Shown one piece after another: positions 1 through 64,000 of a stretch of 64,000 nt of DNA (position 1 is the first letter of the stretch; each line of letters opens with the position of its first letter). The notes beneath the pieces were generated by a model. It saw only the letters and a list, made by a program, of their open reading frames with translations. It was not told the DNA's origin and made no database searches. The stretch lies in NCBI RefSeq assembly GCF_000331735.1, contig NC_020126.1, positions 6,699,501 through 6,763,500 on the forward strand, given 5' to 3'. Origin of the DNA: Myxococcus stipitatus DSM 14675 (GTDB taxonomy: Bacteria; Myxococcota; Myxococcia; Myxococcales; Myxococcaceae). The position numbers and the translations under genes were made by a program.

Positions 1-2033
1 ACCGGCAGCGTCAGGTGGAAGGCCGTGCCCTTTCCGCGCTCGCTCCAGACGTCGATGATGCCGGAGAGGTTGCCCAGGTTGTTCTTGACGACGTCCAACC
101 CCACGCCCCGGCCGGACAGCTCCGACACGCTGCGCGCGGTGGAGAACCCCGGCAGGAAGATGAGGTTGAGCAGCTCCCGACGCCCCATCTCCTCCGCCTG
201 GGCGAAGGTGATGAGTCCGCGAGAGAGCGCCACTTCGCGCACGCGCAGCTCGTCGATGCCCGCGCCGTCGTCGCGCACCTCGATGACGACGTGGTTGCCC
301 TTCTGCTCGGCGCGCAACGCCACCACCGCCCGCCGCGACTTGCCCGACGCCAGCCTCGAGTCGGGGGCCTCCACGCCGTGGTCGATGGCGTTGCGGATGA
401 GGTGCATCAACGGGTCGCTCAGCTCCTCGACGATGAGCTTGTCCAGCTCCACCTCGCCGCCGCCAATGACGAAGTCGATCTCCTTGCCCGCGTCGCGGGT
501 GATGCGCCGCACCAGCCGCGCCAGCTTGTCGAACACCTGGCCGACGGGGACCATGCGCGCTTCGAGGAGCCCCTCCTGGAGCGCCTCCAGCTTGCGCTCC
601 AGGCCCCGCGTCTCGCGCGCCAGCTCCTGACCGAACAGCTTCGACAACGGCACCACGCCGTCCTGCCGCGCGGACTCCGCGAGCCGCTGGAGGTTGGCCT
701 TGATGAGCAACAGCTCGCCCACCATGTTGATGAGGCCATCCAGCTTGCCGATGTCCACGCGCACCGTCTGCGTCAGCGAACGCAGCGAGGGCTCCACGGC
801 GGCGGCGGCCACGGCGGCGGGAGGCTGCTTCGCCGAAGCCTCCGCCTTCCGGACGGAGGCACGCCCACCAGGGCCCTGCAGGTACGTCACGAGCGACGGC
901 CCCGCTCCACTCGTGGGCCCACTCGCCTCGGCGCCCGCCGCCTTGGACGTCAGCCCCTCCATCGAGGGGAAGCGCCCGGACGCGGCCCGCGCCTCGGGAG
1001 ACAGCGCGAGGTCCTCCAGCGCCTTCACCGCGCTCGTGCTCGTGGCCCCGGGAACACGAGCCGCCTGGGCGACGGAATCCTCGAGTGGGAGCTGCGGCTG
1101 TCCTCCAGGCGAGGCCGCCACCGGCGCACGTGCGCCGCGCTTCTTGCCTCCGCGCTTCGCGGGGGTCGCACTCACGGGCGGCACCACGGCCCCGACCGAG
1201 GGAGGCGTGCCCAGCACGATGGCCGGCGACTCCACCGCGCGGTGCAGGGCCTCCGCGGACCGGGCCGACGCGGAGGGCTCTGGCGGCCGCACGGTGAGCT
1301 GGGAGAGCTCCGCGGGCGTCCCCTTCAGGCCCGCCTCCAGGTCCGTCAACGTCACCTGCGTGCCGAAGATGAGGTCGAAGGCGATGCCATGCGCGCCTCC
1401 GGGCCGCGCGGACGGCAGCGTGCTGATGACCTCGCCCATCGGCTTGAGGCGCGTGTTGAGGTCCGCCAGCCCCTTGTCGAAGTCGGACAGGTCGAACGCC
1501 GCGCGCACGCGCCACAGCGCCACGCCGCGCCGCACATTCTCGCGGAGCCGGTGCTCTTCGTACTCGGTGAAGACCGAGCGCACCTGCGCTTCCAACTCCA
1601 GCCGCTCCAGCGGGTCCTCGTCCTGCGCGGGAGGAGGCTCGCCCAGCCGGGCCAGCCGCTCCGCCATGCCGTTGACCCGCTGGGTGAGGACCTCCGTCTC
1701 GGAGCCTCGCGCCGTCTCCGCCAGCAGCGACTGGAACGCGTCCAGCGCTTCAATCAACGTGTCGAGCACCGAGTCGTCCAGCAGCAGCTTGCCCAGCCGC
1801 AACCGGTCCAACAGGTCCTCCGTCCCATGCGCCAGCCGGGAGATGCGCTCCTGGCCGAACAACCCCGCCAATCCCTTGAGCGAGTGCGCCGCGCGGAAGA
1901 TGCCGTTGACCCGCTCCGGGTCCGCCTCCTGGCCCCGCCGCTCGTCCAGCACGAGCAGGTCCTTGCCCAGCGAGTCCAGGATCTCCGTCGCCTCGGCCAC
2001 GAACTCGGCCAGGGCCTTGCTCGGGGGACTCAC
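1..2033 (-). CDS. cheA: CheA-type chemotaxis histidine kinase (C-terminus cut by window edge)
   Basis: Hybrid-free CheA kinase of a chemosensory pathway, acting in the cytoplasm under receptor/CheW control. Reading the minus strand gives an N-terminal HPt domain with the phospho-accepting His in RAAHSLKGLAG (about residue 50), a long Ala/Pro-rich linker (about 240-380), then the dimerisation and HATPase domains with N box HLIRNAIDHGVE, G1 box VRDDGAGID and G2 box GRGVGLDVV. The C-terminal CheW-like domain would lie beyond position 1. The start is taken as a GTG whose sequence GTGA overlaps the stop of the upstream receiver gene, implying translational coupling. Myxobacteria carry several che clusters; which one this is cannot be told here. 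Confidence 0.93.
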   Translation of the reverse strand, partial: MSPPSKALAEFVAEATEILDSLGKDLLVLDERRGQEADPERVNGIFRAAHSLKGLAGLFGQERISRLAHGTEDLLDRLRLGKLLLDDSVLDTLIEALDAFQSLLAETARGSETEVLTQRVNGMAERLARLGEPPPAQDEDPLERLELEAQVRSVFTEYEEHRLRENVRRGVALWRVRAAFDLSDFDKGLADLNTRLKPMGEVISTLPSARPGGAHGIAFDLIFGTQVTLTDLEAGLKGTPAELSQLTVRPPEPSASARSAEALHRAVESPAIVLGTPPSVGAVVPPVSATPAKRGGKKRGARAPVAASPGGQPQLPLEDSVAQAARVPGATSTSAVKALEDLALSPEARAASGRFPSMEGLTSKAAGAEASGPTSGAGPSLVTYLQGPGGRASVRKAEASAKQPPAAVAAAAVEPSLRSLTQTVRVDIGKLDGLINMVGELLLIKANLQRLAESARQDGVVPLSKLFGQELARETRGLERKLEALQEGLLEARMVPVGQVFDKLARLVRRITRDAGKEIDFVIGGGEVELDKLIVEELSDPLMHLIRNAIDHGVEAPDSRLASGKSRRAVVALRAEQKGNHVVIEVRDDGAGIDELRVREVALSRGLITFAQAEEMGRRELLNLIFLPGFSTARSVSELSGRGVGLDVVKNNLGNLSGIIDVWSERGKGTAFHLTLP

Positions 2034-2404
2034 GGCAGTTTCAGGTACCGGCGCAGGAGCCCTTCCAGGCTCCCGGGCTCGAACGGCTTGACCAGGTACT
2101 CCGCCGCCCCCAACGCGATGCCTCGGTCGCGGTCCTGCTCGTGCCCCTCGGTGGTGATGATGAAGAGCGGCACGTCGCGGTAGTTGGGGTTCTTCTTGAC
2201 GAAGTTGATGAGCTCCAGCCCGTTGATGTCGGGCATGTTGATGTCGGTGATGATGAGGTCGAAGCGGTGGCGCGGCAGGAGCTTCAGGGCCTCGAAGCCG
2301 CTCGACGTCACGAAGGCCTCGATGCCTTCCACGGCCTCCACCGTCGACGCGATGTATTCGCGCGACGCCTTGGAGTCCTCGACAATCAGCACCTTGACAC
2401 GCAT
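2030..2404 (-). CDS. CheY-like single-domain response regulator
   Basis: A 124-residue stand-alone receiver domain. Acidic pocket residues E9/D10, phospho-acceptor D54 in IITDINMPD, the switch Thr in IITTEG and K106 in YLVKPF are all present, so it should be phosphorylatable. It has no output domain. The ATG at 2404 is chosen because it fits the receiver N-terminus (MRVKVLIVEDS); a longer upstream reading is not supported. It overlaps the cheA start by 4 bases, so the kinase next door is its likely phosphodonor. Whether it acts on a motor or another target is unknown. Confidence 0.93.
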   Translation of the reverse strand: MRVKVLIVEDSKASREYIASTVEAVEGIEAFVTSSGFEALKLLPRHRFDLIITDINMPDINGLELINFVKKNPNYRDVPLFIITTEGHEQDRDRGIALGAAEYLVKPFEPGSLEGLLRRYLKLP

Positions 2405-2462
2405 GTGCGCACGCCCCGGACGGTCCCTTACTCTAGCAGAAGCCCCGCCTGGTCGCTGTGTC

Positions 2463-2954
2463 TCAACCCTTCCTGGCTGGTAGGAGCCGGACGAGCCCCT
2501 TGTCCACCAGGAGGGCCACGCGTCCTCCCTTGAACGCTGGGGTGAAGCCCCTCTGGAATCCCTCCGCCCGCGCCGCGTCATCCAGCGCACCTCCAGCGGG
2601 AATCTCCAGCGCCACCGACTCCATCCGGGCCCGGCTGAGCACCTTGCCCGCCGACGCGAGCGCCTCACTCAGCCCGCTTGCGTCCAGTTGGCTGCGGCGC
2701 CCCAGCCCGACGACGAAGATGCGAGGCACCCCCAGCTTCCCGTCGGAGGGCAGCAGCAGCCAGTCGTCCTTCGAGCCGGAGAAGAACCCGCCCTTGAGCA
2801 CCCGCGACAACGCGCCGCACAAGCGCCAGTCCACGTAGCCCGCCGTGGCCGGCAAGGGCCGGTCATCTTCCGCAACAAAGAGACAGAGGGCGTCCACGCC
2901 GCTGAGCGAGTCCAGGCCCTCCATCCCGATGTCGTGCGTCGTCGTCTGGCTCAC
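2463..2954 (-). CDS. Stand-alone M17 leucyl-aminopeptidase N-terminal (macro-like) domain protein
   Basis: A 163-residue protein whose body (VDALCLFVAEDDRPL, then RVLKGGFFSGSKDDWLLLPS, then VPRIFVVGLG) resembles the N-terminal domain of M17 leucyl aminopeptidases. The metal-binding catalytic domain is absent and no downstream continuation exists, so this is not a peptidase. The start is GTG at 2954, with GGAGGAG about ten bases upstream. It lies 32 bases after nusB and before the receiver gene. Its function is unknown; the fold could bind a ligand or partner protein. The family call is from memory of the domain and was not searched. Confidence 0.7.
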   Translation of the reverse strand: MSQTTTHDIGMEGLDSLSGVDALCLFVAEDDRPLPATAGYVDWRLCGALSRVLKGGFFSGSKDDWLLLPSDGKLGVPRIFVVGLGRRSQLDASGLSEALASAGKVLSRARMESVALEIPAGGALDDAARAEGFQRGFTPAFKGGRVALLVDKGLVRLLPARKG

Positions 2955-2986
2955 GGCGCGTGCTCCTCCGGTGGAGACTCAGGCCC

Positions 2987-3409
2987 TCACTGCTTGTTCA
3001 ACGCCACCGCCACCCGGTCCAACAGGCCGTTGACGAACGCGCTGGACTCCTCGGTCCCGAAGTTCTTCCCCAGCTCCACCGCCTCGTTGATGGTGACCTT
3101 GCGAGGGATGTCGGGACGGTACTTCAGCTCGAAGATGCCCACGCGCAGCACGTTGCGGTCGATGCGGGACATGCGGTCCAGGCGCCAGTTGTGGCTGTGC
3201 GACTCGATGAGCCGGTCGATCTCCGCGCGGTGGCCCTGCACGCCTTCCACCAGCTCGCGAGCGAACCGCACCGCGTCCGGGTCCCGCTTGTCTTCATCCG
3301 ACGCGGACCACGCCGACTCCAGCGCGTCATGCACCGACGCGCCCTGCGCCATCTCCATCTGGTAGAGCGCCTGCAACGCCCGCTCACGGCCTGTTCTGCG
3401 CGCGCCCAT
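2987..3409 (-). CDS. nusB: Transcription antitermination factor NusB
   Basis: NusB with NusE (S10) binds boxA RNA and supports antitermination on rRNA operons. The 140-residue protein begins GARRTGRERALQALYQMEMA and contains WRLDRMSRIDRNVLRVGIFEL and PRKVTINEAVELGKNFG, all hallmark NusB segments, and its length matches the family. It starts two bases after the ribH stop codon. The ribH-nusB pairing is widely conserved in bacteria, which supports co-transcription. Confidence 0.98.
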   Translation of the reverse strand: MGARRTGRERALQALYQMEMAQGASVHDALESAWSASDEDKRDPDAVRFARELVEGVQGHRAEIDRLIESHSHNWRLDRMSRIDRNVLRVGIFELKYRPDIPRKVTINEAVELGKNFGTEESSAFVNGLLDRVAVALNKQ

Positions 3410-3411
3410 CG

Positions 3412-3915
3412 CTACCCCTTCCTCGCGTCGAGCGTGGTCATCCGCGAGAACAGGTTCACCATCTCGATGCAGGCCAGCGTGGCCTCGGCGCCCTTGTTGC
3501 CCGCCTTCACACCCGCGCGGTCAATGGCCTGCTCCACCGTGTCCGTCGTCAGCACGCCGAAGGTGACGGACGTCGAGGGGTTGGCCGCCGCCGCGTTGAA
3601 CGCCACCGCGCCAATGCCCTTGGCGCACTCACCCGCCACGTAGTCGAAGTGGGGCGTGCCGCCCCGGATGACGGCCCCCAGCGCGATGACGCCCACGTAC
3701 TGCTTGGACTCCGTCACACGGCGCACGAGGCCGGGCAGCTCATAGGTGCCAGGGCAGCGGTACACGTCCACGTCCGCGTCCGCGACGCCATGGCGGACCA
3801 GCGTGTCCACGGCGCCCTTGGCCAGCTCCTCGGTGATGAAGCCGTTGAAGCGGGCGACACAAATCGCGAAGCGGCCCTTGGGGGGCAGGAAGTCACCTTC
3901 GATGTAGCGAGGCAT
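3412..3915 (-). CDS. ribH: 6,7-dimethyl-8-ribityllumazine synthase
   Basis: Catalyses condensation of the ribityl-aminouracil intermediate with dihydroxybutanone phosphate to give lumazine, the penultimate step of riboflavin synthesis. The 167-residue protein has FAICVARFNGFITEELAKGAVDTL at its N-terminus (substrate-binding Phe/Asn), then YRCPGTYELPGLVRRV, IALGAVIRGGTPHFDYVAGE and VTFGVLTTDTVEQAIDRAG, the canonical lumazine synthase blocks. It sits between ribE and nusB with gaps of 39 and 2 bases, in a ribD-ribE-ribH-nusB operon. No ribBA gene is present in this window. Confidence 0.98.
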   Translation of the reverse strand: MPRYIEGDFLPPKGRFAICVARFNGFITEELAKGAVDTLVRHGVADADVDVYRCPGTYELPGLVRRVTESKQYVGVIALGAVIRGGTPHFDYVAGECAKGIGAVAFNAAAANPSTSVTFGVLTTDTVEQAIDRAGVKAGNKGAEATLACIEMVNLFSRMTTLDARKG

Positions 3916-3954
3916 GCGGCGCTTCCTACACCACCCGGGCCCCGGCGTCGCCTG

Positions 3955-4617
3955 CTACGGCGTGCCGAACCCCGCCGCCCGGACGGCCGCCTCCGTCACC
4001 CCACCCGTCTGGAGTCCCCCCGCCTGCCCTCGCTGGAGCAGGAACAGGCGCGCCACGTACTTTCCGATGGGGTCCGCCTCCAGGTTGACCCGGGCCCCCA
4101 CCGCCTTGGCCCGCAGGGTGGTGCGCTCCTGCGTCTCCGGGATGAGCTGCACGCTGAACCGGTCCGCCCCCACGGTGTTCACCGTCAGACTGATGCCGTC
4201 GATGGCCACCGAGCCCTTCTCGATGAAGTACGGCGCCAGGGCCTCCGGCAGCCCGAAGACCATCACCCACGAGCCGCCCTCCGGCCGGGTCTCCAGCACC
4301 GCGCTGACCTGGTCCACGTGCCCGGAGACCAGGTGCCCGCCCAGCCGGTCCCCCAGCGCCAGGGCCCGCTCCAGGTTCACCTTGTCGCCCGGCCGCACGG
4401 CGTCCAGCGTCGTGCGCCGCAGCGTCTCCGGCGCCGCCTGCACGCGGAACGTGTCGCCCGTGCGCTCCACCACCGTGAGGCACGCGCCATCCACGGCGAT
4501 GGACTCGCCCAGCGCGAAGGAGGCCGCGCCCAGCGACGTGCGAATCCACAAGTCCGTCATCCCGCCCGGAATGACGCGCTCCACCCTGCCGATGTCCTGA
4601 ATGAGCCCGGTGAACAT
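3955..4617 (-). CDS. ribE: Riboflavin synthase, alpha subunit
   Basis: Dismutates two lumazines to riboflavin plus the aminouracil. The 220-residue protein shows the typical internal duplication: two lumazine-binding barrels, the first starting MFTGLIQDIGRVE and the second near HLVSGHVDQVS, with the motif VDGACLTV in the first and IDGISLTVN in the second. The ATG at 4617 is immediately preceded by two overlapping inverted repeats that include the Shine-Dalgarno GAGG and the start codon (listed separately). Genes ribD and ribH flank it on the same strand. Confidence 0.97.
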   Translation of the reverse strand: MFTGLIQDIGRVERVIPGGMTDLWIRTSLGAASFALGESIAVDGACLTVVERTGDTFRVQAAPETLRRTTLDAVRPGDKVNLERALALGDRLGGHLVSGHVDQVSAVLETRPEGGSWVMVFGLPEALAPYFIEKGSVAIDGISLTVNTVGADRFSVQLIPETQERTTLRAKAVGARVNLEADPIGKYVARLFLLQRGQAGGLQTGGVTEAAVRAAGFGTP

Positions 4618-4639
4618 ATGCCTCGGGCATATACCCGAG
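4616..4639 (-). promoter_or_regulatory. Two mutually exclusive hairpins over the ribE ribosome-binding site
   Basis: In the RNA one inverted repeat is CTCGGG-TATATG-CCCGAG (4622-4639). A second is ATATGCC-CGA-GGCATAT (4616-4632). They share bases and so cannot form together. The second buries the GAGG Shine-Dalgarno and the first two bases of the ribE ATG; the first leaves the start codon free but pairs part of GAGG. The repeats are seen directly. A role in tuning ribE translation is inference. No FMN riboswitch consensus is visible and the ribD-ribE gap (118 bases) looks too short for one. Confidence 0.45.
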
Positions 4640-4735
4640 TGTCCCGAGCCGCCACCCTCACGAGCCCCAGGTGTCCGCCATGCACCGACACGCTGAACCG
4701 GGGCATCAGGACGGCTTGGGGCTGGGAGCAGGCCG

Positions 4736-5899
4736 CTACAGCAGGGCCTGGAGCAGGATGTCCTGGCCGTGCTGCTCGAAGGTGAGGTCCTTGACGGAGA
4801 GGGCCTGGGCCATCTCCTTCACGCCCAGGTCTCCCGCCCAGGACAGCCCCTCGCGGCCCAAGAGCTTCGGCGCCAGGAACAGGGCCAGCTCATCCGCCAG
4901 GTGCTCGCGCAGGAAGGAGCCGTACATCTCCGCCCCGCCCTCCACCAGCACGTGGTTGAGGCCCGAGCGGGCCAGCTTGCGCAGGAGCGCCTTCAGGTCC
5001 ACCCGGTCCGCCTTCGCGCGCAGCTGCCACACCTCCACGCCCTGGGCCAGGAAGCGCTTGGCCTTGCGGCCCTCCGGGTCCTCCAGCGTGGCGATGATGG
5101 TGCGCGCCGAGCTCTTCTGGCTGAAGACGCTGTAGCGCGGCGACAGGCGCAGGTGGCTGTCCACCACGACGCGCAGCGCGTCCTTGCCCTTGCCGCCCGG
5201 CAGGCGCGTGGTGAGCTTCGGGTCGTCCTGGCGCACGGTGTTCGCGCCCACGAGGATGACGTCCACGGAGTCGCGCAGCCGGTGCACCCACTCACGCGCC
5301 TTCTCGCCCGTCACCCAGCGCGAGTCGCCCGTGGCGGTGGCCAGCTTGCCATCCAGCGTCGCCGCGGCCTTCAGCGTCACCCAGGGCAGGCCCGTGTTGA
5401 TGGCCTTGAAGAAGGGCCGGTTGAGCTTGTCGGCCTCCGCCTGGAGCACGCCCGTGACGACCTTCACGCCCGCGCGGCGCATCCGCGCCACCCCCTTGCC
5501 GCTCACCTTGGGGTTCGGGTCCGCCGAGCCGCAGAAGACGCGGCGCACACCCGCCTCGATGATGGCGAGGCTGCACGGCGGCGTGCGGCCATAGTGGTCA
5601 CACGGCTCCAGCGTCGAGTAGAGGTCCGCGCCCCGCGCCTTCGAGCCCGCCGCCTCCAGCGCCACCACCTCGGCGTGCGCCGTGCCCGCCTTCTTGTGGT
5701 AGCCGCGGGCGATGATGCGTCCGCCCTTCACCAGCACCGCGCCCACCACGGGGTTGGGGCTGGTGCGGCCCAGGCCCTTGGCGGCTTCCTCCAGCGCGAT
5801 GCGCATGAAGAACTCGGCCACCGCGCGGTCGAAGTCCGCCGCCCGCTTCGCCCGGGGCGCCCGGGTGGCTTCCAGCCGTGCCCGCGTCAGCAGCCGCAT
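4736..5899 (-). CDS. ribD: Bifunctional pyrimidine deaminase/reductase
   Basis: Two-domain riboflavin enzyme. The deaminase half has zinc ligands in GTAHAEVVAL and LEPCDHYGRTPPC (roughly residues 70-115). The reductase half (about 170-387) begins PWVTLKAAATLDGKLAT and has NTVRQDDPKLTTR and LVEGGAEMYGSFL. The length of 387 is slightly long because about 30 residues precede the usual start FMRIALEEAAKGLGRTSPNP. The upstream ATG at 5899 is kept because GAGGGA lies four bases before it and overlaps the nrdR stop (5908-5910). It is the first rib gene of the operon. Confidence 0.96.
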   Translation of the reverse strand: MRLLTRARLEATRAPRAKRAADFDRAVAEFFMRIALEEAAKGLGRTSPNPVVGAVLVKGGRIIARGYHKKAGTAHAEVVALEAAGSKARGADLYSTLEPCDHYGRTPPCSLAIIEAGVRRVFCGSADPNPKVSGKGVARMRRAGVKVVTGVLQAEADKLNRPFFKAINTGLPWVTLKAAATLDGKLATATGDSRWVTGEKAREWVHRLRDSVDVILVGANTVRQDDPKLTTRLPGGKGKDALRVVVDSHLRLSPRYSVFSQKSSARTIIATLEDPEGRKAKRFLAQGVEVWQLRAKADRVDLKALLRKLARSGLNHVLVEGGAEMYGSFLREHLADELALFLAPKLLGREGLSWAGDLGVKEMAQALSVKDLTFEQHGQDILLQALL

Positions 5900-5907
5900 G
5901 TGTTCCC

Positions 5908-6408
5908 TCAGCTTCCTCGGCCCGGGAGGAGCGGCTTCGCCTTGCGCTCGCGCTCCTGGTCCTCGAGCAAATCCTTCAGCTCGTGCATGAACTCGGAGAT
6001 GTCGCGGAAGCTGCGGTACACGGAGGCGAAGCGCACGTAGGCCACCTCGTCCATCTGCTGCAGCCGGCGCATGATCTCCTCGCCGATGACGGACGAGTTG
6101 ATCTCCTTCTCGCCCATGCCCTGCAGGAGCCGCTCGATGGCGACCACCGTCTCCTCGAGCTGCTCCGCCGACACCGGCCGCTTCTCACACGCCTTCTTCA
6201 GCCCGCTGACGATCTTCTCGCGGTCGAACGCCTCGCGCCGGCCGTCCTTCTTCACGATGAGCGGGTAGAGTTCCTCCACCCGCTCATACGTCGTGAAGCG
6301 GCGCTTGCAGGCCAGGCACTCGCGGCGCCGTCGGATGACGGAGCCCTCGTGCGACTCGCGTGAGTCGATGACCTTGTTTTCGGCGTCCTGGCAGAACGGG
6401 CAGCGCAT
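5908..6408 (-). CDS. nrdR: Transcriptional repressor NrdR
   Basis: Zinc-ribbon/ATP-cone repressor of ribonucleotide reductase genes, responding to bound ATP or dATP. Its 166 residues start [19 protein letters not shown], followed by [17 protein letters not shown], giving the four zinc-ligand cysteines. The ATP-cone occupies about residues 48-138 ([15 protein letters not shown]). It lies between glyA and ribD, the common nrdR-rib neighbourhood. A charged tail rich in Arg/Lys follows the cone. Confidence 0.98.
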
Positions 6409-6432
6409 ACAGGTGCGGCGCGAGGCTCCGGG

Positions 6433-7689
6433 TTACTTCAGCCGAGAGGCGTACAGCGGGAAGCCCTGTGCGAGCTCCTTCACCTGGCCCCGGATGCGAG
6501 AAAGCGCCGCGTCGTCCTGCGCCGCATCCAGCGCGGCGCCGATGAGCTTGCCCACCATCGCCATGTCCGCCTCCCGCATGCCGCGCGTGGTGATCGCGGG
6601 CGTGCCCACCCGGATGCCGGACGTCGTCATCGGCTTCTCCGGGTCGAACGGAATCATGTTCTTGTTCACGGTGATGCCGGCCTTGTCGAGCACCGCCTCG
6701 GCCACCTTGCCCGTGAGCTGCTTGGGGCGCAGGTCCACCAGCATCAGGTGGTTGTCGGTGCCGCCGGACGTCAGCCGCAGGCCCGCGGACTTCAGCGCCT
6801 CCGCCAGCGCCTTCGCGTTGGCGACAATCTGCTGCTGGTAGGCCTTGTACTCCGGGGTCAGCGCCTCGCGGAACGCCACGGCCTTGCCGGCGATGACGTG
6901 CATCAGCGGGCCGCCCTGGATGCCGGGGAAGATCTGGCTGTTGATGGTCTTCGCGTAGGCCTCGCGCCCCATCACCATGCCGCCGCGCGGACCGCGCAGC
7001 GTCTTGTGCGTGGTGGTGGTGACGATGTCCGCGAAGGGCACCGGCGAGGGGTGGACCCCCGCGGCGACCAGGCCCGCGATGTGCGCCATGTCCACGAACA
7101 TGGCCGCGCCGGACTCGTCGGCGATCTCCCGGAACTTCGCGAAGTCGATGGTGCGCGGATAGGCGCTGGCGCCCACGACGAGCACCTTCGGCTTGTGCTC
7201 CTGCGCGAGCGCACGCACCTGCGCGTAGTCGATGGTCTCCGTGTCGCGCGTCAGGCCGTAGTGGACGACCTTGTAGAGCTTGCCGGAGAAGTTGAACGCG
7301 GCGCCGTGCGTGAGGTGGCCGCCGGAGTTCAGGTCCAGCGACAGCATCGTGTCACCCGGCTTCATCAGCGCCATGTACGCGCCCATGTTGGCCTGGCTGC
7401 CCGAGTGCGCCTGCACGTTGACGAAGTCGGCGCCGAAGAGCTGCTTGGCGCGGTCGATGGCGAGGTTCTCCACCACGTCCACCACCTCGCAACCGCCGTA
7501 GTAGCGCTTGCCGGGGTAGCCTTCCGCGTACTTGTTGGTGAGCACGGAGCCCACCGCCTCCATCACCGCGGGGCTGACGAAGTTCTCGGAGGCAATCAGC
7601 TCCAGGCCATGCTCCTGGCGCTGCGTCTCTTCGTGGACGGCCCGGGCAATCTCGGGGTCCACCTGGGCCAGCGTGCGAATGTTCTCCAT
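6433..7689 (-). CDS. glyA: Serine hydroxymethyltransferase
   Basis: PLP enzyme interconverting serine and glycine while charging tetrahydrofolate with a one-carbon unit. The 418-residue protein contains [31 protein letters not shown], the PLP-lysine motif [16 protein letters not shown] and the substrate Arg region [15 protein letters not shown]. The ATG at 7689 is preferred over an in-frame codon five residues upstream because AGGAG lies seven bases before it. It lies 24 bases from nrdR and 45 from rpiB on the same strand. Confidence 0.98.
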
Positions 7690-7734
7690 GGCGGATCTCC
7701 TCACGACGAAAGGGGGACGGCGACAAGCCGCCAG

Positions 7735-8178
7735 CTAGCGCTGGGACTCGACCTCGCGAATCATCTGCACGCGACGCTCGTGGCGACCGCCCGAGAACGC
7801 CGTGTCCAGGAACGCCTCCAGGATGGCCCGGCCCACGCCGGCACCCACCACGCGCTGGCCCAGGCACAGCACGTTGGCGTCATTGTGGGCCCGCGACATG
7901 CGAGCCTCGAACTCCGTGGTGCACAGGGCCGCGCGGATGCCCTGGTACTTGTTGGCCACGATGCTCATGCCGATGCCGGTGCCGCACACCAGCACGCCCA
8001 GCGTGGCCTCGCCGGACACCACCGCCCGAGTCACTCGGGCGGCGAAGTCCGGATAGTCCACCGAGTCTTTCGCGAACGGGCCCACGTCTTCATGGGCCAC
8101 ATTCCGCTCCCGGAGCACCGCCACCAACTCCTGGCGGAGCTCCAGGCCCGCGTGGTCCGAAGCAAGGATGACTTTCAC
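7735..8178 (-). CDS. rpiB: Ribose-5-phosphate isomerase B
   Basis: Interconverts ribose 5-phosphate and ribulose 5-phosphate. The 147-residue RpiB/LacAB protein begins KVILASDHAGLELRQEL, has DYPDFAARV, the active-site Cys loop LVCGTGIGMSIVANK and ARMSRAHNDANVLCLGQRVVG. Start is GTG at 8178 with GAGGGAG seven bases upstream. The rpiB-glyA-nrdR-rib order is shared by many bacteria. Its product feeds ribulose 5-phosphate to the riboflavin pathway, though the pairing may simply reflect an ancient operon. Confidence 0.97.
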   Translation of the reverse strand: MKVILASDHAGLELRQELVAVLRERNVAHEDVGPFAKDSVDYPDFAARVTRAVVSGEATLGVLVCGTGIGMSIVANKYQGIRAALCTTEFEARMSRAHNDANVLCLGQRVVGAGVGRAILEAFLDTAFSGGRHERRVQMIREVESQR

Positions 8179-8199
8179 GCGGTATCTCCCTCGGGTCGC

Positions 8200-9453
<1,254 letters not shown>

Positions 9454-9535
9454 GGTCCTCTCCGGTGGCGAATGGGACGCCGGGGACGCCGCTTGACGCA
9501 GCGTCACCCCGCCCCCCGGCACGCCGTGGTGCTGC

Positions 9536-9784
9536 CTACTCAGCTTGGGGCTTGTGGGTCTTGATGTAGTTGACGGCGTCGCCAACGGTCTTGATGTTCT
9601 CGGCCTCCTCGTCGGGAATCTCGACCTCGAACTCCTCTTCCATCGCCATCACGAGCTCCACGATGTCGAGGCTGTCGGCGCCAAGGTCCTCGATGAAGGA
9701 AGCCTCGGGCTTGATCTCTTCATCGCTCACGCCGAGCTGATCCGCGATGATGCTCTTGACCTTGGCTTCAATGTTCGTCGACAT
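9536..9784 (-). CDS. acpP: Acyl carrier protein
   Basis: 82-residue carrier of acyl intermediates in fatty acid synthesis. The phosphopantetheine site is the Ser in [19 protein letters not shown] (S38). The protein is acidic and four-helical, of standard length. The ATG at 9784 ([13 protein letters not shown]) matches the family; an upstream in-frame extension is ignored. It sits between fabG and fabF. Confidence 0.98.
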
Positions 9785-9890
9785 AAGTGCTGAATCCTCC
9801 AGGAACCAGATGAAGGCCCGGAAGGCTTCCCGAGCCCTGTCGAAAGCGGCGGCGGTATATCCCACGACCGCCAGCAATCCAACCGCTGGG

Positions 9891-10637
9891 TTACATGTAC
9901 ATGCCGCCGTTGACCTTGAGGACCTCGCCGGTGATGTAGGACGAGGCGTCTCCCGAGAGGAAGAGGACGGCCTGGGCCACCTCCTCCGGGTTGCCCAGTC
10001 GACCTAGCGGAATGCCCTCAAGCATCTTCTGGCGCAGGTCGTCATTGAGGTGGGAGGTCATGTCCGTCCCGATGAAGCCCGGGGACACGGCATTGACGCG
10101 AATCCCACGGCTGGACAGTTCGCGAGCCACCGACTTCGTCAGGCCCACGAGCCCTGCTTTGGAGGCCGAGTAGGCCACCTGTCCGCCGTTGCCCATGTCG
10201 CCCACCACGGAGGTGACGTTGACGATGGCGCCCGAGCGCTGCTTCATCATCGGACGGCTGACGGCGCGGATGAGGGCGAAGGCGCCCTTCAGGTTCGTGT
10301 CCAGCTGCTTGTCCCAGTCCTCGTCCTTCACGCGCATCACCAGGCCGTCCACCGCGACGCCCGCGTTGTTGACGAGCACGTCCAGCCGGCCGTGCGCCTT
10401 GAGGATGCCCTCCACCGCGCTCGCGCACGCGGCGGTGTCCGCCACGTCGAAGCGGAGGGCCTCCGCCTTGGCGCCCTCCGCCTGGATGAGCGCCACCGAC
10501 TCCTGGGCCGCCGCCTCGTTGCCCGCATAGCTGATGACCACCGTGGAGGCCCCCGCCTTCGCGAACGCCACCGCGCACGCGCGGCCGATGCCTCGCGAGC
10601 CGCCCGTCACCAGCACCACCTTGTCCTTGAAGCTCAT
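9891..10637 (-). CDS. fabG: 3-oxoacyl-[acyl-carrier-protein] reductase
   Basis: NADPH-dependent SDR reducing beta-ketoacyl-ACP. The 248-residue protein has the cofactor motif [27 protein letters not shown], the catalytic Ser in IVNVTSVVG and Tyr/Lys in [16 protein letters not shown], and ends in the family tail [11 protein letters not shown]. The start ATG is 10637, four bases from the fabD stop. It lies between fabD and acpP in the fab operon. Confidence 0.98.
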
Positions 10638-10641
10638 GCGC

Positions 10642-11574
10642 TCACCCCAGCGCCGCGAGGGCCTTCTGCAGGCTCGCGGAGTCCTCGACGTTGAAGGTTT
10701 CGATGTCCTTGGTGATGCGCTTGACCAGGCCACACAGCACCTTGCCCGGCCCCAGCTCCACCACGCGCGTGACGCCCTCCGCCTTCAGCGCCTCCACGCA
10801 CTCAATCCAGCGCACCGGCGAGCTCACCTGCTCCAGCAGCAGCGGCACCACGCGCGCCACGTCCGAGTTGGGCCGCGCCTCCACGTTCGTCACCACCGGC
10901 ACCGACGGCGCCGACAGCGCGATGCCGCCCAGCACCGCCGCCAGCCGCGGCTTCACCGGCTCCATCAGCGCGCAGTGGAAGGGCGCGGACACCGGAAGCG
11001 GCATCACCCGCTTGGCGCCGGCCTCCTTGCACTTCGCGCCCGCGCGCTCCACCGCCGCCGCGTTGCCGGCAATCACCGTCTGCTCGGGCGAGTTGTAGTT
11101 GGCGGGGGACACCACCAGCCCCTCGGCCGCCTCGTCACACGCCGCCTTCACCTTGCCCGGCTCCAGGCCCAGCACCGCGGCCATGGCGCCCACGCCCGCG
11201 GGCACCGCCTCCTGCATGAAGGTGCCGCGCGCGCGCACCGCCCGGGCCGCGTCGCCAATGGACAGGGCGCCCGCCGCCACCAGCGCGGAGTACTCCCCCA
11301 GCGAGTGGCCCGCCACGAAGGACGCCACCGGCCCCCGCGTGGAGAACACCGCATGCGCCGCCACCGACACCGTCAGGATGGCCGGCTGGGTGTTGGCCGT
11401 GAGCTTCAGCGCATCTTCTGGCCCCTCGAAGCAGAGCTTCGAGAGTTTCTCGCCCAGCGCGTCATCCGCGGCCTCGAAGACAGCGCGAGCCTCCGGGAAC
11501 TGCTCGAAGAGGTCCTTGCCCATCCCCACGGTCTGACTGCCCTGCCCGGGAAACACGAATGCGACCTTCGCCAT
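10642..11574 (-). CDS. fabD: Malonyl-CoA:ACP transacylase
   Basis: Loads malonate onto ACP. The 310-residue protein starts AKVAFVFPGQGSQTVGMG, has the nucleophile in VAGHSLGEYSALVAAGAL and the catalytic His in VSAPFHCALMEPV. The ATG at 11574 is preceded by AGGAGG about twelve bases upstream. An in-frame extension to 11706 is not part of FabD; instead it carries the C-terminal remnant of a dead fabH gene (see that entry). Confidence 0.97.
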   Translation of the reverse strand: MAKVAFVFPGQGSQTVGMGKDLFEQFPEARAVFEAADDALGEKLSKLCFEGPEDALKLTANTQPAILTVSVAAHAVFSTRGPVASFVAGHSLGEYSALVAAGALSIGDAARAVRARGTFMQEAVPAGVGAMAAVLGLEPGKVKAACDEAAEGLVVSPANYNSPEQTVIAGNAAAVERAGAKCKEAGAKRVMPLPVSAPFHCALMEPVKPRLAAVLGGIALSAPSVPVVTNVEARPNSDVARVVPLLLEQVSSPVRWIECVEALKAEGVTRVVELGPGKVLCGLVKRITKDIETFNVEDSASLQKALAALG

Positions 11575-11616
11575 GTGCGGTCTCTGCCTCCTGAATCGTC
11601 CCGTCCCGTGACAACT

Positions 11617-11836
11617 CCAGCGCAGCCTCGCGCCGCCCCAGGTCTCCAGCGCGGGCCCACCTCCCGGCGACTCCGGGCTCGCGCCGACTGGCGCGGTGGG
11701 CTCCATCCGGCACCTGGGGGAGGGACGCGGACGGTGTGTTGCCGTACTTGTGCAGCTTCAGCCGGCACTTGTCGCGAGGAATCTCCTGCCGCTCCAGCAG
11801 CGCCTCCTCGGAGCGGGCGTTGAGTTGCCGGGCATG
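11617..11836 (-). pseudogene. fabH: Remnant of fabH (beta-ketoacyl-ACP synthase III), last ~73 codons, frameshifted
   Basis: Between plsX and fabD, where many bacteria keep fabH, the minus strand still encodes fragments that follow the FabH C-terminus. First comes a piece beginning at the catalytic-His position (HARQLNARSEEALLE), then KYGNTPSASLP, matching the RYGNTSAASIP loop with its active-site Asn. After a +1/-1 shift near 11700 come GGGPALETWGGARLRW, resembling the FabH end GGGLTWGAALVRW. The span, about 73 codons, equals the distance from catalytic His to C-terminus in E. coli FabH. The catalytic Cys half is missing and no start exists. The assignment is from motif memory, not a search. 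Confidence 0.72.
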
Positions 11837-11851
11837 ACGGGACCCCGCTCT

Positions 11852-12913
11852 CTAATCGGAAACAGCTTCGTCTGTCCCCTTTTTTCCCCTCTGATGGGTA
11901 GGGAGCCAGGCGGCCGCGTTGGCAATGCAACGCGTCAACTCTTCCTGGAGTCCCGCCTGGGCCGTGGCCAGCGCCGCACCCAGGGCGTTGTGGATGGCGC
12001 GAGGGCTGGAGCGCCCATGCGCCACGATGCCCACGCCGCGCAGGCCCAGGAGCGGAGCGCCTCCATACTCGGCGTAGTCCACCATCCGCCGCAGGCCCGC
12101 CAGGGCGGGCTGGAGCAGGAGCGCCCCCAGCTTCTCCGACAGGCCGCCCCGCTTCTCGATGGCCTGGCGCAGGAGCCCCACGACGCCCATGCCCACGCCC
12201 TCGGATGTCTTGAGGACGACATTGCCGGTGAAGCCGTCCGTCACCACCACCTGCACGTCGCCAGAGAACAGGTCCTTGCCCTCCACGTAGCCGGCGAAGT
12301 CCAGGTCCGACTGGCGCAAGAGCTCGCTCGCCTCGCGCGTCAGGGGCGTCCCCTTGGAGGGCTCCTCGCCGTTGGAGAGCACGCCCACCCGAGGGCGCGC
12401 CACGCCCAGGCGCAGGCGCACGTACGCCTCGCCCAGGACGGCGAACTGCGCGAGGTGCGAGGGGCGACAGTCCACGTTGGCCCCCGCGTCCAGGAGCAGG
12501 GAGCGGCCCCCTCCCTTGAGCGCCGGGAAGAGCGCGGCGATGGCGGGACGCTCCACGCCCGGCAGCCGTCCCAGCGTCAACAGCCCGCCCGCCATGACGG
12601 CGCCCGAGTTCCCCGCGGACACCAGCGCGTCCGCGTGACCGTCTCGCACAAGCTCGAACCCCACCCTCAAGGAGGAGTCGCGCTTGCGGCGGAAGGCCGT
12701 GGAGGCGTGGTCGTCCATCTCCACCACCTCCGAGGCGTGGTGGATGCGCAGGTTCGACGGGGGCAGTCCCTTGCCCAGCAGCGGCGTCACCTTCGCCGTG
12801 TCCCCCACCAGCACCACCTCGTGGTCGGGGTGGGCCCGGGCGAAGAGCACACCTCCCTCCACCGGGGCCCCCGGCGCGTGATCGCCACCCATCGCGTCCA
12901 AGACCAGCCTCAT
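11852..12913 (-). CDS. plsX: Phosphate acyltransferase PlsX
   Basis: Converts acyl-ACP to acyl-phosphate for phospholipid synthesis. The 353-residue protein begins MRLVLDAMGGDHAPGAPVEG, with ALVSAGNSGAVMAGGLLTLGRLPGVERPAI in the middle and VVTDGFTGNVVLKTSEGV later, all PlsX signatures. The ATG at 12913 is preferred to a GTG two codons upstream. It is the first gene of the fab block in its direction; a 409-base gap separates it from rpmF, which runs the other way. Confidence 0.96.
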   Translation of the reverse strand: MRLVLDAMGGDHAPGAPVEGGVLFARAHPDHEVVLVGDTAKVTPLLGKGLPPSNLRIHHASEVVEMDDHASTAFRRKRDSSLRVGFELVRDGHADALVSAGNSGAVMAGGLLTLGRLPGVERPAIAALFPALKGGGRSLLLDAGANVDCRPSHLAQFAVLGEAYVRLRLGVARPRVGVLSNGEEPSKGTPLTREASELLRQSDLDFAGYVEGKDLFSGDVQVVVTDGFTGNVVLKTSEGVGMGVVGLLRQAIEKRGGLSEKLGALLLQPALAGLRRMVDYAEYGGAPLLGLRGVGIVAHGRSSPRAIHNALGAALATAQAGLQEELTRCIANAAAWLPTHQRGKKGTDEAVSD

Positions 12914-13173
12914 CCCCACCGTCCCCTTCTGCGTGCGCCTGCCATGTCGACCCTGTCCCTACATCTCCCGGGCCAGGCGGCGCGCAGCACACCAGGAACC
13001 TCCCAGGGGGGCAACGACTCGCTGCCCCGGTGCGTGGGTTCGCCGCCGCGCGGGCCCAGGCGGATGATCCGCGCGGGAGGCGAATGCCGCGGTCGCCAAG
13101 GGCGTTGTCCTGACCCGCCGCGTGGGGTATCAGGGCGGTGGACGGTGGTCCTCCCGGCGCTCGTACACGCGCA
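12914..13173. other. Non-coding interval upstream of plsX
   Basis: No convincing gene is seen in about 260 bases between plsX and the rpmF promoter. Open frames here lack recognisable content. The interval must hold the promoter for the leftward plsX-fab block, but no clear -35/-10 pair was identified. Confidence 0.4.
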
Positions 13174-13202
13174 TTGACTCGGGCCTTGCGAGCCGCTAGG
13201 TT
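13174..13202 (+). promoter_or_regulatory. Sigma70-type promoter for rpmF
   Basis: TTGACT at 13174-13179 and TAGGTT at 13197-13202 are separated by exactly 17 bases. The predicted transcript starts about 120 bases before the rpmF GTG, leaving a leader. This gives rpmF its own promoter, as its reversed orientation requires. Confidence 0.6.
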
Positions 13203-13328
13203 CCGCCGCCTTTCTAGCCGGACAGGGAATACGCGAGTCACTCGCGAACCCTCCCGGCTTGGTGTTGGACCGACATGTTGCGCAGGGAGCCGGGGACCCC
13301 GGCACAGCGCGTGAGATAGAGGTGAGCC

Positions 13329-13517
13329 GTGGGTGTCCCCAAGAAGCGTACTTCCAAGATGCGTCGTGACCGCCGTCGCGCGGCCAACAACAACCTGCGC
13401 AGCGCCGTGCAGGTGACCAAGTGCCCCAACTGCAAGGAGCCGGTGATGCCGCACCGCGCCTGCACGTCCTGTGGCCAGTACAAGGGCCGCGAGCTGCTGC
13501 CCCAAGCCGAAGCCTGA
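13329..13517 (+). CDS. rpmF: 50S ribosomal protein L32
   Basis: 62-residue L32 beginning GVPKKRTSKMRRDRRRAANN with a zinc ribbon CPNCKEPV...CTSCG (four Cys, the zinc-containing form). Start codon GTG. In most bacteria rpmF lies between the DUF177 gene and plsX on the same strand. Here both neighbours are on the minus strand and rpmF alone is on the plus strand, with its own promoter and a strong terminator, so a local inversion is the simplest explanation. Confidence 0.98.
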   Translation: MGVPKKRTSKMRRDRRRAANNNLRSAVQVTKCPNCKEPVMPHRACTSCGQYKGRELLPQAEA

Positions 13518-13561
13518 TGACTTGCTCATGACGCTCCCGTCCAGGAGCGTCGTGTCATGCG

Positions 13562-13605
13562 AAGGGCCGCGCCTCCCACTCGGAGGTCGCGGCCCTTGCT
13601 TTTTG
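13562..13605 (+). terminator. Intrinsic terminator after rpmF
   Basis: Stem AAGGGCCGCG-CCTCC paired with GGAGG-t-CGCGGCCCTT (one bulged base), followed by GCTTTTT. It lies 45 bases after the rpmF stop. The stem also separates rpmF from the convergent DUF177 gene. Confidence 0.85.
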
Positions 13606-13646
13606 GGGGCCCCGCCGCTCACGGCGAGGCCCCTGCCCCAGCTCCT

Positions 13647-14249
13647 TCAGTTGCTGAGCTTGATGTTCTTCAGCGGCGCCAGGCGGGGATCCACCGGCTT
13701 CGTCTCACACTGGCACTTCGCCTCGTTGAGGTTGGTGCCGCACTGCGAGCACAGCCCCTTGCAGTCGTCCTTGCAGGCGATGTTCATGGGCAGCGCCAGG
13801 AGCAGCTGCTCCAGGACGATGGGGTCCAGGTGGATGGTCTTCCCATCGAAGACCTCCTGGTCCACGTCGTCCAGCTCGAACGAGCCACCTGTCTCGCCCT
13901 GCTGCCGCTCCTTCTTCTCCATGGACTTCTCGTCGTCATCCGAGAAGCCCTCCCCGCGCGCCAGCGACTCCGGCACCAGGTTGAGGTTGAAGGAGACGGG
14001 CAGCGCCAGCTCCACGTCCTTCAAGCAGCGCTTGCAGGGGCTGCCCACGTGGGCGGTGAACTGGCCCTCCAGCAGCACGCCACCGCTCACCCGGCGAAGG
14101 GTCGCCTTGAGCCGCGACGGCTTCATGGCCCGGAAGCCCGTGTCCTGCCCGGACTCCCCACCTTCCAACGCGGTGCCCAGCAACTCCTGGGCGAGGGGCT
14201 CATCCAGCTTGAGCCCCGATTCATGAATTTGTTCAACCTTTACGAGCAT
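13647..14249 (-). CDS. DUF177 (YceD-like) Cys-rich protein
   Basis: 200-residue member of the DUF177/YceD family, which is linked to rpmF and to 23S rRNA/large-subunit maturation in other bacteria. It has the first conserved pair in HVGSPCKRCLKDVEL and the C-terminal cluster CKDDCKGLCSQCGTNLNEAKC, typical of the family. Between them is a charged insert (DDDEKSMEKKERQQ). ATG at 14249 with GGAAG upstream. It converges on rpmF instead of preceding it in one operon, a departure from the usual arrangement. Confidence 0.9.
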   Translation of the reverse strand: MLVKVEQIHESGLKLDEPLAQELLGTALEGGESGQDTGFRAMKPSRLKATLRRVSGGVLLEGQFTAHVGSPCKRCLKDVELALPVSFNLNLVPESLARGEGFSDDDEKSMEKKERQQGETGGSFELDDVDQEVFDGKTIHLDPIVLEQLLLALPMNIACKDDCKGLCSQCGTNLNEAKCQCETKPVDPRLAPLKNIKLSN

Positions 14250-14413
14250 TTACGAGACTTCCAGGTCAAATGGGGGCGGGCAACATAGAGGGCGGCCCCC
14301 CGAGCGTCAACACGCCCCAGTTCGACAACACCCCGAAGATGTCACTGCGCCGTCACCTCCGGTGGGGCGCCCTTCGTGGATCCTCCAGACAACGCTTTGA
14401 TAGGGTCGATTTG

Positions 14414-15337
14414 ATGCACAGGCACGATTCTCGGTCGCGGGTAGGAGCGATGCTCCTCGTCGTGGGCCTGCTGGCTCCTCCGGGGCTGGCCCGTCCTCTC
14501 TTCCCCGCGCCTGTCCTCTCGCAGCTCGGGCCAGCAAGCCCCGATATCACCCGCGCGCGGGAGCAGATCGACGACGGCGAGTTCGAGGAAGCCCGCCGCA
14601 CCCTCCAGGCCGGGCTGGACGCGCCGGATGTCACCGACGACCAGTTGGTGGAGCTCTACCGCCTCCTGGGCCTCACCGCACTGTACCTGGGCGATGAAAC
14701 CCAGGCGCGCGAGGCCTACGAGAAGCTGCTCCAGGCCCGGCCCGACTACGAGCTGCCCCGCTCGGCTCCTCCCAAGCTGCGCTCGCTCTACGCGCGCATC
14801 AAGGAGGACATCCGCAGCCGGCGCGTGCGCCCCGTCACCCTGGACGTGGACCCGATTCCGGACCCGCCCGGCGGCGAGCCCATCACCGTGGAGGCCACCA
14901 TCCAGGAGCTGGCGCTGGGCGCCCGCGCACGCCTGTTCTACCGGCGCGCGGGCGACCAGGCGTACAACTCGGTGGACTTCGTGAAGGACCGCGAGGCCCG
15001 CGAGCACTTCCGCGCGGTGGTGCCCGCCTACGACGTGCCGGTGGAGCCGGAGCCCTACGAGGTGGAGTACTACTTCGAGGTGGTGGACGCCGCGCAGCGC
15101 CGGCTCGCGGGCCGGGGCGACTCGTTCCAGCCCCTGCTCTTCCAGGTCTCCTCGCGCGTGCAGGCCACCACCGCCGCCGAGGTCTCCGAGGGACGCCCCT
15201 GGTACAAGAGCCCCTGGCTCTGGGTGGCCGTGGGCGCGGTGGCCATCGGCGGCACCGCGGGCATCGTGGCCCTCTCCTCCTCCGAGGACCGGGGCCGCGT
15301 CCCCATCACCATTCGCGTGGACCCTTCCCAGCCATGA
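14414..15337 (+). CDS. TPR-like exported protein with C-terminal membrane anchor
   Basis: Hypothetical protein of about 307 residues. A hydrophobic signal-like segment (GAMLLVVGLLAPPGLARP) follows the chosen ATG. Residues 45-115 form two TPR-like helix pairs (ARRTLQAGLDAPDV, LYRLLGLTALYLGDETQAREAYEKLLQARPDYELP). A beta-rich domain follows, and a transmembrane helix WLWVAVGAVAIGGTAGIVAL lies near the end. An upstream in-frame extension to 14270 lacks a signal and is rejected. Its stop overlaps the start of the next gene (ATGA), so the pair is probably co-translated. Similar TPR-plus-anchor proteins are common in myxobacterial envelopes; the role is unknown. Confidence 0.75.
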   Translation: MHRHDSRSRVGAMLLVVGLLAPPGLARPLFPAPVLSQLGPASPDITRAREQIDDGEFEEARRTLQAGLDAPDVTDDQLVELYRLLGLTALYLGDETQAREAYEKLLQARPDYELPRSAPPKLRSLYARIKEDIRSRRVRPVTLDVDPIPDPPGGEPITVEATIQELALGARARLFYRRAGDQAYNSVDFVKDREAREHFRAVVPAYDVPVEPEPYEVEYYFEVVDAAQRRLAGRGDSFQPLLFQVSSRVQATTAAEVSEGRPWYKSPWLWVAVGAVAIGGTAGIVALSSSEDRGRVPITIRVDPSQP

Positions 15338-15843
15338 GCTCACGCCTCTTGAAGTTCCTGCCGTTCGCCCTCGGCCTGTGCGCGTGTGGGCCCGACACGT
15401 CGGCCACCTCCGGACGCTTCGGCCTGGACGTGGTGATGTCTCGCGCCGTGGCCGACGAGGTCCACGCGCTCCAGGTCAGCGTCGTGAAGGACGGCTCCCG
15501 CCGCAACTGCACGGAGCTGCAGCGCACCTGCCTCAACACGCAGGTGAAGCGCGAGGACCTGGTGGTGCTCGAGGACCCGCGCGGCAACGAGGGCCGCGCG
15601 CTGCGCTTCACCGTGGACCTGGCCGCCATGCAGAACGGCGGCAGCCAGGCGCTCGCGGTGGACGTCCCCGTGGGGCGCGACTACGCGCTCGTCATCGAGG
15701 CCCTGGCCGTCGGCTCGCCCTCCCGCTTCCTCGGCAGCTCCTGCAACTACCTCAAGGTCGTCAACTCCGGGGACAACGCCCCCGTGGTCGCCGCCCCCCT
15801 GGTGCTGACCGAGCAGTCCTGCGACCCGTCCATCGCCCCCTGA
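15334..15843 (+). CDS. Putative lipoprotein, unknown function
   Basis: 169 residues. A signal peptide (RLLKFLPFALGLCACG) ends at a lipobox-like LCAC, so the mature protein would be lipid-anchored. The rest is a beta-rich domain with several cysteines (RNCTELQRTCLN; GSSCNYLK; EQSCDPS) that could form disulfides in the periplasm. It starts inside the stop of the upstream TPR gene, suggesting a two-gene unit. No family recognised. Confidence 0.7.
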   Translation: MSSRLLKFLPFALGLCACGPDTSATSGRFGLDVVMSRAVADEVHALQVSVVKDGSRRNCTELQRTCLNTQVKREDLVVLEDPRGNEGRALRFTVDLAAMQNGGSQALAVDVPVGRDYALVIEALAVGSPSRFLGSSCNYLKVVNSGDNAPVVAAPLVLTEQSCDPSIAP

Positions 15844-15908
15844 GCGGGAGGGCGCTTCCACCCCCGCGCGTCTGGCGCCACGCCGCTACACCTTTCCCAG
15901 AGGAATCC

Positions 15909-16592
15909 ATGACGCGCATCCTGATCATCGAGGACGAGCAGGACCTCGCCGGGCTCGTCGAATACAACCTCCGCGCCGCGGGCTTCGACACCGAAGCCGC
16001 GAACACCGGCGCCGGAGGACTGGCCCGCGCCCGGGCGAACCCACCGGACCTGCTCCTGTTGGACATGATGTTGCCGGACATCGCCGGCGGCGAAGTGCTG
16101 CGCCTGCTCAAGCAGGACCCGGAGCTGCGCAAGACGTCCGTCATCATCGTCAGCGCCAAGGGCCAGGAGTCGGACCGCGTCCAAGGCCTGGAGCTGGGCG
16201 CGGACGACTACGTGGTGAAGCCCTTCTCCGTCCGCGAGCTGCTCCTGCGCGTCAAGGCGGTGCTGCGCCGGGGCGACACGGACGACAGCGGCCCCGCGCA
16301 AGTCCTCGCCGCGGGCGACATCGTCCTGGACACCTCGCGCCACCAGGTGCGCGTCAAGGACGTGGAGGTCATCCTCACCGCCCTGGAGTTCCGCCTGCTG
16401 CAGACGCTCCTGGAGCGAATCGACCGGGTGCAGACGCGCGAGGTGCTCCTCTCCGATGTCTGGGGCATCCAGGCGGAGATCCACACCCGCACGGTGGACA
16501 CGCACATCAAGCGCCTGCGCGAGAAGCTGGGCCCCTCCGGCGACATCATCGAGACGGTGCGCGGCGTGGGCTACAAGCTCAGCCCCCCGTAG
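15909..16592 (+). CDS. OmpR/PhoB-family response regulator
   Basis: 227 residues: receiver domain (IIEDEQDLAGLVEYN, phospho-Asp in LLLLDMMLPDIAGG, Lys in YVVKPFSVRELLLR) and a winged-helix output domain ending THIKRLREKLGPSGDIIETVRGVGYKLSPP. The ATG at 15909 matches the receiver start. The histidine kinase follows 36 bases downstream, forming a PhoB/PhoR-type pair. It is closely similar in layout to the regulator at 28936 but has its own kinase. Confidence 0.93.
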   Translation: MTRILIIEDEQDLAGLVEYNLRAAGFDTEAANTGAGGLARARANPPDLLLLDMMLPDIAGGEVLRLLKQDPELRKTSVIIVSAKGQESDRVQGLELGADDYVVKPFSVRELLLRVKAVLRRGDTDDSGPAQVLAAGDIVLDTSRHQVRVKDVEVILTALEFRLLQTLLERIDRVQTREVLLSDVWGIQAEIHTRTVDTHIKRLREKLGPSGDIIETVRGVGYKLSPP

Positions 16593-16628
16593 CGCCGCCG
16601 CCGTCCGTCTCCAGAAGGCCCGCGACAC

Positions 16629-17984
16629 ATGCCCCTGCGCTACACGCTCCTGCCCCTGCTCCTGCCAGCCACGCTGGTGGGGTTGCTCGTGGTCGCCCTG
16701 GGCACGCCCGGCGGCGCGGTGCCCGTGGCCCTCATCACCCTGGCCGGCTCCCTCATGGCGCTGGGACTCAGCCGCGGCGCGCTGCAGCGCCAGCTGGACC
16801 AGCTGGAGCGCAACACCCGCGGCCGCGCCGAGGGCGGTGGGGGCCCCTCCCTCGACCCGGACCGGCTGGAGGAGGTCGCCAGCCTCGAGGGCGCCATCGA
16901 CTCGCTGCACACCCACCTGACGGCGCGCAACGCCGAGCTCGTCCAGGAGTCACGCACCCTCACCGCCGTGCTGGACAGCATGGCCGAGGGCATCTGGGTG
17001 ACGGACGCCGACGGCACCGTGGTGCGCCACAACGACGCGCTGCGGGACATCCTCCAGCCCGGCGCGCCCATCCCCGGCCAGCGCCCCATCGCCGTCATCC
17101 GCGACGACCAGCTCCACGACGCCGTCCTCCGCGCCTGCCGTGAAGGGGCCTCCAGCCGCCTGGAGCTGTCGCTGGAGGGCCTGTTCCCCCGCACGCTGGC
17201 CATCCGCGTCACGCCCCTGGGCAAGGACCTGCCCGGCAGCGCCGCCGTCTTCCACGACGTCACCGAGCTGCGCCGGCTGGAGAAGGTGCGCAAGGACTTC
17301 GTCGCCAACGTCTCCCACGAGCTGCGCACGCCCATCACCGCCATCCGCGGCTATGCGGAGACCCTCCAGGGCGGTGCCCTGGGCGACGCGCAGATGGCCC
17401 CACGCATGGTGGAAATCATCCACCGACAGTCCGAGCGCCTGTCCGAGCTGGTGGAGGACCTGCTGGAGCTGTCGCGGCTGGAGTCGCGGGAGGTGAGCCT
17501 GAAACTCACGGAAGTCCCGCTCGCCGAGGCCGCCGCCCGCGCCGCCGACACAGTGCGTCCCAAGGCGGAGAGCAAGGGCCAGGTGATTTCACTCCACGTC
17601 TCACCGGACCTGGTCGCGGTGGGAGACCCGCGGGCGGTGGAGCAGGTGCTCCTCAACCTCCTCGACAACGCGGTGAAGTACACGCCGGCGGGCGGGCGCG
17701 TGGACGTGGACGGAGCGTATGAGGACGGGCGGTGCGTGGTGCGGGTTCAGGACACCGGGGTGGGCATCGAGCCGCGTCATCTGTCCCGCATCTTCGAGCG
17801 CTTCTACCGGGTGGACAAAGGGCGCAGCCGGGACATGGGCGGCACGGGGTTGGGCCTCTCCATCGTCAAGCATCTGCTCCAGGCCATGGACGGCGAGGTC
17901 AAGGTCGAAAGCCAACCGAACGAGGGGAGCACGTTCACGATTTTTCTGCCCCAGGCGGCTCGCGCCGGCACTGCGTCAGGGTAG
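16629..17984 (+). CDS. PhoR-like sensor histidine kinase
   Basis: 451 residues. Two N-terminal hydrophobic segments (about 6-25 and 30-50) form a hairpin with almost no periplasmic loop, then a coiled linker and a PAS domain (VLDSMAEGIWVTDADGTVVRHN). HisKA carries NVSHELRTPITAIRGYAETL and the HATPase domain has LLNLLDNAVKYTPAGG, DTGVGIEPRHLSRIFERFYRVDKGRSRDMGGTGLGLSIVK-type boxes. This architecture resembles PhoR, which senses through the Pst/PhoU complex instead of a periplasmic domain. The pst genes lie 13 kb away in this window. Confidence 0.92.
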   Translation: MPLRYTLLPLLLPATLVGLLVVALGTPGGAVPVALITLAGSLMALGLSRGALQRQLDQLERNTRGRAEGGGGPSLDPDRLEEVASLEGAIDSLHTHLTARNAELVQESRTLTAVLDSMAEGIWVTDADGTVVRHNDALRDILQPGAPIPGQRPIAVIRDDQLHDAVLRACREGASSRLELSLEGLFPRTLAIRVTPLGKDLPGSAAVFHDVTELRRLEKVRKDFVANVSHELRTPITAIRGYAETLQGGALGDAQMAPRMVEIIHRQSERLSELVEDLLELSRLESREVSLKLTEVPLAEAAARAADTVRPKAESKGQVISLHVSPDLVAVGDPRAVEQVLLNLLDNAVKYTPAGGRVDVDGAYEDGRCVVRVQDTGVGIEPRHLSRIFERFYRVDKGRSRDMGGTGLGLSIVKHLLQAMDGEVKVESQPNEGSTFTIFLPQAARAGTASG

Positions 17985-17996
17985 GATGTCGCGACC

Positions 17997-18941
17997 ATGC
18001 GGGTCGCAATCCTCGCCGACATCCACGGCAATCTCCCCGCCTGCGAGGCCGTCCTCGAGGACATCGCCCGCTCCGTGGCGCCGGACTTCATCGTCGCGGC
18101 CGGCGACCTGGCGCTGCGTGGTGCGCACCCTCGCGAGACGGTGGACCTCCTCTTCGACCGCTGCGACTCGGTGCTGATGGGGAACACGGACTGCTACCTC
18201 GCCGGGAACTACCTGGGGGGTGCGTACCGCGAGCGAGACCACTGGAAGACGGAGCTGCTGCGCTGGACGCGAGACCAGTTGGGTGACTCGCACCTGCAGA
18301 AGCTGGGCGCCCTGCCCTTCTCCGTGCGCTACACGCCGCGCAAGGGCCAGGACCTCTTCGTCTGCCACGCCAACCCTCGCAACCTCGAGGAGTCGCTGGA
18401 CCCCACGCTGGATGACGTCGCCGTGCGCCGGTACTTCGCGCACCTGGACGCCGCCGCGTGTGCCTTCGGCCACCTGCACTTCCCCTACCGCCGCCGCGTG
18501 GGCCGCATGCTCATCGCCGACGTGGCCAGCGCGGGCATCCCTCGCGACGGGGACTTGCGCCCCGCCTACGGCGTCTTCACGTACACGCCCAAGGGCTGGC
18601 GCGTGCAGATTCGCCGCGTGCGCTACCCGGTGCGCAAGGCCACCCAGGCGCTCACCGCGCGCCGCGTCCCCGGCGGCCCGCTGCTCATCCACAAGCTGGT
18701 GGAGGCGCGCTACCGCCACCACCACGCGCTGATGGAGGCCGCGCGCCGCCACTCCGGCCTGCCGCCTCCGGGCCCCGTGCTGAGGCCGCCTCCGGGCGCG
18801 CCCGTGCGCAACGCCGCGGTGCCCCTGGAGAGCCGCGCGCCGGTGGACGTGGACCCCGCCTCGCTGCCCACGGACCTTGACGGAACCGTGACAGATGCCG
18901 CGCCGCTGCCCCTGGATGTGTTGAACGACCTGGACGGCTAG
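17997..18941 (+). CDS. Calcineurin-like metallophosphoesterase
   Basis: 314 residues. Metal-ligand motifs appear in order: LADIHGN (residues 6-12), AAGDLAL, MGNTD, FVCHANP and FGHLHFPY, fitting the YfcE/diadenosine-tetraphosphatase-like superfamily. After about residue 225 the chain becomes Arg/Pro-rich and likely disordered (PPGPVLRPPPGAPVRN). It begins 12 bases after the sensor kinase stop, so it may share its transcript. Substrate unknown. Confidence 0.85.
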   Translation: MRVAILADIHGNLPACEAVLEDIARSVAPDFIVAAGDLALRGAHPRETVDLLFDRCDSVLMGNTDCYLAGNYLGGAYRERDHWKTELLRWTRDQLGDSHLQKLGALPFSVRYTPRKGQDLFVCHANPRNLEESLDPTLDDVAVRRYFAHLDAAACAFGHLHFPYRRRVGRMLIADVASAGIPRDGDLRPAYGVFTYTPKGWRVQIRRVRYPVRKATQALTARRVPGGPLLIHKLVEARYRHHHALMEAARRHSGLPPPGPVLRPPPGAPVRNAAVPLESRAPVDVDPASLPTDLDGTVTDAAPLPLDVLNDLDG

Positions 18942-19002
18942 GACGTTGTCGCCAGGGCGTTGCTTGCGAGGCATGGCCCCGGGTGGTTGAGGGCAGGCCA
19001 CC

Positions 19003-19506
19003 ATGTCCCCTCGAGAACTCCCGTTGTTGTTCGTCCGACATGCCGAGGCCGAGGACACCCACGTCCTGGGCGACGAGGCCCGCTCACTCACCCCCGAGGG
19101 CCGCGCCCTCTTCCGCCAGCACGCGCGCAAGCTCGCCCGGCTCACGCCCCTGCGAGGCATCATCACCAGCCCGCTGGTCCGCGCCGTCCAGACGGCGGAG
19201 CTCCTGGCGGAGGCCCTGGGCCTGTCCCGCGTGGAGGTGCACCCCGCGCTGATTCCACGCAGGAGCGGCGCGCGGCGCATCCTGAAGCTGGCGCGGGAGC
19301 TGGGCACGGGCTTCGCGCTGGTGGGCCACAACCCCTCGCTGGAGCAGGCCCTGGCGCTCGCGCTGGGAGACGACCTCCAGGCCCCGGAGAAGCTGCGCAA
19401 GGGCACCACCGTGGCGCTGCAGCACACGGGGGACGACGGGGACTTCCAGCTCGTCTGGTGGGCCTCGCCGGGCCGCGCGCTGCGGCGCTACGACGGGGAC
19501 CGGTGA
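19003..19506 (+). CDS. sixA: Phosphohistidine phosphatase SixA-like
   Basis: 167-residue histidine phosphatase. The catalytic motif LLFVRHAEAEDTHVLGDEARSLTPEG sits at the N-terminus and the second His in FALVGHNPSLEQALALAL, with ITSPLVRAVQTAELLAEALG between, as in SixA. SixA removes phosphate from His residues of phosphorelay or PTS proteins. Its position next to a two-component pair is suggestive but not proof of a shared pathway. Confidence 0.88.
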   Translation: MSPRELPLLFVRHAEAEDTHVLGDEARSLTPEGRALFRQHARKLARLTPLRGIITSPLVRAVQTAELLAEALGLSRVEVHPALIPRRSGARRILKLARELGTGFALVGHNPSLEQALALALGDDLQAPEKLRKGTTVALQHTGDDGDFQLVWWASPGRALRRYDGDR

Positions 19507-19509
19507 GCC

Positions 19510-19968
19510 TCAGCCCTCCGCGGCGCCCACCAGGAAGGACACCAGGAGCAGCACCAGCACCGCGGTGGTGATGGCCACGAAGAGCTTGTCCTTCTGCTGC
19601 CGGAAGATGAGCAGCGACAGCGCCACGCGCATCACCGGCACGGCCATCATCACCAGGAGCCCCGCCATGACGAATGACTGCCCACGCGCGGCCAGCGCTC
19701 CCGCCACCACCTCCGCCAGCCCGTGCGGGACGGGGTGCGGCGCGGTGAGGCGCTCCAGCGCCTCCGAGGACACGAGGTAGTCGGGGTGGCGGAAGAACGT
19801 CACCACCGTGCCCAGCGTCACCAGCGACAGGCTGGCCACGACACCGTGGCGCAAGAGGTCGCTGATGAGCAGCTCCGGCACCAGCGGGACGGCCTCCGGC
19901 TCGGGCGGCGACGACACGCGGGGCGGGGGCTCCTCCGGACGCGGCTCGGTCGACGGAGGCTCCTTCAT
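19510..19968 (-). CDS. DUF1634-like membrane protein
   Basis: 152 residues with a Pro/Glu-rich cytoplasmic N-terminus (about 1-30) and three hydrophobic helices (VVASLSLVTLGTVVTFF; FVMAGLLVMMAVPVMRVALSLL; KLFVAITTAVLVLLLVSFLVG). The FR-HPDYLVS motif matches my memory of DUF1634 proteins that sit next to TauE/SafE transporters. Its ATG overlaps the transporter stop by 4 bases (ATGA), so the two are translationally coupled and probably form one system. Confidence 0.72.
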   Translation of the reverse strand: MKEPPSTEPRPEEPPPRVSSPPEPEAVPLVPELLISDLLRHGVVASLSLVTLGTVVTFFRHPDYLVSSEALERLTAPHPVPHGLAEVVAGALAARGQSFVMAGLLVMMAVPVMRVALSLLIFRQQKDKLFVAITTAVLVLLLVSFLVGAAEG

Positions 19969-20807
19969 GACGACCACCCCTTGTGCAGCATCTCGAAAGC
20001 CACCCACAGCAGCACGCCCACGAAGAGCACGCGAAGCCACCCGGCATCCACCCGCGTCATCAGGTGGCGCGAGCCCAGCCACGCGCCCAACGTGACTCCC
20101 ACGCACACGGGCCCGGCGATGAACGGGTCGATGTGGCCGCGCGCGAAGTACACCCCCGCGCTGGCCGCCGCCGTCACGCCAATCATGAAGTTGCTCGTGG
20201 CCGTGGACACCTTCAGCGGCAGCCGCATCGTCAGGTCCATGGCGGGCACCTTCAGCGCGCCCGAGCCGATGCCCAACATGCCGCTCACCGTGCCCGCCAC
20301 GTACATCCAGCCCAGCCCGGCCAGGGGACGGGTGACGCGGTAGTGCACCTCGCGGCCGGTGGACTCGTCCCAGTAGCCGCCGTGCAGCGCCAGGCGGTCC
20401 GCCAGCGCGTCCTCGGGCACGGGCCCCGGCTCGCCTCCGTTCATCCGGCGCAGCATCACCAGCGCGGAGTACGCCATGACGGCGCCGAAGACGAGGTACA
20501 CGCCGCGCCCGCCCACGCGCCCGGAGAGGAAGGCCCCGGTGAGCGCGCCCGCGGTGGTGGCCAGCTCCAGGAACATGGCCACCCGCAGGTTGGCCATGCG
20601 CTCACGCACATACGCCGCCGCCGCGCCACTGGAGGTGGCGATGACGGAGACGATGGAGGCCCCCACCGCGTAGTGGATATCCACCTTCAGCAGCAGGGTG
20701 AGGACGGGGATGAGGATGAGCCCACCGCCAATCCCCAGCAGCGAGCCCAACAGTCCCGCGCCCACGGAGAAGCACAAGACGACGAAGGTGAAGAAGAAGG
20801 GAGTCAT
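19965..20807 (-). CDS. TauE/SafE-family anion exporter
   Basis: 280 residues with about eight membrane helices. The N-terminal GAGLLGSLLGIGGGLILIPVLTLLL is the TauE/SafE signature and a second repeat has GTVSGMLGIGSGALKVPAMDL. The family exports sulfite, sulfoacetate or related anions. The ATG at 20807 places the first helix at the N-terminus. It is coupled to the DUF1634-like gene downstream. Several other sulfur-related genes occur later in the window, but a shared pathway is not shown. Confidence 0.88.
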   Translation of the reverse strand: MTPFFFTFVVLCFSVGAGLLGSLLGIGGGLILIPVLTLLLKVDIHYAVGASIVSVIATSSGAAAAYVRERMANLRVAMFLELATTAGALTGAFLSGRVGGRGVYLVFGAVMAYSALVMLRRMNGGEPGPVPEDALADRLALHGGYWDESTGREVHYRVTRPLAGLGWMYVAGTVSGMLGIGSGALKVPAMDLTMRLPLKVSTATSNFMIGVTAAASAGVYFARGHIDPFIAGPVCVGVTLGAWLGSRHLMTRVDAGWLRVLFVGVLLWVAFEMLHKGWSS

Positions 20808-20854
20808 GCGGCGCCGGCCGCATCCTTCCTCTCCGCCGACCGAATTCCAATCAA

Positions 20855-20883
20855 AGGCCACGGCCTCGAAGGGGCCGTGGCCT
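20855..20883 (-). terminator. Hairpin downstream of carbonic anhydrase
   Basis: Perfect 11-bp inverted repeat AGGCCACGGCC / GGCCGTGGCCT with a 7-base loop, followed on the minus strand by TTGATT. It lies 24 bases past the carbonic anhydrase stop and before the TauE gene, so it likely ends the SulP-carbonic anhydrase operon. Confidence 0.65.
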
Positions 20884-20906
20884 GGGGCCTACATGCGGCT
20901 CGAGGC

Positions 20907-21653
20907 CTAGTGGCTGCCCGCCACGGAGAGCCGAGGGGTGCCCCCCTCCTGGTTCGCCGCCGAGCCCTCGCCCGGGTGGAGGATGTCGCCGCTGAGCTCA
21001 CGCAGGAGCGCCTCGCCCACCAGCTCCGTCATGGGGACGAACCGGCCATGGCCAGGGCGCCAGACGTGGACCTGGGCGCTCGCGATGTCGAACCACCAGC
21101 CGTGCAGCCGCAGCTTGCCGGCCGCGACGCGCTCCTTCACGAGGGGGTAGGACGACACGTGCTGGAGCTGCTGGAGCACGTTGAGCTGGGAGAGCCGGTC
21201 GTACTCGGCCAGGCCCTCGCCCACCGTGCTGCCCGCATTGAGGACACGCAGCGCCTCCTGGCCGTGCTTCAGCCAGGCCTGGAGGTTGGGAGCCCCCGGC
21301 ACCTCGCCGCCCGCGAGCACCGCCTTCATCGCGCCGCAGCTCGAGTGGCCGCAGATGACCAGGTCCTCCACCTCCAGGTTGCTCAGGGAGAACTCGAGCG
21401 CCGCCGCCTCGGACTGGTCGCCCATGGAGACGCCCTTGGTGTCGGAGGGCGGAATCAGGTTGCCCACGTTGCGGACCACGAACAGGTCGCCCGGGTCCGT
21501 CGTCACGAGCAGGTTGGGCACCATCCGGCTGTCCGAGCACGAGATGAAGAGGCAGTCAGGGTTCTGTCCGTTCGCCAGCCGCGCGAAAGTCTCCCGGTAC
21601 GCGGGCCGGCCCTTGAGCTGGAAGTCGAGCAGTCCTCGGATGAGCTTCTTCAT
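20907..21653 (-). CDS. Beta-class carbonic anhydrase
   Basis: 248 residues. Zinc and catalytic residues are visible as CLFISCSDSRMVPNL (Cys39, Asp41, Arg43) and LVICGHSSCGAMKAVL (His and Cys ligands). It interconverts CO2 and bicarbonate. The start ATG overlaps the stop of the SulP gene (ATGA), so the two are co-translated. SulP-carbonic anhydrase pairs are known as bicarbonate uptake modules, which suggests inorganic-carbon supply for carboxylases such as acetyl-CoA carboxylase. Confidence 0.95.
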   Translation of the reverse strand: MKKLIRGLLDFQLKGRPAYRETFARLANGQNPDCLFISCSDSRMVPNLLVTTDPGDLFVVRNVGNLIPPSDTKGVSMGDQSEAAALEFSLSNLEVEDLVICGHSSCGAMKAVLAGGEVPGAPNLQAWLKHGQEALRVLNAGSTVGEGLAEYDRLSQLNVLQQLQHVSSYPLVKERVAAGKLRLHGWWFDIASAQVHVWRPGHGRFVPMTELVGEALLRELSGDILHPGEGSAANQEGGTPRLSVAGSH

Positions 21654-23191
21654 GGGGCACCTTCGGAGGCGAGTTTGTTGGAGGAAACAGAAGTGTTGAG
21701 AACAGAACGCGAGGCCTGAGTCGTTCCACTGCGGACCCACACCTCCTCGAGCGACTCCATGACGACCGAGCCGCCCGTCTTGCGATACGTGTCACTCCAG
21801 CTTTCGATGGCCTCGAAGCCCGAGTGGTCCAGCGTATCCACCGACAGGTCGATGCGCACCTTCGAACCAGCGGGAATCTGCGCGAGCGCGGTGGACAGCC
21901 GCGGCACGCCCACGAAGGTGAGCGAGCCCGACACACGAACCAGGTGCTCCCCGTTCGCCTGCGTCACGTCCACCTTCACGCTGCCCAGTCGCCACAACAA
22001 CCGCAGGATGGCCACCAGCAATCCCAGGCCGATGCCCGCCAGCAGGTTGATGCCGACGACACCCGCCACCGTCGCCGCATAGACAATCACCTCACCGCGC
22101 TTCGACAGCTCGCGGATGTGGTGCATGTTGACAAGCTTCGCGCCGACGACGACGAGCAGGCCCGCGAGCACCGTGAGCGGCACCAGCCCCGCCACCGAGC
22201 CCAGCATCGTCACGAACAACAACAGCCACACGCCGTGCAGGAGCCCCGACATGCGCGACCTGGCACCCGCCGCGATGTTCGCCGCGCTGCGCACGATGAC
22301 GCCCGTGATGGGCAGACCGCCCACGAGCCCGGACAGCGTGTTCGCCGCGCCCTGCGCGAACAGCTCCTTGTCCAGGTTGGCGCGAGGCCCCGTGTGCATC
22401 TTGTCCGTGGCCACCGCCGACAGGAGCGACTCCGCGCTGGCCACCAGCGCCAGCGACAGCACCGCCACCAGGAACGGGCCCCAGTTGTCGGTGGGCAGCG
22501 CCGGCCACTGCATGTTGCTGAACACGTTGGCCGGCAGCTCCACGCGCTTCACGTCCGCGCCCCAGACCACCGAGACCGCCGACGCACCCACCACGGCCAC
22601 CAGCGGCGCGGGCACCATCTTCAGCTTGCCCTTGGCCAGCATGGGCCACACCACCATCAGCGCGATGGTGAGCAGGCCCAGCATCGCCGCGGGACCATGC
22701 AGCGACATCACCTGCTCGGGCAGCTCCCTCACGTTCTGCCATGCGCTCGACTGGGGACTGCCACCCAGCACGATGTGCACCTGGCCCAGCACGATGAGGA
22801 TGCCAATGCCCGCGAGCATGCCGTGAATCACCGCCGGGGAAATGGCCAGCGCGGCGCGCGCGACCTTCATCCCCCCCAGCGCCATCTGCACGAGCCCCGC
22901 GCCGACCACCGCCGCGCAGGTCATCGCCAGACCCATCTGCTGGATGAAGCCAAACACCATCACCGCCAGGCCCGCCGCCGGACCACTCACCAGCAACGGC
23001 GCACCGCCCAGCAGTCCCACGACCAGGCCACCCACCACGCCAGCGATGAGGCCCGACACGATGGGCGCACCCGACGCCAGCGCGATACCCATGCACAAGG
23101 GCAGCGCCACAAGGAAGACCACCAGGGAAGCAGGTAGGTCAGCGGCCAGGTTCTTCCAGGCCGAGCCAGCATTCCCATGACTCGTCGACAT
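21650..23191 (-). CDS. SulP-family anion (probably bicarbonate) transporter
   Basis: 513 residues from the preferred ATG at 23191 (MSTSHG), which has GGAGG nine bases upstream; an ATG two codons earlier is possible. The start of the membrane domain is AADLPASLVVFLVALPLCMGIALASG, followed by about 12-14 helices. A C-terminal STAS domain (residues about 420-500, KVRIDLSVDTLDHSGFEAI) is shorter than in animal SLC26. The 4-base overlap with carbonic anhydrase points to bicarbonate rather than sulfate as cargo. A consensus sigma54 promoter lies about 50 bases upstream. Confidence 0.93.
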   Translation of the reverse strand: MSTSHGNAGSAWKNLAADLPASLVVFLVALPLCMGIALASGAPIVSGLIAGVVGGLVVGLLGGAPLLVSGPAAGLAVMVFGFIQQMGLAMTCAAVVGAGLVQMALGGMKVARAALAISPAVIHGMLAGIGILIVLGQVHIVLGGSPQSSAWQNVRELPEQVMSLHGPAAMLGLLTIALMVVWPMLAKGKLKMVPAPLVAVVGASAVSVVWGADVKRVELPANVFSNMQWPALPTDNWGPFLVAVLSLALVASAESLLSAVATDKMHTGPRANLDKELFAQGAANTLSGLVGGLPITGVIVRSAANIAAGARSRMSGLLHGVWLLLFVTMLGSVAGLVPLTVLAGLLVVVGAKLVNMHHIRELSKRGEVIVYAATVAGVVGINLLAGIGLGLLVAILRLLWRLGSVKVDVTQANGEHLVRVSGSLTFVGVPRLSTALAQIPAGSKVRIDLSVDTLDHSGFEAIESWSDTYRKTGGSVVMESLEEVWVRSGTTQASRSVLNTSVSSNKLASEGAP

Positions 23192-23257
23192 CGCCATACA
23201 CCTCCACGAGAAGACGCCACCCCACGGTGGCGCGCGCTGAGTCTCGCGGCGCGTCAT

Positions 23258-23273
23258 GGCAATGCTCGTGCCA
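23258..23273 (-). promoter_or_regulatory. Consensus sigma54 (-24/-12) promoter of the SulP-carbonic anhydrase operon
   Basis: The minus strand reads TGGCACGAGCATTGCC, matching TGGCACG-N4-TTGC exactly, with GG and GC ten bases apart. The transcript would start near 23247 and reach the SulP start after about 50 bases. The preceding gene on the same strand encodes an NtrC-type activator, which such a promoter requires. Confidence 0.85.
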
Positions 23274-23340
23274 TGAGGCGATTGGCCTAACCTGCCGATT
23301 TCAAAGGGAACTTTGGCCTCCGACGGAGGGCGGGCAATGA

Positions 23341-23403
23341 AAGGAACTTCAAGTGCCCGCGGCGGACTTCAAGAAATTTAAGCAAGGAACTTGAAGTGCC
23401 CGC
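23341..23403 (-). promoter_or_regulatory. Tandem palindromic activator sites upstream of the sigma54 promoter
   Basis: Two near-identical elements AAGGAACTTSAAGTGCCCGC lie at 23341-23360 and 23384-23403, with a weaker copy GGACTTCAAG at 23363-23372. Each is centred on the palindrome ACTTSAAG(T). They lie about 70-130 bases upstream of the sigma54 promoter, a typical enhancer position, and just after the gene for the NtrC-type regulator, their likely ligand. The repeats are seen; binding is inference. Confidence 0.7.
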
Positions 23404-23434
23404 CTGGCGGGTGACCGGGGGCCTGCCCGACGCC

Positions 23435-24778
23435 TCAGGACTCCTCGAGCTTGCGGAGGAACGTGGGGTACGACAGGCCCAGCACCTTGGCGGCCTCCAT
23501 GCGTCGGCCCTCCAGGCGGCCCAGGACGTGCTTCACGTACAGGCGCTCCACGTCATCCAGCGCGCGCGGAGGCCCCCCGACGACGAAGGCATCCGGGTCC
23601 GCGACGGCGGGCCCCATGGGCCCCCGGGGCTCCAGGGCCTGGAGCTCCAGTGCGGGCCCGGGCTCGAGCACCAGCGCGCGCTCCAGCACGTTGCGCAGCT
23701 CCCGCACGTTGCCCGGGAAGGGATAGCGCTCCAGGCGCGTCCTCGCCGCGGGGGTGAAGTCCACGGGCCTGCGCCCCAGCTCCGCGCACAGCTCCACCAG
23801 CAGCGACTCCGCCAGCGGCAGCACGTCCTCGCGCCGCTGACGCAGGGGCGGAATCTCCACGCGGAAGACGCTGAGGCGGAAGTACAGGTCCTCGCGGAAG
23901 CGGCCCTCGGCCACCTCGCGCGTGAGGTCGCGGTTGGTGGCCGTCACCACGCGCGCGTTGCTGCTCAGCTCCGTCGTGCCGCCCAGCCGGCGGAAGGCGC
24001 CCTGGTCCAGGAAGGTGAGCAGCTTGGCCTGGAGGCTCAGCGGCAACTCGCCAATCTCGTCGAGGAAGAGGATGCCGCCGTCGGCCACCTCCACCAGTCC
24101 GCGCCTCGCCGCGCGGGCGTCCGTGAAGGCGCCGCGCTCGTGGCCGAACAGCTCGCTCTCCACCAGCGCGGACGGCAGCGCGGCGCAGTTGACGTGGACG
24201 AAGGGGCCCTGGCCGCCTTGCACGTTGTGGAGGTGCCTGGCGAGCACCTCCTTGCCCGCGCCCGTCTCGCCGGTGATGAGCACGGGGCTGCGCGGCGCGG
24301 TGGCGATGCGCTCGATCATCTGGAGCGCGGACACCATGGCGGGCGCGCGCGGACGCAAGAGGCGCCGCCTGCCGCCCAGCTCGCTCTCCGCCTGACGCAG
24401 TCGCTCGTGGAGCTGGAGGTCCGCGGCGGCCCGGCGCGCGCGGAGGACCAGGTCGTCGAGCTCCACGGGCTTGGACAAGTAGTCGCGCGCGCCCTGCTTG
24501 ATGGCGTCCACCGCGCTGGCGATGTCGCCGTGCGCCGTCACCATCATCACCGCGGTGTCGGGGAACTGCGCGCGCAGCTCCGGCAGGAAGTCGATGCCGT
24601 CGCCATCCGGAAGGCGCCGGTCCAACACCACCACCTCCGGGGCCTGCCGCCCCAGCGCCGCGCGGGCGTCGTGGAGCGAGTGCGCCAGCGTCACGCGAAA
24701 GCCCTCGTGCCGCAGCACCGTGGCCGCCAGCGAGGCGAAGGTCCGGTCGTCGTCCACCAGCAGCAGATGGGTGCTCAT
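23435..24778 (-). CDS. NtrC-family sigma54-dependent response regulator
   Basis: 447 residues: receiver ([14 protein letters not shown], phospho-Asp in [13 protein letters not shown], Lys in [13 protein letters not shown]), AAA+ domain with Walker [15 protein letters not shown], sigma54-contact loop [15 protein letters not shown] and Walker [14 protein letters not shown], and a C-terminal Fis-like helix-turn-helix ([18 protein letters not shown]). The contact loop is GAFTDA where most activators have GAFTGA. It overlaps the upstream kinase by 4 bases. The downstream SulP operon has a sigma54 promoter and tandem sites, so that operon is the likely target. Confidence 0.93.
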
Positions 24779-26451
24779 GACGTGGACTCCAGGGGTAGCC
24801 GCAGCGTGAAGAGACTGCCCAGGGGACGGCGCGTATAGGTCAGGCTTCCACCGTGAGCCTCCACCGACGTGCGCGCCATGGGCAACCCCAGGCCCACGCC
24901 CTTCGCGCGTCCCGTCGCGAAAGGCTCCCACAGCCGAGGCTCCAGCCTGGGGTCCACCCCGCCCGCGTTGTCCTCCACCACCAGCACCGCGTCCGCTCCT
25001 TCCCGCGTCAGGTTCACCACCACCCACGGCGAGGGCCGCAGGCCCGTGTCCTTGGCCACCGCGCCCGCCTCCACCGCGTTGCGCACCAGGTTGTCGATGG
25101 CCGACACCAGCAGCGCCGCGTCACCCTGCACGGTGAGATTCTCCTCCAGCGACGTGCGCAGCTCCACCTCCTCCGACTCGGGCAGCATGCGCACCGCCTG
25201 GAGCGCGTCCTCCACCAACAGGCGCATCTCACAGTTGCGGCGCAGCGCGGCACGAGGCGCGCCGAAGGACAAGAGCGAGCGCGCCAGGTGCCCCAGCCGC
25301 TCCACCTGCGAGCGCAGCCCCCGCACCGGCAGCTCGCTGCCCGCGGGCGTCTTCCTCAGCACGGACAGCGCGGCCTGGATGCCGTTGAGCGCGTTCTTCA
25401 CCTCATGGGCGATGAGCGCCGCGGCGGTGCCCAGCGCGGCCATCGTCTCCTGCCTGCGCAGCCGCTCCTCCGCCTCCAGCAGCGAGCGGTACGAGTGGCG
25501 CAGCAGCACCAGGAACAGCCCCAACGTGCAGGTGAGCAGCGCGATGTGGAAGGCCAGCTGCCGCAGGAAGCGCGAGCGCAGGCCCGCCGTGGCCGTCTCC
25601 TCCTCTTCCAGAACCACGAGCAGCAGCTCGCTCCTGCCCACCCACGCCGCCGCGCCCATCATCCGCGTGCCGTCCATCATCAAGGGCCCCGGCGCGCGCG
25701 CCAGCGGGCGCAGCGACTCCGCGAAGCCCTCCTGGTAGCTCCGGGACGTCGCGGGCAGCAGCAGGCGCCCTCGCGCATCCATGAGGAACAGCGCGGTCTC
25801 CTCGGTGGAGCGCGTGGGCAGCGCCTCGGTGCGCACCTCGCCCAGCAGCACGCCCTTGATTTGACCTTCCTTCACCAGGGGCACGGCCACGACGAGCGGC
25901 CCGCCCTCGCCCTCGAGCAGGTCGATGGTCGGCGTCTTGCGCTCCAACATCCGCTGGAACCACGGGCGGCTGGTGATGGGCACCACGCCCAGCGACATGC
26001 CCGGCGGGTCGCTCCACACGCGCTCACCGCGAGGGCCCAGCAGCGCCACGCCCTCGGAGAAGAGCGACGAGTGATAGAAGGCGCTGTCGAGCAGCGCCCG
26101 CTCCGCGGGAGAAGCCCCGTCCTCCGGGAACAGCGTGGGGTGCTCCGCGACGCGCGCCAGCTCCGCCTCCAGCAGGAGCAGGTGCACTCCCAAGGCGTCC
26201 GCCTGCACGCGGGCCTGGTTGGACAGGTGCCCCAGCAGCTCCTCGCGCGCGTTGCCCACATCCTCCAGGTAGCCGAGCACGGGGCTGGTGAGCGCCACCA
26301 CGCCCACCAACCCCAACCCCAGGAGCGCCGAGCGGCCACCGCGTCGCTGTGCGTGCGCCAGCTGCCCCGGTGTGGGCGTCAGCGTGGGCACCGGCAGCGT
26401 GCGCGGTGGCGGCGAAGTGGGCGGGGGTGGTGGGGTGTCCGAGGTGCTCAC
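24775..26451 (-). CDS. Membrane sensor histidine kinase (NtrB/DctB-like)
   Basis: 558 residues. A Pro-rich cytoplasmic N-terminus (1-38), TM1 (ALLGLGLVGVVALTSPVLGYL), a periplasmic Cache-like sensor (about 65-290), TM2 (LAFHIALLTCTLGLFLVLL), then HisKA with ALIAHEVKNALNGIQAAL and an HATPase domain with NLVRNAVEAGAV, VVEDNAGGVDPRLEPRLWEPFATGRAKGVGLG-like boxes. It is coupled to the sigma54 activator next door. The periplasmic domain probably senses a small ligand; which one is unknown. Confidence 0.92.
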   Translation of the reverse strand: MSTSDTPPPPPTSPPPRTLPVPTLTPTPGQLAHAQRRGGRSALLGLGLVGVVALTSPVLGYLEDVGNAREELLGHLSNQARVQADALGVHLLLLEAELARVAEHPTLFPEDGASPAERALLDSAFYHSSLFSEGVALLGPRGERVWSDPPGMSLGVVPITSRPWFQRMLERKTPTIDLLEGEGGPLVVAVPLVKEGQIKGVLLGEVRTEALPTRSTEETALFLMDARGRLLLPATSRSYQEGFAESLRPLARAPGPLMMDGTRMMGAAAWVGRSELLLVVLEEEETATAGLRSRFLRQLAFHIALLTCTLGLFLVLLRHSYRSLLEAEERLRRQETMAALGTAAALIAHEVKNALNGIQAALSVLRKTPAGSELPVRGLRSQVERLGHLARSLLSFGAPRAALRRNCEMRLLVEDALQAVRMLPESEEVELRTSLEENLTVQGDAALLVSAIDNLVRNAVEAGAVAKDTGLRPSPWVVVNLTREGADAVLVVEDNAGGVDPRLEPRLWEPFATGRAKGVGLGLPMARTSVEAHGGSLTYTRRPLGSLFTLRLPLESTS

Positions 26452-26494
26452 CCCACCGTTGTGACACAGGGCTTGGGCGCGAGGGAACCGGAAC

Positions 26495-27886
26495 TCAGAC
26501 CGGCTCTCCTTGCCGCCGGGCGCCGGAAGGGGGTGGCTCCAGCGGAGAGCCCTCGCCTCCTCGCATCCGGTCGAGCACCTGCCGCGCCCGGTCCACCCTC
26601 ACCTCGCCTTCCTGCACCAACAAGGCGGCGATGGCCTCCACCCACTCCGGCGGCGCGCCGACACTCGTCGCCACCGAGCGCGCCTGCAGCGCCATGTGTC
26701 CCCGCTGGTTGCCCGCCGAGCCCAGCGCGCGAATCGCCGCCAGGTTCTGCGCGAGTCCCACCGAGGCGAAGATGCACGCCAGCTCCCGCGCCGGCGGATG
26801 CCCCAGCACCTTGAGCGCCGCCTGGACGCCCGGGTGTGTCAGCTGCGCATCGCCCACCGTGCCCAGCGCCAGCGGCAGCTGGATGTCGCCCAGCAGGTTG
26901 CCGCCTTCACGCCGCCACACGGACAGCGGCCCGTAGCGCCCCGTGCGAGCCGCGAAGGCATGGGCCCCCGCCTCGAGCGCGCGCCAGTCCTGCCCCGTGG
27001 CCAGCGCCAGCGCATCGATGCCGTTCATGATGCCCTTGTTGTGCGTGGCCGCGCGGTAGGGGTCCGCCTGCGCGAAGCGGCTCGCCTGGACGATTCCCTC
27101 CGCCACCTCCACCCCGCCGAGGCCGAAGTCCGCCAGCGCGCGCTCCGGAATGGAACATCGCGCCCGCGCGAGCCTCCGGTCCGACAGGTGCGTGAGGATG
27201 CGCAGGTAGACCTTGCCTCCGGTGAGCTGCTCGATGCGAGGCGCGATGCCCTCCATCATCGTGTTCACCAGGTGGGCCCCCATCGCCTCCTTCGTGTCCA
27301 CGAGCACATGCACCACCAGGAGCGGCTCCATGCCCGGCCCCTCCGGCGCGGGCAACAGGCGCACCTCCACGTCGCGCGCACCACCGCCCTCATCCATCAG
27401 CTGCGGGTGCATCGCGTTGGCCAGCGCAAGCAACTCCGTTCGGGCCTCCAGGATGCGCGCCATGGCGAAGCTGGGCGGCCCGTAGCGGGTGAGCTGTATC
27501 TGACCAATCATCAGCGAAGGGTCCGATTCCGCGACGAAGCCCCCCGCTTCGCCCACCAGCTTCGCGACGAACGAGAGGGCGGGAATGACGGACGGCTCCT
27601 CCACCACCATGGGGACCGCGTAGTCCCTTCCGTTGACCTTCAGCGGGAGCCCCAACCCCAGCGGAAGGCTGAACAAGCCCACGGCGTTCTCCACCGTGGA
27701 CAGCGTCGACTCCAGTCTCGGTCCTTCCACTCCTGTGAGCCCATCGAGTGTCTGCGCGTCCAACCCCAGTCCCGACTCCATCCGCTCCCGTCGCTCCTCC
27801 AACGACAGGCACTGGAAGCCGGAAAATACAGTCTGGATTGACGCGTCCCCTCGAGCCCCCTGGGGACCCACGAACTCCGTTGCCAT
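26495..27886 (-). CDS. mvaA: Hydroxymethylglutaryl-CoA reductase, class II
   Basis: 463 residues of the bacterial class II type. Markers include ENAVGLFSLPLGLGLPLKVNGRDYAVPM, VEEPSVIPALSFVAKL, ATHNKGIMNGIDALALATGQDWRALEAG and ACIFASVGLAQNLAAIRAL. The enzyme makes mevalonate for isoprenoids (or the reverse). In myxobacteria HMG-CoA metabolism also feeds an alternative route to isovaleryl-CoA for iso-fatty acids, from established knowledge. The ATG at 27886 has GAGG six bases upstream. No other mevalonate genes are nearby. Confidence 0.95.
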   Translation of the reverse strand: MATEFVGPQGARGDASIQTVFSGFQCLSLEERRERMESGLGLDAQTLDGLTGVEGPRLESTLSTVENAVGLFSLPLGLGLPLKVNGRDYAVPMVVEEPSVIPALSFVAKLVGEAGGFVAESDPSLMIGQIQLTRYGPPSFAMARILEARTELLALANAMHPQLMDEGGGARDVEVRLLPAPEGPGMEPLLVVHVLVDTKEAMGAHLVNTMMEGIAPRIEQLTGGKVYLRILTHLSDRRLARARCSIPERALADFGLGGVEVAEGIVQASRFAQADPYRAATHNKGIMNGIDALALATGQDWRALEAGAHAFAARTGRYGPLSVWRREGGNLLGDIQLPLALGTVGDAQLTHPGVQAALKVLGHPPARELACIFASVGLAQNLAAIRALGSAGNQRGHMALQARSVATSVGAPPEWVEAIAALLVQEGEVRVDRARQVLDRMRGGEGSPLEPPPSGARRQGEPV

Positions 27887-28075
27887 CTATCACCTCACAT
27901 CGGCGCAATTCCTCTCAAATGAGTCACTTCCAACCCATGAGCAACATGACACATCCATCTCTGTAGACAGGGTGTGTCGCTTCGTGAACAACGGAACCCC
28001 TGGCGGTCCACCAAACCACAGACATCTCGCACCCTGGCACAACTCGGCACACCCCCGCTGCGCCAGGAGTTCCAG

Positions 28076-28095
28076 CCCGCAACTCACGTTGCGGG
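28076..28095 (-). terminator. Hairpin after the secreted-protein gene
   Basis: Perfect 8-bp inverted repeat CCCGCAAC-TCAC-GTTGCGGG six bases after the stop of the gene at 28101. No T-run follows, so termination strength is uncertain. Confidence 0.45.
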
Positions 28096-28100
28096 GCGCT

Positions 28101-28706
28101 TCAAGGCGTCGGTGTCGGCGTGGGCGTGGGGTTCGGAACCGGCAGCGGCGGGATGGGCGGCGCCAGCTGGAGGAACGTCATGCTCGTCACGCCCATGGAC
28201 AGCGCGAGCCCCGTGGACAGACACGCCAGCGCGGCGGGCGCACTGGGTTGGATATCCGCCACGTTGATGACCAGCGCGCCGGCGAACTTCCCGGAGGCCA
28301 CGCGCCCGTAGGACGTCGTCACCGCCTGCCCCACCGGACTGATGACCAGCGGCGCGGCCAGCTCGACGACACTCGTCTCACCCGAGCTCCATGTGAGGTT
28401 GAGCCGACCGCTCATCGTGGCCAGCGCGCAGTTGGCGAGCGCATCCCCTTCCAGCCGGTAGCTCACCGAGCCGAGCGTCGGGTCCTGGGACACACAGGTG
28501 CTCAGCAGCACGTCCTCGGTGTAGTGGACCAGCGCGGGGAACAGGCGCAGGCCGGGGGTGAAGGTCTGACGATGCGAGCCGACACAAGTCGCTAACGGGG
28601 GCGCGGCCATTGCTTCGATATCCTCCGTGGCCAGGGCGGAGGTGGTGGAGACGAGGACTGCGAGGCAGGCGAGCTGTGCTGACGACATGCGGGACACTCG
28701 GGACAT
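28101..28706 (-). CDS. Secreted protein with Pro-Thr tail, unknown function
   Basis: 201 residues. A signal peptide (MSSAQLACLAVLVSTTSALA) follows a short basic stretch. GGAGG lies four bases before the ATG at 28706, which fixes the start and excludes a much longer in-frame reading that runs into the regulator upstream. The mature part has four Cys (TCVGSHR, STCVSQD, NCALATM, LACLSTG) in a beta-rich domain. The C-terminus is a (Thr-Pro) repeat (PNPTPTPTPTP), perhaps a wall-spanning or linker tail. No family recognised. Confidence 0.75.
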   Translation of the reverse strand: MSRVSRMSSAQLACLAVLVSTTSALATEDIEAMAAPPLATCVGSHRQTFTPGLRLFPALVHYTEDVLLSTCVSQDPTLGSVSYRLEGDALANCALATMSGRLNLTWSSGETSVVELAAPLVISPVGQAVTTSYGRVASGKFAGALVINVADIQPSAPAALACLSTGLALSMGVTSMTFLQLAPPIPPLPVPNPTPTPTPTP

Positions 28707-28935
28707 GCGACCTCCGAAGCCGCCCTCCGACGACGCGTCGAACGGCGCGCAGTACGTAGTGACCGTGAGTCGAAGCGCGAAGGCCCCCTTGGGTTGGGGG
28801 GCGTTGTCACCTGGACCCCAGCGCCCGTGAGTCCATGCGCCGCGGGGCAGCTTGTCGCCCGAGCAACCGCGCTCACACAAACGTTGCAAACGCGTCACGT
28901 GCATGGAAACCGGGCCGCGCAGACTCCGGCCCGCC

Positions 28936-29625
<690 letters not shown>

Positions 29626-29629
29626 CTTC

Positions 29630-29645
29630 GTGACAGCAATGTCAC
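29630..29645. promoter_or_regulatory. Palindrome GTGACA-GCAA-TGTCAC between the regulator and porin genes
   Basis: A perfect 6-bp inverted repeat with a 4-base spacer, just after the regulator stop and about 50-70 bases before the porin start. The half-site resembles the TGTCA core of Pho boxes but is inverted instead of direct, so its ligand is unclear. Confidence 0.35.
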
Positions 29646-29715
29646 CTGGCGGACCTGAAACAGCCACGGACGTTACCTAGAAGCCAGTTTCGTGACCCTC
29701 CTGAAACCCTCCTCG

Positions 29716-31002
29716 ATGCGCCGACTCGCCCACACCTCCCTCGTCCTCGCCCTGTGTCCCACCCTCGCGCTGGCGCAGCAGTCGTCGCCCCCCGCCGATG
29801 AGGCCGCGTCCCCGGCGCCCGCCTCGGAGGCCCCCGCCGCGGACAGCTCCGCGCCCGCCACGACGTCCGAGGCGGACGCGGCCCCGGCGGATGCGGATAT
29901 CGACGAGAGGATGACCATCGCCGAGGGGAAGGTCGCCGCGCTCGAGGAGCAGAACACCGAGACGAAGAACGACCTGCTCTCCCTCAAGCGGCTGAAGCTC
30001 TCCGGCTACGTGCAGGGGCGCTACCAGTACCAGCAGAGCCTGGATGAGTCGGGGACGGGCGGCTTCAGCCGCTTCGGCGTGCGCCGGGGTCGCCTCAAGA
30101 CGACCTACACCACGGACTGGGCGCAGATGATGCTGCAGATCGACGCGGTGCCCGCCGCCCCGGGCGTCACCGTGCGCGACGCCGAGGCCACCCTCTTCAT
30201 CCCCGGCACGAAGCAGCAGCTCTCCCTCACCCTGGGGCAGATGAAGTGGCCGTTCGGCTACGAAGCCGTCCAGTCCTCCAGCGACCGGGAGATGCCCGAG
30301 CGCACCCGCGTCATCCGCGCCTTCCTCCCGGACGAGCGCGACCGCGGCATCAAGTTCGCGGGCAACTTCCTGGAGGGCAAGGTGAACGTCAGCGTCGGAC
30401 TCTTCGACGGCGACGGCATCTTCAACCAGGGCTACGTCGGCTCCGACAACGACAAGGAGAAGGACTTCATCGGCCGCGCGGGCTTCGACTTGGGCTGGCT
30501 GTCCGGCGGCGTCTCCGGCTGGCACGGCTACTCCATCGCCAAGGCCCCGTCGGACACCTACCGCAAGGCCCACACGCGCGACCGGCTGGGGCTGGACGCG
30601 CAGGTGTACCTGGACGTGCTGCCCTTCGGCGCCACCTCCATCAAGGGCGAGTACATCGTCGGCAAGGGCTACTGGAAGAGCTCCGGCGACGTGAAGGTGG
30701 AGCAGCTCGGCGTGCCCGCCAGCGGCTGGTACGGGTTGATTGTCCAGAATGTGGGCCTGACGAACGCCGTGGCCGTCCGCTACGACTGGTTCGACCCGGA
30801 GCACGGCAAGAAGAACGCGGCCGTGGAGGGCCGCCCCGCCTCCAGCAACACGGTGGGCACCCTGGGCGTGTCGCTCCTCCACTACTTCGGGGAGAACCTC
30901 AAGGTCACCGCCGCCTACGAGCTGCCGATGACGGCCGCGCCCTCCGGTGCGCAGGAGCCGCACGACAACCTGTTCACGCTTCAGATGCAGGCCCGCTACT
31001 AG
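29716..31002 (+). CDS. OprP/OprO-like (phosphate-selective) outer membrane porin
   Basis: 428 residues from the ATG at 29716; a GTG eight codons upstream is an alternative. A signal peptide (RRLAHTSLVLALCPTLALAQ) is followed by an Ala/Pro/Ser-rich linker and a short coiled coil (IAEGKVAALEEQNTETKNDLLSLKRL). The remainder is a beta-barrel with alternating aromatic strands: LSGYVQGRYQYQQ, FGVRRGRLKTTYTTDW, LTLGQMKWPFGYEAVQSS, ending FTLQMQARY with the C-terminal aromatic needed for BAM assembly. The gene order regulator-porin-pst supports phosphate uptake across the outer membrane. Confidence 0.87.
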   Translation: MRRLAHTSLVLALCPTLALAQQSSPPADEAASPAPASEAPAADSSAPATTSEADAAPADADIDERMTIAEGKVAALEEQNTETKNDLLSLKRLKLSGYVQGRYQYQQSLDESGTGGFSRFGVRRGRLKTTYTTDWAQMMLQIDAVPAAPGVTVRDAEATLFIPGTKQQLSLTLGQMKWPFGYEAVQSSSDREMPERTRVIRAFLPDERDRGIKFAGNFLEGKVNVSVGLFDGDGIFNQGYVGSDNDKEKDFIGRAGFDLGWLSGGVSGWHGYSIAKAPSDTYRKAHTRDRLGLDAQVYLDVLPFGATSIKGEYIVGKGYWKSSGDVKVEQLGVPASGWYGLIVQNVGLTNAVAVRYDWFDPEHGKKNAAVEGRPASSNTVGTLGVSLLHYFGENLKVTAAYELPMTAAPSGAQEPHDNLFTLQMQARY

Positions 31003-31060
31003 GCCCTACCTTCCGCCGCAACGCTCACCACATTCCACTTGTTCGCAGGAGCTGACAGCC

Positions 31061-31882
31061 ATGAAGGCATTCCTCGGTTCAATCGTCGCGGGCCTGCTGC
31101 TCGCCCTCCCGCTCGCCGCCCAGGCGGGCAATGTCACCGTGAAGGGCTCGGACACCATGGTCATCCTCGGCCAGCGCTGGGCCGAGGAGTTCATGAAGAA
31201 GACGCCCGGCACCAAGGTCCAGGTGACGGGCGGTGGCTCCGGTGTGGGGCTCGCCGCGCTCCAGAACGGCACCACTGAAATCGCCATGTCCAGCCGCGAG
31301 ATGAAGGACGCGGAGAAGACCAAGCTGCGCACCCGCTACAACACCACGGGCGTGGAGATTCCGGTCGCCAAGGACGGCGTCACCTTCTACGTCAGCGAGA
31401 GCAACCCCATCAGCGCGCTCACCGTGGAGCAGCTGCGCGGCATCTACGTGGGCGACATCACCAACTGGAAGCAGGTGGGCGGCGCGGATGCCCCCATCAT
31501 CATCTACTCCCGCGAGAACTCCTCCGGCACCTACGTCTTCGTGAAGGACCACGTGCTGGACGGCGAGGACTACGTCGCCTCCGCCCAGACGCTGCCCGGC
31601 ACCGCCGCGGTGGTGAACGCCGTCTCCAAGGAGAAGAACAGCATCGGCTACGGCGGCGCCGCGTACGCCAAGGGCATCAAGGAGCTCAAAATCAAGAAGG
31701 GCAACGAAGAGGTCGCCCCCTCGGCCGAGAACATCAAGACGGGCAAGTACCCGCTGTCGCGCGACCTCTACTTCTACCTGCGCAACAAGCCCTCGGGGGA
31801 TGCCAAGACGTTCATCGACTTCGCGCTTTCGCCGGAAGGTCAGGCCGTGGTCACCAAGGTCGGATACTTCCCGGTGAAGTAG
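31061..31882 (+). CDS. pstS: Phosphate ABC transporter substrate-binding protein
   Basis: 273 residues with a signal peptide (MKAFLGSIVAGLLLALPLAAQA). Phosphate-binding loops are visible: VKGSDTMVILGQRWAEEF, VTGGGSGVGLAALQNGTTEIAMSSR and IIIYSRENSSGTYVFVKDHVL. AGGAG lies about ten bases before the ATG at 31061. It is the first Pst gene, 58 bases after the porin. Confidence 0.97.
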   Translation: MKAFLGSIVAGLLLALPLAAQAGNVTVKGSDTMVILGQRWAEEFMKKTPGTKVQVTGGGSGVGLAALQNGTTEIAMSSREMKDAEKTKLRTRYNTTGVEIPVAKDGVTFYVSESNPISALTVEQLRGIYVGDITNWKQVGGADAPIIIYSRENSSGTYVFVKDHVLDGEDYVASAQTLPGTAAVVNAVSKEKNSIGYGGAAYAKGIKELKIKKGNEEVAPSAENIKTGKYPLSRDLYFYLRNKPSGDAKTFIDFALSPEGQAVVTKVGYFPVK

Positions 31883-31894
31883 GCCGTCCCGAGA

Positions 31895-31912
31895 CAGTCA
31901 CACGAATGTCAC
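31895..31912 (+). promoter_or_regulatory. Pho-box-like direct repeat before pstC
   Basis: CAGTCAC-ACGA-ATGTCAC: two 7-base units with a 4-base spacer, giving the 11-base period of the E. coli Pho box (CTGTCAT-N4-CTGTCAT). It lies only 18 bases before the pstC ATG, inside the pstS-pstC gap, so it would drive an internal promoter or repress; its position is unusual. Confidence 0.5.
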
Positions 31913-31930
31913 GCGAGGCCCCGACCCACT

Positions 31931-32938
31931 ATGGATAGACAGGCCATCATGGAGCAGGGTCTCAGTCAGCCACTCGTCGCGCCCTCGTTGTCGCCGGCCG
32001 CGCGGAGGCGGCAGCTTCGGGAGAAGGTCATCGCGGGGCTCATCACCCTCATGGCCTTCACCGGCATCGCGGCGCTCATCCTCATCATCATCTTCGTGGC
32101 CAAGGAAGCCCTCGGCCTCTTCCTGGATGCCGAGGCCCGCCACGAGGCCAGCCTCTCCAAGATGTTCCTGGCGCAGGACGTGCCAGCGGGCCGCCCGGCC
32201 TTCCGCTGGCAGCCCGTCTCCAAGGTGCCCAAGGTCAGCATGATTCCGCTGTTCGTGGGCACCCTGAAGACCACCGTCGTCTCCATGCTGGTGGCGGTGC
32301 CCCTGGGGGTCTTCGGCGCGCTGTTCGCCGCGGAGTTCGCGCCCCGCCGGCTGCGTGAGCTGCTCAAGCCCGTCATCGAGCTGCTCGCCGGCATCCCCTC
32401 CGTCGTCCTGGGCTTCTTCGCGCTGATGGTGATGTCCACGGTGGTCAAGGACGTCTTCCACTTCGACCGCCCGCTCAACGCGATGCTGGCGGGCCTGGGC
32501 CTGGCGCTCGCCATCGTCCCCGTCATCTTCACCGTGTCCGAGGACGCGCTCACCGCGGTGCCTCGCAGCTACCGCGAGGCGTCGCTCGCGCTGGGCGCCA
32601 CGCCCTGGGAGACCGCGTGGAAGGTGGTCCTCCCCGCCGCGGCCCCCGGCATCCTCGCCGCGTGCGTGCTGGGCTTCGGCCGCGCCATCGGCGAGACGAT
32701 GATTGTCCTCATGGCCTCCGGCAACGCGGACGTCATCTCCTGGAGCCTGGGGGACTCGGCGCGCTCGCTGTCGGCGACCATCGCCGCGGAGATGGGTGAG
32801 GTGGTGGTGGGCAGCCCGCACTACTCGCTCTTGTTCTTCATCGGCGTGCAGCTCTTCCTCTTCACCTTCGTGCTCAACCTGATGGCCTCCACCTGGACCC
32901 GGCGAGTCGTCCGCAAGCTCACCGGAGGTGCCGCGTGA
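31931..32938 (+). CDS. pstC: Phosphate ABC transporter permease PstC
   Basis: 335 residues with about six membrane helices, the first at 33-58 (VIAGLITLMAFTGIAALILIIIFV) and a periplasmic loop carrying charged sequence after it. The EAA-like cytoplasmic loop is visible as [48 protein letters not shown], seen in two stretches. The gene follows pstS by 48 bases and its stop overlaps the pstA start (GTGA). A second in-frame ATG at 31949 is a possible start given the Pho-box-like repeat so near. Confidence 0.95.
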   Translation: MDRQAIMEQGLSQPLVAPSLSPAARRRQLREKVIAGLITLMAFTGIAALILIIIFVAKEALGLFLDAEARHEASLSKMFLAQDVPAGRPAFRWQPVSKVPKVSMIPLFVGTLKTTVVSMLVAVPLGVFGALFAAEFAPRRLRELLKPVIELLAGIPSVVLGFFALMVMSTVVKDVFHFDRPLNAMLAGLGLALAIVPVIFTVSEDALTAVPRSYREASLALGATPWETAWKVVLPAAAPGILAACVLGFGRAIGETMIVLMASGNADVISWSLGDSARSLSATIAAEMGEVVVGSPHYSLLFFIGVQLFLFTFVLNLMASTWTRRVVRKLTGGAA

Positions 32939-33846
32939 AGCCCGGGACACGCCGCGCGGTGGGCCTGGTGCTCACGTCGCTCACCGCCCTGGCCGCCTTC
33001 CTCATCGTGGCGGTGCTGGTCATCATCCTCTTCAACATCGCGGAGAACGGGGCCGCGGGCGTCACGTGGACGTTCCTCTCCCAGCCTCCCGCGGACGGGA
33101 TGATGGGCGGCGGCATCTTCCCCGCCATCTTCGGCACCGCGGCCCTCACGCTGCTGATGACGGTGGCGGTGATGCCGGTGGGCGTGCTGACGGCCGTCTA
33201 CCTGCACGAGTACGCGCCGCCCAACTCCCTCTTCGCGCGCATCGTGCGCGTGGCCGTCGTCAACCTGGCGGGAGTGCCCTCCATCGTCTTCGGCCTGTTC
33301 GGCCTGGGCTTCTTCATCCTCTTCGTGGGCCAGGGCATGGACCGCGCGCTCGGCCATGAGGAGATGTACTGGGCGCAGCCGGGCCTCTTGTGGGCGGCGC
33401 TCACCCTGGCGGTGCTGACCCTGCCGGTGGTCATCGTCTCCACCGAGGAGGCGCTGCGCGCGGTGCCCATGGACCACCGCACCGCGAGCCTCGCGCTGGG
33501 CGCCACGCAATCCCAGACATTGGCCCGCGTGGTGCTCCCAGGCGCGCTGCCCGGCATCCTCACGGGCGCGGTGCTGGCCATCTCCCGAGGCGCGGGCGAA
33601 GTGGCTCCCATCCTCTTCACGGGCGCCGCCTACTTCCTGCCGGACCTGCCCACCCACCTCAACTCGCAGTTCATGCACCTGGGCTACCACACGTACGTGA
33701 TGGCCACCCAGTCGCCGGACGTGGAGGCCACCCGTCCCCTGCTCTACTCGACGGTGCTGGTGCTGCTGCTGCTCACCTTCGCCCTCAACCTCGTCGCGGT
33801 CATCATCCGCACGCGCACGCGCCGCAAGGCCGCGGGCGCCCACTGA
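32935..33846 (+). CDS. pstA: Phosphate ABC transporter permease PstA
   Basis: 303 residues, six helices. The cytoplasmic coupling loop is [31 protein letters not shown], matching PstC's loop. GTG start inside the pstC stop. [16 protein letters not shown] is the characteristic PstA helix. It pairs with PstC to form the membrane channel energised by PstB. Confidence 0.95.
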
Positions 33847-33857
33847 CGGTCCCCTCC

Positions 33858-34634
33858 ATGTCCCTTTCTCCGAATGCCCCCCGCCCCAAGATGGAGGCGA
33901 GAGAGCTGACCCTCCGCTATGGCACCAAGGACGCCATCAAGAAGGTCTCCCTGGCCATCCTGGACCGGCGCGTCACCGCCCTCATCGGTCCGTCCGGCTG
34001 CGGCAAGTCCACCTTCCTGCGCTCGCTCAACCGGATGAATGACCTGATTCCGGGCGCCAACCACACCGGCACCATCCTGCTGGACGACACGGACATCCAC
34101 GACCGCAGCGTGGACGTGGTGGACCTGCGCCGCCGCGTGGGCATGGTCTTCCAGAAGTCCAATCCGTTCCCCAAGAGCATCTTCGAGAACGTCGCCTACG
34201 GCCTGCGCGTGGGCGGCATGAAGGACAAGCAGCAGCTGTCCCAGCGCGTGGAGAAGTCCCTGCGCGGCGCGGCCCTCTGGGATGAGGTGAAGGACCGCCT
34301 CCACGAGAGCGCCCTGGGCCTCTCCGGTGGCCAGCAGCAGCGCCTGTGTATCGCCCGCGCCATGGCCGTGGAGCCGCAGGTGCTGCTGATGGACGAGCCC
34401 GCCAGCGCGCTGGACCCCATCGCCACGGCGAAGATCGAAGAGCTCATCCACGAGCTCAAGGCGACGTACACCATCGCCATCGTCACCCACAACATGCAGC
34501 AGGCCGCGCGGGTGAGCGACAGGACCGCTTTCTTCTACATGGGCGAGCTGGTGGAATGCGGGCCCACCGAGCAGATTTTCACCAACCCTCGCGAGAAGCG
34601 CACCGAGGATTACGTCACCGGGAAGTTCGGGTGA
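33858..34634 (+). CDS. pstB: Phosphate ABC transporter ATP-binding protein PstB
   Basis: 258 residues. Walker A is [22 protein letters not shown] (shown in part), Q-loop [19 protein letters not shown], signature [14 protein letters not shown], Walker [16 protein letters not shown] and switch His in [23 protein letters not shown] and NPFPKSI are PstB-specific. ATG at 33858, 11 bases after pstA. The stop overlaps a GTG that may start phoU. Confidence 0.98.
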
Positions 34635-34657
34635 GCGAAGAGAAGGGATGGGCGGCG

Positions 34658-35344
34658 ATGCCCTTGACGCACACGGACAAGGCCTTCGAGCAGGACCTGA
34701 GGGACCTGCGTGAGAAGTTGCTCGCGATGGGGGCGAAGGTGGAGGGCCTCATCGCTCAGAGCATGCTGGCCCTGACGGAGCGCGACAGCGCGCTGGCGGA
34801 GAAGGTCGTCCACGCGGACAAGGACGTCAACCGCCTGGAGATTGAAGTCGACGAGCTGTGCCGCCGCATCCTCGCGCTGCGCCAGCCGGCCGCCAGTGAC
34901 TTGCGCCTCATCACCACGGCGCTGAAGATCGTCACGGACCTGGAGCGCATCGGCGACCTGGCCGTCAACATCGCCGAGCGCTCCATGGACCTGAACCAGG
35001 TCCCTCCGCTGGCGCCGTACGTGGACACGCCTCGGCTGGCGGAATTGGCGCAGCAGCAGGTGAAGCGCTCGCTGGATGCCTTCGTCTCCGGCGACGCGAC
35101 GAAGGCGGAGGAGGTGCTCCAGGGGGATGACCTGCTGGATGCGCTCTTCCTCAAGATCTTCAACGAGCTGCTCGCGTACATGATGGAGGACTCCAAGAAC
35201 ATCCGCCGGGCCACGGCGCTGATGTTCATCGCCAAGCACCTGGAGCGCATCGGCGACCACGCGATGAACGTGGCGGAGATGGTCGTCTACATGGTGCGGG
35301 GCAAGGACATCCGCCATCCCCGCAGCCGCAACCTGGGCGACTGA
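34658..35344 (+). CDS. phoU: Phosphate transport/regulation protein PhoU
   Basis: 228 residues, two repeats of a three-helix PhoU bundle. Each repeat carries the metal-cluster motif E/DxxxD: DLERIGDLAVNIAERS in the first, HLERIGDHAMNVAEMVVYMVRG in the second. PhoU transmits the Pst transport state to PhoR and limits uptake. The start may instead be the GTG at 34631, which overlaps the pstB stop (GTGA) and would add nine residues; the ATG at 34658 fits the family length. Confidence 0.96.
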   Translation: MPLTHTDKAFEQDLRDLREKLLAMGAKVEGLIAQSMLALTERDSALAEKVVHADKDVNRLEIEVDELCRRILALRQPAASDLRLITTALKIVTDLERIGDLAVNIAERSMDLNQVPPLAPYVDTPRLAELAQQQVKRSLDAFVSGDATKAEEVLQGDDLLDALFLKIFNELLAYMMEDSKNIRRATALMFIAKHLERIGDHAMNVAEMVVYMVRGKDIRHPRSRNLGD

Positions 35345-35372
35345 GGACGGCGGCGCTTCACGGCGCCGTCAC
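35345..35372 (+). terminator. Weak hairpin after phoU
   Basis: ACGGCGGCGC...GGCGCCGT forms an imperfect GC stem just after the phoU stop with no T-run. It may attenuate read-through into the glycosyltransferase gene 140 bases downstream, but does not rule it out. Confidence 0.3.
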
Positions 35373-35483
35373 CCGGAATTGGCCCAGGCGACCCGGGGGC
35401 TCCGCATCGCTGACGCGCGAGCCCCCTAGCGTGGCACCCAGGTCGCGCGATGACCGCGCGACAGCCCTGGGGACCGCCCGCGC

Positions 35484-36692
35484 ATGTCGCTTGCTTCCGC
35501 CCTCCTCCTCTTCGCTGCCTGCTTCGGCCTCACCGCACTCCTCATCCAATACGTGCTCGTGCTCCGCCACCGGCGTGAGCAGCCTCGCACCCTCCCCGCC
35601 GCGATGGCCTGGCCGGGCATCTCCATCCTCAAGCCCCTGTGCGGCGCGGATGATGACCTGGAGGCGAACCTCAAGCACTTCGCCCGCCTGGAGTACCCGG
35701 GCGAATACGAGGTGGTGCTGGGCGTCAAGGACACGCGCGACGCGGCCTACCCGGTGGCGCAGGAAGCCGTGCGCCGCTGGCCCGGCATCATGCGGCTGGA
35801 GCTGCAGGAAGGCGCTCCGGGCCTCAACCCCAAGGTGAACCAGCTCATCACCCTGGCGGACCGCGCCCGCTTCGACCTGCTGGTCATCAGCGACAGCAAC
35901 ACGCGGGTGGCGCCCGGCTACCTGGAGGAGATTGCCGCGGGCTTCGCGGACCCCGCGGTGGGCTGCGTCACCCACCCCGTCGCCGGCATGGGGGAGCGCA
36001 CCTTCGGCTCGCTGCTGGACAACCTCTACCTGACGTCCAGCGCGGCGGCGGGGATGATTGGCGCCAAGCGCTTCGCGGACCAGGACATCGTCGTGGGCAA
36101 GTCCATGGCGCTGCGCCGCGCGGACGTGGAGGCGCTGGGCGGCTTCTACTCGGTGCGCGACGTGCTGGCGGAGGACTACGTCATCGGCCAGTGGGTGACG
36201 CGCAAGCTGGGCCGCCGCGTCCACGTCGCGTGTACGCCCGTCTTCAACGTGTCCCTGGAGAAGAGCGTGCGCGCCTTCTTCCAGCGCTACCTGCGCTGGA
36301 GTGTCATCCACCGGACGGCGGTGACGCCGCCCACCTACGTGGCGCAGGCGCTGCTCAACCCCTCGCCGCTCGCCGTGCTGGGCGCGCTGTTGAGCCCCAC
36401 ACACGAAGCGGTGGCGGTGGCGCTGGCCGTGGTGCTGGGCAAGGTGGTGGTGGACCTGGCGGCGTTCCGCGCGCTGCGCCCGCAGCCGGTGTCCTGGCGC
36501 TGCGCTCCCGCGGTGCTGGCCAAGGACGTGCTGCTGTTCGTCGCCTGGTGGCACGGCGTCTTCTTCCGCACGGTGGACTGGCGAGGCACGCGGCTGCGGG
36601 TCGGTCCGGGGACGCGTCTCCTCCCCCCGCGCGTGGCCCTGTCCACCGCCAACGCGGCACTGACACCTCGGGACGAGTGGGTCGCTGGCTGA
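35484..36692 (+). CDS. GT21 ceramide-glucosyltransferase-like membrane glycosyltransferase
   Basis: 402 residues. An N-terminal helix (LASALLLFAACFGLTALLIQYVLVL) is followed by a GT-A domain with ISILKPLCGADDDLEANL, the D2 motif LLVISDSNTRV, D3 in LAEDYVIGQWV and the QRYLRWS version of (Q/R)XXRW. Two or three C-terminal helices follow. This set is that of ceramide glucosyltransferases (GT21, also HpnI-like). Myxobacteria make sphingolipids, so glucosylceramide is a plausible product. It lies right after the pst-phoU genes, hinting at phosphate-sparing glycolipid synthesis (inference). Confidence 0.87.
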   Translation: MSLASALLLFAACFGLTALLIQYVLVLRHRREQPRTLPAAMAWPGISILKPLCGADDDLEANLKHFARLEYPGEYEVVLGVKDTRDAAYPVAQEAVRRWPGIMRLELQEGAPGLNPKVNQLITLADRARFDLLVISDSNTRVAPGYLEEIAAGFADPAVGCVTHPVAGMGERTFGSLLDNLYLTSSAAAGMIGAKRFADQDIVVGKSMALRRADVEALGGFYSVRDVLAEDYVIGQWVTRKLGRRVHVACTPVFNVSLEKSVRAFFQRYLRWSVIHRTAVTPPTYVAQALLNPSPLAVLGALLSPTHEAVAVALAVVLGKVVVDLAAFRALRPQPVSWRCAPAVLAKDVLLFVAWWHGVFFRTVDWRGTRLRVGPGTRLLPPRVALSTANAALTPRDEWVAG

Positions 36693-36773
36693 TGCACAAC
36701 TGTTTCATCTCGCTTGCAACGCTTTCACCGGGGGGACGTGAAGGCGCCGCGAGCAATGCCTACCTTCCCTGTT

Positions 36774-37607
36774 ATGCCCATCCGGACGTTGGCGCATCTG
36801 TCGGACCTGCACCTGGACCTGAGCGTCACGAGCGACACCGCCGCGCGCGCGTTGATGACGGCCCTGACTGAATGCGGCGCCGACCATGTGGTGGTGACGG
36901 GGGACCTGACGCACCAGGGCTTGCGCGAGGAGTACCGTCGATTCCTGGACATCTTCTCGCCGCTGCTCGACGTGGGCCGCCTCACCTTCATCCCCGGCAA
37001 CCATGACCGCCCCGGCAACGACGTGGGGCGCGGGTGGATGGATGGCCTCAAGGTGCGCACCGTGCGCTGCCCCGGAGTCTACTTCGTCTGCGTGGACTCC
37101 ACGGGCGAGCACAACCGCAACTACTTCGCGAGCCACGGCACCCTCTCCCGCGACACGGTGGAGAAGGTGGAGTGCGCGCTGAACGCCGCGCCGCGCGACG
37201 CGCTGGTGGCCGTGCTGGTGCACCACCACGTGCTGCCGCTGCCCGAGGAGAGCCTCCCGGAGCGGCTGGCCTCGAAGCTGGGCTGGCCTCACGCGTCGGA
37301 GCTGTCGCTGGGCGCGGAGCTGGTGAAGCGCATCCAGGGCCGGTGTGACCTGGTGCTGCATGGCCACCGCCACCGTCCGGGAGAGTCCGTCCTGGACCCG
37401 GTGCGGGGCCGCGCCCTGCGGGTGTGCAACGCGGGCAGCTCCACGGACCTGGGACGCTTCCGACTGTTCCGGCACTCGGAAGGCCGGCTGGTGGGCGAGC
37501 CCGAGTGGTACCACTCGGCCCAGCCGGTGCGCCCTCGCACGGCCAGTCACAACGTGCGGCCCGCGCTCCAGTATCTGGTGACACAGCTGGGCCTGGCGCT
37601 GTTCTGA
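36774..37607 (+). CDS. Class III phosphodiesterase-like metallophosphoesterase
   Basis: 277 residues. Metal sites in order: LAHLSDLHLD, VVTGDLTHQG, FIPGNHDRPG, VLVHHHVLP and LVLHGHRHRPG, the pattern of the cAMP phosphodiesterase (CpdA/Rv0805) group. The ATG at 36774 gives the usual N-terminus; one six codons upstream at 36756 is also in frame. No strong ribosome-binding site is seen for either. Substrate cannot be told from sequence; a phosphodiester is expected. Confidence 0.85.
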   Translation: MPIRTLAHLSDLHLDLSVTSDTAARALMTALTECGADHVVVTGDLTHQGLREEYRRFLDIFSPLLDVGRLTFIPGNHDRPGNDVGRGWMDGLKVRTVRCPGVYFVCVDSTGEHNRNYFASHGTLSRDTVEKVECALNAAPRDALVAVLVHHHVLPLPEESLPERLASKLGWPHASELSLGAELVKRIQGRCDLVLHGHRHRPGESVLDPVRGRALRVCNAGSSTDLGRFRLFRHSEGRLVGEPEWYHSAQPVRPRTASHNVRPALQYLVTQLGLALF

Positions 37608-37685
37608 GGCCGCCTCCTCGCTGCGCGAGCATGAGCCTGCCCTCCTGGAGCGTGAATGCCAGGGGGGTGCAGGGAGGTTCTCCCC

Positions 37686-38081
37686 GTGTCGGGAGGATGC
37701 TTGGCGCGACTGGACGCGGACGAAAGCGCGAAAAGAGTCCTGGTCGTCGATGACGACGCGGACTGGCGGGAATTCCTTCGGCTCTGCCTGGAGGACCTGG
37801 GGTATGAAGCCATCGAGGCGGCCGACGGGCAGGAGGCCCTGGACAGCCTGCGGCGCGGGGAGCGCTTCGAGGTCATGCTGCTGGACCTCAACATGCCGGG
37901 CATGAGCGGCCTGGAGGTCGTGGAGCACCTTCCGCGCGGGGAACAGCCCCGGGTGGTGTTCCTCACCTCGGCGGCGGCCCAGGACGTGGGCCATGCCCTG
38001 ATGTCCGGCCCCCACTACTACCTCCCCAAGGGGGCCAGTCGGGACCAACTGTCTCTCCTCTTGCAATCACTTGGTGAGTGA
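37686..38081 (+). CDS. Single-domain response regulator
   Basis: 131 residues. After a short lead, the receiver has RVLVVDDDADWREFLRL, phospho-Asp in VMLLDLNMPGMSGLEVVE, switch Thr in VVFLTSAAA and Lys in YYLPKGASR. No output domain. The GTG at 37686 is chosen because GGGAGG lies eight bases upstream. It has no kinase neighbour. Confidence 0.85.
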   Translation: MSGGCLARLDADESAKRVLVVDDDADWREFLRLCLEDLGYEAIEAADGQEALDSLRRGERFEVMLLDLNMPGMSGLEVVEHLPRGEQPRVVFLTSAAAQDVGHALMSGPHYYLPKGASRDQLSLLLQSLGE

Positions 38082-38156
38082 GCCGCTGGAGCTCAAAGGG
38101 TACGGTAGAGGGCTCCTGAAGGGAGGGCCGTCATCGTCTCGGAGCTGCTCATCATC

Positions 38157-39440
38157 TTGTTGCTCGTCCTGGCCAACGGTGTGTTCGCCGGGGCGGAGCT
38201 CGCGGTCATCTCCTTGCGCCGCACCCGGCTGAAGGAGCTGGTGGAACAGGGAAGCAGCTCCGCGAAGGCCGTGGAGGCCCTGCGCGCGGACCCGGAGCGA
38301 TTCCTCGCGACGGTGCAGATTGGCATCACCGTCATCGGCGCCACGGCCGCGGCCTTCGGTGGCGCGAGCATCGCCAACCGGCTGGCGCCGCTGCTGGCAA
38401 ACCTGGGCCTGCCCGCGGAGACGGCGGACGAGGTGGCCCTGGCCGGCGTCGTCGTCATCGTGTCCTACCTGTCGCTGGTGTTGGGGGAGCTGGTCCCCAA
38501 GTCGCTCGCGCTGCGGGCGGGGGAGCGCTACGCGCTGCTCATCGGTCCCCCGCTGCGAGGGCTGTCGTGGCTGATGCGGCCGGTGGTGTGGTTCCTCACG
38601 GCGAGCTCCAACGTGGTGCTGCGGCTGTTCGGCGACAAGACGAACTTCAGCGAGAGCCGGCTGTCGGCGGAGGAGCTGCAAGCGCTGGTGGAGGAGGCCG
38701 CGAAGCAGGGCTCGCTGGACCCTCGGGCGGGAGAGATTGCCGCGCGGGCCTTCGAGATGGGCGAGCTCACGGTGGGCGAGCTGATGGTGACGCGCGAGCA
38801 GATCATCGCGCTGCGCCGGCACGCGAGCGCGGAGGAGATTCGCCAGACGCTGCTGGAGCACGGGCACTCGCGGATGCCGGTGTTCGAGGGGACGATGGAC
38901 AACATCGTCGGCTACGTCATCGCCAAGGATTTGCTCGGCGTGGCGTGGGAGGGGCACCTCATCGTCCTGGAGGACGTGATGAGGCCCGCCTTCTTCCTCG
39001 TCGAGACGATGCGGGCCATGGATGCGCTGAAGGAGCTCCAGCGGCGGCGCATGCAGCTGGCGGTCGTCGTGGACGAGCGCGGCGGCGTCGTGGGCCTGCT
39101 GACCATCGAGGACCTGGTCGAGGAGATGGTGGGCGACATCCTCAGCGAGTCGGAGACGCCCGAGGAACTCGTGGTGAGGGAGAGCCCGGTGGCGGCGGTG
39201 GTGCAGGGCAGCGCGGCCATCCGGGATATCAACCGCGAGCTGGGGTTGGACCTGGATGAGAACCAGGACTACTCGACGGTGGCGGGGCTGAGCATCGCGC
39301 TGGCGGGCGGAGCGATTCCGGAGCCTGGGACGAAGCTCCAGACCAAGAATGGACTGGAGCTCGAGGTGCTGGAGGCCACTCCCCGGCGCGTGCGCACGGT
39401 GCGCATCCACCTGCCGCCGCCCAAGCCGGAGGGCGAGTAG
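38157..39440 (+). CDS. CNNM/CorC-type membrane protein with CBS pair (hemolysin C family)
   Basis: About 427 residues: DUF21/CNNM membrane domain with ANGVFAGAELAVISLRRTRLKEL and four helices, a CBS pair (VGELMVTREQIIALRR to LLTIEDLVEEMVGDIL), and a C-terminal CorC/HlyC domain (INRELGLDLDENQDYSTVAGL). Such proteins move or sense Mg2+/Co2+. The start is unclear: the usual N-terminus (SELLIILLLVLANG) begins about eight codons upstream where no ATG, GTG or TTG exists; GGGAGG at 38121 is six bases before an ATC. The TTG at 38157 is a conservative choice. Confidence 0.88.
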   Translation: MLLVLANGVFAGAELAVISLRRTRLKELVEQGSSSAKAVEALRADPERFLATVQIGITVIGATAAAFGGASIANRLAPLLANLGLPAETADEVALAGVVVIVSYLSLVLGELVPKSLALRAGERYALLIGPPLRGLSWLMRPVVWFLTASSNVVLRLFGDKTNFSESRLSAEELQALVEEAAKQGSLDPRAGEIAARAFEMGELTVGELMVTREQIIALRRHASAEEIRQTLLEHGHSRMPVFEGTMDNIVGYVIAKDLLGVAWEGHLIVLEDVMRPAFFLVETMRAMDALKELQRRRMQLAVVVDERGGVVGLLTIEDLVEEMVGDILSESETPEELVVRESPVAAVVQGSAAIRDINRELGLDLDENQDYSTVAGLSIALAGGAIPEPGTKLQTKNGLELEVLEATPRRVRTVRIHLPPPKPEGE

Positions 39441-39458
39441 CCGACACGTCCCGGAGGC

Positions 39459-40574
39459 TCAGCCCTCCGCGACGCGCATCCCCTCCTTCATCTCCTCCGT
39501 CGCCCTCAACACAAGCTCGTCCCCCGCCTCCAGCGCGCCGAAGACCTCAATCTTCTCGCCCACACGCAGGCCGCGCGTCACGGGGATGCGCCTGGCGGCG
39601 CCGTCCTGGATGCGCAGGACATAGGTCCCCATTCCGCTCTCCACCACGGCCGTGCGAGGCAACACAACGGTGGGCCCCGGCGAGGAGAGCGTCAGTCGCG
39701 CCTCGGCGACCATCATGGGAAGCAGCGCGCCGTCCGCGTTGTCGACATCCGCCTCCACCCGCTCCGAGCGCAGCGCCGCATCCAGCGCCCCTGCCCTTCG
39801 ACTGAAGGTCGCGGAGAAGACGCGGCCGGGCAATGAGCGCACGGAGAACGTCACCGCGCCGCCCAGCCGGACGTAGGGGCTGTAGGACTCGGGAATCGAC
39901 AGGGTGAGCCGCATCTTCTGGAGGGCCTTCACGACCACCATCGGCTTGTTCGAGCCCCGGCCGGAGGGCCCCACATAGGCCCCCAGCTCCACGTTGCGCT
40001 CGGTCACCACGCCATCGAAGGGCGCCTTCATCACCAGGTAGCCCTTCATCGCCGCGAGCTCGTCATGGGTGGCCCTGGCGGCGACCACCTGCGCGGCATC
40101 CGCCTGCTCCTTGGCGCGCGCCTGGTCGATGGCGTCCCGGGCCACGGCACCCTCGGTCTGGCTGGTCTTCAGCGTCCGCTCGTAGGTCGCCTTCGACGCG
40201 ACGTGCAGCGCCTCCATCGCGGCCAGACGCGCCTTCGCCGAGGCGAGCTGCGCCTCGATTTCAGGGGCCTCGAGCGTCACCAGCACGTCGCCCTTTCGAA
40301 CGACGGCGCCGATGTCGACGCGCAGGTGTTTCACGTAGCTGTTCACCTTCGCGTAGACGTCCACCGTCTGGTCCGCCATCAACTCGGCGGGCAGCCGCAA
40401 GTGGGACTCGAGGCGGGAGGACTCGACACGGAAGGTCTCCGTGGCGGTCCGCGCGACGGGCCTCGCGGTCTCGGAGGAGGTCTTCGCGGGCGCATCAGCG
40501 GTCCGGCAGGCGCTCACGCTCACCAGCCCACCGGCGGCCAACAGGACAGACCAGCGCCTGGCTCGCGCGCGCAT
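39459..40574 (-). CDS. RND efflux periplasmic adaptor (membrane fusion protein), lipoprotein
   Basis: 371 residues. Signal peptide with lipobox LVSVSAC, then a barrel-sandwich/lipoyl part (VYAKVNSYVKHLRVDIGAVVRKGDVLVTLEAPE), an alpha-hairpin coiled coil (about 100-165), MKAPFDGVVTERNVELGAYVG, a beta-barrel and a membrane-proximal domain. ATG at 40574 lies one base after the pump stop with GGAG upstream. It links the inner-membrane pump to TolC. Genes are in the order TolC-pump-adaptor, last in the operon. Confidence 0.94.
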   Translation of the reverse strand: MRARARRWSVLLAAGGLVSVSACRTADAPAKTSSETARPVARTATETFRVESSRLESHLRLPAELMADQTVDVYAKVNSYVKHLRVDIGAVVRKGDVLVTLEAPEIEAQLASAKARLAAMEALHVASKATYERTLKTSQTEGAVARDAIDQARAKEQADAAQVVAARATHDELAAMKGYLVMKAPFDGVVTERNVELGAYVGPSGRGSNKPMVVVKALQKMRLTLSIPESYSPYVRLGGAVTFSVRSLPGRVFSATFSRRAGALDAALRSERVEADVDNADGALLPMMVAEARLTLSSPGPTVVLPRTAVVESGMGTYVLRIQDGAARRIPVTRGLRVGEKIEVFGALEAGDELVLRATEEMKEGMRVAEG

Positions 40575-40575
40575 T

Positions 40576-43500
40576 TCAGACAGCTCCCATCGCATGGTGT
40601 TCACTCTCCACATCGGAAGGATCAAGAGACTTGGAAGTCGTGGGGACGGAGTCCTGCGCCCAGGCGAACGCGAGCGGCAGGACGAACAAGACGACCAGCG
40701 TCGAGGCGCTCAAGCCCCCGAGCACCGCCCGCGCCAGCGGGGCCATCTGGTCACCGCCCTCGCCGTGCCCCACGGCCATGGGCAGCATTCCGGCGAGCAT
40801 CGCCAGCGTCGTCATCAAGATGGGGCGCACGCGCAGCGACACACCCTCGAGCGCGGCCTGAAGGGCTCCGACTCCCGCCCTGCGGCGTTGCTCGGCGCTG
40901 GCGACCATCAGCACGCCATTCGAGATGGAGACACCGACGGCCATGATGATGCCCATGTAGGACTGGAGGTTGAGCGTGGAGCCGGTGAGCAGCAGCGCAC
41001 CGAGCGCCCCCAGCACGACGGCGGGCACGGCCGTGAGGACGACGATGGCCAGCCGGAACGACTGGAAGCTGGCCGCCAGGAGCAGGAAGACCGCCACGAT
41101 GGCGACCCCCAGTCCGTTCGCCAGGCTGTCCAAGGTGTCGTCGAGCACCACGGAGAGCCCCGCGAGCTGCACATTCACACCCTTGGGCAGCTCACCGAGG
41201 GACTTGATGGCCGCCTGCACCTCGCGCCGGGCCCGAGCCAGGTCCGTGCCGTGGACATTCGCGGTGACCGAGGCGAAGGCCAGGGTCCCCAGGTTGTGGG
41301 TCTCACCGTGGGCGAGGCCCGGGGTGATGGTCGCGACGTCCCCCAGCACGGGACGGTTCGCGTTCTTCAGGAGCGGCACCTGGGCCAGGTCCTGTTCGCT
41401 GCTCAGCGCGCTCGCGGGTGTCTGGACCTGCACGTCGTAGGCGATGCCCATCATCCCTTCGACCCACATGTTCTTGGACGTGTATCGCGAGGACGACGTG
41501 GACGCGGTCAGCGAGCGGGTGATGTCCTGCATGTCGACCCCGAGCTGCGCGGCGCGGACGCGGTCCACCTCCACGTTCAGCGCGGGGTAACGCAGTGACT
41601 GCTGCACCTGTTGGTCGCGGAGGGAGTCAATGCCTCGCAGCCGCTCGAGCAACATCCCCGCGTATTTTTCATTCACCTTCTTCTTCATCCCGGAGAACCG
41701 GACCTCAATGGGATACAGCGAGCCTTGCCCCAGGATTCTCTCGGTGATCTCCACGGGCTCGAACGCGACCTGGACCTCCGGCATCACTTCTCTCATCCGA
41801 TGACGGAGCCGGTCCTTCAGCGTGTCTGTATCGCCGACTTCTCCCTCGAAGGCGACTTGTAACAACGCTTCATGAGGCCCCGCGTTGTAGAGGTAGATGG
41901 GGCTGATGGCGAATGACGAGGGGTGTTGTCCCACGTACGCAGAGGAGATTCGGACCTGGTCGGCACCCACCACTTCCTCGATGACTCCCATCGCCTGATG
42001 AACCACCTGCTCTGTTTTCTCAATACGTGAGCCTTCCGCCGCGCGAAGCCTGAGCTGGAGCTGGCGGGAGTCCACGCGAGGCAACACGTCCTTGCCGATG
42101 CGCTGGAGCGACACCACCGCCAGGAGGCTCAGGGCGCCGATTCCCACTGAAACAAGCCACCGCCGCCCAGGCATCAGCCGCTCGACGACGCGGCGCACGC
42201 GTCCCACGGGCGGAATCGCGCCCTCCCCGCTCGGATGGGCCCCTTGTTTCTTGAGCATCCAGCTCGCGAGCACCGGCACGAGCGACTGGGAGAGCAGGAA
42301 GGAGATGACCATCGAGCAGCCGATGGCCAGGGCGAGCGGGCGGAACAGCGCGCCGGGGATGCCGCCCATGGTGAGCGCGGGCGCGAAGACGGAGAGGATG
42401 CACAGGAGGATGAGCAGCTTCGAGAACGCAATCTCGCGGCACGCGTCCCACACGGCCACCGTCACTGTCTTCCCGCGATGGAGGTGCTGGTGGATGTTCT
42501 CGATGGTCACCGTGCTCTCGTCCACCAGCACACCCACCGCGAGCGCCAGGCCCGCCAGGGTCATGGTGTTGATGGACTGTCCGAACAGCTTGAGGAACAG
42601 CACGCCCGAGATGATGGCGATGGGGATGGTGACGATGACGATGAGCGCGGAGCGCCCGTCTCTCAGGAACAGGAGGACCATCAACCCCGTCAGCACCGCG
42701 CCGAGGATGCCCTCCGCCATCAACCCTTTCAGCGCCCCCACCACGTAGACGGACTGGTCGAACTCGTAGGAGATGTGGACGTCGTCGGGCAGGTTCGACT
42801 GGATGCGAGGGATGGACTCCTTGAGCTTCTGCACCACGTGCACCGTCGAGGCATTCCCCGACTTGGCGACGTTGAGGTAGACGGAGCGCTTGCCGTTCAC
42901 CAGGGCATAGCCGGTGGCGACATCCGCCCCGTCCTTCACCGTGGCGATGTCTCGGACGTAGAGATTCGCCACCGAGCCCTTGAAGAGGGGGATGTTTCCA
43001 AAGTCCTCGACAGCGCGAATCGTGCTGTTGGTGGGTGTGAGGTACGTCGTGTCCCCGATGTGGACGTTCCCTGACGGAGCCGTCACGTTCTGCCGGGCGA
43101 TGGCCTCGACGACTTGCTCGGGCGTGAGGTTGTGGACGCGGAGCTTCTCGGGCTCGATGTTGATTTCAATCGTGCGCGGGCTGCCGCCGAACGGGGGCGC
43201 AGTGGTGAGGCCGGGAATGGAGATGAGGAACGGGCGCGCGGTGAAGTTGGCGATGTCCTGGAGCTGGTTGTTCGTCTTCGTCTCGCTGCGGAACACCAAC
43301 TGGCCCACCGGCTGCGACGAGGCATCGAAGCGGATGATGAAGGGCGGAGGGGCGCCGGGAGGAAGGAACACCTGCGAGCGGTTCGACAGGGCGTTGATCT
43401 CCGCCACCGCCTGTCCCATGTCGGTGCCTTCGTAGAAGGCAATCTTCATCAGGGTCAGGCCCTGGGAGTTCTTCGTCTCGATGCCCTTGATGCCGTTGGT

Positions 43501-43719
43501 GAACAACATCATGTTCACGTACATCTTGGTGAAATAGCCCTCCATCTGCGCGGGCGTGTACCCGTTGAAGGTATGGGCGATGTAGACGACGGGGAGGTTC
43601 ATCTCCGGCAGGACGTCGACCTTGATGTCCTGGGCCGCGCGCACGCCGAAGAAGAGCATGGCGACGACCAGCACCAGCACCGTGACGGGCCGGCGCAGGG
43701 ATACCTTCAGGATGCTCAT
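40576..43719 (-). CDS. RND-family efflux pump (HAE/AcrB-like)
   Basis: 1047 residues, twelve helices with two large periplasmic loops. The start LRRPVTVLVLVVAMLFFGVRAAQDIKVDVLPEMNLPVVYI resembles HAE-type pumps (shown in part). In TM4 the proton-relay pair usual as VDD is LAVGVLVDESTVTIENI, so the second Asp is Glu. TM10-12 carry GIIMAVGVSISNGVLMV and RVRPILMTTLAMLAGMLP. The ATG overlaps the TolC stop. Substrate is unknown; the ECF-type promoter shared with a neighbouring sigma factor hints at stress or metal export. Confidence 0.94.
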   Translation of the reverse strand: MSILKVSLRRPVTVLVLVVAMLFFGVRAAQDIKVDVLPEMNLPVVYIAHTFNGYTPAQMEGYFTKMYVNMMLFTNGIKGIETKNSQGLTLMKIAFYEGTDMGQAVAEINALSNRSQVFLPPGAPPPFIIRFDASSQPVGQLVFRSETKTNNQLQDIANFTARPFLISIPGLTTAPPFGGSPRTIEINIEPEKLRVHNLTPEQVVEAIARQNVTAPSGNVHIGDTTYLTPTNSTIRAVEDFGNIPLFKGSVANLYVRDIATVKDGADVATGYALVNGKRSVYLNVAKSGNASTVHVVQKLKESIPRIQSNLPDDVHISYEFDQSVYVVGALKGLMAEGILGAVLTGLMVLLFLRDGRSALIVIVTIPIAIISGVLFLKLFGQSINTMTLAGLALAVGVLVDESTVTIENIHQHLHRGKTVTVAVWDACREIAFSKLLILLCILSVFAPALTMGGIPGALFRPLALAIGCSMVISFLLSQSLVPVLASWMLKKQGAHPSGEGAIPPVGRVRRVVERLMPGRRWLVSVGIGALSLLAVVSLQRIGKDVLPRVDSRQLQLRLRAAEGSRIEKTEQVVHQAMGVIEEVVGADQVRISSAYVGQHPSSFAISPIYLYNAGPHEALLQVAFEGEVGDTDTLKDRLRHRMREVMPEVQVAFEPVEITERILGQGSLYPIEVRFSGMKKKVNEKYAGMLLERLRGIDSLRDQQVQQSLRYPALNVEVDRVRAAQLGVDMQDITRSLTASTSSSRYTSKNMWVEGMMGIAYDVQVQTPASALSSEQDLAQVPLLKNANRPVLGDVATITPGLAHGETHNLGTLAFASVTANVHGTDLARARREVQAAIKSLGELPKGVNVQLAGLSVVLDDTLDSLANGLGVAIVAVFLLLAASFQSFRLAIVVLTAVPAVVLGALGALLLTGSTLNLQSYMGIIMAVGVSISNGVLMVASAEQRRRAGVGALQAALEGVSLRVRPILMTTLAMLAGMLPMAVGHGEGGDQMAPLARAVLGGLSASTLVVLFVLPLAFAWAQDSVPTTSKSLDPSDVESEHHAMGAV

Positions 43720-45131
43720 GGGTTCTGGGCTCCACGGACCTGCTGAAGAAAGGGATTGAGGTCACCCGCCGCGGCCGACTTGAGCAGCAGGGCTTGCCAG
43801 ATGCCGTTCTGAGCCAGCTCCAGGTCGACCTCCGCCCGAGTCACCGCGAAGGTCGCTTGGGTGAGCTCGACAATGGTCCCCAGCCCGCTGTCATACCGGG
43901 CCGTGCCCTGCTGGAAGCCCTCCACCGCGGCGGACTTCTGCACCCGAGACTCACGGGAGACCTCGGTTGCGAGGTGGAACTTGTGCTCGGCGAAGCGCGC
44001 CTGAGCCACCAGCTCTTGCGTCGCCAGCTCCTGCTCCTGCTGGAGCGCGCGAGTGCGCCCCTCTCGAGCGGCTTCACTGGAGAAGCTGCGGACCAGGGCG
44101 GAGAGGTTCCAGCTCAGGCCCAGCCCCGCCACGTAGTTGCCTCGGTCGATGCCGACGCCGTCGACGTACGAGCGCGAGAATGCCGCTGGGTTCTGTCCGT
44201 AGTCATTGCGGAAACCCGAGCCACGCCCCTGCAAGAGGCCGAAGGCGGAGAGTGTGGGCCGGCCCTCGGCGGAGGCGACCTTGGCCTCCTGCGCTCCTTG
44301 GAGGACCTGCCCCTCGTGCACCGCGAGGATCGGGTGGCTCGGGGTGACGGCCGCGGGGTCGGTTGCCTCGGGGGTGGCTTGGTGGAAGGTGGGCTCCAGT
44401 TGGAACTCACGGAAGGGAACCCCCATCAGCACCGCGAGCTCTTTCGAAGCCAGGAGCTCCGCGTCCTGGGCCTTGAGCCACAGGGCCCTGGCATTCGCGA
44501 GCTCCGCGCGCGCGAAGGAGGCATCGACGCCAGGAGAGAGCCCACTTCCGGTGTGGCTCTCGACTGTCTCGAGCACGACCTGGAGGCGCGAGACATTCTC
44601 CTTCTGGATGTGGTGGAGACGCTGAGCCGTCGAGAGGTTGAGGTATGCGTGGGTGACCCGGACGCCGTGCTTGAACTTCTCGAGCTCGAGTTCCCGGCGC
44701 CGCAGGTCTTCCGTTCTCGACGACAGCTCAATCTGTCGGTCCAGCCGTCCGAACGTCGAGACATTCCAGTGGACCAGCACCGAGTACAGGGCACCGAAGG
44801 AGGCATTCCAGTTCTGCGCTGGCAGAGGAGGCGCGCTGGTCGAGGCATTGGAGGGTCCGCCCGGTGAATACAGTGGCCCATGCATGGCATTCACGGTGCC
44901 GTAGACCTGCTGCGCGGACAGCACGACCTCCGGCAGATAGGCTTGTTTCGTATGGGAGAGGTCGTCTCGAGCCGCGTCTCGCCGGGACTCCTTCGCGCGA
45001 ATGGCGCCGTGGTTCTGGAGCGCCGTGTCCAAGGACTCACGCAAGGTGAGCATTCGAGACCAGGCCACGGCGGGCTGGAGGAGGATGAAAAGCGCGGCGC
45101 CAGCGCCTCGCGAGAGCAATGCGAACCCCAT
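43716..45131 (-). CDS. TolC-family outer membrane efflux protein
   Basis: 471 residues. Signal peptide (GFALLSRGAGAALFILLQPAVAWS) after the ATG at 45131, which has AGGAG nine bases upstream. Two internally repeated outer-membrane-factor units follow: LTLRESLDTALQNHGAIRAKESRRDAARDDLS and the later GLGTIVELTQATFAVTRAEVDLELAQNGIWQALL (parts). First gene of a three-gene efflux operon with an ECF-like promoter about 95 bases upstream. Function: outer-membrane exit duct. Confidence 0.92.
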   Translation of the reverse strand: MGFALLSRGAGAALFILLQPAVAWSRMLTLRESLDTALQNHGAIRAKESRRDAARDDLSHTKQAYLPEVVLSAQQVYGTVNAMHGPLYSPGGPSNASTSAPPLPAQNWNASFGALYSVLVHWNVSTFGRLDRQIELSSRTEDLRRRELELEKFKHGVRVTHAYLNLSTAQRLHHIQKENVSRLQVVLETVESHTGSGLSPGVDASFARAELANARALWLKAQDAELLASKELAVLMGVPFREFQLEPTFHQATPEATDPAAVTPSHPILAVHEGQVLQGAQEAKVASAEGRPTLSAFGLLQGRGSGFRNDYGQNPAAFSRSYVDGVGIDRGNYVAGLGLSWNLSALVRSFSSEAAREGRTRALQQEQELATQELVAQARFAEHKFHLATEVSRESRVQKSAAVEGFQQGTARYDSGLGTIVELTQATFAVTRAEVDLELAQNGIWQALLLKSAAAGDLNPFLQQVRGAQNP

Positions 45132-45223
45132 ACACAACGGCTCCTTGATGAGACACACGACGGCGTGCGCATCCGCTCGTTCGCGGATGCGTGTGCTTGA
45201 AATCAGATGACTCGGTATTCATC

Positions 45224-45250
45224 TAGGCGCGCCGTGGGCCGGGCGTGACA
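45224..45250 (-). promoter_or_regulatory. ECF-type promoter of the efflux operon (TGTCACGCCC-N13-CCTA)
   Basis: TGTCACGCCC at 45241-45250 and CCTA at 45224-45227, 13 bases apart, read on the minus strand. The same elements at the same spacing lie before the ECF sigma gene (47092-47118). The transcript would start about 85-90 bases before tolC. Identity of two ten-base elements and spacing is seen directly; recognition by the sigma factor is inference. Confidence 0.7.
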
Positions 45251-45296
45251 CCTGGAGACATTTCTCGTGTGCCGACGGGCGCGGGCCGCGTGAAAC

Positions 45297-45330
45297 AAAA
45301 AGGTGGCCCATCACGCGGATGAGCCACCTG
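45297..45330 (-). terminator. Intrinsic terminator after the YHS-like lipoprotein gene
   Basis: On the minus strand AGGTGGCTCAT pairs with ATGGGCCACCT (one mismatch), followed by TTTTTGTTT. It ends the sigma-membrane protein-lipoprotein unit and separates it from the efflux operon's promoter. Confidence 0.85.
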
Positions 45331-45359
45331 GGGAACAGCGCTGTGCTTGGAGCGTCGGG

Positions 45360-45833
45360 CTACTTCGTGGCGCTGGCGAGCTGCTTCGAGTAGGTGGAGA
45401 AGGTCTCCTCGTTCTCGAAGTAGATGGCGTTGCCGTCGTGGGTGATGCCAATGACGGCCTTCGCCTTGTCCACGGGCTTCTGGCTCACCGGGTCCGTCGC
45501 GGTCCGCGCCGTCGCGTCCTTCGCGAGCCGGTCCTTACACATGTCACAGCAGCCGTAGTAGGTCTGCCCGGCGACCTCGATGGGAATCTGGGGCTTGCCC
45601 ATCATCTGGTTGTTCACCATGCAGACGAGGCTCGGGTCGGCGAGACGCGTGAGGGAGCCCGGCTGCCCCATGGCCGCGGTGGGAGCCGACGACGCGGGTT
45701 TCATGTGCATCGCGGGTGCGGCGGCCTGGGGACTTTCGACCTTCGCCGGAGCCAGCTGAACAGCCTCGTCACGCTTGGCGCAGGCGCCCGCGAACATCAT
45801 CACTCCCACCACTGCCCAACTCGTCGCTTTCAT
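45360..45833 (-). CDS. YHS/TRASH-like metal-binding lipoprotein
   Basis: 157 residues. Lipobox FAGAC after a short signal (ATSWAVVGVMMFAGAC), an Ala/Pro-rich spacer with MHMKP, then SLVCMVNNQMMGKP...YYGCCDMCKDRLAKD, which resembles YHS/TRASH domains that bind transition metals through Cys (here CMV, CCDMC). A second part (KAVIGITHDGNAIYFENEETFSTYSKQL) is the YHS-like tail. Start is one of two adjacent ATGs (45836 or 45833) after GGGAGAGG. It follows the Cys-rich membrane protein by 14 bases, probably the third gene of the ECF unit. Confidence 0.78.
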   Translation of the reverse strand: MKATSWAVVGVMMFAGACAKRDEAVQLAPAKVESPQAAAPAMHMKPASSAPTAAMGQPGSLTRLADPSLVCMVNNQMMGKPQIPIEVAGQTYYGCCDMCKDRLAKDATARTATDPVSQKPVDKAKAVIGITHDGNAIYFENEETFSTYSKQLASATK

Positions 45834-45847
45834 CATCCTCTCCCTTT

Positions 45848-46417
45848 TCACTGAAGGTCGCCTTGCTGACGGGTTTCCTTACCGAAGACACGGCGCAGAA
45901 GGCCAGGAACAATCCCCGCGCCAAAGCCCAGGCCCATCCCAATGACACCTGCTGAACCCATGCAGCCGCAGCCCATGGCACCGGTGAGCAATGCCAATCC
46001 CGAGGCGGAGACCCAGAACCACACGCCCGCTCGACGCTGGAGGCTGACACCCGCCACGGCGAAGCCCGCCACCACGCCGCCCAGCACACAGGCGGGAACA
46101 CACACGTAGGAGCAACTGCCCGCGCCGCAGGTGTGCAGGGCGCCAGCCCCCAGCGCGAGCCCGAGCGGAACGAGGCCCGCGATGACACCTGGGAGGAAGG
46201 CCTTCTGAGGGTCCTTGCCGTGCCAGAGCATCATCGCACCCGCGAAGGCGGTCACCAGGCCAAACACGAGGGGCGCCGTGGGCCGGGTCGCGACAAAGGC
46301 AGCCACGCCGGTGACGAGGACCACGGGGAGAATCCCCATCAAGGCTCGCCTCAGTCGGGCCAGCTCGTAGGTCCGGCGAACCCGACGTTGAATCAAGAGG
46401 AGGTCAGTCGAGCCCAT
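45848..46417 (-). CDS. Cys-rich membrane protein, putative anti-sigma/sensor
   Basis: 189 residues with about six hydrophobic segments. A Cys cluster HTCGAGSCSYVCVPACV lies in the middle, between helices, and another GAMGCGCMGSAG later; these could bind metal. ATG at 46417 with AGGAG five bases upstream overlaps the sigma gene stop by 14 bases, so the two are translationally coupled, the usual layout of an ECF sigma and its membrane anti-sigma. It lacks a recognisable zinc-finger anti-sigma domain, so the role is inferred from position. Confidence 0.7.
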   Translation of the reverse strand: MGSTDLLLIQRRVRRTYELARLRRALMGILPVVLVTGVAAFVATRPTAPLVFGLVTAFAGAMMLWHGKDPQKAFLPGVIAGLVPLGLALGAGALHTCGAGSCSYVCVPACVLGGVVAGFAVAGVSLQRRAGVWFWVSASGLALLTGAMGCGCMGSAGVIGMGLGFGAGIVPGLLRRVFGKETRQQGDLQ

Positions 46418-46937
46418 AGAGACTCCTGAAGGTCTTGCGAAGCCTGTCGAGCGCACGCTCACGGCGCTTGCGGAGCGTGGGGCCCGAGACCGAGGCGGCC
46501 TCGTCCCAGAACGTGGCGACGAGCACCTCGCGGTCCACATCCGACAGCACACCGAGGGCGGCCATCGCGGCGGCGGTCAGGTCGCGCTGGAGGAAGGCCT
46601 CTTCAGCGTGAGGACCCGCCTGGGAGGGGATGGCCTCCGCGTCCTCTTCGCGCCTTCGCTCACGGCGGCGAGCCAGCGTCCGGCACTCCCACCCCGCGAT
46701 GGCGAGGGCCCAAGGCATCGCCGGACGCGTCCTGTCGAAGTCGGAGGCCCGTTCGAGAATCTTGTGCATGGCGTCCTGCCCCGCGTCGGCGGCGTCGGCT
46801 TCGTTCTTGAGGAGGTTCCGGCACAGCGTCTGGATGGGCTCCCAGAGCAGCTCGAAGACGCGGGTGAACGCACCGCGGTCGCCGTCGGCGAGCCGCGCCA
46901 TGAGCGCATCGAGCTCCGAGTCCAGTCGCACGTTCAT
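46404..46937 (-). CDS. ECF-family RNA polymerase sigma factor
   Basis: 177 residues. Region 2: FELLWEPIQTLCRNLLKNEADAADAGQDAMHKIL, with PAMPWALAIAGWECRTLARRRERR as the -10-melting stretch (in parts). Region 4: LSDVDREVLVATFWDEAASVSGPTLRKRRERALDRLRKTF, the -35 reader (in parts). An ATG at 46937 is preferred over a TTG five codons upstream. It is coupled to the Cys-rich membrane protein. A promoter upstream matches that of the efflux operon, implying autoregulation. Confidence 0.9.
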   Translation of the reverse strand: MNVRLDSELDALMARLADGDRGAFTRVFELLWEPIQTLCRNLLKNEADAADAGQDAMHKILERASDFDRTRPAMPWALAIAGWECRTLARRRERRREEDAEAIPSQAGPHAEEAFLQRDLTAAAMAALGVLSDVDREVLVATFWDEAASVSGPTLRKRRERALDRLRKTFRSLYGLD

Positions 46938-47091
46938 CGCGAGCGCGTCCAACCCGGGGGCGTCCCAACGGACGACCCCATGCCCTCTCGGGCTCGGGTC
47001 AGCCAGGCACTCCCTTGGGGTGCGTCCTCGTTCGTGGGGGGTGCATCAAGAAATCCTCTGGAAGGCGGCCTCGTGCCGCTCTTTCCCCTCT

Positions 47092-47118
47092 TAGGCACCA
47101 GGGGCCCGGGGCGTGACA
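47092..47118 (-). promoter_or_regulatory. ECF-type promoter of the sigma factor gene (TGTCACGCCC-N13-CCTA)
   Basis: TGTCACGCCC at 47109-47118 and CCTA at 47092-47095 on the minus strand, 13 bases apart, identical in elements and spacing to the promoter before tolC. A leader of about 145 bases would precede the sigma ATG. Supports an autoregulated sigma factor. Confidence 0.7.
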
Positions 47119-47179
47119 GGATTTCTTTTCGGCCCGGCGGCATGCCGTGCGGCTGGGGGGTGGAGCGCACGCACGACAA

Positions 47180-47217
47180 AAAGTGGGACCCACCGCGCAA
47201 CCGCGGCGGGTCCCACC
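47180..47217 (-). terminator. Intrinsic terminator of the 47266 lipoprotein gene
   Basis: A 15-bp stem GTGGGACCCRCCGCG with a short loop (one mismatch) is followed on the minus strand by ACTTTTTGTCG. It lies about 50 bases past the stop of the small lipoprotein gene. Confidence 0.8.
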
Positions 47218-47265
47218 CGATGAACCAGGGGGGGCCTGGATCAAACAACGTGATGGAGACTCACG

Positions 47266-47544
47266 TCACAGCGGCTGCCAACCCGCGTCGACGCAGGTGA
47301 CATCGCAGTACGCCTCGCAGTTCGCCTGGGCCGTGGCCGGCCGGACGACAGGAGGAGGACACATCAGCGACTCGTACCAGAACTCAGCCAGGTCCGTGGG
47401 GCAGTAGAAGTAACCCGGACCGCAGATGCGCGCCTCCGAGGACCCCAGGGTCTCCTCGCCGTTCTCCTCCCCCACCGACGCCGGACCACACGCCACCAGG
47501 CCCAGCGCCGCCACGACGCCCGCAAGCACTCCATTGATTCGCAT
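47266..47544 (-). CDS. Small Cys-rich lipoprotein (paralogue 1)
   Basis: 92 residues. Signal with lipobox GLVACGPA, a Gly/Glu-rich spacer, then a Cys-rich block ICGPGYFYCPTDLAEFWYESL and CEAYCDVTCVDAGW with six cysteines, likely disulfide-bonded. GAGGA lies eight bases before the ATG. The next gene upstream encodes a close paralogue (same blocks). Function unknown. Confidence 0.82.
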   Translation of the reverse strand: MRINGVLAGVVAALGLVACGPASVGEENGEETLGSSEARICGPGYFYCPTDLAEFWYESLMCPPPVVRPATAQANCEAYCDVTCVDAGWQPL

Positions 47545-47700
47545 TGATTGATTCCTCGAGTTGTCCATTGAGTGAGCAGCCCACGACCGTGGGCATCTCC
47601 AATACGAAGAGCCCCCGAAGTTCTGGCTGTTCGCGCTCACCTTTCAATCCAAGGAGAAACCTTCAATCAGGTCCCTGGGTCCAAACAGCACCCGGAGGAC

Positions 47701-47985
47701 TCAGGGGTCTTCGGGCGTTTGCCAGCCACCGTCGCCGCATTCGACATCGCAGTACGCCTCGCACTGCTGAAGAACCTTGGCTGGAGTTCTGTAGACAGGC
47801 CGAGGACACGCGAGCGACTCGTACCAGAACTCACGCATGTCCGTGGGGCAGTAGAAGTAGCCCATGCCACAGATACGGGCTTCCTCGGTTCCCAAATCCT
47901 GGCTGCCATTCTCCGAAACGTCCTCGGCGGGACCACACGCCACCAGGCCCAGCGCGGCGAAAACACCCATCAGCATTCGACGCAT
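47701..47985 (-). CDS. Small Cys-rich lipoprotein (paralogue 2)
   Basis: 94 residues. Lipobox GLVACGPAEDV, then ICGMGYFYCPTDMREFWYESLACPRP and CEAYCDVECGDGGW: about 65% identical by eye with the protein encoded at 47266, in tandem and on the same strand. Upstream sequences also match in parts (see finding). Likely a recent duplication. Function unknown. Confidence 0.82.
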   Translation of the reverse strand: MRRMLMGVFAALGLVACGPAEDVSENGSQDLGTEEARICGMGYFYCPTDMREFWYESLACPRPVYRTPAKVLQQCEAYCDVECGDGGWQTPEDP

Positions 47986-47999
47986 TTGCACGATTCACT

Positions 48000-48393
48000 C
48001 CATGAGTTGTTCATTGAGTGCTCCACCCCAGACAGCGGGCATTTCCTATACGTCGTGCGCTCGAATCCCTGCCATCACCCATTCACTTCCACCCCCACCG
48101 CCCTTCTCCACTCCACGCGACAGTCATTGCGTGAATGAACCAACACACGTGTGCAGTGAATTGCGCAACTGGCGGCCCATGATGAGACCGGGGCACACGA
48201 GGCGCGGTCACTGAATCACGGCCTCAGGAGTCCTGCGGCCCGGGATCGGGGCTCCCCTTTTGCCGAGTCCGCCAGCGGCGACACCTTCGCGTCCAGGAGC
48301 TGAGCCACGGGGGGGTGGCCCCGCCGAGCCAGGCCTGGGACCGGGCGCGGGCGCCCATTCGACCTCTCGTGGGCATCTCGCTGGAATGTGGAC
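48000..48393. other. Non-coding interval before tRNA-Arg
   Basis: About 390 bases with no convincing gene. The first 60 hold the leader shared by the tandem lipoprotein genes (minus strand). The remainder has lower coding-like bias and shows no clear repeat. Confidence 0.4.
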
Positions 48394-48422
48394 TTGCGTC
48401 GGCCGGAGAGTTCAGCTACTTG
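48394..48422 (+). promoter_or_regulatory. Probable tRNA-Arg promoter
   Basis: TTGCGT at 48394-48399 and TACTTG at 48417-48422 with a 17-base spacer; transcription would start near 48429, 15 bases before the tRNA 5' end. The -10 match is modest. Confidence 0.4.
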
Positions 48423-48443
48423 TCGCCTCGCCGGAGCAGTCTT

Positions 48444-48517
<74 letters not shown>

Positions 48518-48525
48518 CAGTGGAA

Positions 48526-48565
48526 GTGCCCGGGATTGTTGGAGAAATTCAACAATCCCGGGCAC
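48526..48565 (+). terminator. Hairpin downstream of tRNA-Arg
   Basis: Perfect 16-bp inverted repeat GTGCCCGGGATTGTTG with an 8-base loop, nine bases after the tRNA. No T-run follows; probably terminator or processing structure. Confidence 0.6.
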
Positions 48566-48717
48566 CAACCCTCGCCCCGGAAGCCCCTGCCCACACCGAG
48601 CGTTCGAGGAGCGTCCTCCCTCGCACCAGTCCCCTCACCTGGACCGAGACCGGGCGAGCAGCTCCTGGCCTCGATGCGGTCCCCCTCGCCCGACGACCTG
48701 GTTGTTGTGACGGAGGG

Positions 48718-49044
48718 TTACTCCGACGGAACACGCGCCTGCGACGTCTTCGCGGGGACATAGCACCCGTCATCGTGGACGTAGCCGACGGAGCCGCACT
48801 CCCTGAGCCACAGCTCCACCTTCACCCAGCACCCGCCATTCACCGCGAGCGCTGGAGAGGTGCATGGGGGCGTGTCCTGGCCTGGGAGCGGCTTCGAGGG
48901 GATTGCGAACCCGAGGAGTCCGCCCGGCTGAAGTCCCTGGTCGTCGTTCTCCCAATCCTCCATCACCTGGCGCATGGCGGCGACTGCCATCACAAGGCCA
49001 GCGACGGAGAGCAGTGCCGCGAGGACAATCATGACCTTCTTCAA
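48718..49044 (-). CDS. Small membrane-anchored Cys-containing protein
   Basis: About 108 residues. A hydrophobic N-terminus (KKVMIVLAALLSVAGLVMAVAAM) then GFAIPSKPLPGQDTPPC, NGGCWVKVELW and VHDDGCYVPAKT. The start is taken as TTG at 49044 because GGAGG lies five bases upstream and gives a natural signal-anchor; an ATG four codons later is the alternative. The CT/GGCW/CY pattern recalls small proteins often next to Ser/Thr kinase genes in myxobacteria (from memory). No kinase is nearby, so it may be a stranded fragment of such a pair. Confidence 0.6.
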   Translation of the reverse strand: MKKVMIVLAALLSVAGLVMAVAAMRQVMEDWENDDQGLQPGGLLGFAIPSKPLPGQDTPPCTSPALAVNGGCWVKVELWLRECGSVGYVHDDGCYVPAKTSQARVPSE

Positions 49045-49156
49045 GGGCACCTCCGCAGGAAGGTTGGGACCATAGCCCTGCTGACCGTCGAGTGCCTCTC
49101 TGGCCGCGGGCAATGGCTGACGGAAACCCCTGGGCCGCGAGACCGCAGAGTCTGTC

Positions 49157-49558
49157 GTGCACCCCTGCCCCAACGACGACGGCCCATCCACGTGCAGTAG
49201 AGTCCTGAGCCCGTCCCCAACCCCTGTCCCGAAGCCTCCGGCGAGCGAGTTCGTGGCGAAGGCCGCAGGTCGCGAGACGGTGGTGAACTCCCCACCAACG
49301 GGCGGGAAGGCGACAATGCCAACGGGCAGCAAGCCGGGCGGGGCCTACAACACGAGGCCCATGGACAAGGGCCCCTCGCTCCAGACGATGGCCACCGAAG
49401 CCCTGGCCAACATCGAGCGATATGCCGAGCTTGGAGCGGCTGTCTCCGAGAAGGTAGCGCTGCTCAACTTCAAGAACAGCCTCCAGCATGCCCAGGACTC
49501 CACCCTCACCAAGGTGGGCGAGACGATTTCCTCTTCGGCACGGGACTCGTCCCCCTGA
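49157..49558 (+). CDS. Unknown protein, copy A of a duplicated gene (N-terminus differs)
   Basis: 133 residues from a GTG. From SPSPTPVPKPP onward it is identical to the product encoded at 52773 (residues 30-133), including ETVVNSPPTGGKATMPTGS and the helical tail ALANIERYAELGAAVSEKVAL and TLTKVGETISSSA. The first 20-30 residues differ because the repeat boundary falls at 49207, so this copy may have lost its true start. No family recognised; Pro-rich front and amphipathic helices suggest a partner-binding protein. Confidence 0.5.
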   Translation: MHPCPNDDGPSTCSRVLSPSPTPVPKPPASEFVAKAAGRETVVNSPPTGGKATMPTGSKPGGAYNTRPMDKGPSLQTMATEALANIERYAELGAAVSEKVALLNFKNSLQHAQDSTLTKVGETISSSARDSSP

Positions 49559-49732
49559 GTGGCTCGCTAGGGACTCCTACCGCCTCGGCGTTCGTGCTCC
49601 GGGCACAGGCACCTGGTGGAGCAAGGATTCAAGGCGAGCGAGCCTGACTCGTGCGGAGGGGGCGACACCACCTACATTACATCCCGACCTGAGGCCCCGC
49701 CAAGCGTCCATCCGAGCGCGCGACCCATCGTC
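49207..49732 (+). repeat. Direct repeat copy A (~520 bp)
   Basis: Matches 52973-53493 with only scattered single-base changes and small indels (five extra bases and one extra base in this copy). It covers the gene's 3' two-thirds and about 170 bases past its stop. The right end meets the broken end of an IS3 transposase gene exactly, so the insertion sequence or a deletion formed one boundary. Confidence 0.9.
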
Positions 49733-50037
49733 TCTCGTGGTCGTCACGCAGTACCTTCGCCGACTGACTCCCGCCAGGCTGGCAGCTCGCACCATGCGAA
49801 CCACTCTCTTCATTCCCACTCGCACCCGGTGCTCCGCAGCCAACTCCGCTCGCACACGGGGCGCGCCGTACGTCCCGTCCGACATCCGATGGATGCCTCG
49901 AATACTCTCGGTCAATCGCGCGTCCGCCAGGGCCCTTTTTGAGGCAGGCCGCCCCTTCTATGCGAAGTAGCCCACCTCGGTCACACCCAACACCCGACAC
50001 ATGGTCGCCACCGCATGCTCGGCCTAGTTCTCGCTCA
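49733..50037 (-). pseudogene. Truncated IS3-family transposase OrfB with two amber codons
   Basis: Minus-strand frame reads AEHAVATMCRVLGVTEVGYFA, stop, KGRPASKRALADARLTESIRGIHRMSDGTYGAPRVRAEL, then ends after VVRMVRAASLAGVSRRRYCVTTTR. These are the OrfB N-terminus, with a TAG at 49958-49960 where the family has Trp and another TAG at 50024-50026. The DDE catalytic core is missing: the gene breaks off at the repeat boundary 49732. Confidence 0.85.
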
Positions 50038-50346
50038 CGAATCGGAACGCGTCTTGGGCGTCCCGACGCCTTCCTGAGCGAACCAGGCCGCGGCTTCTGA
50101 GAGGATGTCGCGCTCCTCCTTCAGCACCTTCACTTCTCTCCGAAGCTGCGCCAACTCCTGCTTCTCGTCCGTCGTCCCCCCCTGGCTGACGCCCTCGTCT
50201 ATCTCTCCCTGGCGCACCCAGTTGCGCACCGTGGTGTCGGTCACCTGGAACTCCTCGGCCAGGCTTCTCGCCGTTCTCCCTGCCTTCACCAGCTCGACAA
50301 CCCTGGCTCGGAACTCCGGCAGGTATGAGGGCTTCGGTTTCGGCAT
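50035..50346 (-). CDS. IS3-family transposase OrfA
   Basis: 103 residues, helix-turn-helix of the IS3/IS51 type: KPKPSYLPEFRARVVELVKAGRTARSLAEEF followed by VTDTTVRNWVRQGEIDEG and a leucine-rich coiled coil ELAQLRREVKVLKEERDIL. Intact reading frame. In IS3 elements OrfA fuses to OrfB by frameshift; here OrfB is dead. Confidence 0.9.
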   Translation of the reverse strand: MPKPKPSYLPEFRARVVELVKAGRTARSLAEEFQVTDTTVRNWVRQGEIDEGVSQGGTTDEKQELAQLRREVKVLKEERDILSEAAAWFAQEGVGTPKTRSDS

Positions 50347-50461
50347 CGTTGAGTCCTTCGTCCACAGTTGAACGGACTCAACGAAACCGACGCAACACCA
50401 GTTACGGACTGGTCGGTCTCGTGTGTGAGGGGCGTCGCAGCGGCGCCCTCATCGCGAGACG

Positions 50462-51445
50462 TCAGGGGACAGGCTGCGCATGGCGGGCGCGCAACTCTTC
50501 TTGAAGCTTCTGAACCTCTGCGGCGAGCCGTGCTGATTCGCCCTTCGCATCTTCGATCTCGGCCTTGAGATGGATGTTCTCTCGCTTCAGGCCGAGTGGG
50601 TCCCGGGCCGTAAGGAAGAAGGCCGAGAAAGAGAGGGCGAGCACCATGGCGGACATCTGGAGGTAAATGGTGCGGCGGCTCGTCGCTGCATTGTTGACTG
50701 CAGCGACGTAGTCCAGGAACGGTTTCTTCGCCTCGTCCTCCTTCTTTGTCCAATGTTCGATGGACTCGACGGTGGTCTCAGCGATGCGCTTCAGTTCCCC
50801 AAGTGCGAGTTCAAACGGAGTGAGGATGATGGCCCATTCCTGATCTTGAGAGATGCGCTTGCCACTCACCTTGTCCACTGCGCTGAACGTCATCTTGGAT
50901 TTGTAGCGAAACAAGATGTTTTCAGAATTCATTACGACATCCGAGAGGTATCTGATCTCATTGAAGAAACGATACATCTCCCGCAGACTAGAGACGTTCT
51001 GATGATCGTCCAGCAGCTTGGTCAAGGGCGTGACAAAAGCCTCATCTATCTGCCGCCTAATTTTCGTCAGGTACGACTTCGTCGAGTCGCCTTCCGCGCC
51101 AGGTGCGTCATCCGGGGCAATCTTGCGAAACTCCGGTGCGATTCGGTAAGCCGTCTCTGGGTCGGCAGCAATGTCGCGGATGCGGATGAACGTCTCTCGC
51201 ATATACGCGGCGCGGTCGCGCATCTGCGGGATGAGCATCTCTCGCTCGAACTCATTGAGGTCCACGCGGCGCACGTCAAGAATTCGGTAGAGTGCCCGCT
51301 GCTGCTCCCATCGAGCCCTGAGCACAGGGTGCCTCCAGGAGTATGGATTCTTGGGCACGCCGCTCTGCGTGGTGGGGCGAATTGCTCCTGGGGTTGTCGG
51401 TGCCTCCGGTGCCTCACCGGTTCTCTGCGGCTGCTCACGTACCAT
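50462..51445 (-). CDS. Membrane-anchored coiled-coil protein, unknown function
   Basis: 327 residues. A Pro/Thr-rich front (PQRTGEAPEAPTTPGAIRPTTQ), a long helical middle (about 50-245, with YRILDVRRVDLNEFEREML, TYRF and ILTPFELALGELKRIAE), a transmembrane helix (TIYLQMSAMVLALSFSAFFL) and a C-terminal coiled coil (LKAEIEDAKGESARLAAEVQKLQEEL). ATG at 51445 follows CAGGGGG. Base composition is less GC-rich than neighbours, suggesting acquisition. No family recognised. Confidence 0.7.
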   Translation of the reverse strand: MVREQPQRTGEAPEAPTTPGAIRPTTQSGVPKNPYSWRHPVLRARWEQQRALYRILDVRRVDLNEFEREMLIPQMRDRAAYMRETFIRIRDIAADPETAYRIAPEFRKIAPDDAPGAEGDSTKSYLTKIRRQIDEAFVTPLTKLLDDHQNVSSLREMYRFFNEIRYLSDVVMNSENILFRYKSKMTFSAVDKVSGKRISQDQEWAIILTPFELALGELKRIAETTVESIEHWTKKEDEAKKPFLDYVAAVNNAATSRRTIYLQMSAMVLALSFSAFFLTARDPLGLKRENIHLKAEIEDAKGESARLAAEVQKLQEELRARHAQPVP

Positions 51446-51576
51446 GATGCCCCCTGGAAAGTCGGTTGGCACCTCCTTTAGCGCGGTCGACAGGTGGCGA
51501 AAAGCCGACGGTTGATGGGGTAGGTGTGCCCCATGAGTAGGCCGAGAGCCCCCTGCTGGGGGCATCACCCACGTCA

Positions 51577-51740
51577 TGACATGCGTTGGTGACGGTCGCG
51601 TGGTGGGGGCCTCCGGTGGCAGCAGCAAGACGCTCTCCACCGAGTTGGCGCGCAAGTCCGGGGCGCGGGTGAAATACAGGCCCAGCCCCCAGTACCGGAG
51701 CGACTTCGTGGGCTACTGGGTGTTGCCGCTCGCAACGTAG
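51577..51740 (+). CDS. Short reading frame, probable gene fragment
   Basis: 54 codons, MTCVGDGRVVGASGGSSKTL then STELARKSGARVKYRPSPQY and VGYWVLPLAT, stop TAG. It looks like the C-terminal end of a larger protein that has lost its front; an in-frame stop precedes it by 15 codons. No ribosome-binding site is evident. No family recognised. Confidence 0.35.
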
Positions 51741-51783
51741 CGCGGACCGCTCCTGAGTCCTGGAGCGGACCGCCCGACAAGGG

Positions 51784-52014
51784 CTACTCCACACTCCCAT
51801 CATCACACTGCACCGCGCAGAAGGACCCTGCCAGAGGACCGCAGCACTTCAGCCCCGGTCCGCAGGTGACAGTCTTTCCGCAAATGGCGGGCGCGTGATA
51901 CCCCTGCTCAACGTCAGCAAGCTGCGCGTCTGCCGCGTACTCGGCGTCGTCAGCAGGTCCACACCCCAGCGCCAAACCCAGAGCCAACAGACTGCCAGTC
52001 AGGAGCAGCTTCAT
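51784..52014 (-). CDS. Small Cys-rich lipoprotein
   Basis: 76 residues. Signal with lipobox ALGLALGCGPADD, then an acidic spacer and a compact Cys block ICGKTVTCGPGLKCCGPLAGSFCAVQC. It shares the lipobox-GPA start with the tandem pair at 47.3-48.0 kb but not their Cys pattern. The ATG at 52014 is the only one giving the signal peptide. Function unknown. Confidence 0.75.
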   Translation of the reverse strand: MKLLLTGSLLALGLALGCGPADDAEYAADAQLADVEQGYHAPAICGKTVTCGPGLKCCGPLAGSFCAVQCDDGSVE

Positions 52015-52130
52015 GGTTCCCCTCCGCGCTGCAGTGGTAGTGCGGTGGCGAAGGGTAGCACGGAAAGTACTGGCTGGGAATGAGGCCGCGGTGCCGCTCG
52101 ACGGGTAGCGCGGCCCAGCACCGAACAAGG

Positions 52131-52385
52131 TCAGCGCTCGGGGTCGTCCTTCTCCGGTGTGAAGTTGGCCACCAAATCACGCACCTTCTCGGCCCGGGGT
52201 GTGCCGAGGCTATCCACAAGATCGACGGTGAAGCGCTCGGTCATTTCCGGCCATTTGACCATGCCCTTCCCCGGAACCCCGAAATGGGAGGAGCGGCGGC
52301 CAACCACCTGCCACCTAGTACCAGTGCTGTTCTCGGTCCACCAGGAAAGCATGAACACGTCTTCGGTTGTCTTTTTCGTTGTCAT
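52131..52385 (-). CDS. Small hypothetical protein
   Basis: 84 residues, highly charged: MTTKKTTEDVFMLSWWTEN at the start, then WQVVGRRSSHFGVPGKG and a tail RDLVANFTPEKDDPER. No signal or membrane segment. Start ATG at 52385 is the first in frame. It could be a cytoplasmic accessory protein or an orphan immunity-like gene; nothing decides this. Confidence 0.5.
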   Translation of the reverse strand: MTTKKTTEDVFMLSWWTENSTGTRWQVVGRRSSHFGVPGKGMVKWPEMTERFTVDLVDSLGTPRAEKVRDLVANFTPEKDDPER

Positions 52386-52548
52386 GCCTCGAATCTAGTT
52401 CGCACCCTTTTCCCGCGCCTGCCACCGCGTCTGCTCGACCTTTCCGCGTCCGCTTAGCCGCATATCGTGCGTCGCATCCAAAACAAGGCGGAGTGCTCCT
52501 GCAGCAAGTGCTTCGACGACGTGAGCAGAACCCAGCCGAGGACTGCTG

Positions 52549-52662
52549 ATGGACGTGGCCTTGGTGAGTGCTGAGATGAAGCTGCTCAACGAGTCTCTCT
52601 ACACCCCATGGATGCGATGGAAGTTCGCTCGCGTCGAGCCCCTGGTGATGAAGCGCCTCTGA
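52549..52662 (+). CDS. Very short reading frame with good ribosome-binding site
   Basis: 37 codons from ATG with GAGGA six bases upstream: MDVALVSAEMKLLNESLY, then PWMRWKFARVEPLVMKRL, stop TGA. Either a small protein or the 5' stub of a broken gene. No family recognised. Confidence 0.35.
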   Translation: MDVALVSAEMKLLNESLYTPWMRWKFARVEPLVMKRL

Positions 52663-52772
52663 GGTGTGCTGTCCTTGCTGGGGAGTTGTGGCAGGACAAG
52701 GCTGTGTAGCCGCCTCAGTGCAGCCCTTCTCCAAGCCCGTCATCTTCCTCTGCCTCACGCGCGCGCGTCAGG

Positions 52773-53324
52773 TTGGGGCAGTCGGTGGGCCAGGACTCGT
52801 GCGCCTCTGGGTCGAGACCTGGCACGCCCGCTGGTGCTGTAGAGTCCAGGGGCTCGCCCCCGAGGTCCAGAATGCCTGCATCCCCGTTGTCCCGCTCCGG
52901 CTCCACCGCGTCGATGCAGTCGCCCAACAATGCGTCATCCGTCGATAAAGGGAAGTCAGTCGAGGCGCCCAAGAGCCCGTCCCCAACCCCTGTCCCGAAG
53001 CCTCCGGCGAGTGAGTTCGTGGCGAAGGCCGCAGGTCGCGAGACGGTGGTGAACTCCCCACCAACGGGCGGGAAGGCGACAATGCCAACGGGCAGCAAGC
53101 CGGGCGGGGCCTACAACACGAGGCCCATGGACAAGGGCCCCTCGCTCCAGACGATGGCCACCGAAGCCCTGGCCAACATCGAGCGATATGCCGAGCTTGG
53201 AGCGGCTGTCTCCGAGAAGGTAGCGCTGCTCAACTTCAAGAACAGCCTCCAGCATGCCCAGGACTCCACCCTCACCAAGGTGGGCGAGACGATTTCCTCT
53301 TCGGCACGGGACTCATCCCCCTGA
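52773..53324 (+). CDS. Unknown protein, copy B of a duplicated gene
   Basis: Up to 183 residues; a start at the internal ATG 52912 (MQSPNNASSVDKGKSVEAPK) gives 137 and a more plausible N-terminus. Residues after PSPTPVPKPP are identical to copy A at 49157. Composition: Ser/Pro-rich front, then two amphipathic helices (MATEALANIERYAELGAAVSE; VALLNFKNSLQHAQDSTL). No signal peptide. It lies in a cluster of orphan genes just upstream of the hibernation-factor gene. Confidence 0.55.
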   Translation: MGQSVGQDSCASGSRPGTPAGAVESRGSPPRSRMPASPLSRSGSTASMQSPNNASSVDKGKSVEAPKSPSPTPVPKPPASEFVAKAAGRETVVNSPPTGGKATMPTGSKPGGAYNTRPMDKGPSLQTMATEALANIERYAELGAAVSEKVALLNFKNSLQHAQDSTLTKVGETISSSARDSSP

Positions 53325-53493
53325 GTGGCTCGCTAGGGACTCCTACCGCCTCGGCGTTCGTGCTTCGGGCACAGGCACCTGGTGGGGCAAGGATTCAAGG
53401 CGAGCGAGCCTGACGCGTGGGGAGGGGGGCGACACCACCTACATCCCGACCTGAGGCCCCCCAAGCGTCCATCCGAGCGCGCGCCCCATCGTC
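52973..53493 (+). repeat. Direct repeat copy B (~520 bp)
   Basis: Second copy of 49207-49732, same orientation, 3.77 kb apart. Ends at CCCATCGTC, after which the two copies diverge completely: copy A runs into the IS3 fragment and copy B into the hibernation-factor upstream region. Recombination between the copies would delete the intervening genes. Confidence 0.9.
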
Positions 53494-53656
53494 CCCCGGA
53501 AATGGGCCGATTAGGGCGAACACCAAAGGCCCTCTCGCATTCCTGCTTGGACCCCTTCGTTTTTTCGAAGCACCAGCGGGAGTTTTCCTATTGGCGCCAA
53601 AAGCCCCGGCCCAACAGATAGGAGATAGGCCCATGGTGGGCCAGAAGGAGCCGAGG
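53494..53656. other. Upstream region of the hibernation-factor gene
   Basis: No gene. Contains a small hairpin CTTCG-TTTTTT-CGAAG near 53556-53571 and an A/T-richer stretch, so probably holds the hpf promoter; no clear -35/-10 pair was found. Confidence 0.35.
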
Positions 53657-54022
53657 ATGAGAATCGAAATCCGAGCCCGTCACATCGCCCTCACCGAAAC
53701 CCTGCGGACCTACGTCGAACGCCGAGTGCGCTTCGCGATGGGTCGACTGTCGGACCAGGTCAGAGACGTGACGGTGCGCTTGGAGGACATCAACGGCCCA
53801 CGCGGCGGCGTGGACAAGGTGGCCAAGGTCACGGTGCGACTCGAGCACGGCAAGCAGTTCGCGGCGGAGGCGGAGGAAGCCAGCTTCGCCACCGCGGTGG
53901 ACCGGGCCCTGGAGCGCGCGGGCCACTCGCTGGGCAAGGTCCTGGGCCGCACCCACCGGCAAGCCGGTGAGAGCGTGAGGACCGCCCCCTGGGAGCTCGA
54001 GGAGCTGCCCAGCCCCACGTAG
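53657..54022 (+). CDS. hpf: Ribosome hibernation promoting factor (HPF/RaiA family, short form)
   Basis: 121 residues. S30AE fold: MRIEIRARHIALTETLRTYVERRV, FAMGRLSDQVRDVTVRLEDING, VTVRLEHGKQFAAEAEEASFATAVDRALERAGHSLGKVL (parts). It binds 16S rRNA on the 30S subunit and stops translation in stationary cells. AGGAG lies six bases before the ATG at 53657. The short tail (residues 105-121) lacks the C-terminal dimerisation domain of the long form. Confidence 0.93.
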   Translation: MRIEIRARHIALTETLRTYVERRVRFAMGRLSDQVRDVTVRLEDINGPRGGVDKVAKVTVRLEHGKQFAAEAEEASFATAVDRALERAGHSLGKVLGRTHRQAGESVRTAPWELEELPSPT

Positions 54023-54128
54023 TCTCGAAGCCACGCGAGGTCCCTCCCCTGGAGGGGCCTCGTCGGTGACAGGATGATGCGTGACGCGAGGGCCCTCCCG
54101 CCCCCGCGTCACCTCGAGGAGGCACGGG

Positions 54129-54683
54129 ATGCAAGGTGGTGGGTCCGGAGTGCTCGGCAACATGCGAGCAGCGTGGGCGAAGGCGCGTCAGCGCTGGTGG
54201 GTGCGGTGGGGCGTGGACCTGGCTTTCCTGGCGCTCATCTTCGTGGCGGTCGCGGCCTGGCAGACCCGACACCTGCCAGGCTCCGGCGCTCCCGCGCCCC
54301 AGTTCACGCTGCGCACCCTCACCGGAGAGACCGTCTCGCTCGAGTCCCTGCGAGGCAAGCCCGTGGTGCTCGCCTTCTGGGCCCCCTGGTGCGGCGTGTG
54401 CGGCGCGGAGTCCTCCAACATCTCGCAGCTGCGCAAGCTCGCGGGAGACTCCGCGCACGTCATCTCCGTGGCGCTCGCCTACGACGATGAGGCCGCCGTC
54501 CAGCGCTTCGCCCAGGAGCACGCGGTCGACTACCCCGTGCTGCTCGGCGACGACTCCGTCCAGGAAGCCTGGCGGGTCAACATGTTCCCCACCGTGTTCT
54601 TCCTCTCCCCGGAAGGGACCATCGAGCGCTCCGTCGTCGGCTACACCACGCTCGCGGGACTCTCCTGGCGGTGGATGCTGTAG
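54129..54683 (+). CDS. Membrane-anchored thioredoxin-like protein (TlpA family)
   Basis: 184 residues. One N-terminal membrane helix (VDLAFLALIFVAVAAW) places the domain in the periplasm. The thioredoxin fold has FTLRTLTGETVSLESLRGKPVVLAFWAPWCGVCGAESSNI, with active site CGVC, and the cis-Pro in NMFPTVFFLSPEG. GAGGAGG six bases before ATG 54129. Likely disulfide reduction or cytochrome-c/metal maturation. It ends convergent with the sulfate operon. Confidence 0.9.
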   Translation: MQGGGSGVLGNMRAAWAKARQRWWVRWGVDLAFLALIFVAVAAWQTRHLPGSGAPAPQFTLRTLTGETVSLESLRGKPVVLAFWAPWCGVCGAESSNISQLRKLAGDSAHVISVALAYDDEAAVQRFAQEHAVDYPVLLGDDSVQEAWRVNMFPTVFFLSPEGTIERSVVGYTTLAGLSWRWML

Positions 54684-54698
54684 CCCCGCGCCCTCGGC

Positions 54699-54726
54699 GG
54701 CGAGCGCCCCCGAAGAGGCGCCCGCC
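54699..54726. terminator. Bidirectional hairpin between TlpA-like gene and cysA
   Basis: GGCGAGCGCC/GGCGCCCGCC 10-bp stem with one mismatch and an 8-base loop, in the 59-base gap between two convergent stops. No T-run on either side. Confidence 0.4.
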
Positions 54727-54742
54727 GTGAAGGCCCCGCGCG

Positions 54743-55810
54743 TCAGATGGCGTAGTCCCCCACGAAGACGGTGGCGGTGCGCACATCCGCGTGGACCGCA
54801 TCGCCCTCGGTGACGCCCAGCTCATCGAACTCCGTGCGAGGCACCTGGACGGTGACTTCGTCTCCGGAAGGCAGGCGCAGGAGCACCTTGACGAAGCCGC
54901 CCACGGACTTCAGCCGCTCCACCGTGCCCAGCACCGGCGAGGGCCCCCGTCCCCCCACCACCATCCGAGCCAGCTTCACGTCATGCGGCCGCACGAAGGC
55001 ATGCACGGCCTCGCCCTCACGCGCGGCCGGAGGCACCGCCAGCGCGAGCGAGCCCACCGCCACCCGGCCCTCCTGGACATGGCCTCGCAGGATGTTCGCC
55101 CCGCCGATGAACGACGCGACGAAGGGCGACGCGGGCCGGTCGTAGATGTCCTCCGGCGAGCCCGACTGCGCCACCCGCCCATCGCTCATCACCACGACGT
55201 GCTGCGAAATCTCCAGCGCCTCCTGCTGGTCATGCGTCACCAGCAGCGTCGTCAGCCCCGTGCTCTCGTGCAGCGCATGGAGCCACTCCCGCAGTTCCTC
55301 CCGCACGCGGGTGTCGAGCGCCCCGAAGGGCTCATCCAGCAACAACACCCGAGGACGGATGGCCAGCGCCCGAGCGAAGGCCACCCGCTGACGCTGCCCA
55401 CCGGAGAGCTGCCCGGGATGACGCCCGCCCAGCGCTTCGAGTTGGACCAGGCGCAGCATCTCGTCCACGCGAGCCTCCACTTCCTCGCGAGGCTGCTTCC
55501 GCACATTGAGGCCGAACGCGATGTTCTCCCGCACCGTCATGTGCCGGAACAGGGCGTAGCTCTGGAACACGACGCCCACGTTGCGCTGCTGCACGGGCAG
55601 GGACGTACAGTCCACGCCGTCGATGAGGACCCGACCCACGTCGGGTACCTCCAGTCCCGCGATGAGACGCAGGAGCGTGGACTTGCCCGCGCCGGACGGC
55701 CCCAACAGGGAGGTGATGGCGCCCTTGGGCGCGTGGAAGGAGACATCCGCGACGGCGGGACTGCCGCCCGGGGAGAAACGCCGGGTGAGTTGCTCGACGA
55801 TGATGCTCAT
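54743..55810 (-). CDS. cysA: Sulfate/thiosulfate ABC transporter ATP-binding protein
   Basis: 355 residues. Walker A LLGPSGAGKSTLLRL, signature LSGGQRQRVAFARA, Walker B VLLLDEPFGALDTRV, switch LVTHDQQEALEIS, then a C-terminal TOBE domain (from about 240). ATG at 55810 overlaps the cysW stop by 4 bases. Powers CysT/CysW sulfate uptake. Last gene of the operon. Confidence 0.95.
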   Translation of the reverse strand: MSIIVEQLTRRFSPGGSPAVADVSFHAPKGAITSLLGPSGAGKSTLLRLIAGLEVPDVGRVLIDGVDCTSLPVQQRNVGVVFQSYALFRHMTVRENIAFGLNVRKQPREEVEARVDEMLRLVQLEALGGRHPGQLSGGQRQRVAFARALAIRPRVLLLDEPFGALDTRVREELREWLHALHESTGLTTLLVTHDQQEALEISQHVVVMSDGRVAQSGSPEDIYDRPASPFVASFIGGANILRGHVQEGRVAVGSLALAVPPAAREGEAVHAFVRPHDVKLARMVVGGRGPSPVLGTVERLKSVGGFVKVLLRLPSGDEVTVQVPRTEFDELGVTEGDAVHADVRTATVFVGDYAI

Positions 55811-56667
55811 GACACCTCGCTCCTCCACTCCACGTACTTCTTCAGCACGAGCGTCACGAGCGCCAGCAGCGTGAGCAGAGACGCCACGGCGAACGCACCC
55901 GCGAAATCGTATTCGTTGTAGAGAATCTCCGCGTGCAGCGGCAGCGTCGTGGTGACACCCCGCACGTGCCCGGACACCACGGAGACGGCGCCAAACTCTC
56001 CCATCGCTCGCGCGTTGCAGAGAATGACGCCATAGAGAACACCCCACTTCACCTTCGGCAGCGTGACGCGGAAGAAGGTGCGCCAGCCTCCAGCCCCCAA
56101 CGTCAGCGCCGCCTCCTCCTCGTCACTGCCCTGCGTCTGCATCACCGGCAGCACCTCCCGGGCGACGAACGGGAAGGTGATGAACACCGTCGCCAGGACG
56201 ATGCCCGGCACCGCGAAGATGACCTGGAGGTCGTGCTCGGCCAGGAACGGCCCCAGCCAACCCTGCCGCCCGAAGAGCAGCACGAAGATGAGCCCCGCGA
56301 TGACGGGCGACACGCTGAAGGGCAGGTCGATGAGCGTCAGCAGCAGCGAGCGCCCCCTGAAGCGGAACCGCGCCAGGAGCCACGCGGCGGCCAGGCCGAA
56401 GACCAGGTTGAGGGGCACCGCGATGGCCGCCGCCGTCAGCGTGAGGAAGATGGCGGAGCGGGCCTCGGGTTCGACGATGGCCGCCAGGTACGCCTCCCAG
56501 CCCTTCTGGAAGGCGAAGGTGAAGACGGCGACCAGCGGAACGAAGAGAAAGAGCGCCAGGAAGCCCAGCGCCAGGAGGATGAGCGACCAGCGGACCCAGG
56601 CCGAGCCTTCCAAGGTCCGCGCGTTGCGCCGCGACATCCAGATAGAGGGGGCGAGCATGTCCGTCAC
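55807..56667 (-). CDS. cysW: Sulfate ABC transporter permease CysW
   Basis: 286 residues, six helices. EAA-like loop TLGAGGWRTFFRVTLPKVKWGVLYGVILCNARAMGEFGAV (parts) and FSVSPVIAGLIFVLLFGRQGW are CysW features. Start is GTG at 56667, overlapping the cysT stop (GTGA). Confidence 0.94.
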   Translation of the reverse strand: MTDMLAPSIWMSRRNARTLEGSAWVRWSLILLALGFLALFLFVPLVAVFTFAFQKGWEAYLAAIVEPEARSAIFLTLTAAAIAVPLNLVFGLAAAWLLARFRFRGRSLLLTLIDLPFSVSPVIAGLIFVLLFGRQGWLGPFLAEHDLQVIFAVPGIVLATVFITFPFVAREVLPVMQTQGSDEEEAALTLGAGGWRTFFRVTLPKVKWGVLYGVILCNARAMGEFGAVSVVSGHVRGVTTTLPLHAEILYNEYDFAGAFAVASLLTLLALVTLVLKKYVEWRSEVS

Positions 56668-57506
56668 GCTCCAGGCCGGGCTTCCAGCCGGCGGTGGCTC
56701 CAGCGCTGGAGCACGTTGACGACGAGCAGGAGGAGGAACGACGCCACCAGCATCACGACCGCGATGGCCGTGGCGCCCGCGTAGTCGTACTGCTCCAGCT
56801 TGGTGACGATGAGCAGCGGAACAATCTCCGTGCGCAGCGGCATGTTGCCGGAGATGAAGACCACGGAGCCGTACTCACCCAGCGCCCGGGCGAACGCCAG
56901 GGTGAAGCCGCTCAGCAGCGCGGGGAGAATCGCCGGGAACAACACCCGCGTGAAGGTCTGCGTGGGGGTGGCGCCGAGCGTCGCCGCGGCCTCCTCCACG
57001 TCCGCGTCGATGTCCTCCAGGACGGGTTGCACCGTGCGCACCACGAAGGGCAACCCGATGAAGGTCAGCGCCACCGCCACGCCCACCGAGGAGTAGGCCA
57101 CCTTGAAGCCCAGCGCCTCCAGGTACTGGCCATACCAACCCTTCGAGGAGAACAGCGTCGTGAGCGTCAGCCCCGCCACCGCGGTGGGCAGCGCGAAGGG
57201 CAGGTCCACCAGCGACTCCACGAAGGAGCGGCCCGGAAAGCGGTAGCGCACGAGCACCCACGCCACCAGGAGCCCGAAGACAACGTTGGCCAGCGCCGCC
57301 GCGAACGACGCGCCGAAGCTGAGCCGGTACGCCGCGAGCGCCCGAGGCGCCGTCACCGTCTCCCAGAACTGCGGCCACGTCAGGGAGAACGTCTTGAGGA
57401 AGAGGCTGGAGAGCGGGATGAGGACGAGCAGCCCGACATAGGTCCAGGTGAAGCCCAGGGACAGCTTGAAGCCGGGCAGGACGTGCCTGCGAGCGTGGGT
57501 GGCCAT
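56664..57506 (-). CDS. cysT: Sulfate ABC transporter permease CysT (CysU)
   Basis: 280 residues, six helices. SLVDLPFALPTAVAGLTLTTLF and the coupling loop TLGATPTQTFTRVLFPAILPALLSGFTLAFARALGEYGSVVFISGNMP (parts) are CysT features. Three bases separate it from the binding-protein gene. Partner of CysW. Confidence 0.94.
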   Translation of the reverse strand: MATHARRHVLPGFKLSLGFTWTYVGLLVLIPLSSLFLKTFSLTWPQFWETVTAPRALAAYRLSFGASFAAALANVVFGLLVAWVLVRYRFPGRSFVESLVDLPFALPTAVAGLTLTTLFSSKGWYGQYLEALGFKVAYSSVGVAVALTFIGLPFVVRTVQPVLEDIDADVEEAAATLGATPTQTFTRVLFPAILPALLSGFTLAFARALGEYGSVVFISGNMPLRTEIVPLLIVTKLEQYDYAGATAIAVVMLVASFLLLLVVNVLQRWSHRRLEARPGA

Positions 57507-57509
57507 GGC

Positions 57510-58538
57510 TCAGCGCGCCTGCGGGACGTAAATGGAGTCGAACACCCCACCGTCGTCGAAGTGCGCCGACTGGGCCTTGCGCCAGCCGCCGAACACCTCG
57601 TCGATGGTGAAGAGCGTCAGCTTCGGGAAGCGCGCCCCTTCCTTCCGGGCGACCTCCTCCGAGCGCGGGCGGTAGTGGTGCTTGGCCACGAGCCGCTGTC
57701 CCTCCTCCGAGTAGAGGAACTGGAGGTAGGCCTCCGCCACCGCGCGGGTGCCTCGCTTGTCCACGTTGCGGTCCACGACGGTGACGGGCGGTTCGGCGAC
57801 GATGCTCGACGACGGGACGACGATCTCGAACCGCTCCTTGCCCACCTCGTCCGTCAGCAGGAAGGCCTCGTTCTCCCAGGCGATGAGCACATCTCCCAGG
57901 CCACGCTCGGCGAACGTGGTGGTGGCGCCTCGTGCGCCCGAGTCCAGCACGGGCACGTGGCGGAACAGCGAGTCCACGAAGGCGCGCGCGCTCTGCTCGG
58001 TGCCTCCTGGCTTGCGCAGCGCATGGCCCCAGGCCGCCAGGTAGTTCCACCGCGCGCCTCCGGAGGTCTTGGGGTTGGGGGTGATGACGGCGACTCCGTC
58101 GCGCACCAGGTCATCCCAGTCGCGGATGCCCTTGGGGTTCCCCTTGCGCACGACGAAGACGATGGTGGAGGTGTACGGCGCGCTGTTGTTCGCCAGCCGC
58201 TTCTGCCAGCCGTCGGGAATCAGCGACGCCTTGTCGTGGAGCATGTCCACGTCGTAGGCGAGCGCCAGCGTGACGACGTCCGCGTCGAGCCCGTCGATGA
58301 CGGCCCGCGCCTGCTTGCCGGAGCCGCCGTGGGACTGCTTGATGGAGACCTTCTGCTGGTGCGTGGCCTCCCAGTGCTTCGAGAAGGCCGCGTTGACGTC
58401 CACGTACAACTCCCGCGTGGGGTCATACGAGACGTTGAGCAGCGTGACGGCGCCGGGGGCGGAGCCTTCGCTCCCGGACTTCGAGCACCCCACGAAGGCG
58501 ACCAGGATGAGCGGGAACAGCCAGGAATGGGTACGCAT
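57510..58538 (-). CDS. Sulfate-binding lipoprotein (Sbp/CysP)
   Basis: 342 residues with lipobox AFVGC, so membrane-anchored. Sulfate site segments [47 protein letters not shown] and [20 protein letters not shown] are typical. ATG at 58538 is preferred over a GTG five codons upstream. It delivers sulfate to CysT/W. Confidence 0.95.
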
Positions 58539-58549
58539 GGACGGGCCTT

Positions 58550-59854
58550 TCACCAGCTCACCTGGAAGCGGGACATGACGACGGACTCGGGGATGCGGTC
58601 TCCGTCGACGGCGCCCCCCTTGAACGTCGTGTGGTCATACGTGGCGGCGACGCGGACGTTGTTGTTGAGGTACCAGTTGGCGACGGCGCCCCACCCCTTC
58701 GCATGGCGCGCGGAGACCGTCGGGTCCGCGAAGACAGGGAACGCCTCCGGGTCGACGTCGAGCTCCGTGTAGCGACCTCCAATCTCCACCGCGCCCCACC
58801 CTCCCGACGCGGCGCCGAACGGGTCCGTGGGCTTGATGCCCTCGTAGGCCGCCTTGCCTCCGAAGAGCACCCAGGTCGCCGTGGCCTGCCACGCCTCGAA
58901 GCGCAGGCGCGCGTGCTGCTCGCCCAGGTTCACCTCCTGCGTGGAGTTCACGTACTCGGCCAGCGCGCCCAGCGGCCCCGCATAGAAGTAGCCCTGCGGT
59001 GAGATGCGGGTGTGCTCGCCATGGGCCATCACCGTCTGCCCCGCCCCCGCTCCCGTGCGGAAGATGAAGAACGTCTGCTGCCCCATCGTGCGCAGCGGCG
59101 CCTCACCCGTCGTGGACGCCGAACCGAACTGGTTGCCGCGCGAGGCGGCGACGCCCAACCCCAACCCCGAGAGCAGGTGCAGGTCCGTGGCGCGGAACGG
59201 ATGGGCGAACACGCGCGCCGCCAGGTCGAAGCTGTCGTCGATGTTGCTGTCGGCGTTCGCGCCATCCGCGGTGCCGTTGAAGCCGCCCACCGCGTAGGCC
59301 AGCACCCCGCCCAACAGCTCCCCGTGCACCATCACGCCCACGTCGCGGTTGGGCACCAGGTCCGTGGGCAACGCGCGCTCGATGAACGGGACGTTGAGCG
59401 CGGACTGATTGCGCTCCAGCCCCACGGGGGGACGGAACCGGCCCACCCGCACGCGCACCTCCTTGCGCGGTCGGAACTCCAGGTACGCATCCCAGAGCGG
59501 CGGAACGTTCGGCGCGAAGTCCGCCATGAGTCGGAAGTCGAACACATGGAAGAGCGTCCCCTCCAAGACGGGCCGCGCGCGCCGCATGAGGAACGTGGTG
59601 GCGCCGGAGCGGTCCGCCTTGCTCTCGAAGAACCGGCCGTCCATCTGGACGTAGCCGCGCAGCTTCAGCAGGAACGCCTTGTCGGCGGAGGCGATGGAGA
59701 AGCCCTCCGGGGTCGCCTTGATGACGGCGCCCTCCGAGGAGCTCGGTGTCTGGGTTTGAGGGGGAGGTGTCTGGGCCGCGGCGAGCGGCGCCAGTAGCAG
59801 CACCAGCCCCGCGGCGAAGGTGGAGAGTCGATGATGCGGTGAGGGACGTGCCAT
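58550..59854 (-). CDS. OprP/OprO-like outer membrane porin of the sulfate operon
   Basis: 434 residues. Signal peptide ([19 protein letters not shown]), Gln/Pro linker, then a beta-barrel with [54 protein letters not shown] and the terminal FQVSW. It resembles the phosphate porin encoded at 29716 in layout but heads a sulfate-uptake operon, so oxyanion selectivity for sulfate is inferred. GAGG lies six bases before the ATG. First structural gene after the Cys-leader attenuator. Confidence 0.86.
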
Positions 59855-59915
59855 GCGGTTCCTCGACTGCGAGAGGGGCGCGATGGACGTGGTTTCGGTA
59901 CCTCAGAAAGCCGAA

Positions 59916-59942
59916 AGCCCACCTCCTCGCGGATGGTGGGCT
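59916..59942 (-). terminator. Attenuator terminator in the sulfate-operon leader
   Basis: RNA hairpin AGCCCACC - 11-base loop - GGTGGGCT, followed by TTCGGCTTTCTG. It lies about 25 bases after the leader-peptide stop and 60 bases before the porin start, inside the leader. Its 5' arm (GCCCACC) is also complementary to GGTGGGC within the leader peptide gene, so two exclusive structures are possible. Confidence 0.72.
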
Positions 59943-59967
59943 CTTCGAACCAGCTCTTCCCGGGGTT

Positions 59968-60045
59968 TCAGGCCACGGGTCGACAGGCGCCCACCGCTGG
60001 TGCGTCACAGCAGCAACAGGCGTGGGTGGTCGGTCGGAGGCTCAT
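59968..60045 (-). CDS. Cysteine leader peptide (25 residues, four consecutive Cys)
   Basis: Starts MSLRPTTHA, then Cys10-Cys13 (codons TGT TGC TGC TGT) and a fifth Cys at residue 21; stop TGA. It has no Shine-Dalgarno and begins about six bases after the predicted transcription start, so it may be leaderless. It is followed by a terminator hairpin and by sulfate transport genes. Stalling at the Cys codons when Cys-tRNA is scarce would free the antiterminator. Comparable poly-Cys attenuators are known in mycobacteria; none in myxobacteria is known to me. Confidence 0.8.
   Translation of the reverse strand: MSLRPTTHACCCCDAPAVGACRPVA
59989..59995 (-). promoter_or_regulatory. Antiterminator segment within the Cys leader gene
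   Basis: RNA GGTGGGC, spanning codons 17-19 (GCG GTG GGC). It is identical to the 3' arm of the terminator and complementary to its 5' arm (RNA GCCCACC, 59935-59941), so pairing with it blocks termination. A shorter complement CCCAC (RNA at about 60022-60027) lies just before the Cys codons and could sequester it when ribosomes move on. Confidence 0.6.
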
Positions 60046-60057
60046 GAAAGTGGCTGC

Positions 60058-60086
60058 ACGATGCACGGGCCCTTCTTGCTTGTCAA
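60058..60086 (-). promoter_or_regulatory. Promoter of the sulfate operon leader
   Basis: Minus strand: perfect TTGACA (60081-60086), 17-base spacer, CATCGT (60058-60063). Predicted start about 60051, just before the leader-peptide ATG at 60045. Immediately after the stop of the cysteine-desulfurase-like gene, so the operon has its own promoter. Confidence 0.7.
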
Positions 60087-60188
60087 CGCACCCCCACCTG
60101 GGACGCTCCCTCGCCTCCCTCATCTGCCCCAAGGCCCAGATGGGTGATGACAGTCGCACACCCTCTGCCACCCGCGTCGTCGTCATCC

Positions 60189-61937
60189 TCATGCCCGCTG
60201 AAGCCGGAAGGGAGCCTCGGGCGTCGCCGCGGCGTGCTCCCGCGTCAGGACTTCTCGCACCTCGTCGGGCAGCGGGAACCAGCGCAGGCGTTCGGCCGCG
60301 GGAGAGAGCGAGGCGTCGGCCTCCGCGCCTTCACCCGCGTCATGGAGCACGCGCGAGGTGAGGCTCCGCGCCCATGTCACATACGAGGGGAGCTCCGACT
60401 CCGGCGCGGAGGGGCCGGGCATGGGGGACTCGCTCACCCCGCTCGTGTACGAGAGGTCCGCCAGGCGCCGCAGCGCGCGCTGGTGGCCGCGGTGCCGCCA
60501 CTGGCCCGTCACCGGGTCCAGCGCGTAGTGCGGCAGGAACTTCCAGCCCTCGGCGGAGACGAAGTCCACCGCGTCGAGCAGGAAGTCGAACGTCGTCTCG
60601 GAGAGGAAGTAGTTGAAGCCCAGCCGCACCCAGCCAGGCTTCACGCCATCCGTGCCCTGCACGATGACGTCCTGGAAGCGGTGACTGGTGACGGGGTCGA
60701 TGCCCAGCAGCCGGTGGCCATAGGGCCCCGCACACGAACAGCCTCCGCGCGCCTGGATGCCAAACAAGTCATTGAGCAAGGCCACCACGAAGTTGTGGTG
60801 CAGATAGGCGTCTCCGTGACGCACCAGGAAGCTCACGATGGGCAGCCGCCGCAGCGCGGGATTGCCCAGGATGCGCAGCGACGGATTGCCGCCCCAGTGC
60901 GCGAGCGCGCGCCGGACGAACCCCTGCTCCAGCGTGTCGATGGTCTCCACGCTCACCGCTTCGCGAAGCTGGAAGACGAGCCCCGCGCGGATGGAGTCGA
61001 CGATGGCCGGAGTGCCACCCTCCTCCCGGTGCACGGGGTCGCTCTGGTAGATGTGCTCGCTGCCGCTCACGTACGACACCGTGCCGCCTCCGGGCACGGT
61101 GGGGATGCGGTTGCCCAGGAGCTTGCGCTTGACGACGAGCACGCCCGTCGTGCCCGGGCCCCCGATGAACTTGTGCGGGGACAGGAACACGGCGTCCTTC
61201 TCCACGCGCGGGCCGCCGTCGCGTCCGTTCATCTCCACATGGATGTACGGGCCCGCCGCCGCGAAGTCCCAGAAGGAGAGCGCACCGTAGCGCTTCAGGA
61301 GCGCGCCGATGCCCTCCTGGTCGCTGAGGATGCCGGTGACGTTGCTCGCGGCGGAGAAGCTGCCGATGCGCAGCGGGCGGTGCTGATATCGCTCCAGCTC
61401 GCGCTCCAGGTGGGCCTGGTCGATGCGACCGTCGCCATCCTCCTCGATGGTGACGACGTCGGCGATGGACTCGCGCCAGGGCAGGTCGTTGCTGTGGTGC
61501 TCGTAGGGCCCCACGAAGACCACGGGGCGCTGGGCGGGCGGGATGCGTGAGCGCAAGTCGAAGCGCGCGTCGAGGTCCGCGGGGATGCGCAGGTTCAGGA
61601 TGTCGATGAGCTTGCAGACCGCGCCCGTCGCACCGGAGCCACAGAAGAGCACGACGTCGTCGGGCCCACCTCCCACCGCTTGATGGATGACGTCGCGAGC
61701 GTCCTCGCGAAAGCGCGTCGTCTGAGCGCCGGTGCCGGACGTCTCGGAATGCGTGTTGGCGTAGAGCGGGAGGACGTGGTCCCGGATGAAGTCCTCGATG
61801 AACGCCAACGAGCGCCCGGACGCGGCATGGTCCGCATAGGTGAGCCGCCGGGGGCCATAGGGCCCGTCGAGCACCCGCCCCTCGCCCAGCACCGAACTCC
61901 GGATGGACTCAATCAGCCTCGCACGACTCGCTTCCAT
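60189..61937 (-). CDS. Cysteine-desulfurase-like class V aminotransferase
   Basis: 582 residues, much longer than IscS/SufS (about 400). PLP lysine in FLSPHKFIGGPGTTGVLVVK, substrate region ANTHSETSGTGAQTTRFREDAR and CGSGATGAVCKL, cysteine loop GGCSCAGPYGHRLLGI. The C-terminal 120 residues are an extension with no recognised domain, ending in an acidic region. ATG at 61937 follows GGGGGG. It lies just upstream of the sulfate operon, so a role in sulfur mobilisation from cysteine or another sulfur compound is plausible but not shown. Confidence 0.85.
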   Translation of the reverse strand: MEASRARLIESIRSSVLGEGRVLDGPYGPRRLTYADHAASGRSLAFIEDFIRDHVLPLYANTHSETSGTGAQTTRFREDARDVIHQAVGGGPDDVVLFCGSGATGAVCKLIDILNLRIPADLDARFDLRSRIPPAQRPVVFVGPYEHHSNDLPWRESIADVVTIEEDGDGRIDQAHLERELERYQHRPLRIGSFSAASNVTGILSDQEGIGALLKRYGALSFWDFAAAGPYIHVEMNGRDGGPRVEKDAVFLSPHKFIGGPGTTGVLVVKRKLLGNRIPTVPGGGTVSYVSGSEHIYQSDPVHREEGGTPAIVDSIRAGLVFQLREAVSVETIDTLEQGFVRRALAHWGGNPSLRILGNPALRRLPIVSFLVRHGDAYLHHNFVVALLNDLFGIQARGGCSCAGPYGHRLLGIDPVTSHRFQDVIVQGTDGVKPGWVRLGFNYFLSETTFDFLLDAVDFVSAEGWKFLPHYALDPVTGQWRHRGHQRALRRLADLSYTSGVSESPMPGPSAPESELPSYVTWARSLTSRVLHDAGEGAEADASLSPAAERLRWFPLPDEVREVLTREHAAATPEAPFRLQRA

Positions 61938-62092
61938 CACACGCCCCCCGGCAGATGTCGCGAAGGCGAGGATTTCGCCGAAGGCCGCTGGCTGTCCAGC
62001 CGCTTGGTTGCGGCATGCACATGGCGGAGCGCGTCAGCCCATGACGGGTCGCGCCGTCACTGCGCGGCCTCGTGTTAGCCTGAGCACACTTC

Positions 62093-64000
62093 ATGAACTT
62101 TCGCTTTCAATGTTGGGTGCAACGGCATGCCAGCGGACGGGTGACACTCACCCCGTTGTCCCTACCGCACCTCTCCGTGCACGCGGACACGGTGGAGAAG
62201 GCCACGGAAGAGCTGATGCTGGCGTTGGATGACCAGCTCACGCGCATCCACCCCCGCCGCGTCCCGGAGTTCATCGCGGCGACAGGCGCCACCGGGCGTC
62301 CGATGACGGTGCCCGCCATCCCCATCTGGGGTGCCGAGCAGAACTCGCTGGCCCCCCTCTCCTTCCTGGGCACCGTCGCGCCCACCCACCAGTCCTATGT
62401 CGGGCTGTACCTGCCTCGGCTGGAGACGCATTGGTGGTTCCAGGGCAAGACGGTGCCGGACGAGGCCACGGACCGACTGCGCGACCTGCTGGAGAACCAC
62501 TCGGATGCGCGGCTGCTGGCGCTGCGCTCGGATGGGCCGGAGGCGCTCATCGACGTGGAGGTGCGGGCCACCCCCACGCGCCTGTCCGCGCTCAGCCCTC
62601 GCCAGCTCCGCATGGACATCCGCCCGCCTCCGCTGCCAAAGGATGCGGACAGCGAGCCCGCGGGGTCGAGCAACGATGACTCCGAGGAGCCCCGGGAGGA
62701 AGAGGACTCGTGGGAGCCTCGCAAGCGCGTCCCGCGACAGGACCCGGGCGCGAAGCCCACGAAGCCGCCGCCCACGCCCACGCTGGACCGCATCGGCGTG
62801 CCCTGGCATCGGCTCGCGGCCGATGGACAGCTGGACCCGGCCCACGAGCAGCACGCCCTGGTGACGCTGCTGCGCACGCGGCTGGCCGAGAAGGAAGCCC
62901 CGGCCCTGGTGCTGGTGGGTCCCTCGGGCGTGGGCAAGTCGGCCGTCCTGCATGCGCTCGCGGAGGCCCTGCGAGCCCGCACCGCCACCGCCACCGCCGA
63001 GGAGCGCAAGCGCCCCTTCTTCTTCGTCGATGGCAGTCGCCTCATCGCCGGCGAAGGCATGTGGGGCGACTGGCAGCAGCAGGTGATGAAGTCGGTGCGC
63101 GAGGCCAACGAGTCCCACGCCATCCTCGCGCTGGGCCATGCCATCGAGCTGCTCGACGCGGGCAAGAGCGCGCACAGCGACCAGAACGTGGCGCAGCTGC
63201 TGCTCCCGCTGCTCTCCACCCGAGAGGTCGCCGTCGTCGCCGAGGCCACCCCGGAGTCCTGGGCCCTGGTGGAGCGCCGCAACGCCAGCTTCGCGCGCCT
63301 CTTCTCCGTCATCCGCGTGGAGGAGCCCTCCTCGGAGTCGCTGGCCCGCATCCTCGCGCTCGTGGCGAAGGAGACGCCGGGTCCCACGCCCCTGGAGGTG
63401 TTGCCCGAGGCGCTGGAGGAGTGCCGCTTCCTGTGTCGCCGCTTCCTGCCGTATGGCGCGCAGGTGGGCAACGCGGTGGCGTTCCTCCGCCGGCTGCTCT
63501 CCGCCTGTGCCCACACGGCCCAGCCCCGCGTCACGCGCTGGGACGCCGTGCGGCAGTTCGCGTCCGAGTCCGGAATCCCGGAGTCCCTGCTGCGCGATGA
63601 CATGCCGCTGGAGCCCGCGCGGGTCCGCGACTTCCTCTCCACGCGGGTGCTGGGCCAGCAGGCCGCGGTGGAGCGCGTGGCGTCCGTCGTGTCCGTGCTC
63701 AAGTCGGGGCTGGCGGACACGCGCAAGCCGCTGGGCTCGCTGCTCTTCGTCGGCCCCACGGGCGTGGGAAAGACGGAGCTGTCCAAGGCGCTGGCGGAGC
63801 TGCTGTTCGGCTCGCGCGAGCGGATGGTCCGCCTGGACATGGGCGAGTACGCGGGCCCCGACGCGCTGGTGCGCTTGCTGGGGGATTCCTCCACGCCCGG
63901 CTACCTCTCCGCCACCGTGCGCCGGCAGCCCTTCTGCGTGGTGCTGCTGGACGAAATCGAGAAGGCCCACCCCGCCGTCCATGACTCGCTCCTGGGCGTG
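62093..64000 (+). CDS. ClpA/ClpB-type AAA+ ATPase with atypical N-terminus (cut by window edge)
   Basis: At least 636 residues; the window ends inside the second AAA+ domain. Residues 1-200 replace the usual Clp N domain with an unrelated beta-rich domain, followed by an acidic/charged linker (SSNDDSEEPREEEDS). AAA-1 has Walker A LVGPSGVGKSAVLH and AAA-2 has Walker A FVGPTGVGKTELSKALAELLFG and Walker B VLLDEIEKAHP. Likely a hexameric unfoldase for a specific client, perhaps an envelope or secretion system. The start ATG at 62093 is the first in frame. Confidence 0.85.
   Translation, partial: MNFRFQCWVQRHASGRVTLTPLSLPHLSVHADTVEKATEELMLALDDQLTRIHPRRVPEFIAATGATGRPMTVPAIPIWGAEQNSLAPLSFLGTVAPTHQSYVGLYLPRLETHWWFQGKTVPDEATDRLRDLLENHSDARLLALRSDGPEALIDVEVRATPTRLSALSPRQLRMDIRPPPLPKDADSEPAGSSNDDSEEPREEEDSWEPRKRVPRQDPGAKPTKPPPTPTLDRIGVPWHRLAADGQLDPAHEQHALVTLLRTRLAEKEAPALVLVGPSGVGKSAVLHALAEALRARTATATAEERKRPFFFVDGSRLIAGEGMWGDWQQQVMKSVREANESHAILALGHAIELLDAGKSAHSDQNVAQLLLPLLSTREVAVVAEATPESWALVERRNASFARLFSVIRVEEPSSESLARILALVAKETPGPTPLEVLPEALEECRFLCRRFLPYGAQVGNAVAFLRRLLSACAHTAQPRVTRWDAVRQFASESGIPESLLRDDMPLEPARVRDFLSTRVLGQQAAVERVASVVSVLKSGLADTRKPLGSLLFVGPTGVGKTELSKALAELLFGSRERMVRLDMGEYAGPDALVRLLGDSSTPGYLSATVRRQPFCVVLLDEIEKAHPAVHDSLLGV

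Follow-up and report, generated by a model that had tools for sequence, protein, structure and literature searches.

We identified a leader upstream of a sulfate transport operon of Myxococcus stipitatus DSM 14675 that is very probably a ribosome-mediated transcription attenuator, sensing charged tRNA-Cys and controlling sulfate import. The leader lies on the minus strand of a genome consisting of a single contig of 10,350,586 bases, and positions given below, unless a locus is named, are those of the window, the stretch of 64,000 nucleotides that was analyzed. Its parts and their conservation, reading frame, spacing and covariation could be established directly from the genome sequences compared. 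The reading as a Cys-tRNA attenuator is well supported by these comparative data: the combination of elements in the leader far exceeds what chance would be expected to give, and its conservation in 37 genomes is the decisive evidence.

The leader begins with a perfect -35 box, TTGACA (60086-60081, minus strand, read directly), which is invariant in the 33 aligned leaders, the alignment being anchored on this motif. A weak, probable -10 box, CATCGT (60063-60058, minus strand), lies within a conserved GGGCATCGTG block, and was assigned from its 17-nt spacing and from the identity of the block (75% vs 43% for the spacer). The preliminary description had read a consensus promoter here, which holds for the -35 box but not for the -10 box, where only three of six positions match TATAAT; the sigma-70 scan made no call at the leader promoter. 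Counting from the first base of the -35 box, the start codon of the leader ORF (60045-60043) is 41 nt away, and it is located 12 nt past the -10 box, a spacing that places it about 5 nt from a normal +1 and predicts a 5' UTR of a few nt only. The distance from the start of TTGACA to the ATG is 39-41 nt in all 37 sulfate leaders, which fits the near-leaderless initiation proposed earlier.

The leader ORF (59968..60045, minus strand; MSLRPTTHACCCCDAPAVGACRPVA) encodes a 25-codon peptide with orthologues in 37 genomes. It contains four Cys control codons (codons 10-13; 60007..60018, minus strand), a fifth Cys at codon 21, and a TGA stop codon (59970-59968, minus strand). The control codons form segment 1, which can pair with segment 2, the GGTGGGC sequence of codons 17-19 (59995-59989, minus strand). 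Segment 2 is the putative 5' arm of the antiterminator, and its GGTGGG is invariant in the 33 aligned leaders. Downstream, segment 3 (AGCCCACC; 59942-59935, minus strand), read directly and backed by alignment and covariation, and segment 4 (GGTGGGCT; 59923-59916, minus strand) are the 5' and 3' arms of a terminator-shaped hairpin with an 8-bp stem and an 11-nt loop, followed by a U-rich tail, TTTCGGCTTTC, that extends to 59906, before the porin ATG at 59854. The leader therefore carries a three-way repeat, GGTGGGC / GCCCACC / GGTGGGC, in which the copy within the ORF is identical to the 3' arm of the terminator and complementary to its 5' arm. These elements and complementarities agree with the preliminary description, which missed that the stop codon lies inside a conserved antiterminator hairpin and that the leader is one of a family. 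A generic terminator scan misses the leader hairpin because its T run is interrupted; the same kind of tail is found on myxobacterial terminators after csp genes. The leader thus combines a short ORF with a repeated codon, a terminator before the first structural gene, and an antiterminator that excludes it.

Five minus-strand genes follow the leader. The first structural gene encodes a porin of the Porin_O_P family (58550..59854; Pfam PF07396, E 8e-26). It is followed by genes for a sulfate ABC transporter substrate-binding protein (57510..58553; TIGR00971 and NF008022, far over cut-off), the sulfate permeases CysT (56664..57506; TIGR02139, 409.6 bits vs a cut-off of 246) and CysW (55807..56667; TIGR02140, 402 bits vs a cut-off of 329), and a CysA-type ATPase with a CysA_C_terminal domain (54743..56047; TIGR00968, 338 bits, just below the cut-off of 343). 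The true start of the latter is probably near 55810, since the model match begins at residue 80. By these curated models, porin-sbp-cysT-cysW-cysA is a sulfate ABC transporter operon, as had been supposed. The porin gene is missing from the operons of some relatives; the leader is located 5' of the porin gene where this exists, and otherwise directly 5' of the binding-protein gene (e.g., L055-L058 and L076-L084).

Within the family, 48 genomes encode an orthologue of the sulfate-binding protein, with one further weak fragment, and we compared 10-kb loci around these genes to define the distribution of the leader. It was found in 37 of the 48 genomes bearing the gene, and not in the remaining 11. 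Within the leader, sequence identity is 100% at the -35 box (the anchor), 96% in segment 2 and 79% in the terminator, vs 31% in the 60 nt upstream of the -35 box and 34% after the terminator, values close to those of unrelated DNA. A genome scan for the Cys run alone was uninformative, as an ATG with three TGY triplets after it, whatever the frame, gave 375 matches, vs 197 for the reversed pattern. The three-way repeat together with a short in-frame ORF carrying at least two Cys codons shortly upstream was found once in the window and in none of 60 Markov-simulated windows. In some genera (L063, L064, L065, and L067-L070), a sulfite-reductase-like gene stands immediately in front of the sulfate-binding gene, and no leader of the sulfate type was found at these loci; L063 also carries a flavodoxin-type reductase gene.

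The alignment of relatives also bears out the mutually exclusive folds that had been predicted. Pairing between segments 2 and 3 is possible in 33 of 33 leaders, and the terminator contains a compensated pair (A1 columns 166-178) that is CG in 16 leaders, UA in 15 and UG in 2. A hairpin of the form CCCG-GG...TGA...CC-CGGG (59959..59979, minus strand) surrounds the stop codon. It was recovered from the 33 leaders by RNAalifold without a supplied structure, and four of its pairs are altered on both sides (e.g., AU 15 / GC 9 / CG 8). The covariation score of the terminator and stop-codon hairpin was reached by none of 500 shuffles, and sliding the pairing destroys it. Counting every type of leader, a stem surrounds the stop codon in 68 of 68. 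Based on these alignments, the stop-codon hairpin belongs to the antiterminator, enclosed by the predicted 2:3 helix. An alternative hairpin of segment 2 with codons 20-23 was not adopted as functional, because one of its pairs is broken in 8 of 33 leaders. In Rfam 15, the leader region of the window has matches only below the gathering score, and six related loci have none at their leaders.

From this arrangement we infer stalling, termination and a response of the leader to cysteine as follows. A ribosome would initiate at the near-5'-terminal ATG and, if Cys-tRNA were scarce, would pause on the Cys codons, leaving GGUGGGC free to pair with GCCCACC around the intact stop-codon hairpin. The resulting antiterminator would block the terminator and allow transcription of porin-sbp-cysT-cysW-cysA. 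With ample Cys-tRNA, the ribosome would get to the stop codon and open the stop-codon hairpin; segment 2 would then be recaptured by the Cys-codon stretch, and GCCCACC would pair with the downstream GGUGGGC, leading to termination. The last control codon lies 14 nt 5' of segment 2 in sulfate leaders from Myxococcus, and the same holds for haem-type and porin leaders from other genera; in the deeper sulfate relatives the distance is 13-17 nt. A distance of 14 nt is just past the edge of a ribosome paused on the last control codon.

RNA folding supports selection of the fold by ribosome position in the window leader, but not in all leaders. For the nascent RNA of the window leader, with segment 4 unmade, the probability of 2:3 pairing is 0.95-1.0 when a ribosome masks the Cys codons and 0.03 when it is at the stop codon, where 1:2 pairing reaches 0.91. 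Among the 37 sulfate leaders, the difference in energy between antiterminator and terminator moves in favour of the terminator from stall to stop, on average by 5.5 kcal/mol; the shift is reversed in 5 of the 37 and near zero in a few others. A clear OFF state was not seen in the equilibrium nascent folds of leaders from the smaller-genome Myxococcus clade, nor in the folds of many of the Met leaders described below. Once segment 4 is included, the terminator is favoured at equilibrium in nearly every state, even when the ribosome is stalled, and the ON state must consequently be kinetic. For the same reason, the equilibrium fold of the full leader was non-discriminating as a test, and nascent RNA was used instead. 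The short upstream complement of segment 2 proposed in the preliminary description does exist in this genome, being mainly the Cys-codon stretch itself (UGUUGCUGCUG), which pairs with segment 2 by 12 bp including G-U pairs; it is less secure across species, where the 1:2 helix shows no convincing covariation.

A covariance model of the sulfate leaders identified a second element in many genomes, and a second model was built including that element. This metX-type element was found in essentially every genome of the genus, as well as in the 16 genomes from genus g6 (partial in one), which are without the sulfate-binding gene. In M. stipitatus, it comprises a near-leaderless Met/Cys leader ORF (G000:C1:8428327-8428481, plus strand; locus L151), with relatives at L152-L158, L164-L166, L169, L170, L197-L219, L222, L223 and L226. 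The Met/Cys leaders share the GGTGGGC / GCCCACC / GGTGGGC architecture, have Met/Cys-rich peptides just before GGTGGGC (MKSLFALCMCRMSMSGGLPPARVG, MTSLLAMRRMSMTGGLPPARVG, MFVTSAMCMCSMPVPGGPLPAAVG and MNSVAFASCRMCMPSGGLPPATG), and place the ATG 37-39 nt from TTGAC. In all 39 loci checked, the leader shares the strand of metX or metY-metX and is located about 170-300 nt upstream of these genes. The assignment of MetY as an O-acetylhomoserine sulfhydrylase is firm (660 bits vs a cut-off of 495), and the MetX match is clear yet below the equivalog cut-off, so that metX here denotes a metX-like gene by family and by its neighbour metY. By the same logic as above, the Met leader would report the supply of Met (and Cys) to metYX; in many Met leaders, the last Met codon is too near segment 2 for a control codon. 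A search of the M. stipitatus genome for the three-way repeat returned only the sulfate and metX elements, besides six matches that look like chance. Of the weak partial matches to the covariance models (E ~1e-3 to 1e-6), those inspected proved for the most part to be ordinary terminators lying behind csp and tRNA genes, and were rejected.

Cys leaders were also found before other genes. A leader of the same design, with an SCCC run, precedes a conserved 31 amino acid hydrophobic ORF (MRRGIISEILRDFIFQTLLIGLLLWALGAAR) and haem/B12-type ABC transporter genes in three loci (L159:3073-3230, L160:3067-3224, and L161:11532-11689). Other Cys leaders precede another Porin_O_P gene (L162-L163), a sulfate ABC operon from a different family within the order (L167), and DUF4395 genes from two separate families (L168:4546-4711 and L193:2021-2192). 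A literature search on DUF4395 gave nothing useful. In L193, all three repeats are changed together, to GGCGGGC / GCCCGCC / GGCGGGC, which is expected if the three repeats pair in turn.

Taken together, the sulfate and metX leaders look like a small family of sulfur-amino-acid switches in the sequences compared. We further propose, with moderate confidence, that Myxococcota have a class of near-leaderless attenuators in which the sensor codons are interchangeable and the stop codon is buried within the hairpin of the antiterminator. This class would include Cys leaders before sulfate, porin, haem-type ABC and DUF4395 genes and Met+Cys leaders before metX or metYX, the latter being the first leader-peptide attenuator to sense elongator Met-tRNA. 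To our knowledge, Met is not among the amino acids known for leader-peptide attenuation, and no Met leader-peptide attenuator was found described among open-licence literature.

Leaderless poly-Cys sORFs in mycobacteria were reportedly described by Canestrari et al. in 2020 (cited in PMC13236596 and PMC9094748). These sORFs have a Cys run, are found before sulfur genes, respond to Cys, and are described as translation attenuators (PMC13236596); candidate Cys leaders of mycobacteria have no conserved terminator hairpin (PMC1262725). The myxobacterial leaders resemble them in being short, near-leaderless ORFs with a Cys run before sulfur genes, so that control of a mycobacterial type could be envisaged here too, in which the poly-Cys ORF would govern Rho-dependent termination or the translation of downstream genes, and the hairpin would be incidental. 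We regard this as unlikely, even though the near-leaderless start is common to both: every one of the 33 aligned leaders retains the terminator with its compensatory pair and can pair the 5' arm of the terminator with segment 2, and the position of the hairpin is constant whichever gene comes next. Because the myxobacterial leaders, from a different phylum, keep a terminator and an antiterminator, we do not claim membership in the mycobacterial poly-Cys class.

The conserved peptide tail AxAVGACxPxA within Myxococcus might instead suggest that the Cys-rich peptide has a function of its own as a small protein, binding metals or thiols, and that the hairpin is the ordinary 3' terminator of its gene. 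This is very improbable, since the conserved tail coincides with the RNA segment GGTGGGC. In five deeper relatives (L071, L073, L075, L080, and L082), GGTGGG is in another reading frame but the frame of the Cys codons is kept, and the tail ..AVGACxPxA becomes ..RRWALVRRQRGG or ..GWVLARRKPEG, a change that alters the peptide wholly and leaves GGTGGG unchanged. Moreover, the N-terminal residues vary freely, the genes that follow Cys leaders are mostly related to sulfur or transport, and before metX the Cys codons give way to Met codons. Judging from these comparisons, the leader codons and the leader RNA are selected separately.

In all 37 sulfate leaders there are 2-5 in-frame Cys codons, and the distance from the ATG to the first Cys codon of the run is 24, 27, 30 or 33 nt, always in frame. 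It is equally improbable that the TGY run is conserved only for pairing with GGUGGG, as a structured RNA or protein-binding terminator, since, despite constant wobble bases within Myxococcus and the 12-bp pairing with segment 2, nucleotides outside the Myxococcus clade differ and Cys is kept (SCCC, CRC, VCC, CCCRC and CACRCRC), in frame with the ATG, while 1:2 covariation is weak and Met takes the place of Cys before metX.

As an attenuator, the Cys leader would be of a known type. Classical trp and his attenuators have control codons and mutually exclusive antiterminator and terminator folds, and the location of their stop codon lets the position of the ribosome decide between these folds. 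The myxobacterial leader has such control codons and folds and a stop codon where ribosome position would decide likewise, but differs in being near-leaderless, in placing the stop codon inside the internal hairpin of the antiterminator, and in responding, as predicted, to sulfur amino acids. Besides those of mycobacteria, Cys leaders are already known in Rhodobacterales, where the uORFC-8-2 motif upstream of cysS has tandem Cys codons and a terminator, and ribosome-mediated transcription attenuation has been proposed (PMC8632094). That motif differs in having two Cys codons, in preceding cysS and in occurring in alphaproteobacteria, and the passage describing it mentions neither a near-leaderless start nor a hairpin at the stop codon, nor any version with Met codons (PMC8632094). 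In Geobacter-type deltaproteobacteria, an S-box (SAM-I) riboswitch lies upstream of metX, where a SAM aptamer controls termination (PMC545781). By analogy, metX would be regulated at the RNA level by termination in both groups, although the scanned myxobacterial metX loci (L151 and L170) carry a Met/Cys leader ORF and have no Rfam match.

If correct, this interpretation would mean that sulfur amino acids in myxobacteria are served by an RNA-level regulon rather than by known riboswitches, and that a Cys-responsive leader like the mycobacterial ones exists in a distant phylum, where it is combined with a true terminator. More surprising still, and the most novel element, would be the Met version: Met would be sensed by internal codons of an ORF that itself starts with Met, making the charging of initiator vs elongator tRNA directly testable. 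The stop-codon hairpin would provide a simple physical rule, by which a ribosome at the stop codon opens the antiterminator, and which is testable by point mutations.

Finally, we observed two kinds of inverted repeat near the leader promoters. In the window, a short repeat, CATCTG...CAGATG (60119-60142), separates the upstream class-V aminotransferase gene from the leader promoter, and is possibly the terminator of the aminotransferase gene itself. In genera other than Myxococcus, a 14-bp palindrome of the form TCCGYTATARCGGA is located just upstream of the -35 box of sulfate leaders (L066:3757-3770, L072:3756-3769, L074:6253-6266, L075:3684-3697, L080:6294-6307, L082:6291-6304, and L085:6187-6200); it is probably an operator for some regulator. 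A similar palindromic site overlaps the -10 box in L162/L163.
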